Shown here: piece by piece, positions 1-40,771 of the stretch | Layout of the letters: each line of letters starts with the position of its first letter | Position numbering within the stretch: the stretch's first letter is position 1 | From: Parcubacteria group bacterium CG10_big_fil_rev_8_21_14_0_10_36_14 | GTDB lineage: Bacteria; Patescibacteriota; Patescibacteriia; GCA-002772895 | Reading direction: 5' to 3' | Assembly (NCBI GenBank): GCA_002772895.1 | Contig: PFCS01000040.1 | Span: 1-40,771 of the forward strand | DNA length: 40,771 nt | The notes under the pieces: model-generated | Databases searched by the model: none | What the model was told of the DNA's origin: nothing | Seen by the model: the letters and a program-made list of their open reading frames with translations, nothing else | Translations under genes and position numbers: made by a program

Positions 1-96
1 AAATTATTTGACATATCCACCACTTTAATGGTTTTGACCATATTTTTCTAATTGGGTGGTGCGTTCAGTTTAGATTATTGCAAGAATGATCAACCC

Positions 97-125
97 TTGA
101 CTGTTTTTTAAATTTATGCTATTAA
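97..125 (+). promoter_or_regulatory. Promoter of the secreted NlpC/P60-like gene
   Basis: TTGACT (97-102) and TATTAA (120-125) are separated by 17 bp, as in a sigma70-type promoter. Transcription would start near 132, only a few bases before the SD of the next gene, so the leader would be about 12 nt. Confidence 0.5.
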
Positions 126-143
126 CTATGAATGGAGGATGCA

Positions 144-704
144 ATGAAAAATATGTCAGTAGTATTATTGATTTTTTGTTTGCCATTGCTTGTAAACGCA
201 GAGGAGAAGAAGAAAGTGGCAACAGAAGATACGCTCCTTTATAAATTAGATCTTTTTCCTTCATATCTCAAAATGATTAAGAATAGTGTTGGAAGCAGGG
301 TATTTAGAAATTTATTTTATATAATCAAAGGGAAAGGCGAAGATGCTTTACAGAACGGAAATTTATCTTGCGCGTATTTTGTAAGTACGATTTTGCGCCA
401 GTTTGATTTAATAAAAGAATGGCGAACGTCAGTAGATGGTTTGACGGAAGAAATGGAACGATGCGGTTGGAAGAAAATTTCGAAACCACGCAAAGGCGCG
501 GTAATCGTTTGGGATAAGATATATTTTAGTCATTCCGAAGGATGGCATGGACATATCGGATTTTATATCGGTGGCGGTTGGACAATCAGCACAAGCTCTT
601 TGAGACGGACGCCGGCATATCGCTACTGGCAAGCATATGGCAATTCAAAAAAAAGAAGAAAGATAATTGCAATTTATTGGCATAAAAAATTGGAGAAAAA
701 GTAA
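144..704 (+). CDS. Secreted NlpC/P60-like cysteine hydrolase (putative)
   Basis: Predicted exported protein of 186 residues. Residues 1-19 form a signal peptide with a hydrophobic core ending in VNA, so it should act outside the membrane. The body has the layout of NlpC/P60 or CHAP papain-fold peptidases: a Cys in LSCAYF (C76), then, after a KGAVIVWD-type strand, HGHIGFYIG with H135/H137 as candidate catalytic His. Such enzymes cut peptidoglycan stems, but the match is by motif order only and the fold is unproven. The ATG at 144 is chosen over the one at 132 because GGAGG (134-138) lies 5 bases before 144 and overlaps the earlier ATG. It forms a single-gene unit: its own promoter upstream and a terminator directly at the stop codon. 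Confidence 0.72.
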   Translation: MKNMSVVLLIFCLPLLVNAEEKKKVATEDTLLYKLDLFPSYLKMIKNSVGSRVFRNLFYIIKGKGEDALQNGNLSCAYFVSTILRQFDLIKEWRTSVDGLTEEMERCGWKKISKPRKGAVIVWDKIYFSHSEGWHGHIGFYIGGGWTISTSSLRRTPAYRYWQAYGNSKKRRKIIAIYWHKKLEKK

Positions 705-732
705 AATGCTCTGTGTACGCAGAGCATTTTTT
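704..732 (+). terminator. Intrinsic terminator after the NlpC/P60-like gene
   Basis: A 10-bp perfect stem (704-713 with 720-729), a 6-nt loop and a T run to 732. It starts on the last base of the stop codon. It also has T residues on the other strand, so it may serve convergent ebfC. Confidence 0.88.
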
Positions 733-741
733 AATTTACGG

Positions 742-1041
742 CTAAAACCCGGGAATTCCCAGATTGCCAAGACCGCCCGATTCGCGCATTTTTTTTGCCA
801 TTTGTTTTTGCGCCTGTTTTGTTGCTTTTCTGTGGGCGATCTTGATAAGTGTTTCCAAATTATTTTTTTTCTCCGGAGTAAGTAGCGATTCGTTTATCCG
901 GATATCGTGGAGTTCCATATTGCCATCCAAAGTGAGGACGACTCCACCTTCGCTTGCGGTTGTTCTTTGCGAGGAAAGTTCGGATTGCATTTTTTTTGCT
1001 TGTTCCTGCATATTTTTTAACCCCTTGAGTTTATCAAACAT
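742..1041 (-). CDS. ebfC: YbaB/EbfC nucleoid-associated protein
   Basis: 99-residue YbaB/EbfC family protein; members are small dimeric DNA-binding proteins, often encoded beside dnaX/recR, which are not seen here. The family pattern is clear: N-terminal helix with LKNMQEQAKKMQSEL, a central strand region GGVVLTLDGNMELHDIRI, a C-terminal helix rich in Lys/Gln, and a Gly-rich tail. Length is normal for the family (about 100). The start has no SD; the ATG follows an A/T stretch, like the other conserved genes here. It is convergent with the upstream secreted hydrolase and divergent from the small membrane peptide at 1158. Confidence 0.93.
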   Translation of the reverse strand: MFDKLKGLKNMQEQAKKMQSELSSQRTTASEGGVVLTLDGNMELHDIRINESLLTPEKKNNLETLIKIAHRKATKQAQKQMAKKMRESGGLGNLGIPGF

Positions 1042-1111
1042 AGAATTTTTTATTAAGTTTTTAGTTATAATATTATATAGTAAACCAAATTTTTATTTTT
1101 AGGTCAATATT

Positions 1112-1140
1112 TTGACATTGATACAAAAATTTTATAATAT
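1112..1140 (+). promoter_or_regulatory. Promoter of the 55-aa membrane peptide
   Basis: TTGACA (1112-1117) with an A/T -10 region TATAATAT (1133-1140); the 17-bp option is TAATAT at 1135-1140. An AGGAGG SD follows at 1148-1153. Confidence 0.55.
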
Positions 1141-1157
1141 TAACATAGGAGGAAAAA

Positions 1158-1325
1158 ATGTTTGGCAAAAAAAGAAAACTTTTTTTTGGACGTTACTACA
1201 TGTCAATGTCGGACTCTTTAAAAAAAATTATTTTGTGTATTGCTTTTTTTCTTTTTCTCGCGTTAGTTTTGTTTTTTATTTGTTATGCCATTAATTGGCA
1301 TTCATACGCTTTGCCGAAATTTTAA
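1158..1325 (+). CDS. Small single-pass membrane protein, unknown
   Basis: 55-residue protein that I do not recognise. The N-terminus is basic (MFGKKRKLFFGRYY) and one long hydrophobic segment covers about residues 22-46 (from KKIILCIAFF to FFICYAINW), so it is probably a single-pass inner membrane protein with the basic end inside. It is supported by context, not homology: a promoter with TTGACA, an excellent SD (AGGAGG at 1148-1153, 4 bases before the ATG), and an intrinsic terminator 3 bases after the stop. An overlapping longer frame starting at 1112 uses the -35 box as its start codon and is not credible. Confidence 0.72.
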   Translation: MFGKKRKLFFGRYYMSMSDSLKKIILCIAFFLFLALVLFFICYAINWHSYALPKF

Positions 1326-1327
1326 AA

Positions 1328-1352
1328 CCCTTGGGCGATCCCAAGGGCTTTT
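1328..1352 (+). terminator. Intrinsic terminator after the 55-aa peptide gene
   Basis: CCCTTGGG (1328-1335), loop CGAT, CCCAAGGG (1340-1347), then CTTTTA. The T tract is short but the stem is strong. Confidence 0.82.
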
Positions 1353-1402
1353 ATATACCGACGGTTTTAGAAAATAATGTAGCGGGTGGATATAATCCTA
1401 TA

Positions 1403-1431
1403 TTGAAATTAAGGATATATATTGCTATCAT
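1403..1431 (+). promoter_or_regulatory. Promoter of cca, predicts a leaderless mRNA
   Basis: TTGAAA (1403-1408), 17 bp, TATCAT (1426-1431). The cca ATG is at 1440, 8 bases after the -10 box, where transcription itself should begin. No SD could fit in such a transcript. Confidence 0.5.
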
Positions 1432-1439
1432 AATAATAT

Positions 1440-2924
1440 ATGAAGTTAGATAAAAAGATTATAAATAAATTTGATAAAACCCTCAAAGAGCAGGGTATTT
1501 TTGATTTAACACATAAATTGCAGAAAAAATTTGGTAAAGCGGAATTTTATTTAGTTGGCGGAAGCGTAAGAGATATATTAATAGGTAGGCAGATTAAAGA
1601 TATAGACTTATTGGTGCGAAAGGTTAAGGTTAAGAATTTGGAGCGTGAGCTCAAAAAAATAGGAAAAGTCAATCTTGTCGGCGAACGTTTCAGTGTGTTG
1701 AAATTTCGTAAAGATAAATCATCAAATGAAATTGATATTGCTATTCCGCGCAAGGATTTTGCATATGGTACCGGTAGATATAAAGATTTTAAAATTAAAT
1801 CAGACCCTAATTTGCCGGTAAATGAGGATTTATCACGTAGAGATTTTACAGTTAACTCAATAGCTTGGAACATCTTGGATAAAAAACTGGAAGATCCTTT
1901 TAATGGATTTTATGATTTGAAGAAAAAAATTATTCGTGCAGTTGGCGACCCAAAAGAAAGGTTTCGTGAAGATTATTCCAGGATGCTTCGTGCAATACGT
2001 TTCGCAATTCAGCTCGGATTTATAATTGATAAAAAGACATTGGAAGCAGTTAAAAATAATATTGGGCATATTAACGATAAAGTAAAGGGAGAGCGTAAAG
2101 TTCCGTATGAGGTTATTGCGGGAGAATTTTTAAAAAGTTTTAATGCCAATCCGATAGAGACGATTAATATGTATATGAAATGCGGAGCATTGAAGTTTTT
2201 GATGCCCGAGGTTTTAAAAATGAAAGGGTGTAGCCAGCCAAAAGAGTTCCATAGCGAAGGCGATGTATTGACCCATACCCTTTTAGCTTTAAAAAATTTG
2301 GATTCAAAATTATTCAAGAGTTATTTTAAAGAACCGCCTCAACTTACAACAAAAGTTGCAATTCTTTTTCATGATGTGGCAAAACCTGTTACGAAAAAGA
2401 AAATGGGCAATAAAATCGTTTTTTATAATCATGATAAAAAAGGCGCAGAAATTGCTAAGAAAATTATAGACCGACTAAAGCTTACATCGCCACCTGACGT
2501 TGGTATTGATGGAGAAGAGGTGGAATGGCTCATAAAAAATCATTTACTCTTTATGCATAGCGCGCCGGAAAAGATGAAAAAAACGACGATAGAAAAGTAT
2601 TTATTTAATGATAGATTCAGTGGTATGGCTCATATGCAGTTATTTTTGGCAGATGCTAGCGCTACACGTCCTGCGGGAAAAGCACCGGATCTAACGCGAT
2701 TTAAGAAAGCAATGAAAATTATAAAAGCAATGAAGCCAGAAAGAGAACCACAGTTGCCAAAATCTTTTTTGGATGGTAATGAGATAATGAAAATAGAGCA
2801 TTTAAAACCCGGACCAAAAATAGGTGAAATTTTGAAATCTCTTCGCGAGGAACAACTAAGCGGTAGAATCAAAAATATAACAGAAGCAAAAAAGTTTGTG
2901 AAAAAAAAATACCCCGTTAAATAA
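1440..2924 (+). CDS. cca: CCA tRNA nucleotidyltransferase with HD domain
   Basis: Class II CCA-adding enzyme or poly(A) polymerase family member, 494 residues; it builds or repairs the 3'-CCA end of tRNAs in the cytoplasm. The nucleotidyltransferase head shows GGSVRD (40-45), the metal-binding DIDL (54-57), RRDFTVNSIA (133-142), and the ERFREDYSRMLRAIRFA helix (about 173-189). An HD phosphohydrolase domain follows, with VLTHT near 276-280, HD at 311-312 and a further His-Asp at 331-332, which is common in bacterial CCA enzymes. Bacterial poly(A) polymerases share the head, so strict CCA activity is inferred. The gene has no SD and probably begins at the transcription start. Confidence 0.93.
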   Translation: MKLDKKIINKFDKTLKEQGIFDLTHKLQKKFGKAEFYLVGGSVRDILIGRQIKDIDLLVRKVKVKNLERELKKIGKVNLVGERFSVLKFRKDKSSNEIDIAIPRKDFAYGTGRYKDFKIKSDPNLPVNEDLSRRDFTVNSIAWNILDKKLEDPFNGFYDLKKKIIRAVGDPKERFREDYSRMLRAIRFAIQLGFIIDKKTLEAVKNNIGHINDKVKGERKVPYEVIAGEFLKSFNANPIETINMYMKCGALKFLMPEVLKMKGCSQPKEFHSEGDVLTHTLLALKNLDSKLFKSYFKEPPQLTTKVAILFHDVAKPVTKKKMGNKIVFYNHDKKGAEIAKKIIDRLKLTSPPDVGIDGEEVEWLIKNHLLFMHSAPEKMKKTTIEKYLFNDRFSGMAHMQLFLADASATRPAGKAPDLTRFKKAMKIIKAMKPEREPQLPKSFLDGNEIMKIEHLKPGPKIGEILKSLREEQLSGRIKNITEAKKFVKKKYPVK

Positions 2925-2936
2925 GCGGGGTGATTT
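2911..2936 (+). terminator. Terminator overlapping the cca stop
   Basis: Stem 2911-2918 with 2924-2931 (ACCCCG against CGGGGT plus a wobble pair) and loop AAATA that contains the stop codon. The T tract GATTTT is weak. Confidence 0.65.
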
Positions 2937-2939
2937 TGA

Positions 2940-3131
2940 CTATTTTAGGAAATGGTCGCAAAAGTCAAGATATTTTGTTGCAATTTCATGTTTTTCATTA
3001 AATTGCCAAAACTTGTCGAAGCCATATTGTAAAAGTCCAAAAAATATTTTGATTGCAAGAGCTGAAGGAGTGGGTTGAAGCGCATAACTATCATTAAGGT
3101 GTTCGGATGAAGCAAAATTTTTATGAACCAT
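2940..3131 (-). CDS. Small protein, unknown, SD-led
   Basis: 63-residue protein with no recognised family. It starts MVHKNFASSEHLNDSY and is rich in aromatic residues toward its end (KIFFGLLQYGFDKFWQF), with no clear membrane segment and two or three probable helices. The start at 3131 is chosen because AAGGAG lies about 7 bases before it on the minus strand; an upstream in-frame ATG at 3209 would have to read through the SD and the promoter. It is convergent with cca and divergent from the pseudouridine synthase gene, whose start region overlaps its promoter. It may be real because promoter, SD and ORF line up, but there is no homology support. Confidence 0.55.
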   Translation of the reverse strand: MVHKNFASSEHLNDSYALQPTPSALAIKIFFGLLQYGFDKFWQFNEKHEIATKYLDFCDHFLK

Positions 3132-3149
3132 TTTTCTTCTCCTTTTTAA

Positions 3150-3178
3150 AAAATAGCATACAATTTTATATATGTCAA
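3150..3178 (-). promoter_or_regulatory. Promoter of the 63-aa gene, overlapping the next gene's start
   Basis: On the minus strand TTGACA (3178-3173), 17 bp, TATTTT (3155-3150), with TGC before the -10 as an extended element. The -35 covers the first codons of the divergent RluA-family gene, so the two transcription units probably interfere. Confidence 0.5.
3159..3164 (+). promoter_or_regulatory. -10 box of the pseudouridine synthase gene
   Basis: TACAAT ends 7 bases before the ATG at 3172, again predicting a leaderless transcript. No good -35 is visible 16-18 bp upstream. Confidence 0.4.
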
Positions 3179-4080
3179 TAATAAAAGTTAAAAAAGAAGA
3201 CAAGGACAAACGATTGGATAAATTTTTGATAGAAAAAATACCCAGGCATTCAAGAAATTACTGGCAAAAACAAATTAGAGCTGGTTTGGTTTTGGTAGAT
3301 AATAAGCGGGCAAAAGTGCATGAATTTTTGAAAGAAAATAACAAGGTTTCAATAAAACAAGAAAGTAAGAAAATAAATAATAAAAAAAATAAAACACAGC
3401 GGAAATATAATTTACTGCATGAAGATAAAAATTATTTGATAGTTGAAAAACCGGCAGGAATGCTGACACATCAAACAGGTGGAGAAAATGGTTTGGCAGA
3501 TGCTCTTCTAAAGGATTATCCGGAGATAGAAGGCGTGGGAGACGAGTATCGCTGGGGGATCGTTCATCGTTTAGATAGAGATGTGAGTGGAGTTTTGTTG
3601 GTAGCAAGAACGAAAATATTTTTTAAGCATATAAAAAAACAATTCAAAGAGCGTAAAGTTAAAAAAAATTATTTGGCACTGGTCTATGGTGAAATACAAA
3701 AAGATGAAGATGACATTAAATTTGTAATTGCGAGAGCCAAAGAAGGCAAGATGGCCGCGAGACCGGAAGAGAGTGAAGGAAAAGAAGCTACTACTCATTT
3801 TGATGTTTTGAATCATTACAAAAATTATACATATTTATGTGTGCAGATTTTAACTGGCAGAACGCATCAAATTCGCGCTCATATGTTGGCATACAATCAT
3901 CCAATTGTCGGAGACAATATCTATCATCTGCGAAAACAAAAAATAAAAACTCCTTGCGAACTGGGTAGAATTTTTCTACATTCACATATTATTGGATTTA
4001 AAAACTTAAAAGGCGAACGAGTAGAGTATGAAAGCAAATTGCCGGTTGAATTGAAAAATTGTTTAAAAAAATTAAAATAA
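3172..4080 (+). CDS. RluA/RluD-family 23S rRNA pseudouridine synthase
   Basis: 302-residue pseudouridine synthase of the RluA family, which isomerises uridines in rRNA (or tRNA) in the cytoplasm. An S4-type RNA-binding domain occupies about residues 1-60 (KRLDKFLIEKIPRHSRNYWQ...). The catalytic domain has VEKPAGMLTH, the active-site motif HRLDRDVSG (132-140) with catalytic Asp135 where the family has HRLD-x-x-(T/S)SG, and GRTHQIRAHM (229-238). S4 plus catalytic domain fits RluD- or RluC-like enzymes, but the target uridine cannot be read from sequence. gmk follows 4 bases after the stop, so the two are co-transcribed. Confidence 0.93.
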   Translation: MSIIKVKKEDKDKRLDKFLIEKIPRHSRNYWQKQIRAGLVLVDNKRAKVHEFLKENNKVSIKQESKKINNKKNKTQRKYNLLHEDKNYLIVEKPAGMLTHQTGGENGLADALLKDYPEIEGVGDEYRWGIVHRLDRDVSGVLLVARTKIFFKHIKKQFKERKVKKNYLALVYGEIQKDEDDIKFVIARAKEGKMAARPEESEGKEATTHFDVLNHYKNYTYLCVQILTGRTHQIRAHMLAYNHPIVGDNIYHLRKQKIKTPCELGRIFLHSHIIGFKNLKGERVEYESKLPVELKNCLKKLK

Positions 4081-4084
4081 TTCT

Positions 4085-4657
4085 ATGGAATTTAATCCAA
4101 AAAATTTAATTGTAATAACCGGACCATCAGGCGTTGGAAAAACAACAATAGCTTTAGAATTATTGAAAAAAAATAAAAGTATTAAGCGGGTCGTAACCTA
4201 CACTACCCGTAAGAGGAGAGACAGTGAGCGTGATGGCAGAGATTATAATTTTATAAGCGAAAAAATTTTTAAGATAATGCTTGATAGAGGAGAATTTTTT
4301 GAGCACGCAAAGGTTTATGAAAATTTTTATGGGAACAGCTTAAAGGATATAAAGAAGCTTTGCAAAAAAAATAGATTTGTTCTGATGGTTTTAGATATTC
4401 AAGGCGCGGAAAAAATAAAAAAAGAAATTCCGAGGGCAATTAGCATTTTTTTAATGGCAGAGTTGAGAGAGCTGTCAGAACGGATTAGGAAACGTGGTAA
4501 AATTTTGCCCAAAGATTTCGGGACGCGCACAAAGCTCGCAAAAAGAGAAATAAATAAGGCGCGCTTATTTGACTATATAATTAAAAATGAACCGGGGAAA
4601 ATAGATAAGACAATAGAAAGGATTAAAGAAATATTAGAATTAAAAAAATCCGCTTGA
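4085..4657 (+). CDS. gmk: Guanylate kinase
   Basis: 190-residue guanylate kinase that phosphorylates GMP/dGMP with ATP. The P-loop GPSGVGKT is at 13-20; TYTTRKRRDSERDGRDYNFI carries the GMP-binding Arg and Tyr residues; GEFFEHAKVYENFYGNS and VLDIQGAEKIKK follow in family order. Size is normal for bacteria (about 190-210). It lies 4 bases downstream of the pseudouridine synthase gene with no SD of its own. The stop is TGA, placed exactly where the terminator begins, which is good evidence that TGA is not recoded. Confidence 0.95.
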   Translation: MEFNPKNLIVITGPSGVGKTTIALELLKKNKSIKRVVTYTTRKRRDSERDGRDYNFISEKIFKIMLDRGEFFEHAKVYENFYGNSLKDIKKLCKKNRFVLMVLDIQGAEKIKKEIPRAISIFLMAELRELSERIRKRGKILPKDFGTRTKLAKREINKARLFDYIIKNEPGKIDKTIERIKEILELKKSA

Positions 4658-4676
4658 TTGACAAGGCGGTTTTTTT
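4650..4676 (+). terminator. Terminator after gmk, with a -35-like box in its loop
   Basis: CCGC-TTG pairs with CAA-GGCGG (one bulged base), followed by seven T (4670-4676). The loop region contains TTGACA (4658-4663), which may also act as the -35 of the next gene. Confidence 0.78.
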
Positions 4677-4694
4677 ATGGTTAGATATTATAAT
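4658..4694 (+). promoter_or_regulatory. Promoter region of the FGase-like gene
   Basis: TTGACA (4658-4663) is 17 bp from TTAGAT (4681-4686); a better -10, TATAAT, lies at 4689-4694 but lacks a good -35. Either start gives a leader with the SD AAGGAGG before the ATG at 4718. Confidence 0.45.
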
Positions 4695-4717
4695 GCTCGT
4701 TTTATAAGGAGGAGAAG

Positions 4718-5404
4718 ATGCAGATAAAATTTGTAAACGTTTTTGAAGGTAATATTCCGATTGTAATTACCGTACCACATGATGGGAGTTTGGGTAGATT
4801 AATAACAGTTGATTTGCCAATAAGGCGGCCAGAACGGCAAAATGACGAAGGGACGCTTTTTTTAGGCGCCGATATCCGCGATTGTATGAAAGAAAAATTT
4901 GGTTTTAGGCCATATCTTATTGTGCAGAATGTAGAAAGACGTCGATTGCGCAGGTATATAATACTTAATTATTATGAAAAAGTTTTGAAGTGCGTGAAGG
5001 AATGCCTTGAAAAATGGGGAAAGTGCATACTTTTTGACTTGCATGCATTTCAACATCAACCAGTAATTGGAAATTTTGATATTATGCTTGGGACTAATCA
5101 CAGGCAAACGGTTTGCGGAAATATTGATTTGGAATTTGGCAGACGACTTGCCAACTGGGTTCTGTGGGGTACCGAGCCGTTTGATAGGCGCAATATGTAT
5201 ATTTATATTCCGGATGGAGAATCTCGGGATGGTGAAAAATTTTGCGCGAGCAAAGATTTTACTTTAGTAAAATGGATAAAAAATAAGGAGCCGAGGAGTA
5301 GCGCCATCCAACTGGAGATTTATAAAGATTGGTTCATAAGTATAGATAAGTTAAGACGTTTAGCAAAGATTATTTCATTTGCAATTATTGCAACATCAAT
5401 CTAA
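4718..5404 (+). CDS. N-formylglutamate amidohydrolase-like protein
   Basis: 228 residues with the sparse signature of the N-formylglutamate amidohydrolase family (FGase, PF05013-like), a zinc hydrolase fold: VITVPHDGS (PHDG at 20-23), FDLHAF (107-111) and an IQLEI strand (197-201). In the family these supply metal ligands and the acidic catalytic residues. Classical members end histidine degradation by hydrolysing N-formylglutamate, but no hut genes are present and such an organism is unlikely to degrade histidine, so the true substrate is unknown. The ATG is fixed by the SD AAGGAGGAG. It stands alone between a terminator with promoter and a downstream terminator. Confidence 0.72.
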   Translation: MQIKFVNVFEGNIPIVITVPHDGSLGRLITVDLPIRRPERQNDEGTLFLGADIRDCMKEKFGFRPYLIVQNVERRRLRRYIILNYYEKVLKCVKECLEKWGKCILFDLHAFQHQPVIGNFDIMLGTNHRQTVCGNIDLEFGRRLANWVLWGTEPFDRRNMYIYIPDGESRDGEKFCASKDFTLVKWIKNKEPRSSAIQLEIYKDWFISIDKLRRLAKIISFAIIATSI

Positions 5405-5430
5405 AACTCCGAGCGTATGCCCGGAGTTTT
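5403..5430 (+). terminator. Terminator after the FGase-like gene
   Basis: A 9-bp stem AAAACTCCG (5403-5411) with CGGAGTTTT (5422-5430). The T run is part of the stem and is followed by ATAATA. Confidence 0.75.
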
Positions 5431-5457
5431 ATAATATAAATAACTACCGCTTACCGG

Positions 5458-5628
5458 TTACTTTTTTTTTGCTGTCTTTATGCATTTTGCGCAAACTTTT
5501 TTCTTTTTTCCATCAATGGTTTTTGATTGAAGGTTGATATTTTGCCTGCGCAAGGTCTTTATGTTTGAGTGGCTGCGAGATGCGGCTTTTTTGCTTCCGC
5601 GTCCGCAGATATCGCATCTTTTGGACAT
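5458..5628 (-). CDS. rpmB: Ribosomal protein L28 (zinc-binding form)
   Basis: 56-residue L28, shorter than usual annotation cutoffs. It begins MSKRCDICGRGSKKAASRSH and ends with KKKKVCAKCIKTAKKK. The two CxxC pairs (C5/C8 and C46/C49) mark the zinc-binding version of this large-subunit protein; RSHSNIKTLRRQNINLQ is the conserved middle. L28 usually travels with rpmG (L33), but here it is alone on the minus strand. There is no SD; the ATG follows TAAATTATT. It shares a compact divergent promoter region with the repeat-bearing membrane protein at 5762. Confidence 0.93.
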   Translation of the reverse strand: MSKRCDICGRGSKKAASRSHSNIKTLRRQNINLQSKTIDGKKKKVCAKCIKTAKKK

Positions 5629-5635
5629 AATAATT

Positions 5636-5662
5636 TACTAATTACTGATTACTAATTACTAA
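5636..5662. repeat. TTACTAA-type tandem spacer upstream of rpmB
   Basis: Degenerate tandem copies of TTACTAA / TTACTGA fill the short rpmB leader. Similar low-complexity spacers recur between ribosomal protein genes in this window. Confidence 0.6.
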
Positions 5663-5689
5663 TATAACAGGCATTACTAAATAAGTCAA
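5661..5689 (-). promoter_or_regulatory. Promoter of rpmB
   Basis: On the minus strand TTGACT (5689-5684), 17 bp, TATATT (5666-5661), with TGT in front as an extended -10. Its -35 is four bases from the -35 of the divergent gene. Confidence 0.65.
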
Positions 5690-5693
5690 GGAC

Positions 5694-5722
5694 TTGACAA
5701 AAAGCAAAAATTATGGTAACAT
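5694..5722 (+). promoter_or_regulatory. Promoter of the repeat-bearing membrane protein gene
   Basis: TTGACA (5694-5699), 17 bp, TAACAT (5717-5722) preceded by TGG. Together with the rpmB -35 it makes the inverted pair AGTCAA-GGAC-TTGACA. Confidence 0.65.
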
Positions 5723-5761
5723 TTACATAAGTTGTTTGACAAATCCAAAAGGAGGATTGAA

Positions 5762-6343
5762 ATGCTAAAAAATATGAGCAATAAAAGAAAAACCTTGTTT
5801 TGGAACGCGGTTGTAATGATTATTTCATATATTGCGTATGTTATCACTTATATGATTATCGGAAAATTAGAGAGTAGTATTCTCGTCGTCGCCTTCGCCA
5901 CTCTCGCCGCCACTCTCGCCGCCTTCGCCGCCACCGCCTTCGCAACCGTCTTCATCACCCTCGACACCACCGCCTTCGCCGCCACTCTCGCCGCCTTCGC
6001 CGCTTTCCCCGTCTTCTCCGTCACTCTCGCCATTTTTGTCGCTAAAGACAACAGAGTCGGTTTTTGGAAAGTTATTCCGCTCTACTCACTGCAAACCGCC
6101 CTTGTTTTTCTAATCTTCAGCTACGCGCCTTACGCGAGTTTTGTAATGATTGGTGTCTATGGTTTGACAGTTGTCTATCTCCTTGTGATTGAGCCAAAGC
6201 TCATTATTCATTTAAAAGCCAATCCACCAGTAAAAACAGAACAAGAAGAAATTCTAAATGGCGCTTATCGCAGTTCGTTGGTTGAGTCCGGCCGCTACAT
6301 CCCCGGATTCCGCCTCTGGCTTTTCAAGCTGTTGGTTCATTAG
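5762..6343 (+). CDS. Multi-pass membrane protein with GC-rich internal repeats, unknown
   Basis: 193 residues, family not recognised. It has a hydrophobic segment near residues 13-35 (NAVVMIISYIAYVITYMIIG), then a long Ala/Phe/Leu/Thr-rich hydrophobic stretch (about 42-95) built from units such as FAATLAAFAA, then FWKVIPLYSLQTALVFLIF and VMIGVYGLTVVYLLVI, and a soluble tail. About four to five membrane segments are likely. The DNA under residues about 40-95 is far richer in G+C than its surroundings and made of GCC-TTC-GCC and GCC-ACT-CTC-GCC units. The start follows AGGAGG (5750-5755); an earlier in-frame TTG at 5732 would read through the SD. Own promoter and terminator. Confidence 0.75.
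   Translation: MLKNMSNKRKTLFWNAVVMIISYIAYVITYMIIGKLESSILVVAFATLAATLAAFAATAFATVFITLDTTAFAATLAAFAAFPVFSVTLAIFVAKDNRVGFWKVIPLYSLQTALVFLIFSYAPYASFVMIGVYGLTVVYLLVIEPKLIIHLKANPPVKTEQEEILNGAYRSSLVESGRYIPGFRLWLFKLLVH
5899..6043 (+). repeat. In-frame GC-rich tandem repeat inside the membrane protein gene
   Basis: A 22-bp identical stretch occurs at 5910-5931 and 5982-6003, 72 bp (24 codons) apart, inside a broader array of 9- and 12-base units (CTCGCCGCC, TTCGCCGCC). All spacings seen keep the reading frame. Confidence 0.8.
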
Positions 6344-6362
6344 AACCCGGCTTTTAACATTC

Positions 6363-6389
6363 CCCGCATCAAACAAGATGCGGGTTTTT
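6363..6389 (+). terminator. Terminator after the repeat-bearing gene
   Basis: CCCGCATC (6363-6370), loop AAACAA, GATGCGGG (6377-6384), T5. Confidence 0.92.
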
Positions 6390-6390
6390 C

Positions 6391-6418
6391 TTGATTTTTT
6401 TAGGAAAGCGTATATAAT
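6391..6418 (+). promoter_or_regulatory. Promoter of the site-2 protease gene
   Basis: TTGATT (6391-6396), 16 bp, TATAAT (6413-6418), beginning directly after the preceding terminator. The ATG is at 6430, leaving a leader of about 5 nt. Confidence 0.6.
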
Positions 6419-6429
6419 AATAGGAAGTT

Positions 6430-7068
6430 ATGCCTATTTCATTATTATCCGACAATCCATTATTTTTTATTGCTTGGATAGGAGCGATATTGATAGCTCT
6501 TTCCACACATGAGTTTGCCCATGCTTATGCCAGTTTTAGATTGGGAGATAATACGGCAAAGGATATGGGCCGACTTACGTTAAATCCTTTGGCCCATATT
6601 GACTGGTTGGGTTTTTTTATGCTGATGCTTGTTGGGTTTGGCTGGGGAAAACCGGTAATAACCAATCCATATAATTTAAAATATAAAAAGTGGGGGATGA
6701 CGCTTGTGGCTCTTGCTGGTCCTTTGGCGAATTTGATAAATATAGCGGTTTTTGGAGCTGCATTAAAATTTTTAAGCATTTTTACGGTTCTTAGCGCTGG
6801 CAATCTTCTTCTTCAATTTATTAACCTGCTTATTATTATAAATACAATATTGCTGGTTTTTAATCTTATACCGATTCCGCCCTTAGACGGCTCAAGACTA
6901 CTTTTTACGCTTTTAGACAAGCCAAAATATGAAGAATTAAAAGCGCATCTTAGTAGCCAAGGTCCTATAATTTTGATAGGTCTTATCTTGATTGATAATA
7001 TTTTTAATATAGGTATTTTTTCAGTAATTTTTAGTGGAATTATACAGTTTGTCTATAAGTTTTTTTAG
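6430..7068 (+). CDS. Site-2 protease family zinc metalloprotease (M50)
   Basis: 212-residue integral membrane protease of the M50 family. The zinc site HEFAH is at 27-31 in the first membrane segment (catalytic Glu28), and the third ligand is expected at Asp153 in NLIPIPPLDGS. NPLAHIDWLG is the usual loop after the first helix. There is no PDZ domain, so it belongs to the short SpoIVFB/YwhC-like branch, not to RseP with PDZ. Such enzymes cut substrate proteins within the membrane; the substrate is unknown. Four to six membrane segments are visible. The rpsL promoters begin 5 bases after the stop. Confidence 0.92.
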   Translation: MPISLLSDNPLFFIAWIGAILIALSTHEFAHAYASFRLGDNTAKDMGRLTLNPLAHIDWLGFFMLMLVGFGWGKPVITNPYNLKYKKWGMTLVALAGPLANLINIAVFGAALKFLSIFTVLSAGNLLLQFINLLIIINTILLVFNLIPIPPLDGSRLLFTLLDKPKYEELKAHLSSQGPIILIGLILIDNIFNIGIFSVIFSGIIQFVYKFF

Positions 7069-7072
7069 ATAC

Positions 7073-7112
7073 TTGACGTTTATTGACGGATATGGTAAAA
7101 TTATTTTACAAT
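7073..7112 (+). promoter_or_regulatory. Tandem promoters of the str operon
   Basis: P1: TTGACG (7073-7078), 17 bp, TAAAAT (7096-7101) with a TGG extension. P2: TTGACG (7083-7088), 18 bp, TACAAT (7107-7112). The two interleave 10-11 bp apart and would give leaders of about 27-38 nt before rpsL. Confidence 0.65.
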
Positions 7113-7145
7113 ATTAACTTAAAATAAGATTTTTATTTTTTAAAT

Positions 7146-7565
7146 ATGCCAACAGTAAATCAACTGATAAAAAAAGGAAGACAAAGCGCAAAAAAGAAAA
7201 GTAAATCGCCAGCAATGCAATTTGTTAATAATACTTTGAGACGCAAAAAAACAGAGATTTCAAAAGGAAGCCCTTTTAAGCGTGGAGTTTGTGTTAAGGT
7301 TACAACTATAACTCCAAAAAAACCTAATTCAGCTTTACGTAAAATCGCAAGAGTTCGTCTTTCAAACGGTCAGGAAGTAACAGCTTATATTCCTGGAATT
7401 GGGCATAACCTACAAGAACACTCAATTGTCATGATAAGGGGCGGAAAAGTAAAAGATCTTCCAGGTGTAAGATATCATATTGTACGAGGCATATATGATG
7501 CTCAGGGTGTAGAAGGAAGAAAAAATAGCCGTTCTCTTTATGGCGTTAAAAAACCTAAATCGTAA
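7146..7565 (+). CDS. rpsL: Ribosomal protein S12
   Basis: 139-residue S12, the decoding-centre protein of the 30S subunit. The universal segments are present: [11 protein letters not shown], and the [33 protein letters not shown] block, where streptomycin-resistance changes occur in other bacteria. It is slightly longer than the usual 124 residues because of a Lys-rich N-terminal insert and the C-terminus. First gene of the supercluster; rpsG follows after 6 bases. No SD: the ATG follows TTTTTTAAAT. Confidence 0.98.
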
Positions 7566-7571
7566 ATTATT

Positions 7572-8042
7572 ATGCGTGGTAAGAAAAAAGCACCAAAAAG
7601 AAAAATTAAACCAGATGTAAAGTATAGCAATCTTCAAGTTGCGAAATTTATTAATTATTTAATGGGAAGAGGCAAGAAAACAGTTGCGCAAGCTGTCCTT
7701 TATGATGCATTGGATATAATTTCTGAAAAAACAAAAGAAGATTCATTAGTTGTTTTTGAAACTGCTATTAAAAATGTAAGCCCTCAGTTAGAAATTAGAA
7801 GCAAACGTGTTGGCGGAGCCAATTATCAAATTCCTTTTCCTGTAAAAGGAGATAGAAAATTTGCACTTGCTTCAAGATGGATTTTGGGTGCTAGCAGAGA
7901 TAAAAAAGGAAGAAGAATGGCGGAAAAACTAGCCGAAGAGTTAATGGCTGCAGCAAAAAATGAAGGAACAGCAATAAAAAAGAAAGAAGATGTTCAGAGA
8001 ATGGCAGAAGCAAATCGCGCTTTTGCTCATTTCGCCCGTTAA
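7572..8042 (+). CDS. rpsG: Ribosomal protein S7
   Basis: 156-residue S7, the primary 16S rRNA-binding protein that nucleates the 30S head. It shows VAKFINYLMGRGKKTVAQAV, the central VSPQLEIRSKRVGGANYQIPF and a C-terminal KKEDVQRMAEANRAFAHFAR. Full length. It sits between rpsL and fusA as in most bacteria and has no SD (AAATTATT before the ATG). Confidence 0.98.
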   Translation: MRGKKKAPKRKIKPDVKYSNLQVAKFINYLMGRGKKTVAQAVLYDALDIISEKTKEDSLVVFETAIKNVSPQLEIRSKRVGGANYQIPFPVKGDRKFALASRWILGASRDKKGRRMAEKLAEELMAAAKNEGTAIKKKEDVQRMAEANRAFAHFAR

Positions 8043-8055
8043 ACAATAAATTTTT

Positions 8056-10134
8056 ATGCCTCGAGAATTTAATTTAGAAAAAATAAGAAATATTGGTATT
8101 ATTGCCCATATTGACGCAGGTAAGACAACCATTACCGAGCGTATTTTGTTTTATACTGGAAAGAAGCACAAAATTGGCGAAGTTCATGAAGGCGAAGCAG
8201 AAATGGATTGGATGGAACAAGAACGCGAAAGAGGTATCACCATTACTTCAGCCGCGACAACTTGTTTTTGGAAAAATAATCGTATAAATATCATTGATAC
8301 TCCGGGACACATTGATTTTACCGTAGAAGTTCAACGCTCCCTTCGTGTTTTAGATGGGGGTGTTGTTGTTTTTGACGGTGTCGCCGGTGTAGAGCCTCAA
8401 TCAGAAACCGTCTGGCATCAGGCAGATAAATATAAAGTTCCAAGAATCTGTTTTGTAAATAAGCTTGATAGAACGGGCGCTGATTTTTATGCCGACCTGG
8501 CTTCAATCCATGAGCGTCTTACTAAAAAAGCATATGCAATGCAACTTCCTATTGGTATAGAAAGCGATTTAAAAGGTATTGTAAATCTTTTAGAGAAAAA
8601 CGCTGTTATATATAAAGATGAATTAGGACAAGATGTGGAGACAATAGAAATACCTGAAGATATGAAAGATAAAGCGCGTGAGTATAGAGAAAAGCTTATA
8701 GAAGCAATCGCAAGTCAGGACGAAGCTTTAATGAATAAGTATTTGGGAGGCGAAGAAATTCCCTTAGAAGATCTAAAGTCAACACTTAGAAAAGCCGTCA
8801 TCAATTTTGAAATTATTCCTGTATTTTGTGGAACTGCTCTAAAAAATAAAGGAGTTCAGCTACTTTTGGACGCAGTTGTTGACTATTTACCATCTCCTCT
8901 AGAAGTTCCTCCGGTAAAGGGAATTGATATAAAAGATCCGGAAAAAGAGTTAGAACGTCCAGCAGAAGATAACGCACCTTTTTCTGCTCTTGCATTTAAA
9001 ATTGCAACCGATCCTTTTGTAGGACGTCTTTGTTTTTTCCGCGTTTATTCCGGCGTACTTAAAGCCGGCTCATATGTTTATAATTCTTCAACTGGAAAGA
9101 GAGAAAGAGTTGGACGTATCGTACGAATGTATGCAAATCATAGAGAAGAGATAACCGAAGTTTATGCCGGAGATATTGCTGCCGCGATTGGTTTTAAAGA
9201 TGTAACAACTGGAAATACTTTATGCGATGAAGATAGTCCTATAATCTTAGAATCAATAACTTTCCCAGAACCGGTTATTTCCGTTGCTATTGAACCAAAA
9301 ACAAAAGTAGACCAAGAAAAGATGGGTGTTGCCCTTCAGAAACTGGCAGAAGAAGACCCAACATTTCGTGTTTATACCAATGAAGAAACTTCACAGACAA
9401 TTATTGCTGGAATGGGCGAGCTTCATTTGGATATTATTGTTGATAGAATGAAAAGAGAGTTTAAAGTGGAAGCAAATGTTGGAAAACCTCAGGTTGCATA
9501 TAAAGAAACAATCAAAGGAGAAGCAGAGGCAGAGGGTAAATATATTAAACAATCCGGTGGACGAGGACAGTATGGACATTGCTGGATTAGAGTTAACCCT
9601 CGTGAAGAAGGTCAGGGCTTTAAGTTCAATGACGAAGTAAAGGGCGGAGTTATTCCGAGAGAATATATTCCTGCCATTGAAAAAGGAATTAAAGAGTCAC
9701 TAAATAAAGGTATTTTAGCTGGATATCCGGTCATTGATATTGAAGCAAGTGTTTATGATGGTTCTTACCATGAGGTTGATTCATCGGAAATGGCATTTAA
9801 AATTGCTGGTTCAATGGCGTTTTCCGCTGCAGCAAAAAAAGCCGGGCTTATACTATTGGAACCAACAATGAAAGTTGAGGTCACTACTCCTGAACAATTT
9901 ATGGGCGATGTTATTGGAGATATCAACTCAAAGCGCGGACAAGTACAAGAAATGCGCGAGAAAGACAGTACAAGGATTATTGATGCGATTATTCCTTTGG
10001 GAGAATTGTTTGGATATGCGACAGAATTGCGTTCAATGACGCAAGGACGAGCGAGCTATTCAATGGAATTTGCTAAATATTCTGAAGTTCCAAGAAATGT
10101 TGCCGAAGAGATAATTGAAGGAAGAAAGAAGTAA
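8056..10134 (+). CDS. fusA: Translation elongation factor G
   Basis: 692-residue EF-G, the GTPase that drives ribosomal translocation. The P-loop AHIDAGKT is at 17-24, followed by [11 protein letters not shown] (switch I), DTPGHIDFT (G3) and [10 protein letters not shown] (G4). Domains II-V follow in order, with [12 protein letters not shown] and [16 protein letters not shown] of domain IV and the C-terminal [22 protein letters not shown] region of domain V. Length is normal. No SD; the ATG follows AATAAATTTTT, 13 bases after rpsG. Confidence 0.98.
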
Positions 10135-10158
10135 GTTTTTTAAATAAAATTTATTTAA

Positions 10159-10206
10159 TAATTGACTATTGGCAATTCATTGATCATCGATCATTGGATA
10201 ATGACC
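10159..10206. repeat. Low-complexity spacer downstream of fusA
   Basis: Short near-repeats built on ATTGAC and GATCAT motifs (for example GATCATCGATCAT) between fusA and the 113-aa gene. No function is evident. Confidence 0.4.
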
Positions 10207-10219
10207 ATTTTATTATTGT

Positions 10220-10561
10220 ATGGGTGAGCTTTTTAAAAAAATAAAAAAAATAGCAAAAGAAGAAGGGAAGGCGATTGTTATTGACGAGGCGACTGGAGAT
10301 GCCTTTGTTATAGCTCCGTTAGAAGAAAGCAAAGCTTCTGTATGCAGATGCGAAGATAAAAAAGAAGATACTTTTTCATTTGAAGAAACAGTAAAAGAAA
10401 ATAGTTTTGACGATGCTGAATTAATGAGAAAGGTTAATGACGATATAAGTAAATGGCGTGAAGAACAGCAAGAAAAACAGAATAAAGAAGATATTCAAGA
10501 TAAGAATGAAAAGAATACTTTAAATGAAGAAGAAAGATACTATTTAGAACCATTGGAATAA
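10220..10561 (+). CDS. Acidic 113-aa protein between fusA and tuf, unknown
   Basis: 113 residues, not recognised. The N-terminal third (IKKIAKEEGKAIVIDEATGD, then AFVIAPLEE) could form a small alpha-beta unit loosely like the start of PHD-type antitoxins, but no toxin gene is adjacent. Residues about 40-113 are very acidic and Lys/Glu/Asn-rich, likely disordered or helical, ending in EERYYLEPLE. It contains a CRC pair near 42-44. It lies inside the str operon, between two translation GTPase genes, and ends before the tuf promoter. No SD. Position suggests co-expression with fusA; nothing in the sequence shows a role. Confidence 0.7.
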   Translation: MGELFKKIKKIAKEEGKAIVIDEATGDAFVIAPLEESKASVCRCEDKKEDTFSFEETVKENSFDDAELMRKVNDDISKWREEQQEKQNKEDIQDKNEKNTLNEEERYYLEPLE

Positions 10562-10590
10562 TTGGCTAAAATTAGTTAAAAATATTACCC

Positions 10591-10619
10591 TTGTCAATAT
10601 AAATTATTTGTGCTATAAT
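10591..10619 (+). promoter_or_regulatory. Promoter of tuf
   Basis: TTGTCA (10591-10596), 17 bp, TGC-TATAAT (10614-10619): the closest match to an extended -10 consensus in the window. A start near 10626 gives a leader of about 109 nt before tuf. Confidence 0.75.
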
Positions 10620-10693
10620 ATATTTCAGTTTCAAAAATTAATAATTTGCTAAAATTAAACAAATACAGAATGGTGAATTATGAATGCAGAAAG

Positions 10694-10731
10694 ATATTCT
10701 GAATTCAAAATTCCAAATTCAAAATTTTAAA
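10694..10731. repeat. TTCAAAATT-type spacer in the tuf leader
   Basis: Degenerate tandem copies of AATTCAAAATTCC / AAATTCAAAATTTT just before tuf. An in-frame ATG at 10684 would translate this low-complexity run, which is why the later start is preferred. Confidence 0.6.
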
Positions 10732-10734
10732 AAT

Positions 10735-11925
10735 ATGGCAGGAAAATTTGAAAGAACAAAACCGCACGTAAACGTTGGCACAATCGGCCACGTTGATCAT
10801 GGGAAAACCACTCTTACAGCGGCTATTTTAAAAGTTTTAGCTGCTCACGGTATGATTGCCCAAGATAAATCAGTAGACCAAATTGATGCCGCTCCTGAAG
10901 AAAAAGAGCGCGGTATTACTATTGCTACTGCTCACGTTGAGTATGAATCAGATAAAAGACATTATGCTCACGTCGATTGCCCGGGACACGCCGATTATGT
11001 AAAAAATATGATTACTGGAGCCGCTCAGATGGATGGAGCTATTTTGGTTGTATCTGCTGCTGACGGCCCAATGCCTCAAACAAGAGAACATATATTGCTT
11101 GCCAGACAAGTAGGTGTGCCTTATATTGTGGTATTTTTGAATAAAGTTGACCAAGTATCTGATCCAGAATTGATTGATTTAGTTGAAGAAGAAGTAAGGG
11201 ACTTATTGAAAAAATACGAATTTCCTGGTGATGAAACCCCAATCATTAGAGGTTCTGCTTTAAAAGCACTTGAAAATCCTTCTGATGAAGCAACTTCAAA
11301 ACCAATCTTAGATCTAGTAAAAGCATTAGACGACTATATTCCAGAACCTGTAAGAGATATTGAAAAACCATTTTTAATGCCGATTGAAGATGTTTTCTCA
11401 ATTGAAGGACGTGGAACAGTTGTAACTGGAAGAATTGATAGAGGTATAATTAAGATTAACGAAGAAGTTGAAATTGTTGGTCTTCGCAATACCCAGAAAA
11501 CAGTAGTAACCGGTATTGAAATGTTTAATAAACAACTTGACGAAGGACGAGCAGGTGATAACGCAGGTCTTTTGCTTCGAAGCTTAAAGAAAGACGAAGT
11601 TGAACGTGGACAGGTTATTGCTAAACCAGGAACTATAACTCCTCATACTGAATTTGAAGCTAAAATTTATGCATTGACAAAGGAAGAAGGCGGACGCCAT
11701 AAACCATTCTTCAAAGGATACAAGCCACAATTTTATATCAGAACAACTGATGTAACCGGCGAAATAACCTTACCGGAAGGAACAGAGATGGTAATGCCTG
11801 GAGATCAGGTTGAAGTAACAGTAAAACTTATTACCCCGGTTGCTTTGGAAGAAAAACAGAGATTCGCTATCCGCGAAGGCGGACGCACTGTCGGTGCCGG
11901 AGCAGTAACAAAAATATTAAAATAA
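10735..11925 (+). CDS. tuf: Translation elongation factor Tu
   Basis: 396-residue EF-Tu, which carries aminoacyl-tRNA to the ribosome. GHVDHGKT (18-25), the switch I sequence [25 protein letters not shown] and NKVDQ are intact; domain II has [13 protein letters not shown] and domain III ends [15 protein letters not shown]. Length is the usual 394-396 if translation starts at [15 protein letters not shown]; an upstream in-frame ATG would add 17 residues encoded by a spacer repeat and is rejected. It has its own strong promoter as well as read-through from rpsL-fusA. Confidence 0.98.
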
Positions 11926-11931
11926 ATCTTT

Positions 11932-11963
11932 GCGCTGGGGCGGACGTTTTGTTCGTCCCAGCG
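11932..11963 (+). other. Strong hairpin after tuf without a T tract
   Basis: CGCTGGG (11933-11939) pairs with CCCAGCG (11957-11963), with further pairing inside. Only TTCTG follows, so it is a poor terminator. It may be a 3'-end stabiliser or processing site between tuf and rpsJ. Confidence 0.6.
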
Positions 11964-11978
11964 TTCTGTATTTAGATT

Positions 11979-12317
11979 ATGCCAAAAGCAGTTTTAAAAA
12001 AAGAAGAAGAAACGCAAAACAGAATACGCATTAAAATTAGGGCGTACGATCATAAAATAATTGATCAATCGGCCAAAACGATAATTGATAGTGCGGAACG
12101 AAGCGGAGCCACAGTGCACGGTCCGATACCTTTGCCGACCGAAAAAAGAAAGTATACTGTTAACAGGTCAACCTTTGTTCATAAAAATGCGCGTGAGCAA
12201 TTTGAAATGAGAACCCATAAACGGCTTCTGGATATTGTTAATCCTACGGATAAAACAGTTGACGCATTAATGAACTTGAACTTGCCTGCCGGTGTAGACG
12301 TAGAAATAAAGATGTAG
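11979..12317 (+). CDS. rpsJ: Ribosomal protein S10
   Basis: 112-residue S10 (NusE), a 30S head protein that also takes part in antitermination in other bacteria. The core [21 protein letters not shown] and [39 protein letters not shown] is intact; about 10 extra residues at the N-terminus make it slightly longer than usual. First gene of the S10 segment. The 246-base gap after it is the longest in the ribosomal cluster. Confidence 0.98.
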
Positions 12318-12563
12318 AAATAAGTAGAAAAGGGCGAAAAAAGAAAATCTTTTACAATTTAGGGTCCAAGGAGAAAGATCTAAAAATTGCAATTTGCAAT
12401 TAGAAAACCTCCTTGTTGAGTCCGAATAAGAATTAGGGCATTAAAAACGTTCTAATATTAATTGGTATCTAGAATAAAACCTACTTTAAGAAAAGGTCAA
12501 AAATCTATTTTTGAGACCGTGGTTTTGTAGATAGATTTTTGACTTTTTATTTTAGAAAAAATT
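12318..12563 (+). promoter_or_regulatory. Structured leader/attenuator between rpsJ and rplC
   Basis: This gap holds several predicted RNA structures. CAAGGAG (12367-12373) pairs with CTCCTTG (12409-12415), enclosing a small hairpin ATTGC/GCAAT (12386-12400). Near the 3' end is a 13-bp perfect stem (12496-12508 with 12531-12543) followed by TTTTTATTTT (12544-12553). The rplC ATG lies 10 bases later. An alternative hairpin uses the same 5' arm: GGTC (12495-12498) with GACC (12515-12518) around A4/T4. Mutually exclusive structures before a terminator are the usual plan of a ribosomal-protein attenuator. I do not recognise a named leader family. Confidence 0.6.
12496..12553 (+). terminator. Terminator-like hairpin just upstream of rplC
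   Basis: 13 perfect base pairs, extendable by flanking A/T pairs, a loop of about 18-22 nt and a T-rich tail. Full termination would cut off all downstream ribosomal genes, so partial or controlled termination is inferred. Confidence 0.7.
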
Positions 12564-13169
12564 ATGAAATTCATAATTGGAAAAAAATTGGAAATGTCAC
12601 AGAGATTTAGAAATAATGGCGCTGTAGTCCCGGTGACTTTGATTTTTGCACCTAAAAATCAGATAGCGCAAGTCAAAACTAAAGATAAAGATGGTTATAA
12701 CGCTGTCCAATTGGGAGCATTTCCTAAGAAAAAGTTAAATAAACCTGAAAAAGGTCATTTAAAAGGATTGGAAATGCATGGCACTCTAAATGAATTTAGG
12801 TTGGAAGATGTAAAAATATTAGAAAAAGGACAGGATCTCGGAGTTGAACAATTTGAAGAAGGTGAAAAAGTAAATATTATTGGTATATCAAAGGGACGCG
12901 GGTTTCAGGGTGTTGTAAAAAGACATGGTTTTCATGGCGGACCTGCTTCTCATGGACATAAAGATCAGCTTAGAATGCCGGGTTCAATCGGTTCAAAAGG
13001 TGTAGCAAGGGTTTTTAAAGGAATGAAAATGGGTGGTCATATGGGAACAGACCAAACAACAATAAAAAATTTGGAAATTATTGAAGTTGATAAAGAAAAC
13101 AGCATTTTGGCAGTAAAGGGAGCAGTACCGGGAGCAAGAAATTCATTGTTATATATCCAAGGCAAGTAA
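12564..13169 (+). CDS. rplC: Ribosomal protein L3
   Basis: 201-residue L3, an early-assembly 50S protein near the peptidyl transferase centre. It starts MKFIIGKKLEMSQRF, and the conserved long loop SKGRGFQGVVKRHGFHGGPASHGHKDQLRMPGSIG is present (the Gln of GFQG.. and G..SHG are typical), as is MGGHMGTDQTTIKNLEII. Close to the usual 205-210 length. It begins directly downstream of the leader hairpin, with no SD. Confidence 0.98.
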   Translation: MKFIIGKKLEMSQRFRNNGAVVPVTLIFAPKNQIAQVKTKDKDGYNAVQLGAFPKKKLNKPEKGHLKGLEMHGTLNEFRLEDVKILEKGQDLGVEQFEEGEKVNIIGISKGRGFQGVVKRHGFHGGPASHGHKDQLRMPGSIGSKGVARVFKGMKMGGHMGTDQTTIKNLEIIEVDKENSILAVKGAVPGARNSLLYIQGK

Positions 13170-13227
13170 GCTAATAGCTTACGTCTCATAACCATAAAAT
13201 GTAGTTCTGAGTCGTAAGCAATTAAAT

Positions 13228-13869
13228 ATGGCAAAAGTAAAGATATACAATTTAGACGGAACCGAGAAAGAAGAGATAGACTTGAAAGACGAGGTTTTTA
13301 ATGTTGTGGCAAATGACGATACACTTCATCAGGTTACCGTTGCTATGCTTTCTAACAAGCGTAGTGTTTATGCTCATACCAAAACAAGAGGAGATGTACG
13401 TGGCGGTGGTAAAAAACCATGGAAACAAAAAGGAACAGGACGAGCAAGACACGGATCTTCAAGATCACCAATATGGGTTGGTGGAGGTATTACTTTTGGT
13501 CCGAGAAAGGATAGAAATTTCAACTTAAAAATAAATAAAAAAACAAAACAAAAAGCATTGGCAATGGTTTTGAGTGATAAACTTGCAAACAACGAGATAG
13601 TAGCAATTGACGCTTTTGCAGTAAAAGAGCCGAAGACAAAACAATTTATGTCTTCAATCAAGAACTTATTCACCAAACTTAAAAAAGATTTGAAAGGAAA
13701 GACTATTGTCATATCAGGTGTTGATAAGAATATAAAACTTGCGATTCGCAACGTGCCGAATGTAAATTATATTGCAGGTAAGGATTTAAATATCTTGGAT
13801 GCAATGACTGCAAAGAATATAATTATAGAAAAAAAGAGCATATTGGAATTAGAAAAAAGATTGAGCTAA
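13228..13869 (+). CDS. rplD: Ribosomal protein L4
   Basis: 213-residue L4, which binds 23S rRNA and lines the exit tunnel with its long loop (KTRGDVRGGGKKPWKQKGTGRARHGSSRSPIWVGGG). In E. coli L4 also represses its own operon; whether it acts on the rpsJ-rplC leader here is unknown. The C-terminal region ends NILDAMTAKNIIIEKKSILELEKRL. Normal length. No SD; the start follows GCAATTAAAT. Confidence 0.98.
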   Translation: MAKVKIYNLDGTEKEEIDLKDEVFNVVANDDTLHQVTVAMLSNKRSVYAHTKTRGDVRGGGKKPWKQKGTGRARHGSSRSPIWVGGGITFGPRKDRNFNLKINKKTKQKALAMVLSDKLANNEIVAIDAFAVKEPKTKQFMSSIKNLFTKLKKDLKGKTIVISGVDKNIKLAIRNVPNVNYIAGKDLNILDAMTAKNIIIEKKSILELEKRLS

Positions 13870-13875
13870 AATATT

Positions 13876-14364
13876 ATGTCATTAATAACTAGATTTTTTA
13901 GAAAACAAAAAGAAGAGAAATTGGAAAAACAAGCAGAAAATCAGAAAAATGCAGCTGAGAAAACTTTGGAATTGGCAAAAAAAACAAAAACAACCAAAAC
14001 CTCGGTAGCTAAGAAAAATGACACTAAAAAAATAGAGAAGGTTAAAATAGAAACAAAAATAGAAAAGAAAAGAATGAAGGCCGAAGTGTATAGAGTATTA
14101 TTAAAACCGCTTATTACTGAGAAAATTTCTGATATGGCTGTTTTGGGTAAGTACGCTTTTCAGATTAAAATGGACGCTAACAAAATAATGGTAAAGAAAG
14201 CGGTCAGCGCTTTATACGGTGTAAAAGTAAGAGATGTCAGAATAGTAAATGTACTGGGAAAATCAGTAAGATATGGCAGACACACAGGCAAAAGAAGTGA
14301 TTGGAAAAAAGCGATTGTAACTCTGGCTCCGGGAGAAAAGCTGGAAATATACGAAGGAGTATAA
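13876..14364 (+). CDS. rplW: Ribosomal protein L23 with Lys-rich N-terminal extension
   Basis: 162 residues: an L23 core of about 96 residues (EVYRVLLKPLITEKISDMAV... to ...EKLEIYEGV) preceded by about 66 residues rich in Lys, Glu, Thr and Ala. L23 sits at the tunnel exit and helps to bind trigger factor and SRP. Usual bacterial L23 is about 95-100 residues, so the extension is additional. An internal ATG at 14074 would give a normal-size protein, but the context AAAATATT-ATG at 13876 matches rpsS and rplV, and the gap to rplD is only 6 bases; the long form is preferred. Confidence 0.92.
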   Translation: MSLITRFFRKQKEEKLEKQAENQKNAAEKTLELAKKTKTTKTSVAKKNDTKKIEKVKIETKIEKKRMKAEVYRVLLKPLITEKISDMAVLGKYAFQIKMDANKIMVKKAVSALYGVKVRDVRIVNVLGKSVRYGRHTGKRSDWKKAIVTLAPGEKLEIYEGV

Positions 14365-14380
14365 AAAATTACGAATAAGT

Positions 14381-15223
14381 ATGGCAATAAAATTATACAA
14401 ACCAACAACTCCAGGAAGAAGAAAATCTTCGGTTAATAAGTCAGATTTGACTAAAAAAAGACCGGAGAAGAATTTGATATTTTTTAAAAAAAGATCCGGA
14501 GGCAGAAATGCACAAGGAAAAATTACCGTTCATCATCGTGGTGGAGGCGCAAAACGTTATGTCAGAATTGTTGATTTTAGACGCAATAGATATGATTTGC
14601 CGGCAAAAGTTCTTACATTTGAATATGATCCGAATAGAAGTGCAAACATAGCTTTAATTCAATACGAAGACGGCAAGAAGAGTTATATTCTAGTTCCTCA
14701 AGGATTGGAGATTGGGAACGAAGTAATCTCTTCAAAAGGAAAAGTTCCGATTAAAACTGGAAACAGAACAATTTTAGAAAATATTCCTGTTGGCGAAATG
14801 ATATATAATATAGAATTAAGCCCTGAAGCTGGTGGAAAAATTGTTCGCGGAGCAGGTATGGGAGCAACGCTCATGGGTTTAGAGGGAGATTATGCTCAGA
14901 TTAAATTACCTTCTTCAGAAATAAGATTAGTATTAAAGACCTGTAGTGCCTCAATCGGAGTAATGGGAAATAGTGAGTATGCTTTGGTAAGAATAGGATT
15001 GGCAGGTAGAAAAAGACATATGGGTATAAAGCCGACTGTTCGCGGTAAAGCAAAAAATCCAGTAGATCACCCACATGGAGGTGGAGAAGGCAATACACCT
15101 ATTGGTCTTAAACATCCAAAAACACCATGGGGGAAGCCAGCTTTGGGTATAAAAACCAGAAGAAAAAAGAAAGCATCAAATAGATTAATAATTCAGAGAA
15201 GAAAACGAAAGAGAAGAAAATAA
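14381..15223 (+). CDS. rplB: Ribosomal protein L2
   Basis: 280-residue L2, needed for subunit joining and peptidyl transfer. Conserved RSGGRNAQGKITVHHRGGGAKR-type region, VRGAGMGATLMG, and the His-containing loop PVDHPHGGGEGNTPIG near the peptidyl transferase centre are intact, with the basic tail RRKRKRRK. Normal length. It follows rplW by 16 bases without an SD. Confidence 0.98.
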   Translation: MAIKLYKPTTPGRRKSSVNKSDLTKKRPEKNLIFFKKRSGGRNAQGKITVHHRGGGAKRYVRIVDFRRNRYDLPAKVLTFEYDPNRSANIALIQYEDGKKSYILVPQGLEIGNEVISSKGKVPIKTGNRTILENIPVGEMIYNIELSPEAGGKIVRGAGMGATLMGLEGDYAQIKLPSSEIRLVLKTCSASIGVMGNSEYALVRIGLAGRKRHMGIKPTVRGKAKNPVDHPHGGGEGNTPIGLKHPKTPWGKPALGIKTRRKKKASNRLIIQRRKRKRRK

Positions 15224-15266
15224 GATTTTATTAAGAATAAATAATAAGTTGTAAGTATAAAATATT

Positions 15267-15545
15267 ATGAGTCGAAGTTTAAAAAAGGGTCCATTTGTAG
15301 ATCTAAAACTAATGAAAAAAATAGAGCAAGGCGAACCGGGTAAAACTATAAAAACCTGGTCCCGTGCATCAACCATAACTCCACAAATGGTAGGTTTTAC
15401 AATCGGAGTTCATAATGGAAAACAGCACGTGCCAGTTTTGGTAGTAGAGAATATGGTTGGACACAAATTGGGAGAATTTGCGTTAACGAGAAAGTTTATA
15501 AGACATGGTGGAAAAAAGCAAAAGGACATAGAAAAAGGAAAATAG
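15267..15545 (+). CDS. rpsS: Ribosomal protein S19
   Basis: 92-residue S19 of the 30S head. It begins [20 protein letters not shown] and contains [29 protein letters not shown] and [18 protein letters not shown], all typical. Normal length (about 92). Start context AAAATATT-ATG, no SD. Confidence 0.98.
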
Positions 15546-15571
15546 ATAAAAAGCTAATTAGTTAAAATATT

Positions 15572-16033
15572 ATGGAGATCAAAGCAAAGGCAAGATATTT
15601 AAGAATGTCACCAAGAAAAGTTAGATTGGTGATAGATATGATAAGAGGAAAAAAAGTTTCCGAAGCTTCGGATATTCTTAATTTTTCTAATAAATGGGCG
15701 AAAAGACCTATTATCAAGTTATTAAATTCGGCAATTGCGAACGCAGAACACAATTTTGATTTACAAAAAGATAATTTATATATTAAAGTAATAAAAGCAG
15801 ATGGCGGACCAATGTTAAAGCGTTGGATGCCACGTGCTTTTGGCAGAGCCGGTGCTATTCGTAAAAGAACTTGCCACATTGAAATTATATTAGATGAGCT
15901 AAAAAAAGATATAACCGAAGAAAGTACAGTTATTGCAAAGAAAGATAAGAAAGAAACAGAAGCCAAAAATCAAGAATCAAAGAAAAACGTTTCTGAAAAA
16001 AAAGATAAGAAAAAGAAAGTTCTTAATTCCTAA
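15572..16033 (+). CDS. rplV: Ribosomal protein L22 with Lys-rich C-terminal tail
   Basis: 153 residues: the L22 core (about 1-112) with YLRMSPRKVRLVIDMIRGK, KADGGPMLKRWMPRAFGRAG and RKRTCHIEIILDE, then a tail of about 40 residues rich in Lys, Glu and Thr that the usual 110-residue L22 lacks. L22 lines the peptide exit tunnel. The tail mirrors the N-terminal extension of L23. Start context AAAATATT-ATG. Confidence 0.97.
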   Translation: MEIKAKARYLRMSPRKVRLVIDMIRGKKVSEASDILNFSNKWAKRPIIKLLNSAIANAEHNFDLQKDNLYIKVIKADGGPMLKRWMPRAFGRAGAIRKRTCHIEIILDELKKDITEESTVIAKKDKKETEAKNQESKKNVSEKKDKKKKVLNS

Positions 16034-16044
16034 TTCACATTACT

Positions 16045-16734
16045 ATGGGTCACAAAGTCCATCCAAAAATATTTAGAATGTCAAGCATATATACCTGGGG
16101 ATCCAGGTGGTATTCTAAACCAAAAGATTATGCTGATCTAATTAAGCAGGATATTCTTATAAAAAAGTTTGTACTTGATAAAATAAAGGACGCAGGTCCT
16201 GATGGTATAGAAATTGAAAGAAAAGGGGATTCATTAAATATTATTATAAATGCGGCAAAACCGGGTGTAGCAATCGGTCGATCAGGTGCAGGTACGGAAG
16301 AATTGAAGAAAAAGATAAAAGATAATTTTTTCAGAGGTAAGAAAATGAATTTCAATATAAATATTTTTGAAGTAAAAAGACCTTCTTTGTCAGCCAACAT
16401 CGTTATGCAATCAATGATAAGTGAGATAGAAAGACGTGTTCCTTTTAGAAGAGTAATGAAGCAAGCCGCTGAAAGAGTAACAAAGGCAGGCGCAAAGGGA
16501 GTAAAGATGGCTCTTGCCGGACGATTGAATGGCGCAGAGATAGCTAGAACAGAAAAGTTATTAAAGGGAAACGTACCATTGCAGAATTTGCGAGCTGATA
16601 TTGATTATGCAAATGGAACAGCTAGAACCATTTATGGATGTATTGGAATTAAAGTATGGATTTATAGAGGTGAAATATTTGAGACAAAGGACGATAAAGA
16701 GAATATGGATAAAAAAGAAGAAGAAAATAAATAA
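16045..16734 (+). CDS. rpsC: Ribosomal protein S3
   Basis: 229-residue S3, which forms part of the mRNA entry site. It begins MGHKVHPKIFRM; the KH domain is seen in AAKPGVAIGRSGAGTEELKKKI (GRSG loop), and the C-terminal domain carries RRVMKQAAERVTKAGAKGVKMALAGRLNGAEIARTE and YGCIGIKVWIYRGE. A short acidic tail closes it. 11 bases after rplV, no SD. Confidence 0.98.
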   Translation: MGHKVHPKIFRMSSIYTWGSRWYSKPKDYADLIKQDILIKKFVLDKIKDAGPDGIEIERKGDSLNIIINAAKPGVAIGRSGAGTEELKKKIKDNFFRGKKMNFNINIFEVKRPSLSANIVMQSMISEIERRVPFRRVMKQAAERVTKAGAKGVKMALAGRLNGAEIARTEKLLKGNVPLQNLRADIDYANGTARTIYGCIGIKVWIYRGEIFETKDDKENMDKKEEENK

Positions 16735-16798
16735 ATAAAATTAACTAATTACTAATAATAATTTATTAGCAGTTAGTCACTAGTCATCAGTTAAATTT
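16735..16798. repeat. TTACTAAT/AGTTAGTC-type spacer before rplP
   Basis: Between rpsC and rplP: degenerate tandem motifs ACTAATTACTAAT and AGTTAGTCACTAGTCATCAG. Similar to the spacer before rpmB. Confidence 0.5.
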
Positions 16799-17209
16799 AT
16801 GTTAATGCCGAAAAAAGTAAAACACAGGAAGTGGCATAAAGGACGCGCCAGAAACAAAAGAAGGGCGACGTCTAAGTTAACTGTGGCTTTTGGAGAATTT
16901 GGTATAAAGGCAACCACTTCTTGTTGGGTAAATTCTCGTCAGATAGAATCAGCCAGAAGAGCGATAACTAATTTTACAAAGAGAGGCGGAAAAGTTTGGA
17001 TTAGAATATTTCCTGATAAACCGGTTACAAAAAAAGGCGCAGAAGTACCTATGGGTTCTGGAAAAGGCGCAGTTGATCATTATGTAACAGTTATAAAACC
17101 CGGAATGGTAATGTTTGAGCTTGGTGGCGTTACAGAAGAAGTCGCACGTGATGCTTTTAGACTGGCTGGACATAAGTTGCCTGTTCAAACAAAATTTGTT
17201 AAAAAATAG
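16799..17209 (+). CDS. rplP: Ribosomal protein L16
   Basis: 136-residue L16, positioned near the A site of the 50S subunit. Begins [16 protein letters not shown]; contains the family signatures [43 protein letters not shown] and [25 protein letters not shown]. The second Met (16805) is an alternative start that changes only two residues. Confidence 0.98.
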
Positions 17210-17213
17210 AAAT

Positions 17214-17399
17214 ATGAAATATAAAGAATTGAAAAATAAACCAAAAGCAGAACTTGATAAATTAGTGAAAGAGAGCAGAGAAAAATTGCGTGAGTTAAGA
17301 TTTAAAATTGCAAACCGTAGTCTAAAAAATATTACAGAAGTTGATAAAACAAAAAAAATAATAGCAAAAGCACTGACAGCTTTAAAGCAAACGAAATAA
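17214..17399 (+). CDS. rpmC: Ribosomal protein L29
   Basis: 61-residue L29, a small helical-hairpin protein at the tunnel exit. MKYKELKNKPKAELDKLVKE, then LRELRFKIANRSLKN and a helix KIIAKALTALKQTK. The start at 17214 gives the normal size; the open frame continues upstream into rplP but would add unrelated sequence. It is 4 bases after rplP. Confidence 0.95.
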   Translation: MKYKELKNKPKAELDKLVKESREKLRELRFKIANRSLKNITEVDKTKKIIAKALTALKQTK

Positions 17400-17402
17400 T
17401 AT

Positions 17403-17636
17403 ATGGAAAAAAATATTAAAAAATTAAAAGGAGTGGTAGTAAGCGATAAGATGGAAAAAACCATAGTTGTTAAGATTGGTAGAAGAGTAAGCCATCCAAA
17501 ATACCACAAAGCTTATAATGTCAGTAAAAAATATAAAGTTCACGATGAAAAAAATCAGTACAAGGTAGGTGATAAAGTAGCATTTGTCGGATGCAGACCG
17601 TATAGTAAAGATAAAAAATGGCGTGTAATTTATTAG
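17403..17636 (+). CDS. rpsQ: Ribosomal protein S17
   Basis: 77-residue S17, an OB-fold 16S rRNA-binding protein. LKGVVVSDKMEKTIVVKIGRRVSHPKYHK and VGDKVAFVGCRPYSKDKKWRV are typical. Normal length. 3 bases after rpmC; ATG preceded by AAATAATAT. Confidence 0.97.
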   Translation: MEKNIKKLKGVVVSDKMEKTIVVKIGRRVSHPKYHKAYNVSKKYKVHDEKNQYKVGDKVAFVGCRPYSKDKKWRVIY

Positions 17637-17652
17637 GTAAAAGTTAAAATAT

Positions 17653-18024
17653 ATGATTCAAGTTCAATCAATGTTAAAAGTAGCCGATAACAGCGGAGCA
17701 AAAAAGCTCCAGTGTATTAAGGTACTTGGCGGATATAAAAAAAGATATGCTCGTATTGGTGACATTATAACTTGTGCTGTAAAAGAAGCAGTTCCGCATA
17801 CTCCGATAAAAAAGGGAGATGTCGTGAAGACTGTTATTGTAAGAACAAGGAAAGAAACCAGAAGAAAAGACGGAACCTATATTAGATTTGATGAAAATGC
17901 AGCTGTTGTTATTGATCCAAAATCAAAAGATCCAAAAGGTACTAGAATTTTTGGTCCGATTGCAAGAGAGCTTCGCGCAGCAGGATTTAATAAAATAATT
18001 TCGTTAGCGCCAGAGGTGCTATAG
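17653..18024 (+). CDS. rplN: Ribosomal protein L14
   Basis: 123-residue L14, in the intersubunit bridge region of the 50S. Begins [27 protein letters not shown], carries [36 protein letters not shown] and [13 protein letters not shown]. Normal length, no SD. Confidence 0.98.
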
Positions 18025-18038
18025 ATAAATTTATTAAT

Positions 18039-18347
18039 ATGAAAATACAAAAAGGCGATAAAGTAAAAATAATAAAAGGAAAGGACAGCGGAAAAAGCGG
18101 TTCTATTGTTAAAGTATTAAAAGCTTCAAATAAAGTTATAGTTGAAGGGATTAATATGTTGACGAAGCACCAAAAACCGAAAAAAGAAGGTGAAAAAGGG
18201 GTAAAAATACAATTTGCTTCTCCAATCAATGTTTCCAATGTTATTATTACTTGTCCTAAATGCGGAAAAGAAACAAGAGTTGGATTTGCAGTAGGTGAAA
18301 ATAAGAAAAAGATGAGACAGTGCAAAAAGTGTAAAGCAACATTCTAA
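18039..18347 (+). CDS. rplX: Ribosomal protein L24 with zinc ribbon
   Basis: 102-residue L24, an assembly initiator of the 50S. The KOW motif is at 5-35 (GDKVKIIKGKDSGKSGSIVK), and the C-terminal part has two CxxC pairs (C72/C75 and C95/C98) that likely bind zinc. Other bacterial L24 proteins show both zinc and non-zinc forms. Normal length. Confidence 0.97.
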   Translation: MKIQKGDKVKIIKGKDSGKSGSIVKVLKASNKVIVEGINMLTKHQKPKKEGEKGVKIQFASPINVSNVIITCPKCGKETRVGFAVGENKKKMRQCKKCKATF

Positions 18348-18436
18348 ACAGCAATTAGCGTATGGCGTTTAGGCTACAGTTAAATAATTATATCCTAATC
18401 GCTAACCGCTAATTGTTAAACGATAAATTAAGTAAT
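18348..18436. repeat. Spacer between rplX and rplE with shared motifs
   Basis: Contains AGTTAAATAATTATATC (from 18378) and CTAACCGCTAATTG (18402-18415). The first recurs with small changes before rplR (20273 on), and the second recurs exactly before ruvX (24476-24489). Confidence 0.65.
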
Positions 18437-18976
18437 ATGCAATTAAAAGAAAAATACAATTCAAAGATAATTCCAGAATTAATGAAGAAACACGGTTATA
18501 AAAATCCGATGCAAGTGCCTCATTTAGAAAAGGTTATTTTGAATGTTGGCATAAACGCAAAATTAAAAGATACAAATATTCAGGAAGCCGTTTTAACAAC
18601 TTTATCTAAGATTAGCGGACAAAAGCCGGTTTTACGAAAAGCAAAAAAATCTATTTCTTCATTTAAAATAAGAGAAGGTAATATAGTTGGAATGAGCGTT
18701 ACGCTTAGAAAAGAAAAAATGTATGATTTTGTTGATAAGTTTGTAAATGTAACATTGCCTCGCGTTAGAGATTTTCGTGGTATTCCCAGAAAATCGTTTG
18801 ATGGCAATGGCAATTATAGCATTGGATTAAAAGATCAGGTTGCATTTCCAGAGCTAAGCCCTTCTGATACCGACAGACTACATGGATTGGAGATAGTTTT
18901 TGTAACAAGTGCAAAGACAGATGATGAAGCGAGAGATTTACTAGAGTATTTAGGATTTCCATTTAAAAAATCGTAA
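18437..18976 (+). CDS. rplE: Ribosomal protein L5
   Basis: 179-residue L5, which binds 5S rRNA. Conserved: [64 protein letters not shown] and ...[20 protein letters not shown]. The ATG at 18437 gives the standard length; an in-frame TTG 24 bases earlier lies in the spacer repeat and is rejected. Confidence 0.98.
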
Positions 18977-18992
18977 AATAAGATTTAAGATT

Positions 18993-19178
18993 ATGGCCAC
19001 AGAAGCACAAATAGTAAAATCAAATAAAAAACCAAAATTCAGCACCAGGGTAGTGCGCCGATGTTGGCGTTGCGGAAGAAAAAGAGCATATATGAGAGAT
19101 TTCAAATTATGCAGAATTTGCTTTAGGGAGTTGGCTAATAAGGGAGAGATTCCAGGAATTAAAAAATCCAGTTGGTAA
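18993..19178 (+). CDS. rpsN: Ribosomal protein S14, zinc-binding type
   Basis: 61-residue type Z S14 of the 30S head, with C24-x2-C27 and C40-x2-C43 for zinc, and the C-terminal IRCRI-like block as [23 protein letters not shown], close to the universal ending. Small size and intact Cys set separate it from the longer zinc-free form. Confidence 0.98.
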
Positions 19179-19262
19179 ATAATAAATAAGGATACAAGGT
19201 TATAGCGAATAGGGTAAAATAAACCAGACTCTAAGCTCTATTTCCTAAGTCCTAATATAATT
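19179..19262. other. Spacer between rpsN and rpsH
   Basis: 84 bases of A/T-rich sequence with short repeated CTAAG/CTAAGTCCTAA motifs. No promoter or hairpin is convincing. Confidence 0.35.
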
Positions 19263-19676
19263 ATGTTAAGCGATCCAATATCAGACATGTTGACTAGAAT
19301 AAGAAATGCTTACTTGGCAAAAAAGCATGAAGTTTTGATACCTACGTCTAAGACAAAATTTGCTATTGCCAATATTTTAAAAAATACCGGTTATGTTGCT
19401 AATGTAAAAGAAGTAGTAAAAAAAATAGAAGGAAAAAAAGAAATGAGCAAGAAAGAGCTTGTTGTCACTTTGATTTATAGAAATGATATGCCAGCGCTTA
19501 AAATGATAAAAAGAGTAAGTAGGCCGGGCAGAAGAATTTATAAAGGTGCGAAAGACATGCCGAATGTATTAAATGGTTTTGGAGTTGCTATTGTTTCAAC
19601 TTCCAAAGGAATTATGACGAATAAAGATGCTAAAAAACAGAATATCGGAGGCGAGATAATTTGCGAGATATATTAA
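19263..19676 (+). CDS. rpsH: Ribosomal protein S8
   Basis: 137-residue S8, a central 16S rRNA-binding protein and, in E. coli, the repressor of the spc operon. MLSDPISDMLTRIRNAYLAKKHEVLIPTSKTK and the C-terminal ISTSKGIMTNKDAKKQNIGGEIICEI are typical. A small insertion around EGKKEMSKKE accounts for the few extra residues. Confidence 0.98.
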   Translation: MLSDPISDMLTRIRNAYLAKKHEVLIPTSKTKFAIANILKNTGYVANVKEVVKKIEGKKEMSKKELVVTLIYRNDMPALKMIKRVSRPGRRIYKGAKDMPNVLNGFGVAIVSTSKGIMTNKDAKKQNIGGEIICEIY

Positions 19677-19688
19677 ATTTATAAAAAT

Positions 19689-20246
19689 ATGAGTCGTATA
19701 GGAAAAAAACCAATTATTATTCCAGGTGGCGTTGAGGTCAATATTGAGGGCCGGGAAGTAAAAGTTAAAGGACCGAAAGGAGCCCTATCCTTAGTGTTGC
19801 ACGATCATGCAAAAGCAGAAATAAAAGAAGAGGGAAATGAAAAATTTATACAAGTATCAGTTATAAATCCCTTAAATAAAGCAGATAGAGCAATTTGGGG
19901 ACTTTCGGCAAAACTTATATATAATATGGTTTGTGGTATTACGGAAGGATTTAAAAAAGAATTAGAAGTAAATGGAGTTGGATATAAGGTAGCATTGCAA
20001 GGAAATACAATAAAATTAGAAGTTGGGTATTCACATCCTGTAGAGTTTGCTTTACCGGAAGGTATTAGCGCAGAAGTTCAGAAAAATGTTATTACTATTT
20101 TGGGAATAGATAAGCAACTGGTTGGAGAAATGGCGGCACAAATAAGAAAAATTAGAAAGCCAGAGCCGTATAAAGGCAAGGGAATCAAATATTCAGACGA
20201 AGTCATAAGAAGAAAAGCAGGAAAAGCCGCAAAATCTGCTGGCTAA
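19689..20246 (+). CDS. rplF: Ribosomal protein L6
   Basis: 185-residue L6, near the factor-binding site of the 50S. MSRIGKKPIIIPGGVEVNIEGREVKVKGPKG, GYSHPVEFALPEGI and the signature PEPYKGKGIKYSDEVIRRKAGKAAKS are present. Normal length. Start context TATAAAAAT-ATG. Confidence 0.98.
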   Translation: MSRIGKKPIIIPGGVEVNIEGREVKVKGPKGALSLVLHDHAKAEIKEEGNEKFIQVSVINPLNKADRAIWGLSAKLIYNMVCGITEGFKKELEVNGVGYKVALQGNTIKLEVGYSHPVEFALPEGISAEVQKNVITILGIDKQLVGEMAAQIRKIRKPEPYKGKGIKYSDEVIRRKAGKAAKSAG

Positions 20247-20315
20247 AAAAAGCTATTAGCATATAGGTTATTAGTTAAATAATGATTATATCTTAAACTG
20301 TTAATCGCTAACTTT
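20247..20315. repeat. Spacer between rplF and rplR
   Basis: Contains AGTTAAATAATGATTATATC (20273-20292) followed by TTAATCGCTAAC, matching the order of elements in the rplX-rplE spacer. The similarity is high enough to suggest shared origin. Confidence 0.65.
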
Positions 20316-20666
20316 ATGAACAAAGAAAAGCAAAAACAAGCACAAAGATTGAGACGTAAAATCCGCGTTAAAGCAAAAGGCACTGCAGAGTGTCCAAGAT
20401 TAAGCGTGAAAAGAAGCTTGACTGGTATTTATTCACAATTGATAGATGATGTTGCACTAAAGACATTAGTGAGCGCTTCTTCAAAAGAAATAAAAGAAAA
20501 AGGTTTAGATAAATCAAAGACTGCTTCATTGGTAGGAAAATTGCTTGCCCAAAAGGCTGGAGAAAAAGGAATAAAAAAAGTTGTTTTTGATAAAGGTGCT
20601 TATAAATATCATGGAAGAATAAAAGCCCTTGCAGACGGTGCCAGAGAGGGAGGGCTACAATTTTAA
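20316..20666 (+). CDS. rplR: Ribosomal protein L18
   Basis: 116-residue L18, which binds 5S rRNA with L5. [58 protein letters not shown] and [28 protein letters not shown] are the family core and C-terminal signature. Normal length. Confidence 0.98.
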
Positions 20667-20699
20667 CAGTTAATTATACCTTAATCGCAAAACATTATT

Positions 20700-21167
20700 A
20701 TGATGAAGAAAAATTTTAAAAAAAGACCTCCAAGAGAAGAAAAAGAGTTTGACCAGAAACTTGTTGATCTTGCGCGCGTAACTCGCGTTACAAAAGGTGG
20801 AAAACAAATGAGTTTTCGCGCTACGATTGTTATTGGAGATAGAAAAGGACGCGTAGGATTTGGAATTGGTAAATCAAGTGACGTTTCTACTGCGATTTCT
20901 AAGGCTGCAAAAGAAGCAAAGAAAACTCTTCTTTCAGTGCCTCTTAAAAACGAAACAATTCCACACGAGGTTTTATCAAAATTTGGCGCGGGAAAGGTAT
21001 TGATTAAGCCGGCAACTAAAGGAAGAGGTATAAAAGTAGGCGGAGCAATGCGTGTTGTTTTTGAGCTTGCCGGAGTGCCGAATGTTACTGGAAAGATATT
21101 GGGTTCAAAAAATAAGATAAATATTTTATACGCAACATTTGAGGCGTTAAAACAGTTGAGAAAATAG
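20700..21167 (+). CDS. rpsE: Ribosomal protein S5
   Basis: 155-residue S5, involved in decoding accuracy. The N-terminal dsRBD-like domain reads LVDLARVTRVTKGGKQMSFRATIVIGDRKGRVGFGIGKSSDVSTAI; the C-terminal domain has AMRVVFELAGVPNVTGKILGSKNKINILYATFEAL. Two ATG codons in tandem (20700 and 20703) are equally possible starts. rplO follows after 4 bases: rpmD (L30), usual at this spot, is absent. Confidence 0.98.
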   Translation: MMKKNFKKRPPREEKEFDQKLVDLARVTRVTKGGKQMSFRATIVIGDRKGRVGFGIGKSSDVSTAISKAAKEAKKTLLSVPLKNETIPHEVLSKFGAGKVLIKPATKGRGIKVGGAMRVVFELAGVPNVTGKILGSKNKINILYATFEALKQLRK

Positions 21168-21171
21168 TCAT

Positions 21172-21606
21172 ATGTCTATCAAATTACACAATTTAAGTCC
21201 AAATACTCTTAGAAAAAAGAAAAAACGAATAGGTCGCGGAAATGCATCCGGACACGGTTCGTATTCTACAAGAGGAATTAAAGGACAGAAATCACGTTCC
21301 GGTGTTAGCGGATTAAAGTTAAAAGGAATGAAGCACATTGTTTTGGCTACCCCAAAACTTCGTGGATTTAAGAGTGTCCACTTCAAACCTCATACAATTA
21401 CTTTATCTCAGCTGGATAAATTTTTTAATGATGGAGAAATGGTAACTCCAAAAGTTTTATTATCTAAAAAAATGATTGACTCAAAAACTGAAAAAGTAAA
21501 AATAGTTTCCTCGGGTGAGTTAACTAAAAAATTAACAATCAAAGATTGTAAGATTTCTGCCGGCGCTGTTAAAAAAATAGAAAAAGCTGGTGGGAAAATA
21601 GAGTAA
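21172..21606 (+). CDS. rplO: Ribosomal protein L15
   Basis: 144-residue L15, a late-assembly 50S protein. Conserved N-terminal LHNLSPNTLRKKKKRIGRGNASGHGSYSTRGIKGQKSRSG and a C-terminal DCKISAGAVKKIEKAGGKIE. Normal length. It is directly downstream of rpsE with no L30 gene between them. Confidence 0.97.
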   Translation: MSIKLHNLSPNTLRKKKKRIGRGNASGHGSYSTRGIKGQKSRSGVSGLKLKGMKHIVLATPKLRGFKSVHFKPHTITLSQLDKFFNDGEMVTPKVLLSKKMIDSKTEKVKIVSSGELTKKLTIKDCKISAGAVKKIEKAGGKIE

Positions 21607-21651
21607 ACAGTATCTCGTGTATTTTTTTATTGAATATTAGATATCAAATTT

Positions 21652-22923
21652 ATGCTCGAAAAGTTTACAAAAATCTGGAAAGATAAAGAAGTTCGAAATA
21701 AGATTTTATTTGTTTTGGGCATGCTTGCTGTTTTTAGAATAGCGGCACATATCCCAATGCCGGGAGTTGATGTAGAAAATTTGAAAAGATTTTTTTCTTC
21801 CAATCAAATTTTGGGATTAGTAAACATTTTTTCCGGCGGAGCTATGGCAAGTTTTTCCATAGTTGCTTTGGGAGTTGCCCCATACATTACAGCATCAATT
21901 ATTTTTCAGCTTCTTTCAATGATTATTCCACGTCTAGAAGCTCTTTCAAAAGAAGATGGTGGAAGAGAAAAAATAAATCAATACACCAGATATTTAACTA
22001 TTCCTTTGGCATTTTTACAATCATACGCAATGATTAATTTAATATCTCGTTCTTCAAGACAGATTTTTTCCGATTTGTCGCCGTTTAATATTTTTTCAAT
22101 GATGATAACGATGACGGCAGGCACTATATTTTTGATGTGGATTGGTGAGCTTATTTCTGAAAAAAAAGTTGGTAATGGAATTTCTCTTTTAATTTTTGCC
22201 GGAATCGTTGACCAATTGCCTGGCGCGCTTCAACAAATTATCGTTACTTACGACAGGGCTCAGATGATAAATCTTTTAGCCTTTATCGCTATTGCCGTTG
22301 TTACGGTAATTGGAGTAGTTATGATGAATGAGGCGCAAAGGAACATCCCTATTTCTTATGCAAAAAGGGTGCGAGGAAACAAGATGTACGGCGGAGTAGA
22401 CAGTCATCTTCCTTTACGTGTAAATATTGCCGGCGTTATTCCTATTATCTTTGCAATTTCTATTATTCTATTTCCACCAATGATAGCGCAGTTTTTTGTA
22501 GGAGCCAAAACCGCATGGGTGGCCGGATTTGCAGAAAAAGTTATAGAACTTTTTGGAAATCAACTTCTTTATGGCATACTTTATTTTGTCCTAGTTGTTG
22601 CTTTTACTTATTTCTATACATCTGTAATTTTTCATCCTCATCAAATTGCCGAAAATTTGCAGAAATCAGGCGGATTCGTTCCTGGTATACGGCCTGGAGA
22701 AAATACTGCTGCTTATTTAAAATATGTTATTAATCGTATTATTTTTGCTGGCGCGCTTTTCTTGGGCGCATTGGCCATCCTGCCTTTGATAATGCAACAA
22801 GTTACTGGATTACAAAGCTTGGTTATTGGCGGTACCAGTTTACTTATCGTTGTTTCGGTGGTAATTGAAACGGTAAAACAAATAGAATCACAATTATTGA
22901 TGAGAGAATACGATAAATATTAG
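21652..22923 (+). CDS. secY: Preprotein translocase subunit SecY
   Basis: 423-residue SecY, the channel of the Sec translocon. Ten membrane helices can be placed. RIAAHIPMPGVDVENL after TM1, the plug region FSGGAMASFSIVALGVAPYITASIIFQL, RGNKMYGGVDSHLPLRVNIAGVIPIIFA, and the C-terminal ENLQKSGGFVPGIRPGENTAAYLKYVINRI are all standard. Normal length; last gene of the spc segment before adk. Confidence 0.98.
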   Translation: MLEKFTKIWKDKEVRNKILFVLGMLAVFRIAAHIPMPGVDVENLKRFFSSNQILGLVNIFSGGAMASFSIVALGVAPYITASIIFQLLSMIIPRLEALSKEDGGREKINQYTRYLTIPLAFLQSYAMINLISRSSRQIFSDLSPFNIFSMMITMTAGTIFLMWIGELISEKKVGNGISLLIFAGIVDQLPGALQQIIVTYDRAQMINLLAFIAIAVVTVIGVVMMNEAQRNIPISYAKRVRGNKMYGGVDSHLPLRVNIAGVIPIIFAISIILFPPMIAQFFVGAKTAWVAGFAEKVIELFGNQLLYGILYFVLVVAFTYFYTSVIFHPHQIAENLQKSGGFVPGIRPGENTAAYLKYVINRIIFAGALFLGALAILPLIMQQVTGLQSLVIGGTSLLIVVSVVIETVKQIESQLLMREYDKY

Positions 22924-22966
22924 AAATTGCTTAGTGTAAACTATTGAGGAAGTTAGCTAAAAAATT

Positions 22967-23596
22967 ATGAATATTATTTTCTTGGGTCCGCAAACATCGG
23001 GAAAGGGGACTCAAACGGAACGCTTGTCGGAAAAGCTAAATATCCCTATTCTTAGAAGCGGAGACATTCTACGAAATAAAAAAACAATAGATGATGCAGA
23101 AGGGCGAGAGATCGCTTCTTTTATTGATGTGGGAAAATTAATTCCGGATGAAATGATGAATGATATTATAAAAGAAGAATTACAAAAAGAAGTTTATAAA
23201 AATGGAGTTATTTTTGACGGATATCCAAGAAATATACTTCAAGAAAAACATTTGGAAGAAATAATTAATATTGATAAAGCTATTTTTTTGGACGTTCCGG
23301 ATGCTATTGTTCTAAAAAGAATGACAGCTCGAAGAATATGTTCTAAATGCAGGGCAGTATATAATTTGAGTAGCAACCCGCCAAAAGAAGAAGGCAAGTG
23401 CGATAAATGCCAAGGCGACCTTATTCAACGTCCTGACGATACAGAGTCGGCAATTGCAGTGCGCTTAAATATTTATCATAACTTAACAGAGCCTTTGGTT
23501 AATTATTATAAAGAACAAGACAAGTTAATTCGTATTGATGGAACAAAAAGCATAGAAGAAGTTCGGCAAGAAATTATTAATGCATTAGAGAATTAA
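22967..23596 (+). CDS. adk: Adenylate kinase with zinc-type LID
   Basis: 209-residue adenylate kinase (ATP + AMP to 2 ADP). The P-loop is GPQTSGKGTQ (7-16) where most bacteria have GPPGAGKGTQ, so two positions differ but the Gly-Lys-Gly-Thr end is kept. RSGDILR, DGYPRN and the LID with C125/C128 and C145/C148 (zinc form, as in Gram-positive bacteria) are present. Placed after secY as in many bacteria. A short hairpin terminator follows. Confidence 0.96.
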   Translation: MNIIFLGPQTSGKGTQTERLSEKLNIPILRSGDILRNKKTIDDAEGREIASFIDVGKLIPDEMMNDIIKEELQKEVYKNGVIFDGYPRNILQEKHLEEIINIDKAIFLDVPDAIVLKRMTARRICSKCRAVYNLSSNPPKEEGKCDKCQGDLIQRPDDTESAIAVRLNIYHNLTEPLVNYYKEQDKLIRIDGTKSIEEVRQEIINALEN

Positions 23597-23634
23597 TGGT
23601 TTTCTTAGTATATAGTTTGGATAAATGAAATATG

Positions 23635-23651
23635 GCCCGAGAGGGCTTTTT
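23635..23651 (+). terminator. Short terminator after adk
   Basis: GCCC (23635-23638), GAGA tetraloop, GGGC (23643-23646), T5. The stem is only 4-5 bp, so it may be leaky. Confidence 0.6.
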
Positions 23652-23655
23652 ATAA

Positions 23656-23684
23656 TTGTAAAATATGGCGTTTTTTGTTAAGAT
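23656..23684 (+). promoter_or_regulatory. Promoter of map, predicts a leaderless mRNA
   Basis: TTGTAA (23656-23661), 17 bp, TAAGAT (23679-23684). The map ATG at 23693 is 8 bases after the -10 box. Confidence 0.5.
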
Positions 23685-23692
23685 ATATTCAT

Positions 23693-24463
23693 ATGATTAG
23701 ATTAAAAACTAAACAAGATATAGATAATTTGATGCAAGGTGGCGCAATATTGAGCCGGATTTTGGGTGAAATAAAAGCAATGGTAAGGGCTGGGATATCA
23801 AGTTTAGGGTTAGAAAAAACAACAAATAGCCTAATGAAAGAAGCGGGTGGTGTGCCGGCATTTTTGGGCTATGCTCCGCAGGGAAATAAAAAATATCCTG
23901 CCGCGCTTTGTATGTCTGTTAATGAGGGGATAGTTCATACGCCGGCAAATATTGATTATATTATAAAAGACGGAGATATGGTAAATCTTGATTTAGGTTT
24001 TAAGTATAAAGGGATGATAACCGACATGGCAACAACTGTTATTGCCGGAAGCACTGATCAAAGAAATAAAAAACTCTTGGCGACAACAAAAAAATGTTTG
24101 GAAGAGGCAATAAAAGAATGTCAGCCAGGCGCTCCTATTTCTGCAATTGGAAAGCGGATAGAAAATATTGCAAAAGGCGAAGGATTTTTTGTTATAAAAG
24201 AACTTGTTGGACACGGAGTGGGTTATAGTGTTCATGAATCGCCAGTTGTACCAAATTATTATGATAAAAATATGGATGGTGTAATTATGGAAGAAGGGCT
24301 TGTAATCGCGATTGAGCCGATGCTTTCTATGGGCAGTGAGGACATAGATATTGCGGAAGACGGTTGGACATATGTAACAGCAGATAGAAGTCGAGCGGCG
24401 CATTTTGAAGCAACAGTGGCAATAACAGAAAACGGTCCAAAAATAATAACACCAATAGTATAA
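23693..24463 (+). CDS. map: Methionine aminopeptidase type I
   Basis: 256-residue MetAP, which removes the initiator Met from new proteins. The five metal ligands can be placed: two Asp in MVNLDLGFKYKGMITDMATT, His in VGHGVGYSVHE, Glu in IAIEPM and Glu in ATVAITENG. There is no N-terminal zinc-finger extension. The ATG at 23693 is chosen because it is 8 bases from a -10 box; an in-frame TTG at 23675 would sit inside the promoter. In most bacteria infA and the alpha operon follow; here ruvX follows. Confidence 0.97.
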   Translation: MIRLKTKQDIDNLMQGGAILSRILGEIKAMVRAGISSLGLEKTTNSLMKEAGGVPAFLGYAPQGNKKYPAALCMSVNEGIVHTPANIDYIIKDGDMVNLDLGFKYKGMITDMATTVIAGSTDQRNKKLLATTKKCLEEAIKECQPGAPISAIGKRIENIAKGEGFFVIKELVGHGVGYSVHESPVVPNYYDKNMDGVIMEEGLVIAIEPMLSMGSEDIDIAEDGWTYVTADRSRAAHFEATVAITENGPKIITPIV

Positions 24464-24491
24464 TAATTTATATATCTAACCGCTAATTGCT

Positions 24492-24875
24492 ATGAATATA
24501 ATATCTATAGACTACGGCACAAAAAATATTGGGCTTGCGATGAATAATGATACTGAGATAGCTTTTCCGTTGAAAAGTATTATTAATAATGAAAAGGCGA
24601 TAGAAGAGATAAAGGATGTATATGATGAGGAGATGGCGGGTAAAATTATTATAGGAATGCCAACAAAAATGAATAGGACTGCCGGTGCGCTTGCAGAAGA
24701 AATAAAAGCATTTGCAGAAAAATTAAAAGAAGCCGGATTGCAGATTGAATTTGAAGATGAGCTTCTTTCATCAGAAATGACAAAAAAAATGATGGAAGGC
24801 TATAAAGGCAAATACGATAAAGATGCGGTAGAGGCGGCAGTTATACTACAAACATATCTTGAGCGGAATATTTAA
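24492..24875 (+). CDS. ruvX: Holliday junction resolvase-like RuvX (YqgF)
   Basis: 127-residue YqgF/RuvX family protein with an RNase H fold; implicated in 16S rRNA 5'-end processing and Holliday junction resolution. The catalytic Asp is D7 in IDYGTKNIGLA, followed by IIGMP, a Glu in EFEDELLSS and an Asp in KDAVEAAVILQTYL. The usual length is 135-140, so this is a compact version. Preceded by the CTAACCGCTAATTG spacer motif; 28 bases after map. Confidence 0.93.
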   Translation: MNIISIDYGTKNIGLAMNNDTEIAFPLKSIINNEKAIEEIKDVYDEEMAGKIIIGMPTKMNRTAGALAEEIKAFAEKLKEAGLQIEFEDELLSSEMTKKMMEGYKGKYDKDAVEAAVILQTYLERNI

Positions 24876-24896
24876 TAGTATCAAATATTTATTTTT

Positions 24897-25628
24897 ATGT
24901 TCTCAATGATAAAGACCTCCGGATTTGTTATCAAGAAATATGATTTCCGGGAGTATGATAGGATTTATACCGTTTATACTGAGGAACTGGGGAAAGTTCC
25001 TATTTTTGTGAGAAGCGCGCGAAAGATAAAAAGTAAGCTTGCCCCAGGGCTTGAAAATTTTAATGAAGTCCGTCTTAATTTTATAAAAGGAAGGATTTTT
25101 AATCATTTGGCCGGTTGGAGCACAACTGTGGCAAACAGCAAGATATTGCGTGAAACAGAAAAAATAGAAGCAACTTATGATTGTTTATATCTTTTGGATA
25201 GACTAATAAAAGAAGAAGAGCCGGACAAGAATATTTTTGGATTATTGAAAGAAGTAATAAACGCAATAAATACTCCATTTTTTCTCCCCCTTTCCAAGGG
25301 GGAGTTAGAGGGGGTTCTGCAAAAAATAAAAGTATATTTTTTTTGGAGATTGGTTGATTCATTGGGCTACCGACCCCAGCTTGACTCTTGCGCATTTTGT
25401 GGTAATCTAATTAAAGAGGAGAGTAGGGAATTGCGGTTCAATATAACAGATAATATAATAATATGTAGGCAATGCGCCGGTGACGGTATGGCTATAGGAG
25501 AGCAAACCCTTCAGACATTAAAACAGATTTTCCAATTTTCGCTAAATAGTTTTTTAAACTTGGAATTAGACGAACAGCTTATTTCCATTACAAATAAATC
25601 AAAACAAATAAAATTAAGTGAATTATAA
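24897..25628 (+). CDS. recO: DNA repair protein RecO with an in-frame repeat insertion
   Basis: 243-residue RecO, which anneals ssDNA and loads RecA with RecR. The N-terminal OB fold begins [36 protein letters not shown]; a zinc ribbon is formed by C165/C168 and C190/C193 (CAFCGN...CRQCAG). Residues about 126-141 ([16 protein letters not shown]) are encoded by a GC-rich palindromic element that looks like a dispersed repeat, read through in frame. Start at 24897; a second Met three codons later is possible. aspS starts 4 bases after the stop. Confidence 0.9.
25284..25315. repeat. Palindromic CCCCCTT repeat inserted in recO
   Basis: CTCCCCCTT (25284-25292) pairs perfectly with AAGGGGGAG (25296-25304) across a 3-nt loop, followed by TTAGAGGGGGT. 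This resembles a C/G-rich palindromic repeat that is common in many bacterial genomes; a degenerate relative lies at 31497-31526. Confidence 0.7.
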
Positions 25629-25632
25629 ATTT

Positions 25633-27018
25633 ATGCAAGATAGAATTTTTAATACCGACGCAGTAGGAAAAGTCGGCGCATCTGTTACTCTTTCCGGCTG
25701 GGTTCATGCCCGCCGTGATATGGGAAAAATTATTTTTATAGACCTTCGCGATAAAACCGGTTTAATGCAGGTTGTTTTTGCCGATCCAAAGCTTGTTAAG
25801 CAGGCTGATGAGCTTCGTCCCGAGTTTGTTGTAAAAATTGTAGGTATGGTAAAAAGTAGAGGGGAAAAATATTTTAATAAAAAGCTTGCTACCGGCGAAG
25901 TGGAAATAGAAGCCACGGAATTAGAGATTTTGAACGAAGCCAAAACTCCGCCATTCGAAATTGATAAAGACACAACCCCTGTAAACGAAGAAACTCGTCT
26001 GAAATATAGATATTTGGATTTGCGAAGCGAAAGAATGCACAAAAATATGGAACTTCGCCATAGAGTAATAAATTTTTTAAGAAATTATTTGGATAAAGAA
26101 GGATTTTGTGAAATAGAAACACCAAGTCTCACAAAAGGAACGCCGGAAGGCGCGCGTGAATTTATCGTTCCGTCACGTCTTCATCCGGAAAATTTTTATG
26201 TTCTTCCGCAGTCGCCTCAACAATTTAAACAACTCTTGATGGTTGCCGGTATGGAAAGATATTATCAAATAGCAAGGTGCTTTCGTGATGAAGACCAGCG
26301 TGGCGATCGCCAGCCGGAATTTACTCAGTTGGATATGGAGATGTCTTTTATAGAGCAAGAAGACATTTTATCATTGATAGAAACAATGACAATAAAAATG
26401 ATACAAGAATTGTTTCCGGAAAAAAAGATATCCAGCAACCCTTTCCCGCGTCTTACCTATGCGGAAGCAATGCAAAAATACAATAGCGACAAACCGGACT
26501 TGCGCCAAGACAAAAACGATAAAGACGAACTGGCTTTTTGCTGGGTAGTTGATTTTCCGATGTTTGAAATGGGCGAATCGGACGGAAAGATGGGAGCGAT
26601 GCACCATCCATTCACTTCACCAAAAGAAGAAGATGCCGAGCTATTGGATGCCAGTCCGCTCAAAGTCCGCGCCAATGCTTATGATTTGGTATTAAACGGA
26701 TATGAAGTTGGTGGCGGAAGTATCAGAATCCATAAGCGTGATTTGCAAAATAAAATTTTTGAAATTTTGGGACTTTCCAAAGAAGAGATTGAAGCGAAGT
26801 TTAGTCACATGCTAGAAGCTTTTGAATATGGTGCGCCTCCTCATGGCGGAATTGCTTGGGGACTTGATAGGTTTATTATGTTAATGGCAGGCGAACCGAA
26901 CATTCGCGAAGTAATGGCCTTTCCAAAGACAGGAGACGCTAGGGACCCTTTGATGGGAGCACCATCGCCACTTCCGGAAAAATCTTTGCGCGAAGTGCAT
27001 ATAAAAACAGTAGAATAA
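25633..27018 (+). CDS. aspS: Aspartyl-tRNA synthetase lacking the bacterial GAD insertion
   Basis: 461-residue class IIb synthetase that charges tRNA-Asp (possibly tRNA-Asn too). N-terminal OB fold: [32 protein letters not shown]. Motif 2 lies in [23 protein letters not shown], motif 3 in [15 protein letters not shown]. Typical bacterial AspRS has about 590 residues because a GAD domain of roughly 120-130 residues sits between YNSDKPDLR and the WVVDFPMFE strand; here only about 10 residues ([10 protein letters not shown]) join them. The bacterial C-terminal extension [15 protein letters not shown] is kept. Starts at ATG 25633; the GTG upstream is in recO. Confidence 0.95.
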
Positions 27019-27024
27019 TATCGA

Positions 27025-27050
27025 GGCGGCCGTTAGGCCGCCTTTTGTTT
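27025..27050 (+). terminator. Terminator after aspS
   Basis: GGCGGCC (27025-27031), GTTA loop, GGCCGCC (27036-27042), then TTTTGTTT. Confidence 0.93.
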
Positions 27051-27101
27051 ATCATTGATTTTTTGAGAAAACTATGATAGTGTCAAATAAGAAGAGAGTA
27101 G

Positions 27102-27557
27102 ATGAAAATATTCGCAGGCGGTTTATTCGGTAAAATTGGAACATTGTTATTGAGCTTACTAGCTTTTATCTGGACAATGCCTAATACGCTGATTGGATTA
27201 TTTGTTGGGATTGTTTTAACTTTTGCCTGGCCAAAATGGAAGTATGGGATGCTTATTTTTTCTTCCGGAAAAGGGATAAGCAATACTGTCCGGAAATTTG
27301 GCACCCATGCCATAACATACGGATATGCGGTTATTTTTTGGGAGCCACAATTCGCAGAAGATAGACGCTATTTAGCACATGAAGCGCACCATGTAAAACA
27401 ATACAAAATGTTGGGCCCATTGTTCCTTCCAGTTTACGCATTTTTTTTGATATTGTCCAAAGGAAGCCAGGGTCCGTGCCATTTATTAGAAAAAACAGCA
27501 TACAAAAAAATGGAGGAGCACAATTTGATAAAATCGGCGGAAGATGATATAAATTAA
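27102..27557 (+). CDS. Membrane-anchored putative zinc peptidase (HExxH)
   Basis: 151 residues with two N-terminal membrane segments (about 12-43) and a C-terminal part containing LAHEAHHVKQYKMLGPLFLP. H93-E94-A-H-H97 fits HExxH, the zinc motif of metallopeptidases, and the downstream Gln-Tyr and aromatic residues recall small HE..H..Q membrane proteins of unknown role. A third ligand is not obvious, so activity is not assured. Its start lacks a strong SD (GAGAG only). It stands between the aspS terminator and a small SD-led gene 14 bases downstream. Confidence 0.65.
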   Translation: MKIFAGGLFGKIGTLLLSLLAFIWTMPNTLIGLFVGIVLTFAWPKWKYGMLIFSSGKGISNTVRKFGTHAITYGYAVIFWEPQFAEDRRYLAHEAHHVKQYKMLGPLFLPVYAFFLILSKGSQGPCHLLEKTAYKKMEEHNLIKSAEDDIN

Positions 27558-27571
27558 GCAAGGAGGGCAAG

Positions 27572-27742
27572 ATGGAAAAGTCAAAGTTTGACGATTGGTA
27601 CGAACATTCTCGGTATAAGAAGGCTGAGGATCCTTTTGAAAAAAATGCAGGCAGATATTTGAAGCTCGTGCTTCTTATCATTCTTCTTCTTGGAGCAACT
27701 TTTGCAATGCTTTATGGATTAAGTGTCGCATTTGGTCATTAA
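27572..27742 (+). CDS. Small tail-anchored membrane protein, unknown
   Basis: 56 residues, not recognised. The first 30 are polar and charged (MEKSKFDDWYEHSRYKKAED...), and a single hydrophobic helix (LKLVLLIILLLGATFAMLYG) lies at about 30-49, close to the C-terminus, so it may be a tail-anchored protein. Support: a strong SD (AAGGAGGG) before the ATG, an ORF of clean length, and a terminator 9 bases after the stop. It probably shares a transcript with the HExxH protein. Confidence 0.72.
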   Translation: MEKSKFDDWYEHSRYKKAEDPFEKNAGRYLKLVLLIILLLGATFAMLYGLSVAFGH

Positions 27743-27751
27743 TACATTTTG

Positions 27752-27775
27752 GGAGTCACCTCGACTCCTTTTTTT
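27752..27775 (+). terminator. Terminator after the 56-aa gene
   Basis: GGAGTC (27752-27757), loop ACCTC, GACTCC (27763-27768), T7. Confidence 0.92.
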
Positions 27776-27795
27776 AATTTCGTTTTTCAGCGGAG

Positions 27796-27824
27796 TTGAA
27801 AAAATAGTCATTTTGTGGTATATT
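27796..27824 (+). promoter_or_regulatory. Promoter predicting a leaderless mRNA
   Basis: TTGAAA (27796-27801), 17 bp, TGG-TATATT (27819-27824). The ATG at 27831 is 6 bases after the -10 box, so transcription should start at or next to it. Confidence 0.65.
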
Positions 27825-27830
27825 AAGCTT

Positions 27831-28643
27831 ATGAAAAAAATATTAGCTTGGGTAAAAATCGTATTTTCAATTATAATAGGCGCTATTTTGGGAGCCGGGA
27901 TTTTTAGTTTTGTTGTTGCAAAGACATTATATTTTCCAAATATTAAAAATGTTGCTGCTGATGGGGCAACAGGATTATTTTTTAGTGCCTATCAATATAA
28001 TCCATGGCTTTGGAATAAAGAGAAAATAACAATTATAAATATTGAAGACCGCAAAAATGATGCGCCATATGTTCAATACAAATTAAAAGGCGATGTAGGT
28101 AGTATCCGCCTTATTCATAGCGGAGAAGATTTTGCTCTAATTGCTTATAGTGATCCAAATTTTTCTTCTATGGAAAGCGGATATATCGTTCACCGTTCGC
28201 CAAAATCAGAAAGTGAAAACACAATAGATGAAATACATATTGGTGGAAACATTATTGCCGTTGCACCTGATGAAAGCGGATATTTTTATCAATCGCAAGG
28301 AAAAATATTTAAAAGAAGTTGGGACGGCGAAACGCTTTTAGAAGTAGATCTTGGTATGGAGCTTGAGCCTATTGTTCATTTTCAGCTAATAGGAATGTGG
28401 ACAGGGATGGAAAACAATCCTGTATTATTTTTTAGCAATAACACAAAAATGGCTTTTTATGGGACACCATTGAGAGAACGAGATGGGTTTTTATTTATCT
28501 GGGATTTGGAAAAAAATAAGATTGAAAAGATTTCTACTCAAGAAAAGTTTCCTGGCTATGGGAATGGCATAAGCGTTAAAGATGATAAATTATATTTAGA
28601 AAGAGATAGCGTAGTGTCTAAAAAAGTTTTAGTCGCGGAATAA
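27831..28643 (+). CDS. Membrane-anchored extracytoplasmic protein, unknown
   Basis: 270 residues, family not recognised. One N-terminal membrane segment (about 6-30, VKIVFSIIIGAILGAGIFSFVVA) is followed by a beta-rich domain with repeated short strands and turns (IRLIHSGEDFALIAYSD, NIIAVAPDESGYFYQSQGKIFKRSWDGETLLEVDLG, GFLFIWDLEKNKIEKIS) that recalls a partial beta-propeller. It is probably exposed outside the membrane. The start at 27831 is set by the promoter; longer frames would read through the terminator. The DUF2914 gene starts 3 bases after its stop, so the two form an operon. Confidence 0.78.
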   Translation: MKKILAWVKIVFSIIIGAILGAGIFSFVVAKTLYFPNIKNVAADGATGLFFSAYQYNPWLWNKEKITIINIEDRKNDAPYVQYKLKGDVGSIRLIHSGEDFALIAYSDPNFSSMESGYIVHRSPKSESENTIDEIHIGGNIIAVAPDESGYFYQSQGKIFKRSWDGETLLEVDLGMELEPIVHFQLIGMWTGMENNPVLFFSNNTKMAFYGTPLRERDGFLFIWDLEKNKIEKISTQEKFPGYGNGISVKDDKLYLERDSVVSKKVLVAE

Positions 28644-28646
28644 ATT

Positions 28647-29735
28647 ATGGTCAAAAAACTATACACTAAAATTAAATTATTTTACGAAAAATACGAACGT
28701 CTGCTTTTGCCTGGGACTTTAGTTTTTGGTGTGATTGTTGATTTTATCACCTTCAAAAGTATTCAGATAAACTATGCTTTTATAATTTTAGGTTTGCATA
28801 TTCTGTTTGTCGGCGCAATAATCGCTTTTCTAAACTTTTACGATGCCGGACTTATAAGCAACAAAAATCGCGTGCTAAAATATTTTCGTCTTCTTTGTCC
28901 TTTGGGAATCCAGTTTTCATTTGGTGCGCTTCTTTCGGCTTGTTTTATTTTTTATTTTTTTAGCGGTTCGCTTTATGTTAGCTGGCCGTTTATTTTATTG
29001 ATTGTTATTTTGATGATTAGCAACGAAGTATCCCGCGAATATTATTTACGCGCGCGAGTGCAGATAAGTATTTATTTTTTTCTATTGTTTTCTGTTTTTG
29101 CTATTATCCTGCCTTTTGTTTTAGAAAAATTGGGAGCATGGATTTTTCTCTCAGCCGGCGCGCTTTCACTCCTTGTTATTTTTTTATACATTACTTTTTT
29201 ATCCCGTTATATAAAGTCAGAGAAAATCACAATAAAGCGTTTTGCGGTGCCGGTCATAATTATTTTTATTTTTATCAATGCTTTATATTTTTTTAATGTT
29301 ATCCCGCCTATGCCGCTTTCATTAAAAGATTCTGTTATTGGACACTCAATAAGTAGGTCAGATGGCGAATATACTATAGCGATAGAACCAGAATCATTTT
29401 TAGAAAGTATTTTGCCGGGACAAACTATTCATAAAGTTTCTGGAGAGGCGGTCGTGGTTTATACCGCAATATTTGCGCCGGGTAATCTGGCGACAGATAT
29501 TGTCCATCATTGGCAATATAAAGAAAATGGCAAATGGGTATCAATGGGCAGGTTTTCGTATAGTATTGCCGGTGGAAGAGCCGAGGGGTATCGCGGTTAT
29601 TCTATAAAAAATGACGTGCCAGTTGGTAAATGGCGGGTGGACGTGGAAACAGCGCGCGGACAGGTGCTGGGACGCGTTCAGTTTGATGTTGTGGAGGCCA
29701 ATTTTGCGCCCCTGCTGGTTGAAATAGTAGAATGA
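28647..29735 (+). CDS. Multi-pass membrane protein with C-terminal DUF2914-like domain
   Basis: 362 residues. The N-terminal two-thirds carries about six membrane helices between residues 17 and 220. The C-terminal domain (about 260-355) has the pattern of DUF2914: VHHWQYKENGKWVSMGRFSYSIAG, YRGYSIKNDVPVGKWRVDVETARGQVLGRVQFDVV. That domain occurs in exported or membrane proteins and its biochemical role is not known. It is translationally close to the upstream anchored protein (3-base gap) with no SD. A weak hairpin follows; TGA is the stop. Confidence 0.78.
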   Translation: MVKKLYTKIKLFYEKYERLLLPGTLVFGVIVDFITFKSIQINYAFIILGLHILFVGAIIAFLNFYDAGLISNKNRVLKYFRLLCPLGIQFSFGALLSACFIFYFFSGSLYVSWPFILLIVILMISNEVSREYYLRARVQISIYFFLLFSVFAIILPFVLEKLGAWIFLSAGALSLLVIFLYITFLSRYIKSEKITIKRFAVPVIIIFIFINALYFFNVIPPMPLSLKDSVIGHSISRSDGEYTIAIEPESFLESILPGQTIHKVSGEAVVVYTAIFAPGNLATDIVHHWQYKENGKWVSMGRFSYSIAGGRAEGYRGYSIKNDVPVGKWRVDVETARGQVLGRVQFDVVEANFAPLLVEIVE

Positions 29736-29874
29736 TACTATCTCACATAACTTACGATTTAGAGTGGCTAATAGGTCGTTTTTAATTTTTGGAGGAGGTT
29801 TTTACTATTTACGGCAATACCATTATATGGTAGAGTATTGATGTTCATTGAAGCAAGGAGAAAGGGGAGTAAAA
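29736..29874 (+). other. Spacer with an orphan SD
   Basis: It contains GGAGGAGG (29791-29798) with no start codon at a useful distance, TTTACT and TTTACG -35-like boxes, and a small palindrome TACCATTATATGGTA (29818-29832). It probably holds the promoter of the next gene, but I cannot fix one. Confidence 0.35.
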
Positions 29875-30138
29875 ATGAAAAAGGTCATTGGAGTTCTTAT
29901 GCTTTTGTCTTTTTTCGGAGCCGCGACGTTCGGATTTTTGACTTCTGGTGGAGATATTGATGCGCCCTATCAATATCTGCCTTTTGTCCCCAATTTTTTT
30001 GTGCGAATGCCTTGCATTATTATTTTAATCACGGCGCTTACAGGAGGTTTGGTAGGATTTGTAGTGTTAGCTTTTCATTTAATCACGTCAGAAGAAAGCA
30101 AAAAGACAGAAGGCCACTCAACGGAAGAAAAGGACTAG
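29875..30138 (+). CDS. Small two-TM membrane protein, unknown
   Basis: 87 residues, not recognised. TM1 covers about 4-22 (VIGVLMLLSFFGAATFGFL), TM2 about 45-69 (IIILITALTGGLVGFVVLAFHLI), and a charged tail TSEESKKTEGHSTEEKD ends the protein. The linker contains a DIDAPYQYLPFVPNFF stretch. The SD is AGGGGAG (29863-29869); an in-frame ATG at 29848 lies upstream of that SD. Own terminator 16 bases after the stop. Confidence 0.7.
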   Translation: MKKVIGVLMLLSFFGAATFGFLTSGGDIDAPYQYLPFVPNFFVRMPCIIILITALTGGLVGFVVLAFHLITSEESKKTEGHSTEEKD

Positions 30139-30153
30139 CCGTCCTAGTTATTG

Positions 30154-30180
30154 TCGCCAACTACAGTTGGCGATTTTTTT
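30154..30180 (+). terminator. Terminator after the two-TM protein gene
   Basis: TCGCCAAC (30154-30161) with GTTGGCGA (30166-30173), a 4-nt loop, T7. Confidence 0.93.
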
Positions 30181-30254
30181 ATTTTCACTCTGCCATTTCA
30201 AGTTCTTTTTTCGTTTTAAGCGAAGTGAAGAGTTTTGGCGCCAAAGGTGTCAAC

Positions 30255-30282
30255 TTGACTTTTGTCTAAAAATATGTAAGAA
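30255..30282 (+). promoter_or_regulatory. Promoter of the GNAT-like gene
   Basis: TTGACT (30255-30260), 16 bp, TAAGAA(T) (30277-30282) with TATG upstream. The SD AAGGAG (30291-30296) follows. Confidence 0.5.
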
Positions 30283-30302
30283 TATGAAAAAAGGAGATGC
30301 AA

Positions 30303-30785
30303 ATGACGATTGTCGTTAGGCCATTTAACAAGTGGAATAAAAAAATACAAAGACGACTTTTAAACGCTACTTTTGATGACGGCTTTATGAGGAGAAAAGT
30401 ACGTATAAATCCCGCTGTACGAACATTTGTTGCTTTTAATAAGCATCAAATTATGGGCTGGGCGTTGGTCTTTCGGCTAGGTCACAAAAAATGGTTTAAT
30501 GTTTTTGTAAACGAAAGATACAAAAGGCAGGGCGTTGCTTCTCGTTTAATTTGTCAGGCAATAAAAAGAGAGAATAAACTTGATTTGGTTATTTGGGATG
30601 ATATAACGAAAAATTTTTATACACAAATCAAGAAGCAATATCCTAATCATATTGTTCTTCGCGACTGGGAAAAGTGGTGCGAAAAAATAGCAAAGTATAT
30701 TGTGGGGGAATATGCAAAGCAGACTTCTTATGTAGATATAATGCTTTATTTGTTGAAGCGCGAGATTTTTTCTCGCGTTTTTTAA
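30303..30785 (+). CDS. GNAT-fold N-acetyltransferase-like protein
   Basis: 160 residues. The centre fits a GNAT acetyl-CoA site: IMGWALVFRLGHKKWFNVFVNERYKRQGVASRLICQAIK, with RQGVAS as the Q/RxxGxG/A pyrophosphate loop after a beta-bulge strand. The substrate is unknown, and the N- and C-terminal parts are atypical. The SD AAGGAG places the start at 30303; an ATG six bases earlier touches the SD. The last codons (KREIFSRVF) are themselves the stem of the intrinsic terminator, so the protein end and terminator are the same DNA. Confidence 0.72.
   Translation: MTIVVRPFNKWNKKIQRRLLNATFDDGFMRRKVRINPAVRTFVAFNKHQIMGWALVFRLGHKKWFNVFVNERYKRQGVASRLICQAIKRENKLDLVIWDDITKNFYTQIKKQYPNHIVLRDWEKWCEKIAKYIVGEYAKQTSYVDIMLYLLKREIFSRVF
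30759..30783 (+). terminator. Terminator inside the end of the GNAT-like gene
   Basis: CGCGAGA (30759-30765), T5 loop, TCTCGCG (30771-30777), T6. The stop codon (30783-30785) lies in the T tract. Confidence 0.9.
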
Positions 30786-31240
30786 TTTTTATAAAATGTA
30801 ATTCCTACCAAATTGGGGGATGGGTTATGCGGTGGAGGTGTGTTATAATAAAAAAATAAAATTAATTTTGATGGACATACATATGTATGTCCCTTGCTTC
30901 TATCTTTCCCCTTCGGAGAAGAGGGAGTGAGGAAACAGAAGAATATTTTAAAAAACATTTACTGGAAATAAAATAATTAATATGGATTAAATTTTTTCAT
31001 ATCGTGAGATGTGTGAAAAAGAAAATGTGCAGACCTTACAAAGATGTATATTTACAAAGGCGTGCTTTGCAGACGGGGACATTGTAAATCTCGATGAACA
31101 TAACATATGTATGTTCATTTTATTTTGGATTGATGTGAGATTGCCACGCCGCGCGTACACGCACGCCCTACCACCCGGCAGGCAGGCTCGCAATGACGGA
31201 GAAAAAATGATATTATAAAAATATAATTAATTTTTTTAAT
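30786..31240. repeat. 455-base non-coding mosaic of palindromic repeats
   Basis: No credible gene. In order: an extended -10-like TGT-TATAAT (30841-30849); a perfect 20-bp palindrome with half-site GGACATACAT (30873-30892); a CCCCTTCGGAGAAGAGGG hairpin (30908-30925); a second palindrome with half-site ATGAACAT and core ACATATGT (31094-31118), related to the first; and an element starting GAGATTGCCACGC (31137) and ending CTCGCAATGACGG (31187-31199), which resembles a dispersed palindromic repeat found in many bacterial genomes. An open frame at 31009-31218 runs through the last elements and is not considered a gene. Confidence 0.7.
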
Positions 31241-31495
31241 ATGGCGACATCAACAAAATCGGGGAGTGGGCTTGTGCGGATAATGATTATTTTAATTTTT
31301 TGTATATTGGTTGGATTTTTTATTTATGAGGGAGTGTCTCTTATATATTCCGGCGTGCAAGGGAAGTGGGAAGTTATTTTAGAATTCCAAGGCCTGAAGC
31401 TTTATATTACCAGTATCATCCCCGGGCTTTCTGTGGTATTTTTCGGTGTGGCAGTAATTATTTGGGGTCTTCCAAAAGCTATAAAAAATCTCTAA
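31241..31495 (+). CDS. Small two-TM membrane protein, unknown
   Basis: 84 residues, not recognised. TM1 about 12-34 (VRIMIILIFCILVGFFIYEGVSL), TM2 about 54-75 (LYITSIIPGLSVVFFGVAVIIWG). The charged N-terminus is short, and the two helices are joined by a loop with KWEVILEFQG. No SD (TTTTTTTAAT before the ATG) and no clear promoter. Its regular hydrophobic pattern supports a real gene. A CCCCCTTT-type repeat follows the stop directly. Confidence 0.62.
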   Translation: MATSTKSGSGLVRIMIILIFCILVGFFIYEGVSLIYSGVQGKWEVILEFQGLKLYITSIIPGLSVVFFGVAVIIWGLPKAIKNL

Positions 31496-31496
31496 C

Positions 31497-31526
31497 CCCC
31501 TTTAGCCCCCTTACACTAAAGGAGAG
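31497..31526. repeat. Degenerate CCCCCTTT-type repeat
   Basis: CCCCCTTTAGCCCCCTTACACTAAAGG motif family directly after the stop of the two-TM gene. It has the same character as the palindromic element inside recO. Confidence 0.55.
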
Positions 31527-31561
31527 AATGGGTACGGAGCTCTACTGCATGAATGAATTAA

Positions 31562-31585
31562 AAAAACTCTCGGGTGAGAGTTTTT
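31562..31585. terminator. Bidirectional terminator between convergent genes
   Basis: AAAAACTCTC (31562-31571), GGGT loop, GAGAGTTTTT (31576-31585). A tracts and T tracts on both sides let it serve the + strand gene and the M16 gene on the minus strand. Confidence 0.9.
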
Positions 31586-31589
31586 GCTT

Positions 31590-32858
31590 TTATAGCAACT
31601 TTTGAAATCGTTTTTTGTCGTCAACTGGTCCAATAATTGTGAGCACCGCTTTTCTACTAAATATCATATCTGCGGCGCGTTTCACATCTTCAAGAGTAAC
31701 TGCCTGGATTTTATCCAAAACCTGTCGGGGAGTTTCTATCTTTCTATAAAACAGTTCCTGATTTCCGAAGAATTCTGCTACAGATGGAGAATCTTCAAGA
31801 CCAAGAGCAAATCGCCCCTCGAGCATATTTTTTCCTTTTTTTAATTCTTTTTTGGTAATTCCTTTTTGAAGAACTTTTTCAAATTCTCGCAAAATGCTTT
31901 TTACGGCTTGTTCAATTTTGTCCGGTGATACTCCGGCATAGGTAGCAAAAAATCCTGCGTCTACTGCTCTGTCATTATGGATGCCAACGGTATAACAAAG
32001 TCCTTGTTGTCCTCGGATTCTTAGAAAGAGGCGAGAACTCATACTGCCACCCAATACAATGGACAGAATACGGCTTGCAGACGATAGCTCATGTTTTGCA
32101 TGCATTGAAGGAAAACCGAGGATAAGATGGGCTTGTTGCGTATCTTGTGTGCGGATTGAAACAGTCCCTGGTTTGGCGCACAGCTTTTTGTCAAAACATT
32201 TCCATTCATACGCTCTTTTTTTCGGTTTGCTTGCAAAGTATTTTTCTAGAAGCAGTCGTGTGTTGTGCGGACTTGATATTTTTCCGGCAATACTTATTAC
32301 AATATTTCCATTGGCATAAAACCGAGCATGATATTCTACGAAATTTTTTTTCGTAAAGCGTTCGATATTTGCCACCGGTCCCAAAATTGCTCTACCCAAC
32401 GGCTGATTGCCAAAAAAAATTTCTTGCCAGTCTGTCCAAATTTGTGATCCGGGATTATCCAGTTTTCTTTTGATTTCTTGGATGATGACACTGCGTTCTT
32501 TATTAATCTCTGCTAGATCAAAGGGCGCATTGATAATCATATCAGAAAGAATATCAATAGCTTTTTCTACTTGTGAGCCGGCACATTGGATATGGTACGC
32601 TACTTCTTGGCGAGATGTGCCCCCATTGATTTCTGCGCCAATATTGTCAACGGCTTTTGCCACTGCTTCTGCACTGTTGTATTTCTTGCCACCCTTAAAG
32701 AACATATGCTCCTGAAAGTGCGCAAGCCCGTTTGTTTTTTCGTCCTCGCAACGTGAGCCGGCTTTTGCAAAAACTATAGCAGTAACAGCTTCTGTGGCTT
32801 CCATCGGAGTAAGAACTACTCGTATACCATTAGATAAGGTAGATTTTTCCGGAATCAT
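31590..32858 (-). CDS. M16-family (insulinase-like) zinc peptidase
   Basis: 422-residue M16B-type peptidase. The inverted zinc motif HFQEH is at 47-51, and the third ligand Glu128 (in VIIQEIKR) is exactly 77 residues after His51, matching the HxxEH-x76-E rule. The C-terminal half carries the second M16 domain (KPGTVSIRTQDTQQAHLILGF, ASRILSIVLGGSMSSRLFLRIRGQQGLCYTVG) with the R-(x)-QQGLCY substrate-binding motif. Such enzymes degrade peptides, often exported ones; there is no signal peptide. Start 32858 follows AAGGAG by about 7 bases. Own promoter and terminator. Confidence 0.95.
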   Translation of the reverse strand: MIPEKSTLSNGIRVVLTPMEATEAVTAIVFAKAGSRCEDEKTNGLAHFQEHMFFKGGKKYNSAEAVAKAVDNIGAEINGGTSRQEVAYHIQCAGSQVEKAIDILSDMIINAPFDLAEINKERSVIIQEIKRKLDNPGSQIWTDWQEIFFGNQPLGRAILGPVANIERFTKKNFVEYHARFYANGNIVISIAGKISSPHNTRLLLEKYFASKPKKRAYEWKCFDKKLCAKPGTVSIRTQDTQQAHLILGFPSMHAKHELSSASRILSIVLGGSMSSRLFLRIRGQQGLCYTVGIHNDRAVDAGFFATYAGVSPDKIEQAVKSILREFEKVLQKGITKKELKKGKNMLEGRFALGLEDSPSVAEFFGNQELFYRKIETPRQVLDKIQAVTLEDVKRAADMIFSRKAVLTIIGPVDDKKRFQKLL

Positions 32859-32891
32859 TTTGCCTCTCCTTTTTTCCAATGGTCTTTGTTT

Positions 32892-32920
32892 ACATTAGTA
32901 TATTTTTTTAAAATCGTCAA
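32892..32920 (-). promoter_or_regulatory. Promoter of the M16 peptidase gene
   Basis: On the minus strand TTGACG (32920-32915), 17 bp, TAATGT (32897-32892). Confidence 0.5.
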
Positions 32921-32944
32921 TTATTAAATATAAATAGAGGTATT

Positions 32945-32973
32945 TTGACCAAAGCTACATATTATTATACAAT
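32945..32973 (+). promoter_or_regulatory. Promoter of the YbaK-H1 fusion gene
   Basis: TTGACC (32945-32950), 17 bp, TACAAT (32968-32973). A start near 32980 gives a leader of about 80 nt. A second option, TTTACA (33027-33032) and TAATAT (33050-33055), would start at the ATG itself. Confidence 0.55.
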
Positions 32974-32996
32974 ATAAATATAAGATTAAATTAAAA

Positions 32997-33046
32997 TAAG
33001 CTTGGAGGGCAAGCTGTAAATTTTTCTTTACAGCCCATAGCTTGAG
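32997..33046 (+). other. Structured leader hairpin upstream of the YbaK-H1 gene
   Basis: CTGTAAA pairs with TTTACAG as the inner stem, GGG/CCC flank it, and AAGCT-TGG pairs with CCA-t-AGCTT outside. No T tract follows, so it is not a terminator; it could be a translation control element. Confidence 0.5.
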
Positions 33047-33059
33047 GCTTAATATTTTT

Positions 33060-33839
33060 ATGTCAATCCCAAAAAGTATACTTAATTATTTGAAAAAAAA
33101 TGATATTGAAGTACGAGTCGAGGGTCATAAAAAAGTTTTTACCGCCTATGATTTGGCAAAAACAATGGATGAAAAATTGAACAAAATCGGTAAGTCACTT
33201 CTCGTAAAAGTAGATGGTAAGCCATATTTGGTTTTGGTTCCCGGTCATTATCACTTGGATCTTGGAAAAATCAAAAAAGAACTAAAAGCGAAAAAAGTTG
33301 AGCTGGCTAATGAAAAAAGCGTTAGAAAATTATTAAATACAAAGCTTGGTGCACTTCACCCTTTTACCGGTATACACAAGGTAGAGCTTTTGCTTGATAA
33401 GGCACTTCTAAAATCTAAAGAGGTGATTATAAATGCCGGAAGTTTTACAGAAAGTTTGAGGATGAAGACAAAAGATTTGCATAAACTGGAAGACGCAAAA
33501 GTTGGAGAATTTGGTAAGATGGCGGTTCAAGCAGGAAAAAAAGCTGTAAAATCTGCACCAAAAAAAGTAAAAAAAGTGGTTAAGACAGTAAAGAAAGCCG
33601 GTGGAAAAATAAAAAAAGCTGTAAAAAGAGCATCATCCTCCAAGGCCGGAAAAATGGCAAAGAAAACCGTTAAAAAAGCTTATAAAAAAGCTCTTGGGAC
33701 AAAAGCTGGAAAAAAAACTGCAAAAAAAATAAAGAAAGCGGTTAAGAAAGTCAAAAAGACCGCAAAGAAAATTGCAAAAAAATCCCCGGTCAAAGTAAAT
33801 ATCAGCAAAGTTCCAGCAATCAAGAGGAGAAAGAGATAA
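33060..33839 (+). CDS. YbaK/ProX-type deacylase fused to a histone-H1-like tail
   Basis: 259 residues in two parts. Residues 1 to about 155 resemble YbaK/ProRS INS editing domains, which deacylate mischarged tRNAs (AYDLAKTMDEKLNKIGKSLLVKVDGKPYLVLVPGHYHLDLGKIKKEL, then ALHPFTGIHKVELLLDKALL and INAGSFTESLRM). Residues about 156-259 are nearly pure Lys/Ala/Val with few other residues (KKAVKSAPKKVKKVVKTVKK style), like the tail of histone H1 and bacterial H1-like proteins. Conserved Lys in KSLLVK is kept. The tail would bind RNA or DNA without specificity. scpA starts 16 bases later. Confidence 0.85.
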   Translation: MSIPKSILNYLKKNDIEVRVEGHKKVFTAYDLAKTMDEKLNKIGKSLLVKVDGKPYLVLVPGHYHLDLGKIKKELKAKKVELANEKSVRKLLNTKLGALHPFTGIHKVELLLDKALLKSKEVIINAGSFTESLRMKTKDLHKLEDAKVGEFGKMAVQAGKKAVKSAPKKVKKVVKTVKKAGGKIKKAVKRASSSKAGKMAKKTVKKAYKKALGTKAGKKTAKKIKKAVKKVKKTAKKIAKKSPVKVNISKVPAIKRRKR

Positions 33840-33855
33840 TTGTTGACTTTTAGCT

Positions 33856-34551
33856 ATGTATAATATAAAGCTGGAGCTGTTTGAGGGTCCTTTGGATCTT
33901 TTATTACAGCTTATAGAAAAGGAGGACTTGGATATAAACCAGATTTCGCTTGCCAAAATAGCAGACGAATATATTGATTATGTTGAACATCAAGAAAACA
34001 TACCCGCAGGCGACCTGGCGGATTTTTTATTAATTGCGTCAAAGCTTTTGTATATAAAATCAAAATCCTTGTTGCCGTATCTTGTTTGGGATGAGGCAGA
34101 AGAAGATGCCACTTCTTTGGAAGATCAGCTAAAGCTTTATAAAGAATTTGTAGAAGCATCACAAAAAATAGATTCTTTGTTAAAATATGGAAATTATTTA
34201 TTTTCCCGAGAGAGAGTCGTTATGCCAACCGGTTTTTATCCTCCAAAAAAATTAAAGGCTTTGGAACTGCGAACAATTTTTATGCAAATTTTGAACAGGA
34301 TTGAGCCGATGATACAAAAAGGCAAAGAAATAAAACAGCGGGTTGTATCCATAAAGCAGAAAATAGACGACTTGAAAATAATGATAGGCAAAAAAGCTAA
34401 ACTTGGTTTTAAGGAGTTCGTCGGAAAGGCGAAAAATAAAACAGAAGTTATCGTGAGTTTTTTGGCTTTATTGGAATTAATAAAACAAAAGATTATTAAT
34501 GTGTCGCAGGAGGAATTGTTTAAAGATATTACAATAAATAAAAACTTATGA
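33856..34551 (+). CDS. scpA: Segregation and condensation protein A
   Basis: 231-residue ScpA, the kleisin subunit that bridges the SMC ATPase in the bacterial condensin complex. MYNIKLELFEGPLDLLLQLIEKEDLDINQISLAKIADEYIDYVE is the typical N-terminus; LADFLLIASKLLYIKSKSLLP follows; the winged-helix C-terminus contains VIVSFLALLELIKQKIINVSQEELFKDI. Normal length. It overlaps scpB by 4 bases (ATGA), indicating coupled translation. Confidence 0.96.
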   Translation: MYNIKLELFEGPLDLLLQLIEKEDLDINQISLAKIADEYIDYVEHQENIPAGDLADFLLIASKLLYIKSKSLLPYLVWDEAEEDATSLEDQLKLYKEFVEASQKIDSLLKYGNYLFSRERVVMPTGFYPPKKLKALELRTIFMQILNRIEPMIQKGKEIKQRVVSIKQKIDDLKIMIGKKAKLGFKEFVGKAKNKTEVIVSFLALLELIKQKIINVSQEELFKDITINKNL

Positions 34552-35093
34552 ATATTAAATCAAAAATAGAAAGTTTATTGTTTGTTTCCGGAGCTCCTTT
34601 TGCGATTCATAAAATCGTAAAACTTTTGGATGCAAAAAAAGAAGATGTGGAAAAAGCAATTTTAGAATTGCAAAAAGAATATAAAGACGAAGGTCGCGGA
34701 ATACAGATTGCCGTGACAACCGATAAATATCAAATGATTACCAGTCCGGATAATTCTAAACTGGTTGAAGAATTTTTGAATCAAGAAGTTATTAGTGATT
34801 TGACCAGACCTCAGCTTGAAGCGCTGACAATTATTGCTTATCGTGGGCCTATTTCCAAAACCGAGCTGGAGCAAATAAGAGGAGTCAATTGTAGTTTAAT
34901 TTTGAGAAATCTTATGATAAGGGGATTGATAGAGATGGAAACAGATATTGGATTGGAAAAATATATTATTACTCACGAATTTTTAAAATTTTTAGGAGTT
35001 ACCAGCGTAAACGATTTGCCGAATTATGAAAAATTGAATAAAGATAAAAATCTGGAAGAATTATTGGAAAGAACGGAAGAAAAAAATAATTAA
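34548..35093 (+). CDS. scpB: Segregation and condensation protein B
   Basis: 181-residue ScpB, the winged-helix partner of ScpA in the SMC complex. MNIKSKIESLLFVSGAPFAIHKIVKLLDAKKEDVEKAILELQKEY, GRGIQIAVTTDKYQMITSPDNSKLVEEFL and LTRPQLEALTIIAYRGPISKTELEQIRGVNCSLILRNLMIRGLIE are diagnostic. It starts inside the scpA stop codon. Confidence 0.96.
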   Translation: MNIKSKIESLLFVSGAPFAIHKIVKLLDAKKEDVEKAILELQKEYKDEGRGIQIAVTTDKYQMITSPDNSKLVEEFLNQEVISDLTRPQLEALTIIAYRGPISKTELEQIRGVNCSLILRNLMIRGLIEMETDIGLEKYIITHEFLKFLGVTSVNDLPNYEKLNKDKNLEELLERTEEKNN

Positions 35094-35115
35094 ATTTGGA
35101 AACCGAAATTAGAGT

Positions 35116-36060
35116 ATGGAGTCTATCATAATTACAATCACCAGCCTACTATTATTATATAGCTCTTCTGGCGCTAATTTTAATCCTGAGAATATTATTA
35201 TAAAGGTAAGCGCGAGTGAGACTTACAAGTTTCCGTATCATCTTGCTCTAGCAAAGCCGATGAGCTTTCCGTATAGACTGCGCGGAGTGCCCAACTTTGA
35301 CGCAAATGATATTACAGCTGGCGGAGCTATTGTTGCCGATGAAGAAACTGGCAGGATTTTGTTTGAAAAAGATTCGTATGACAAAAAATCAATTGCTAGT
35401 TTGACTAAATTGATGACAGCTCTTGTCTGGTGGGAAGTTGACGGTGATTTGGAAAAAATAATAGAAATAAAAAGTGAGGATTATAGAGAAGGGGGAATAG
35501 CTTATTTTATTTCTGGAGAAAAAGTTCGGGTAAGAGACCTTCTCAATGCCGGACTTATCGCATCTTCCAACTCTGCCATGGCGGCGCTTGTAAGGAGTAC
35601 GGGAATAACAGAAGAAGATTTTGTTTCGTTGATGAATGAGAAAGCAGAGTCATTGGGCATGTATAATACTCGTTTCAAAGAACCAACCGGACTTGATTAT
35701 AAAAATATTTCTGTTGCATCCGACTTGTTTATTTTGGCGCGGGAAGTTTTTAAAAATCCTATTCTAGCTTCTATAACTCAAAAAGCATCATATTCTTTTA
35801 CGCCGATTGGAAAGGGCGCTACAAGAAATATCCAAAGTACGGATTGGCTTTTATCAGAAAAAAATTCCACTTTTCAGGTAGTGGGCGGAAAAACCGGATA
35901 TATTGAAGAGAGTAATTATAATTTTATATTAAAAGCGAGAAGCAATGAGGGAAAAAACGTTATCATTGTTTTATTAGGAAGCTCAGATAAGGGCACGCGG
36001 TTTGAAGAGGCAAAAAAATTGGTGAATTGGGTATTTAATAATTATGTCTGGAAAATATGA
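35116..36060 (+). CDS. D-alanyl-D-alanine carboxypeptidase (PBP5/DacA family)
   Basis: 314-residue serine DD-peptidase that trims peptidoglycan stems outside the membrane. The three active-site motifs are in place: S95-LT-K98, S150-S-N152 and K259-T-G261. A hydrophobic N-terminus (residues 2-17) acts as signal or anchor. The C-terminal PBP5-type beta domain is missing; the protein ends just after the catalytic domain, which points to a compact family form. No SD. Ends with TGA and a terminator 32 bases later. Confidence 0.94.
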   Translation: MESIIITITSLLLLYSSSGANFNPENIIIKVSASETYKFPYHLALAKPMSFPYRLRGVPNFDANDITAGGAIVADEETGRILFEKDSYDKKSIASLTKLMTALVWWEVDGDLEKIIEIKSEDYREGGIAYFISGEKVRVRDLLNAGLIASSNSAMAALVRSTGITEEDFVSLMNEKAESLGMYNTRFKEPTGLDYKNISVASDLFILAREVFKNPILASITQKASYSFTPIGKGATRNIQSTDWLLSEKNSTFQVVGGKTGYIEESNYNFILKARSNEGKNVIIVLLGSSDKGTRFEEAKKLVNWVFNNYVWKI

Positions 36061-36091
36061 TATTTCGTATCTAATATCTTGTATTTGGTAT

Positions 36092-36117
36092 AAATGCGCA
36101 AAAATAGCGTATTTTTT
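36092..36117 (+). terminator. Terminator after the DacA-like gene
   Basis: AAATGCGC (36092-36099) with GCGTATTT (36107-36114, one wobble pair), then T6. Confidence 0.78.
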
Positions 36118-36163
36118 GATATAATTTTTTTTGCTTATTTTAGGTAAGAATTAGCAAAAAAAC

Positions 36164-36192
36164 TTGACAGAAAGGTAAAAATGTGCTATATC
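36164..36192 (+). promoter_or_regulatory. Strong promoter of an orphan short transcript
   Basis: TTGACA (36164-36169), 17 bp, TGC-TATATC (36187-36192): a perfect -35 with an extended -10. Expected start near 36199. Confidence 0.72.
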
Positions 36193-36198
36193 GCTTTT

Positions 36199-36336
36199 TA
36201 GTACGTTCCAAATTGCCTTGAAAGCTTATCAAACGCGCGTTTGGACAATGATATCTCAAATGCGTTTTTGTTTGCTAAGGGGAGAGTTCACACATGTCTT
36301 ACCTCGACTTTACAAAAACAAAGTCGGGGCTTTTTT
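36199..36336 (+). ncRNA. Candidate small RNA, about 135 nt
   Basis: Runs from a strong promoter to a strong terminator with no ORF of useful size. Predicted pairings: TCCAAA (36207-36212) with TTTGGA (36240-36245), and a 12-bp palindrome AAACGCGCGTTT (36231-36242) that competes with it. It does not show the signatures of 6S RNA, SRP RNA, tmRNA, RNase P RNA or a tRNA as far as I can tell. The only ORF is 14 codons (ATG at 36294 after GGGGAG) and it reads into the terminator stem, so a tiny leader peptide is a possible alternative. Confidence 0.5.
36302..36336 (+). terminator. Terminator of the candidate small RNA
   Basis: CCTCGACTTT (36302-36311) with AAAGTCGGGG (36320-36329), an 8-nt loop, T6. 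Confidence 0.92.
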
Positions 36337-36363
36337 GATTTTTAGGCGATTTTAAGATAAGAT
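36335..36363 (+). promoter_or_regulatory. Promoter of the small-multidrug-export-like gene
   Basis: TTGATT (36335-36340) begins in the T tract of the previous terminator; 17 bp later TAAGAT (36358-36363). The ATG at 36370 is 6 bases after it, so a leaderless transcript is predicted. Confidence 0.55.
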
Positions 36364-36369
36364 GGATAT

Positions 36370-36837
36370 ATGTATAACAATGAGCTGACAACAATTCTTG
36401 TGGCAGCGGCGCCGATATCAGAACTTCGCGGAGCGATTCCGTTGGCTTTAGAAGTTTTTCATTTTAGTATTTTGAAAACATTGATATTGGCTTGGATTGG
36501 CAATTTTTTGCCGGTTCCTTTTATCCTTTATCTTTTGGGGCCGATAGAAAAGTTTCTTCGTCGATATAAAATATTTGATAGATTTTTTGATTGGCTTTTT
36601 CATCGCACCAAGCATAGATTTGAAGGAAAATATTTGAAATGGGGAGAGTTGGCGTTGGTGCTTTTTGTTGCCATTCCGCTTCCTGTAACCGGCGCATGGA
36701 CCGGTTCTGTGGCGGCATATCTTTTTGGTATTCCAAAAAAACGGGCAATATTTTTTGTTTTCTTGGGGATTTTGATTGCATCTTTGGTTGTTACTGCTTT
36801 GGACTTGGGGATTGTAAATGGAATAAAATTATTTTAG
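36370..36837 (+). CDS. Small multidrug export-like membrane protein (PF06695-like)
   Basis: 155-residue membrane protein of the COG2426 type (putative small multi-drug export protein). The family pattern is clear: AAAPISELRGAIPLAL near the N-terminus and IPLPVTGAWTGSVAAYLFGIPKKRAI in the second half, repeated halves each with two or three membrane segments. The transport role is an old annotation and unproven. The lipoprotein gene starts 1 base after the stop, so they are one transcript. Confidence 0.88.
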   Translation: MYNNELTTILVAAAPISELRGAIPLALEVFHFSILKTLILAWIGNFLPVPFILYLLGPIEKFLRRYKIFDRFFDWLFHRTKHRFEGKYLKWGELALVLFVAIPLPVTGAWTGSVAAYLFGIPKKRAIFFVFLGILIASLVVTALDLGIVNGIKLF

Positions 36838-36838
36838 A

Positions 36839-37336
36839 ATGAAAAAACTTTATTTTTTATTGATTTTATTTATTCTTTTTGGTGCCAGCTGTAAGAGAGA
36901 TGTGGCAATAGTTTTGGATTCTCCAGAAATTATACCTACTTTAGAAAAAACAGCAGAAACATTGAATTGGTCGGGAAGCGTTATGTCAAAAAATCCGTCT
37001 TCAGAGAATAATTATGGCAAGTCTTATCTTTTGAACGGTCCATCAAGAGAAAGTAAAGATCATCTATCGGTAGATTTTTCTTCTTTGGAAATATTGGAAT
37101 ATGGAACTAATGAATCTGCTAAATACAGTTTTTATAAAAACGAATGTTTTAAAGGAAAGGGGATACCGATTAAGATTGGTGGCGATAGCGTATGTTGTCT
37201 AAATAATATACAAGATGGATGGAGCTCTACTGTAATGCTGAGTGGGCATTACATTTTACGAGCTGTTGATTATTTTCATACAGATTGTTACGCAAAAAAA
37301 TATTTGGAAGAATTTTTTAAAAATTATATAGATTAG
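36839..37336 (+). CDS. Probable lipoprotein, unknown
   Basis: 165 residues. The signal peptide is MKKLYFLLILFILFGASC, with Cys18 after GAS as the likely lipidation site (the -3 residue is Gly rather than the favoured Leu, so the lipobox is non-ideal). Three further Cys are near the end (C108-like ECF, CC at GDSVCCL, DCY). Otherwise it has no recognised domain. It is co-transcribed with the export-like gene. Confidence 0.7.
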   Translation: MKKLYFLLILFILFGASCKRDVAIVLDSPEIIPTLEKTAETLNWSGSVMSKNPSSENNYGKSYLLNGPSRESKDHLSVDFSSLEILEYGTNESAKYSFYKNECFKGKGIPIKIGGDSVCCLNNIQDGWSSTVMLSGHYILRAVDYFHTDCYAKKYLEEFFKNYID

Positions 37337-37364
37337 AAAACAGCTTCTTGACAAAGCTGTTTTT
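37337..37364 (+). terminator. Terminator after the lipoprotein gene, loop holds TTGACA
   Basis: AAAACAGCTT (37337-37346) with AAGCTGTTTT (37354-37363). TTGACA (37348-37353) lies in the loop and is 17 bp from TGAGAT (37371-37376), a possible promoter of the next gene. Confidence 0.88.
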
Positions 37365-37405
37365 ATTTGGTGAGATGTTAGTAGTACATTGAAATGGAGA
37401 AAAAG

Positions 37406-37927
37406 ATGAATGCATTCTGGCGTTATCTGGAGAAAGAAAAAATCGGTTGGAAAAAGATTTTACTTTTTTTGTTTTTTTGGTTTTTTGTAATCCAGACGTT
37501 TATGTTTGTTTTCATCAATAGAGTTGTTGGATTTGACGTAAAGGTTGTAGGAATAAAAGTCATTTTTGTCATAATCTGCTCAGCATTGATAGAAGAAGCG
37601 TCTTTTCGGGTAATGCCATTTTATCTGTCGTATGAGCTTTTCAAAAAGCTAAAAAGTTATAAATGGGCAACCTTAATTAGTCTCTTTTTTATATCCGGTT
37701 TTGCTTTTGGATTTGTTCATAAGGTTTGGCTGGGTGCTTGTATCAAGGCTATTGTTGGTATTTTTTATGGAATTGTCTATCTAAAGTTGGAAGGAATTAA
37801 GGGAAAGATGGTAAAACCATTCATTATTCTCTCGCTCTTCCATATTATTCATAATATTTTTGTTGTTTCGTTATTTAATAGTCATTTCTCAATTATTTAC
37901 GGACAAAAAATAATCCCTGTTTTATAA
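37406..37927 (+). CDS. CPBP family intramembrane metalloprotease
   Basis: 173-residue CPBP (CaaX/Abi) family membrane protease with the three motifs in order: EEASFR (63-68) for EExxxR, FGFVH (101-105) for FxxxH, and HIIHN (146-150) for HxxxN. Five or so membrane segments. The substrate is unknown; members process peptides, give bacteriocin immunity, or are undefined. The start follows GGAG by about 6 bases; an ATG 12 bases upstream overlaps the SD. Its last 6 bases overlap the end of pth. Confidence 0.85.
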   Translation: MNAFWRYLEKEKIGWKKILLFLFFWFFVIQTFMFVFINRVVGFDVKVVGIKVIFVIICSALIEEASFRVMPFYLSYELFKKLKSYKWATLISLFFISGFAFGFVHKVWLGACIKAIVGIFYGIVYLKLEGIKGKMVKPFIILSLFHIIHNIFVVSLFNSHFSIIYGQKIIPVL

Positions 37928-37936
37928 CAGGGATTT
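37912..37936. terminator. Shared bidirectional terminator of the CPBP gene and pth
   Basis: AATCCCTGTT (37912-37921), TTAT loop, AACAGGGATT (37926-37935), with T tracts on both strands. The stop codons of both genes overlap in the loop region (37922-37927). Confidence 0.9.
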
Positions 37937-38434
37937 TATTTTTTCTAGTGATTTATTTAGTTCTTCAATTTCTTTTGGTTTGAATTTTTGCAGAACATAC
38001 GATTCTGGCGGAGTTTTTTCCGGTCTGCCAATACCAATACGGACGCGGTTAAAATCTTTAGTATTCAAAACATCCATAATTGATTGCACGCCATTGTGTC
38101 CTGCGCTTCCGCGGGCGAATGCTTCGCGAGTTTCTCCAAGCGCGATATCCATATCATCATGAAAAACAATAATATTTTCCGGTTTTATTTTATAAAATTT
38201 TGCAACAGCGAGAACTGCTTCGCCGGAATTGTTCATAAAGGTGATTGGTTTTGCCAGAATTATTTTTTCTTTTCCCAATTTTGTTTCCGCTATTTCTGCC
38301 TTCAGTTTTTTATTCAATTTAAAATTAGACGCATCAAGTTTTTCGCGTAAAAAACCAACCGCTAAAAAGCCGGCATTATGGTGTGTTTTATCATATTGTT
38401 TTCCAGGATTGCCAAGACCAATGATAAGTTTCAT
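37922..38434 (-). CDS. pth: Peptidyl-tRNA hydrolase
   Basis: 170-residue Pth, which releases tRNA from dropped-off peptidyl-tRNA. GLGNPGKQYDKTHHNAGF contains N9 and the catalytic His19; FMNNSG gives N68; FHDDMDIALG gives D93. GSAGHNGVQSIM, with its Asn, and FNRVRIGIGRP complete the set. Normal size (about 180-190) but slightly short at the C-terminus. Convergent with the CPBP gene; the stop codons overlap. Confidence 0.96.
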   Translation of the reverse strand: MKLIIGLGNPGKQYDKTHHNAGFLAVGFLREKLDASNFKLNKKLKAEIAETKLGKEKIILAKPITFMNNSGEAVLAVAKFYKIKPENIIVFHDDMDIALGETREAFARGSAGHNGVQSIMDVLNTKDFNRVRIGIGRPEKTPPESYVLQKFKPKEIEELNKSLEKIKSLL

Positions 38435-38478
38435 ATTTTTTTATTTATTTTTTTGATAGTTTATACTAAATACGAAAA

Positions 38479-39828
38479 TTATACCTTAACATTTTTTACT
38501 TCCATTTTTATCGGAACACCAAGAAAGCCAAATTCTTCGCGTATTTTTTTCGATAAGAACTTTAGGTATGAATCATGGAGAGATGTTTTTTCTTTTATAA
38601 AAATTGTAAATCTTGGCGGTTGTACCCCAGATTGTTTTATGCCAAAGATATACGGATGATACACGCCCATTGCTTTTAGTGGCTTATGAGCTCGGGCAGT
38701 TTCTTTTATAAATTTTTCCAAAATTTTAGTGTCTATTGTTTTTTCTCTATTTTTCTTTACTTCCAATATCATATCATAAATTCGCCCCACTCTTTCTCCA
38801 GTTCCGGCTGACGTAAAAATAATTGGCGCCCAAGCCAAAAAGGGAAAGTATTTTTTTATATGAAGCATATATTTGCTATGCCAGTCTTCTTCTTTTATCA
38901 AGTCTATTTTGTTTCCGACGATTATAAGTCCTTTGTTTGATTCTTCTATCATGCTCGCTAAATGTTTATCTTGAGTACCAAATGGCTCCGACAGGTCTAG
39001 GACTAAAAGAACTATGTCGGACCTTTTTAGCGTAATGATGCTTTTTTTAACACCCATTTTTTCAAATCCGCGTTCAACGCGGGCTTTTTTTCTTATTCCT
39101 GCTGTGTCTATCAGGGTAATATTTTCACCTTTATATTCCAGACGAATATCTTGTGGTTCGCGAGTTGTATGCGGAATAGCGCTTACTACTGCAACTTCTT
39201 TGCTTAGTAGTTTGTTTAGAAGAGATGATTTGCCTACATTGGGTTTGCCGATAATAGAAACTTTTATTTCTTCCTCTTCTTTTATCGTCGATAAGCGTAC
39301 TTTTAATTTTTTTAATTTTTTATATATTTCATCCAAAAGGTCTCCAATACCTGAACCATTTTTTGCAGAAACAACAGAAAAGTTTTTTATCGGGAGATTT
39401 TGCCATTCTTTGCTGTCCGTTTCAGAGCGTCTTTTTTTGTTGTCTCCTTTGTTAGCAACGACAATAAACGGTTTATCTTGCATCATCAGCTCATTGATGA
39501 GCCGGCGGTCATCCGGTAGTATGCCCGCTTCAAGATCCAAAACCAAGAGTATAACCTCCGCTTCACTTTTAGCGCGTTCAATCTGGCGGATAATATTTTT
39601 TTCCAGCTCATCTTTTCCTGCAATATCAAGACCGGCAGTATCAATAAGACCAAAAGTTTTTCCGCGCCAAACTGGCCTGCCATAAATAATATCGCGAGTT
39701 GTTCCGGGAGTTGCAGACATAATCGCTTTCGATTGTTCTATAATTCGGTTGAATAGTGTTGACTTGCCAACATTGGTGCGCCCTATTATTGCAACAATAG
39801 GCAGTTTTTTTATTTTTATGCCAGACAT
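38479..39828 (-). CDS. der: Ribosome-assembly GTPase Der (EngA)
   Basis: 449-residue Der, a double-GTPase needed for 50S assembly. The first G domain has GRTNVGKST (16-24), DTAG and NKGD; the second has GKPNVGKSS, DTAGIRKKARVERGFEKMGVKKSI and NKID. The KH-like C-terminal domain ends with FGFLGVPIKMEVKN. Normal length (about 440-490). Start context AAAATATT-ATG without SD. LytR-family gene ends 15 bases upstream, and pth begins 44 bases downstream. Confidence 0.97.
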   Translation of the reverse strand: MSGIKIKKLPIVAIIGRTNVGKSTLFNRIIEQSKAIMSATPGTTRDIIYGRPVWRGKTFGLIDTAGLDIAGKDELEKNIIRQIERAKSEAEVILLVLDLEAGILPDDRRLINELMMQDKPFIVVANKGDNKKRRSETDSKEWQNLPIKNFSVVSAKNGSGIGDLLDEIYKKLKKLKVRLSTIKEEEEIKVSIIGKPNVGKSSLLNKLLSKEVAVVSAIPHTTREPQDIRLEYKGENITLIDTAGIRKKARVERGFEKMGVKKSIITLKRSDIVLLVLDLSEPFGTQDKHLASMIEESNKGLIIVGNKIDLIKEEDWHSKYMLHIKKYFPFLAWAPIIFTSAGTGERVGRIYDMILEVKKNREKTIDTKILEKFIKETARAHKPLKAMGVYHPYIFGIKQSGVQPPRFTIFIKEKTSLHDSYLKFLSKKIREEFGFLGVPIKMEVKNVKV

Positions 39829-39843
39829 AATATTTTTTTAAAA

Positions 39844-40771
39844 TTAAATTTGTTCCAGACTTTTCGTTCCAGTAATGATTATAAAATCAGGTTTTGTATC
39901 ATAATCTATTTTTTCTTTTAGCCAATCAGGTATGGTCTGCGCGACATTCGCATCCAGAATACGTTTTATTTCCATTAATGCATCTTTTTTTTCTTCTGGT
40001 ATATTGATGGCGTAAATAACATTTTTTTCAAAATCTTTTTGTGGAGAATTGCCAATGTCTTTTACTTTATATCCAAAGTCTTCTAAGGTAAGAGCGGTTG
40101 AACCGGCAAGTCCGCCAATGCTTGTTCCGTTTAAGATAACTAATAAAATATCCGATGTATTAGCATATGTTCCGGTATATTTTTCGTTACCGTAATCATT
40201 AAAAGGGTTGTTAGCGATTTTATGCAAATCAGACCAATTTTCTTTTTTTGGCAAAAGGACATATTGATTATTGTAGTAGTCAGAATATAGCGGACCCCCT
40301 GGTCCATTTGCGATAACATTAACTTTTATATTTTCTGTATTAATGTTTAAATCCTTATATGTTTTTGCAAGAGAGAGCGCTTCCCATGCGCTTATGTCGG
40401 TTGTGACATGTTCATCTAATGATCTTGATATTTTTTTTATAGTTGATAATGAAAGCAACGTATCTGATGAGAGAATTTTATTTTTTAACTCAAGGATTAT
40501 TTGTTGTTGTCGTTTGCTTCTGGCAAAATCGTTTCCTTCGCCATTGTTTCCATGGCGTGAGCGAGCATATGTTAGCGCTGTTTCTCCGTCCATATGTTGC
40601 ATGCCTTGTTTAAAAGTAACAGTTATCGTTCTGCCTTCTCCGTTACCGATTTCTTCTCTTGGAAAAAGCGGGTCGGTAAATGTGCGGGGGGCATCTACAT
40701 CAATTCCGCCCACGGCATCAATTAGCGATTTAAAACCTTCAAAATCAAAACGGACATAATAATCAATGGGT
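39844..40771 (-). CDS. LytR-CpsA-Psr family protein with LytR_C domain (5' end cut off)
   Basis: Partial gene; the reading frame is open to the window edge, and the sequence before the first GTG continues the family pattern (DYYVRFDFEGFKSLIDAVGGIDVDAP), so the N-terminus, with its membrane anchor, lies outside. LCP proteins attach glycopolymers to peptidoglycan from lipid carriers. Visible: GGIDVDAPRTF, QHMDGETALTYARSRHGNNGEGNDFARSKRQQQII with the conserved Arg and Asp residues. A LytR_C domain (ILLVILNGTSIGGLAGSTALTLEDFGY) follows. First gene of a minus-strand operon with der and pth. Confidence 0.93.
   Translation of the reverse strand, partial: PIDYYVRFDFEGFKSLIDAVGGIDVDAPRTFTDPLFPREEIGNGEGRTITVTFKQGMQHMDGETALTYARSRHGNNGEGNDFARSKRQQQIILELKNKILSSDTLLSLSTIKKISRSLDEHVTTDISAWEALSLAKTYKDLNINTENIKVNVIANGPGGPLYSDYYNNQYVLLPKKENWSDLHKIANNPFNDYGNEKYTGTYANTSDILLVILNGTSIGGLAGSTALTLEDFGYKVKDIGNSPQKDFEKNVIYAINIPEEKKDALMEIKRILDANVAQTIPDWLKEKIDYDTKPDFIIITGTKSLEQI

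Follow-up and report, generated by a model that had tools for sequence, protein, structure and literature searches.

The window, a 40,771-nucleotide stretch of contig PFCS01000040.1 of Parcubacteria group bacterium CG10_big_fil_rev_8_21_14_0_10_36_14, carries dacA (PF00768), which adjoins a gene for a putative small multidrug export protein (PF06695; positions 36370–36837, plus strand). The two are separated by 309 bases, as compared to a median gap of 49 bases. Directly after dacA, a hairpin of 8 pairs with a loop of 7 and a T-run (36092–36114, plus strand; predicted fold −7.7 kcal/mol) probably serves as the dacA terminator. The rest of the gap is largely taken up by a unit on the plus strand that begins with a strong promoter and ends with an intrinsic terminator, and that is predicted to yield a small RNA.

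The promoter and terminator of the unit

The promoter is of the sigma-70 type and occupies positions 36164–36192 on the plus strand. It consists of the −35 box TTGACA (36164–36169), the 17-bp spacer GAAAGGTAAAAATGTGC and the −10 box TATATC (36187–36192) with TGC directly before it, thus forming the extended −10 sequence TGTGCTATA. The near-consensus promoter described in the first-pass annotation is therefore present as claimed. A general promoter scan missed TATATC at 36187, since it required T as the last base of the second hexamer. Immediately upstream, at 36126–36163 of the same strand, lies an AT-rich element made up of TTTTAGGTAAGAATTAGCAAAAAAAC and the T-run preceding it, which was delineated by alignment with promoter regions on contigs C9 (locus L042) and C15 (L043) and with the promoter of tRNA-Leu (L003). 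It is a probable UP element or operator.

The terminator at 36302–36336 (plus strand, −13.7 kcal/mol) has a 10-bp stem and an 8-nt loop. The stem-loop itself spans 36302–36329 and is followed by one C and then T6, so that the 10-bp stem with T6 noted earlier was recovered with this single intervening base. The distance from the −10 box to the stem, put at about 105 bases before, was measured as 109 bases. With a start 6–7 bases past the −10 box, promoter and terminator would define an RNA of ~138 nt (36199–36336, plus strand).

In 1000 dinucleotide shuffles of the gap sequence, no comparable promoter-terminator pair turned up. When the 12 largest gaps of the window were tested on both strands, only the focal unit and one other emerged, against a shuffle expectation of 0.01 gap-strands on average. 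A second promoter-to-terminator unit lies at 1112–1350 of the window (TTGACA-17-TAATAT, AGGAGG, terminator at 1328) and probably encodes a membrane-like small protein of 55 residues (1158–1325) behind AGGAGG. The largest intergenic gap of the window (30786–31240, 455 bases) contains palindromes such as GGACATACATATGTATGTCC and is without a clear gene.

A promoter class shared across the genome

The promoter core TTGACA-N11-13-TGTGCTATA occurs exactly 8 times in the 931,733-base (0.93-Mb) genome and not once in the reversed control. One exact copy directly starts the RNase P RNA (L046), and a near copy precedes tRNA-Leu (L003). Another copy (L047) is located upstream of the gene preceding an rpsB-like gene, while those at L040, L041, L043 and L044 have small ORFs downstream; the promoter-terminator units at L041 and L044 encode small proteins. 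An upstream element, TTTAGSYAAAA..TAGC, just 5′ of the −35 box is common to four sites, the focal promoter included. Because the class also drives the RNase P RNA and, by a near copy, tRNA-Leu, the focal unit is very probably transcribed.

The copy on contig C9 (L042) agrees with the focal module at ~75% of positions over 114 bases, a stretch that takes in both the upstream element and the hairpin preceding it. The likeness reaches ~60–70 bases upstream of the −35 box and ends about at the expected RNA start, beyond which the transcribed parts differ. On C9 (minus strand, from about 4895 downwards), a hairpin precedes the sister promoter as it does at the focal site. At L042:1130–1530 a promoter of the same class is followed by a long near-perfect hairpin, the loop of which, TTTTCCTCCTAAGA, is complementary to AGGAGG located before the hairpin. 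On its 3′ side there is a 20-bp inverted repeat, CAGTGCCAAAATGATATAGG/CCTATATCATTTTGGCACTG, and then a class-II tRNA-like element with the acceptor GGCACTG/CAGCGCC (one mismatch), a long variable arm and the T-arm GCAGGTTCGAGTCCTGC. ARAGORN made no call for this element, which is possibly a decayed or unusual tRNA. The coding sequence downstream of the strong promoters at L040, L043 and L003 is G+C-rich in an A+T-rich genome, and the L040 and L043 genes are lipoprotein-like at the start. These three G+C-rich genes were possibly acquired laterally.

Homology, folding and coding potential of the transcript

A covariance search against Rfam, as proposed in the first-pass annotation, revealed no family at the focal site at curated thresholds. 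The best permissive match, rli22, reached 18.6 bits, where the gathering score is 80, and is attributed to chance. No RNA homologue was detected by blastn in 57 relatives or in 381 genomes of the class, all from outside the same family and order. Matches with E ~4e-4 in the class genomes were likewise rejected as chance: of 19 loci that were checked, 18 fall within long open frames, and the remaining one matches over 36 bases. A covariance model built from the single sequence of the RNA body recovered only the source among the class genomes, and phages and viral contigs contain no match to the RNA. A search of GTDB contigs with the exporter protein returned distant relatives only. At the majority of the orthologous loci examined, a dacA-like coding sequence is situated 5′ of the exporter gene, and the gap between the two is short. 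The proposed comparison of this gap in relatives thus revealed no counterpart of the promoter-RNA-terminator unit in these distant relatives, which belong to other families. This suggests that the unit is an added element rather than a conserved leader.

Two housekeeping RNAs were considered as identities. 6S RNA is expected in most bacteria and is abundant; the focal RNA is likewise small and has a housekeeping promoter. The RF00013 model, however, has no match at the focal site or anywhere in the genome, and the focal RNA is shorter and has no long hairpin interrupted by a large central bubble. The small SRP RNA is also a short housekeeping RNA, and one that may be missing from this genome: RF00169 gives no match in the whole genome, rated 99% complete, or at the focal site. 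Either the organism's SRP RNA has diverged or it falls in a gap. The focal RNA does not qualify, having neither the GNRA-capped helix nor the conserved internal loops, and an apical loop of 8 nt.

The whole RNA folds more stably than its shuffles (z −2.99), which is owed mainly to the terminator. The RNA body without the terminator has a z of −1.25 (24 of 200 shuffles). The body being not unusually structured, the switch between mutually exclusive pairings (TCCAAA/TTTGGA or a palindrome) suggested in the first-pass annotation is unsupported.

The earlier statement that no ORF exceeds 14 codons applies to the only ORF led by a Shine-Dalgarno sequence, a 14-codon frame encoding MSYLDFTKTKSGLF (36294–36338, plus strand), the body of which is the terminator hairpin and the stop codon of which lies in the T-run. 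It does not hold for ORFs in general, given that a 35-codon ATG ORF (36248–36355) and a 45-codon TTG ORF (36218–36355) start inside the unit and run through the terminator. These two have no good ribosome site and no Pfam match. Upstream of the 14-codon frame is the Shine-Dalgarno-like GGGGAG (36279–36284, plus strand), which in the predicted fold pairs with the RNA's own 5′ end with a probability of 0.72–0.99.

Readings of the unit

If translated, the 14-codon frame would make the unit an mRNA for the peptide MSYLDFTKTKSGLF, started at GGGGAG/AUG, the terminated transcript of which would have its 3′ end at the stop codon or shortly before it and so be nearly nonstop. A 5-base Shine-Dalgarno match of the GGGGAG type at a fitting distance is rare, being seen at only 1.2% of the window's ATGs, and other promoter-terminator units of the genome (1112–1350; L041, L044) encode small proteins led by such sites. 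However, the stop codon sits in the T-run, where release of the transcript is expected, the codons are those of the terminator stem itself, and the ribosome site is predicted to be base-paired. We consider a peptide message quite unlikely; on its account, the unit is regarded as noncoding with moderate confidence.

A somewhat better case, which we still rate as unlikely, can be made for a cis-acting leader, or attenuator, of the exporter gene, in which transcription from 36164 would be halted at 36302–36336 unless a signal permits read-through. One conceivable signal is a ribosome at GGGGAG/AUG 36294, since the first terminator arm would lie within its footprint. The terminator ends only ~34 bases before the exporter ATG, the probable dacA terminator would isolate the exporter from dacA, and sequestration of GGGGAG by the 5′ end (at the above probability) makes a switch conceivable. 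As in known attenuators and riboswitch leaders, a strong promoter and a structured 5′ region are followed by a terminator just before a transporter gene. Unlike them, the unit has no Rfam aptamer or riboswitch family match and no counterpart in the short ortholog gaps, and its strong terminator stem is kept in the folds, where no antiterminator competing with the 10 pairs was found. The exporter may also have a promoter of its own, TTGATT-17-TAAGAT (36335–36363, plus strand), which is of the leaderless type and ends 6 bases before the ATG. This promoter is weak in itself, with a poor −10 box and a score of 8/12 near the shuffle mean of 7.4. The exporter orthologs at L017, L030 and L035 have promoters scoring 10–11/12 at the same 6-base distance, and a −10 box lies 6–7 bases before the exporter ATG at L015, L017, L030 and L035. 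Of the 38 long ORFs in the window, 3 start with a Shine-Dalgarno motif, as would fit leaderless starts. Taken as sequence patterns, these features suggest a separate promoter for the exporter gene, and the leader reading becomes less likely. A combination of these ideas appears highly improbable to us: an abundant, lineage-specific regulatory RNA of a reduced genome in which neither Hfq nor CsrA is recognisable, with the RNA's 5′ end hiding the ribosome site of the 14-codon ORF and a ribosome bound there blocking the terminator, whereby the start of translation would control read-through into the exporter gene.

The unit could also be transcriptional debris, that is, a duplicated strong promoter module that landed in the gap, with a terminator insulating the neighbour and a short transcript devoid of function. 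In favour of this, the 114 bases of similarity to contig C9 cover the promoter module and leave out the transcribed part, no conservation was detected in the genomes compared and the body is weakly structured. On the other hand, an intact strong promoter and a strong terminator in so compact a genome (with its median gap of 49 bases) suggest upkeep, and we regard debris as very unlikely.

The best reading of 36199–36336, to which we give slightly better than even credence, seems to be an autonomous, lineage-restricted small-RNA gene. By its sequence, the unit has a promoter of the genome-wide class and an intrinsic terminator, with no convincing protein gene and no detectable homologue; from these features we infer expression, the exact ends and a function in trans. 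The earlier designation as a candidate small RNA is thus upheld with regard to an independent short transcript, for which the promoter class and the strong terminator speak. A regulatory function did not gain support: there is no Rfam match, no conservation was detected in genomes from outside the family and order, and the body structure is ordinary.

In the proposed mechanism, the strong promoter, of the class that also serves the RNase P RNA and tRNA-Leu, would direct the housekeeping RNA polymerase to start at ~36199; intrinsic termination ahead of the exporter gene would then leave an RNA of ~138 nt. Searches of the whole genome with models of Hfq and CsrA gave no match. The RNA would most likely act in trans by base pairing, independently of both proteins, via the stretches left unpaired: its 5′ end, the loop ACAAUGAU at the apex and CACACAUGUCUUA, the linker leading up to the terminator. 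A target scan of 53 start regions within the window found none that stands out (best z −3.0). The unit resembles trans-acting intergenic sRNAs in having its own sigma-70 promoter, a length within ~100–140 nt, an intrinsic terminator and an intergenic position without a convincing ORF. It differs from them in that its genome has no detected Hfq and in that it is an orphan of a single genome.

A limited literature search brought up no publication dealing with small RNAs in reduced genomes of this type. The unit is a credible but ordinary candidate intergenic sRNA gene, limited to one known genome. Being strongly promoted, terminated and apparently noncoding, it offers a concrete place for an sRNA search in metatranscriptomes. 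In addition, the promoter class, defined by the upstream element and TTGACA-N12-TGTGCTATA, may be used to locate other strongly expressed genes for RNAs and small proteins in this genome.
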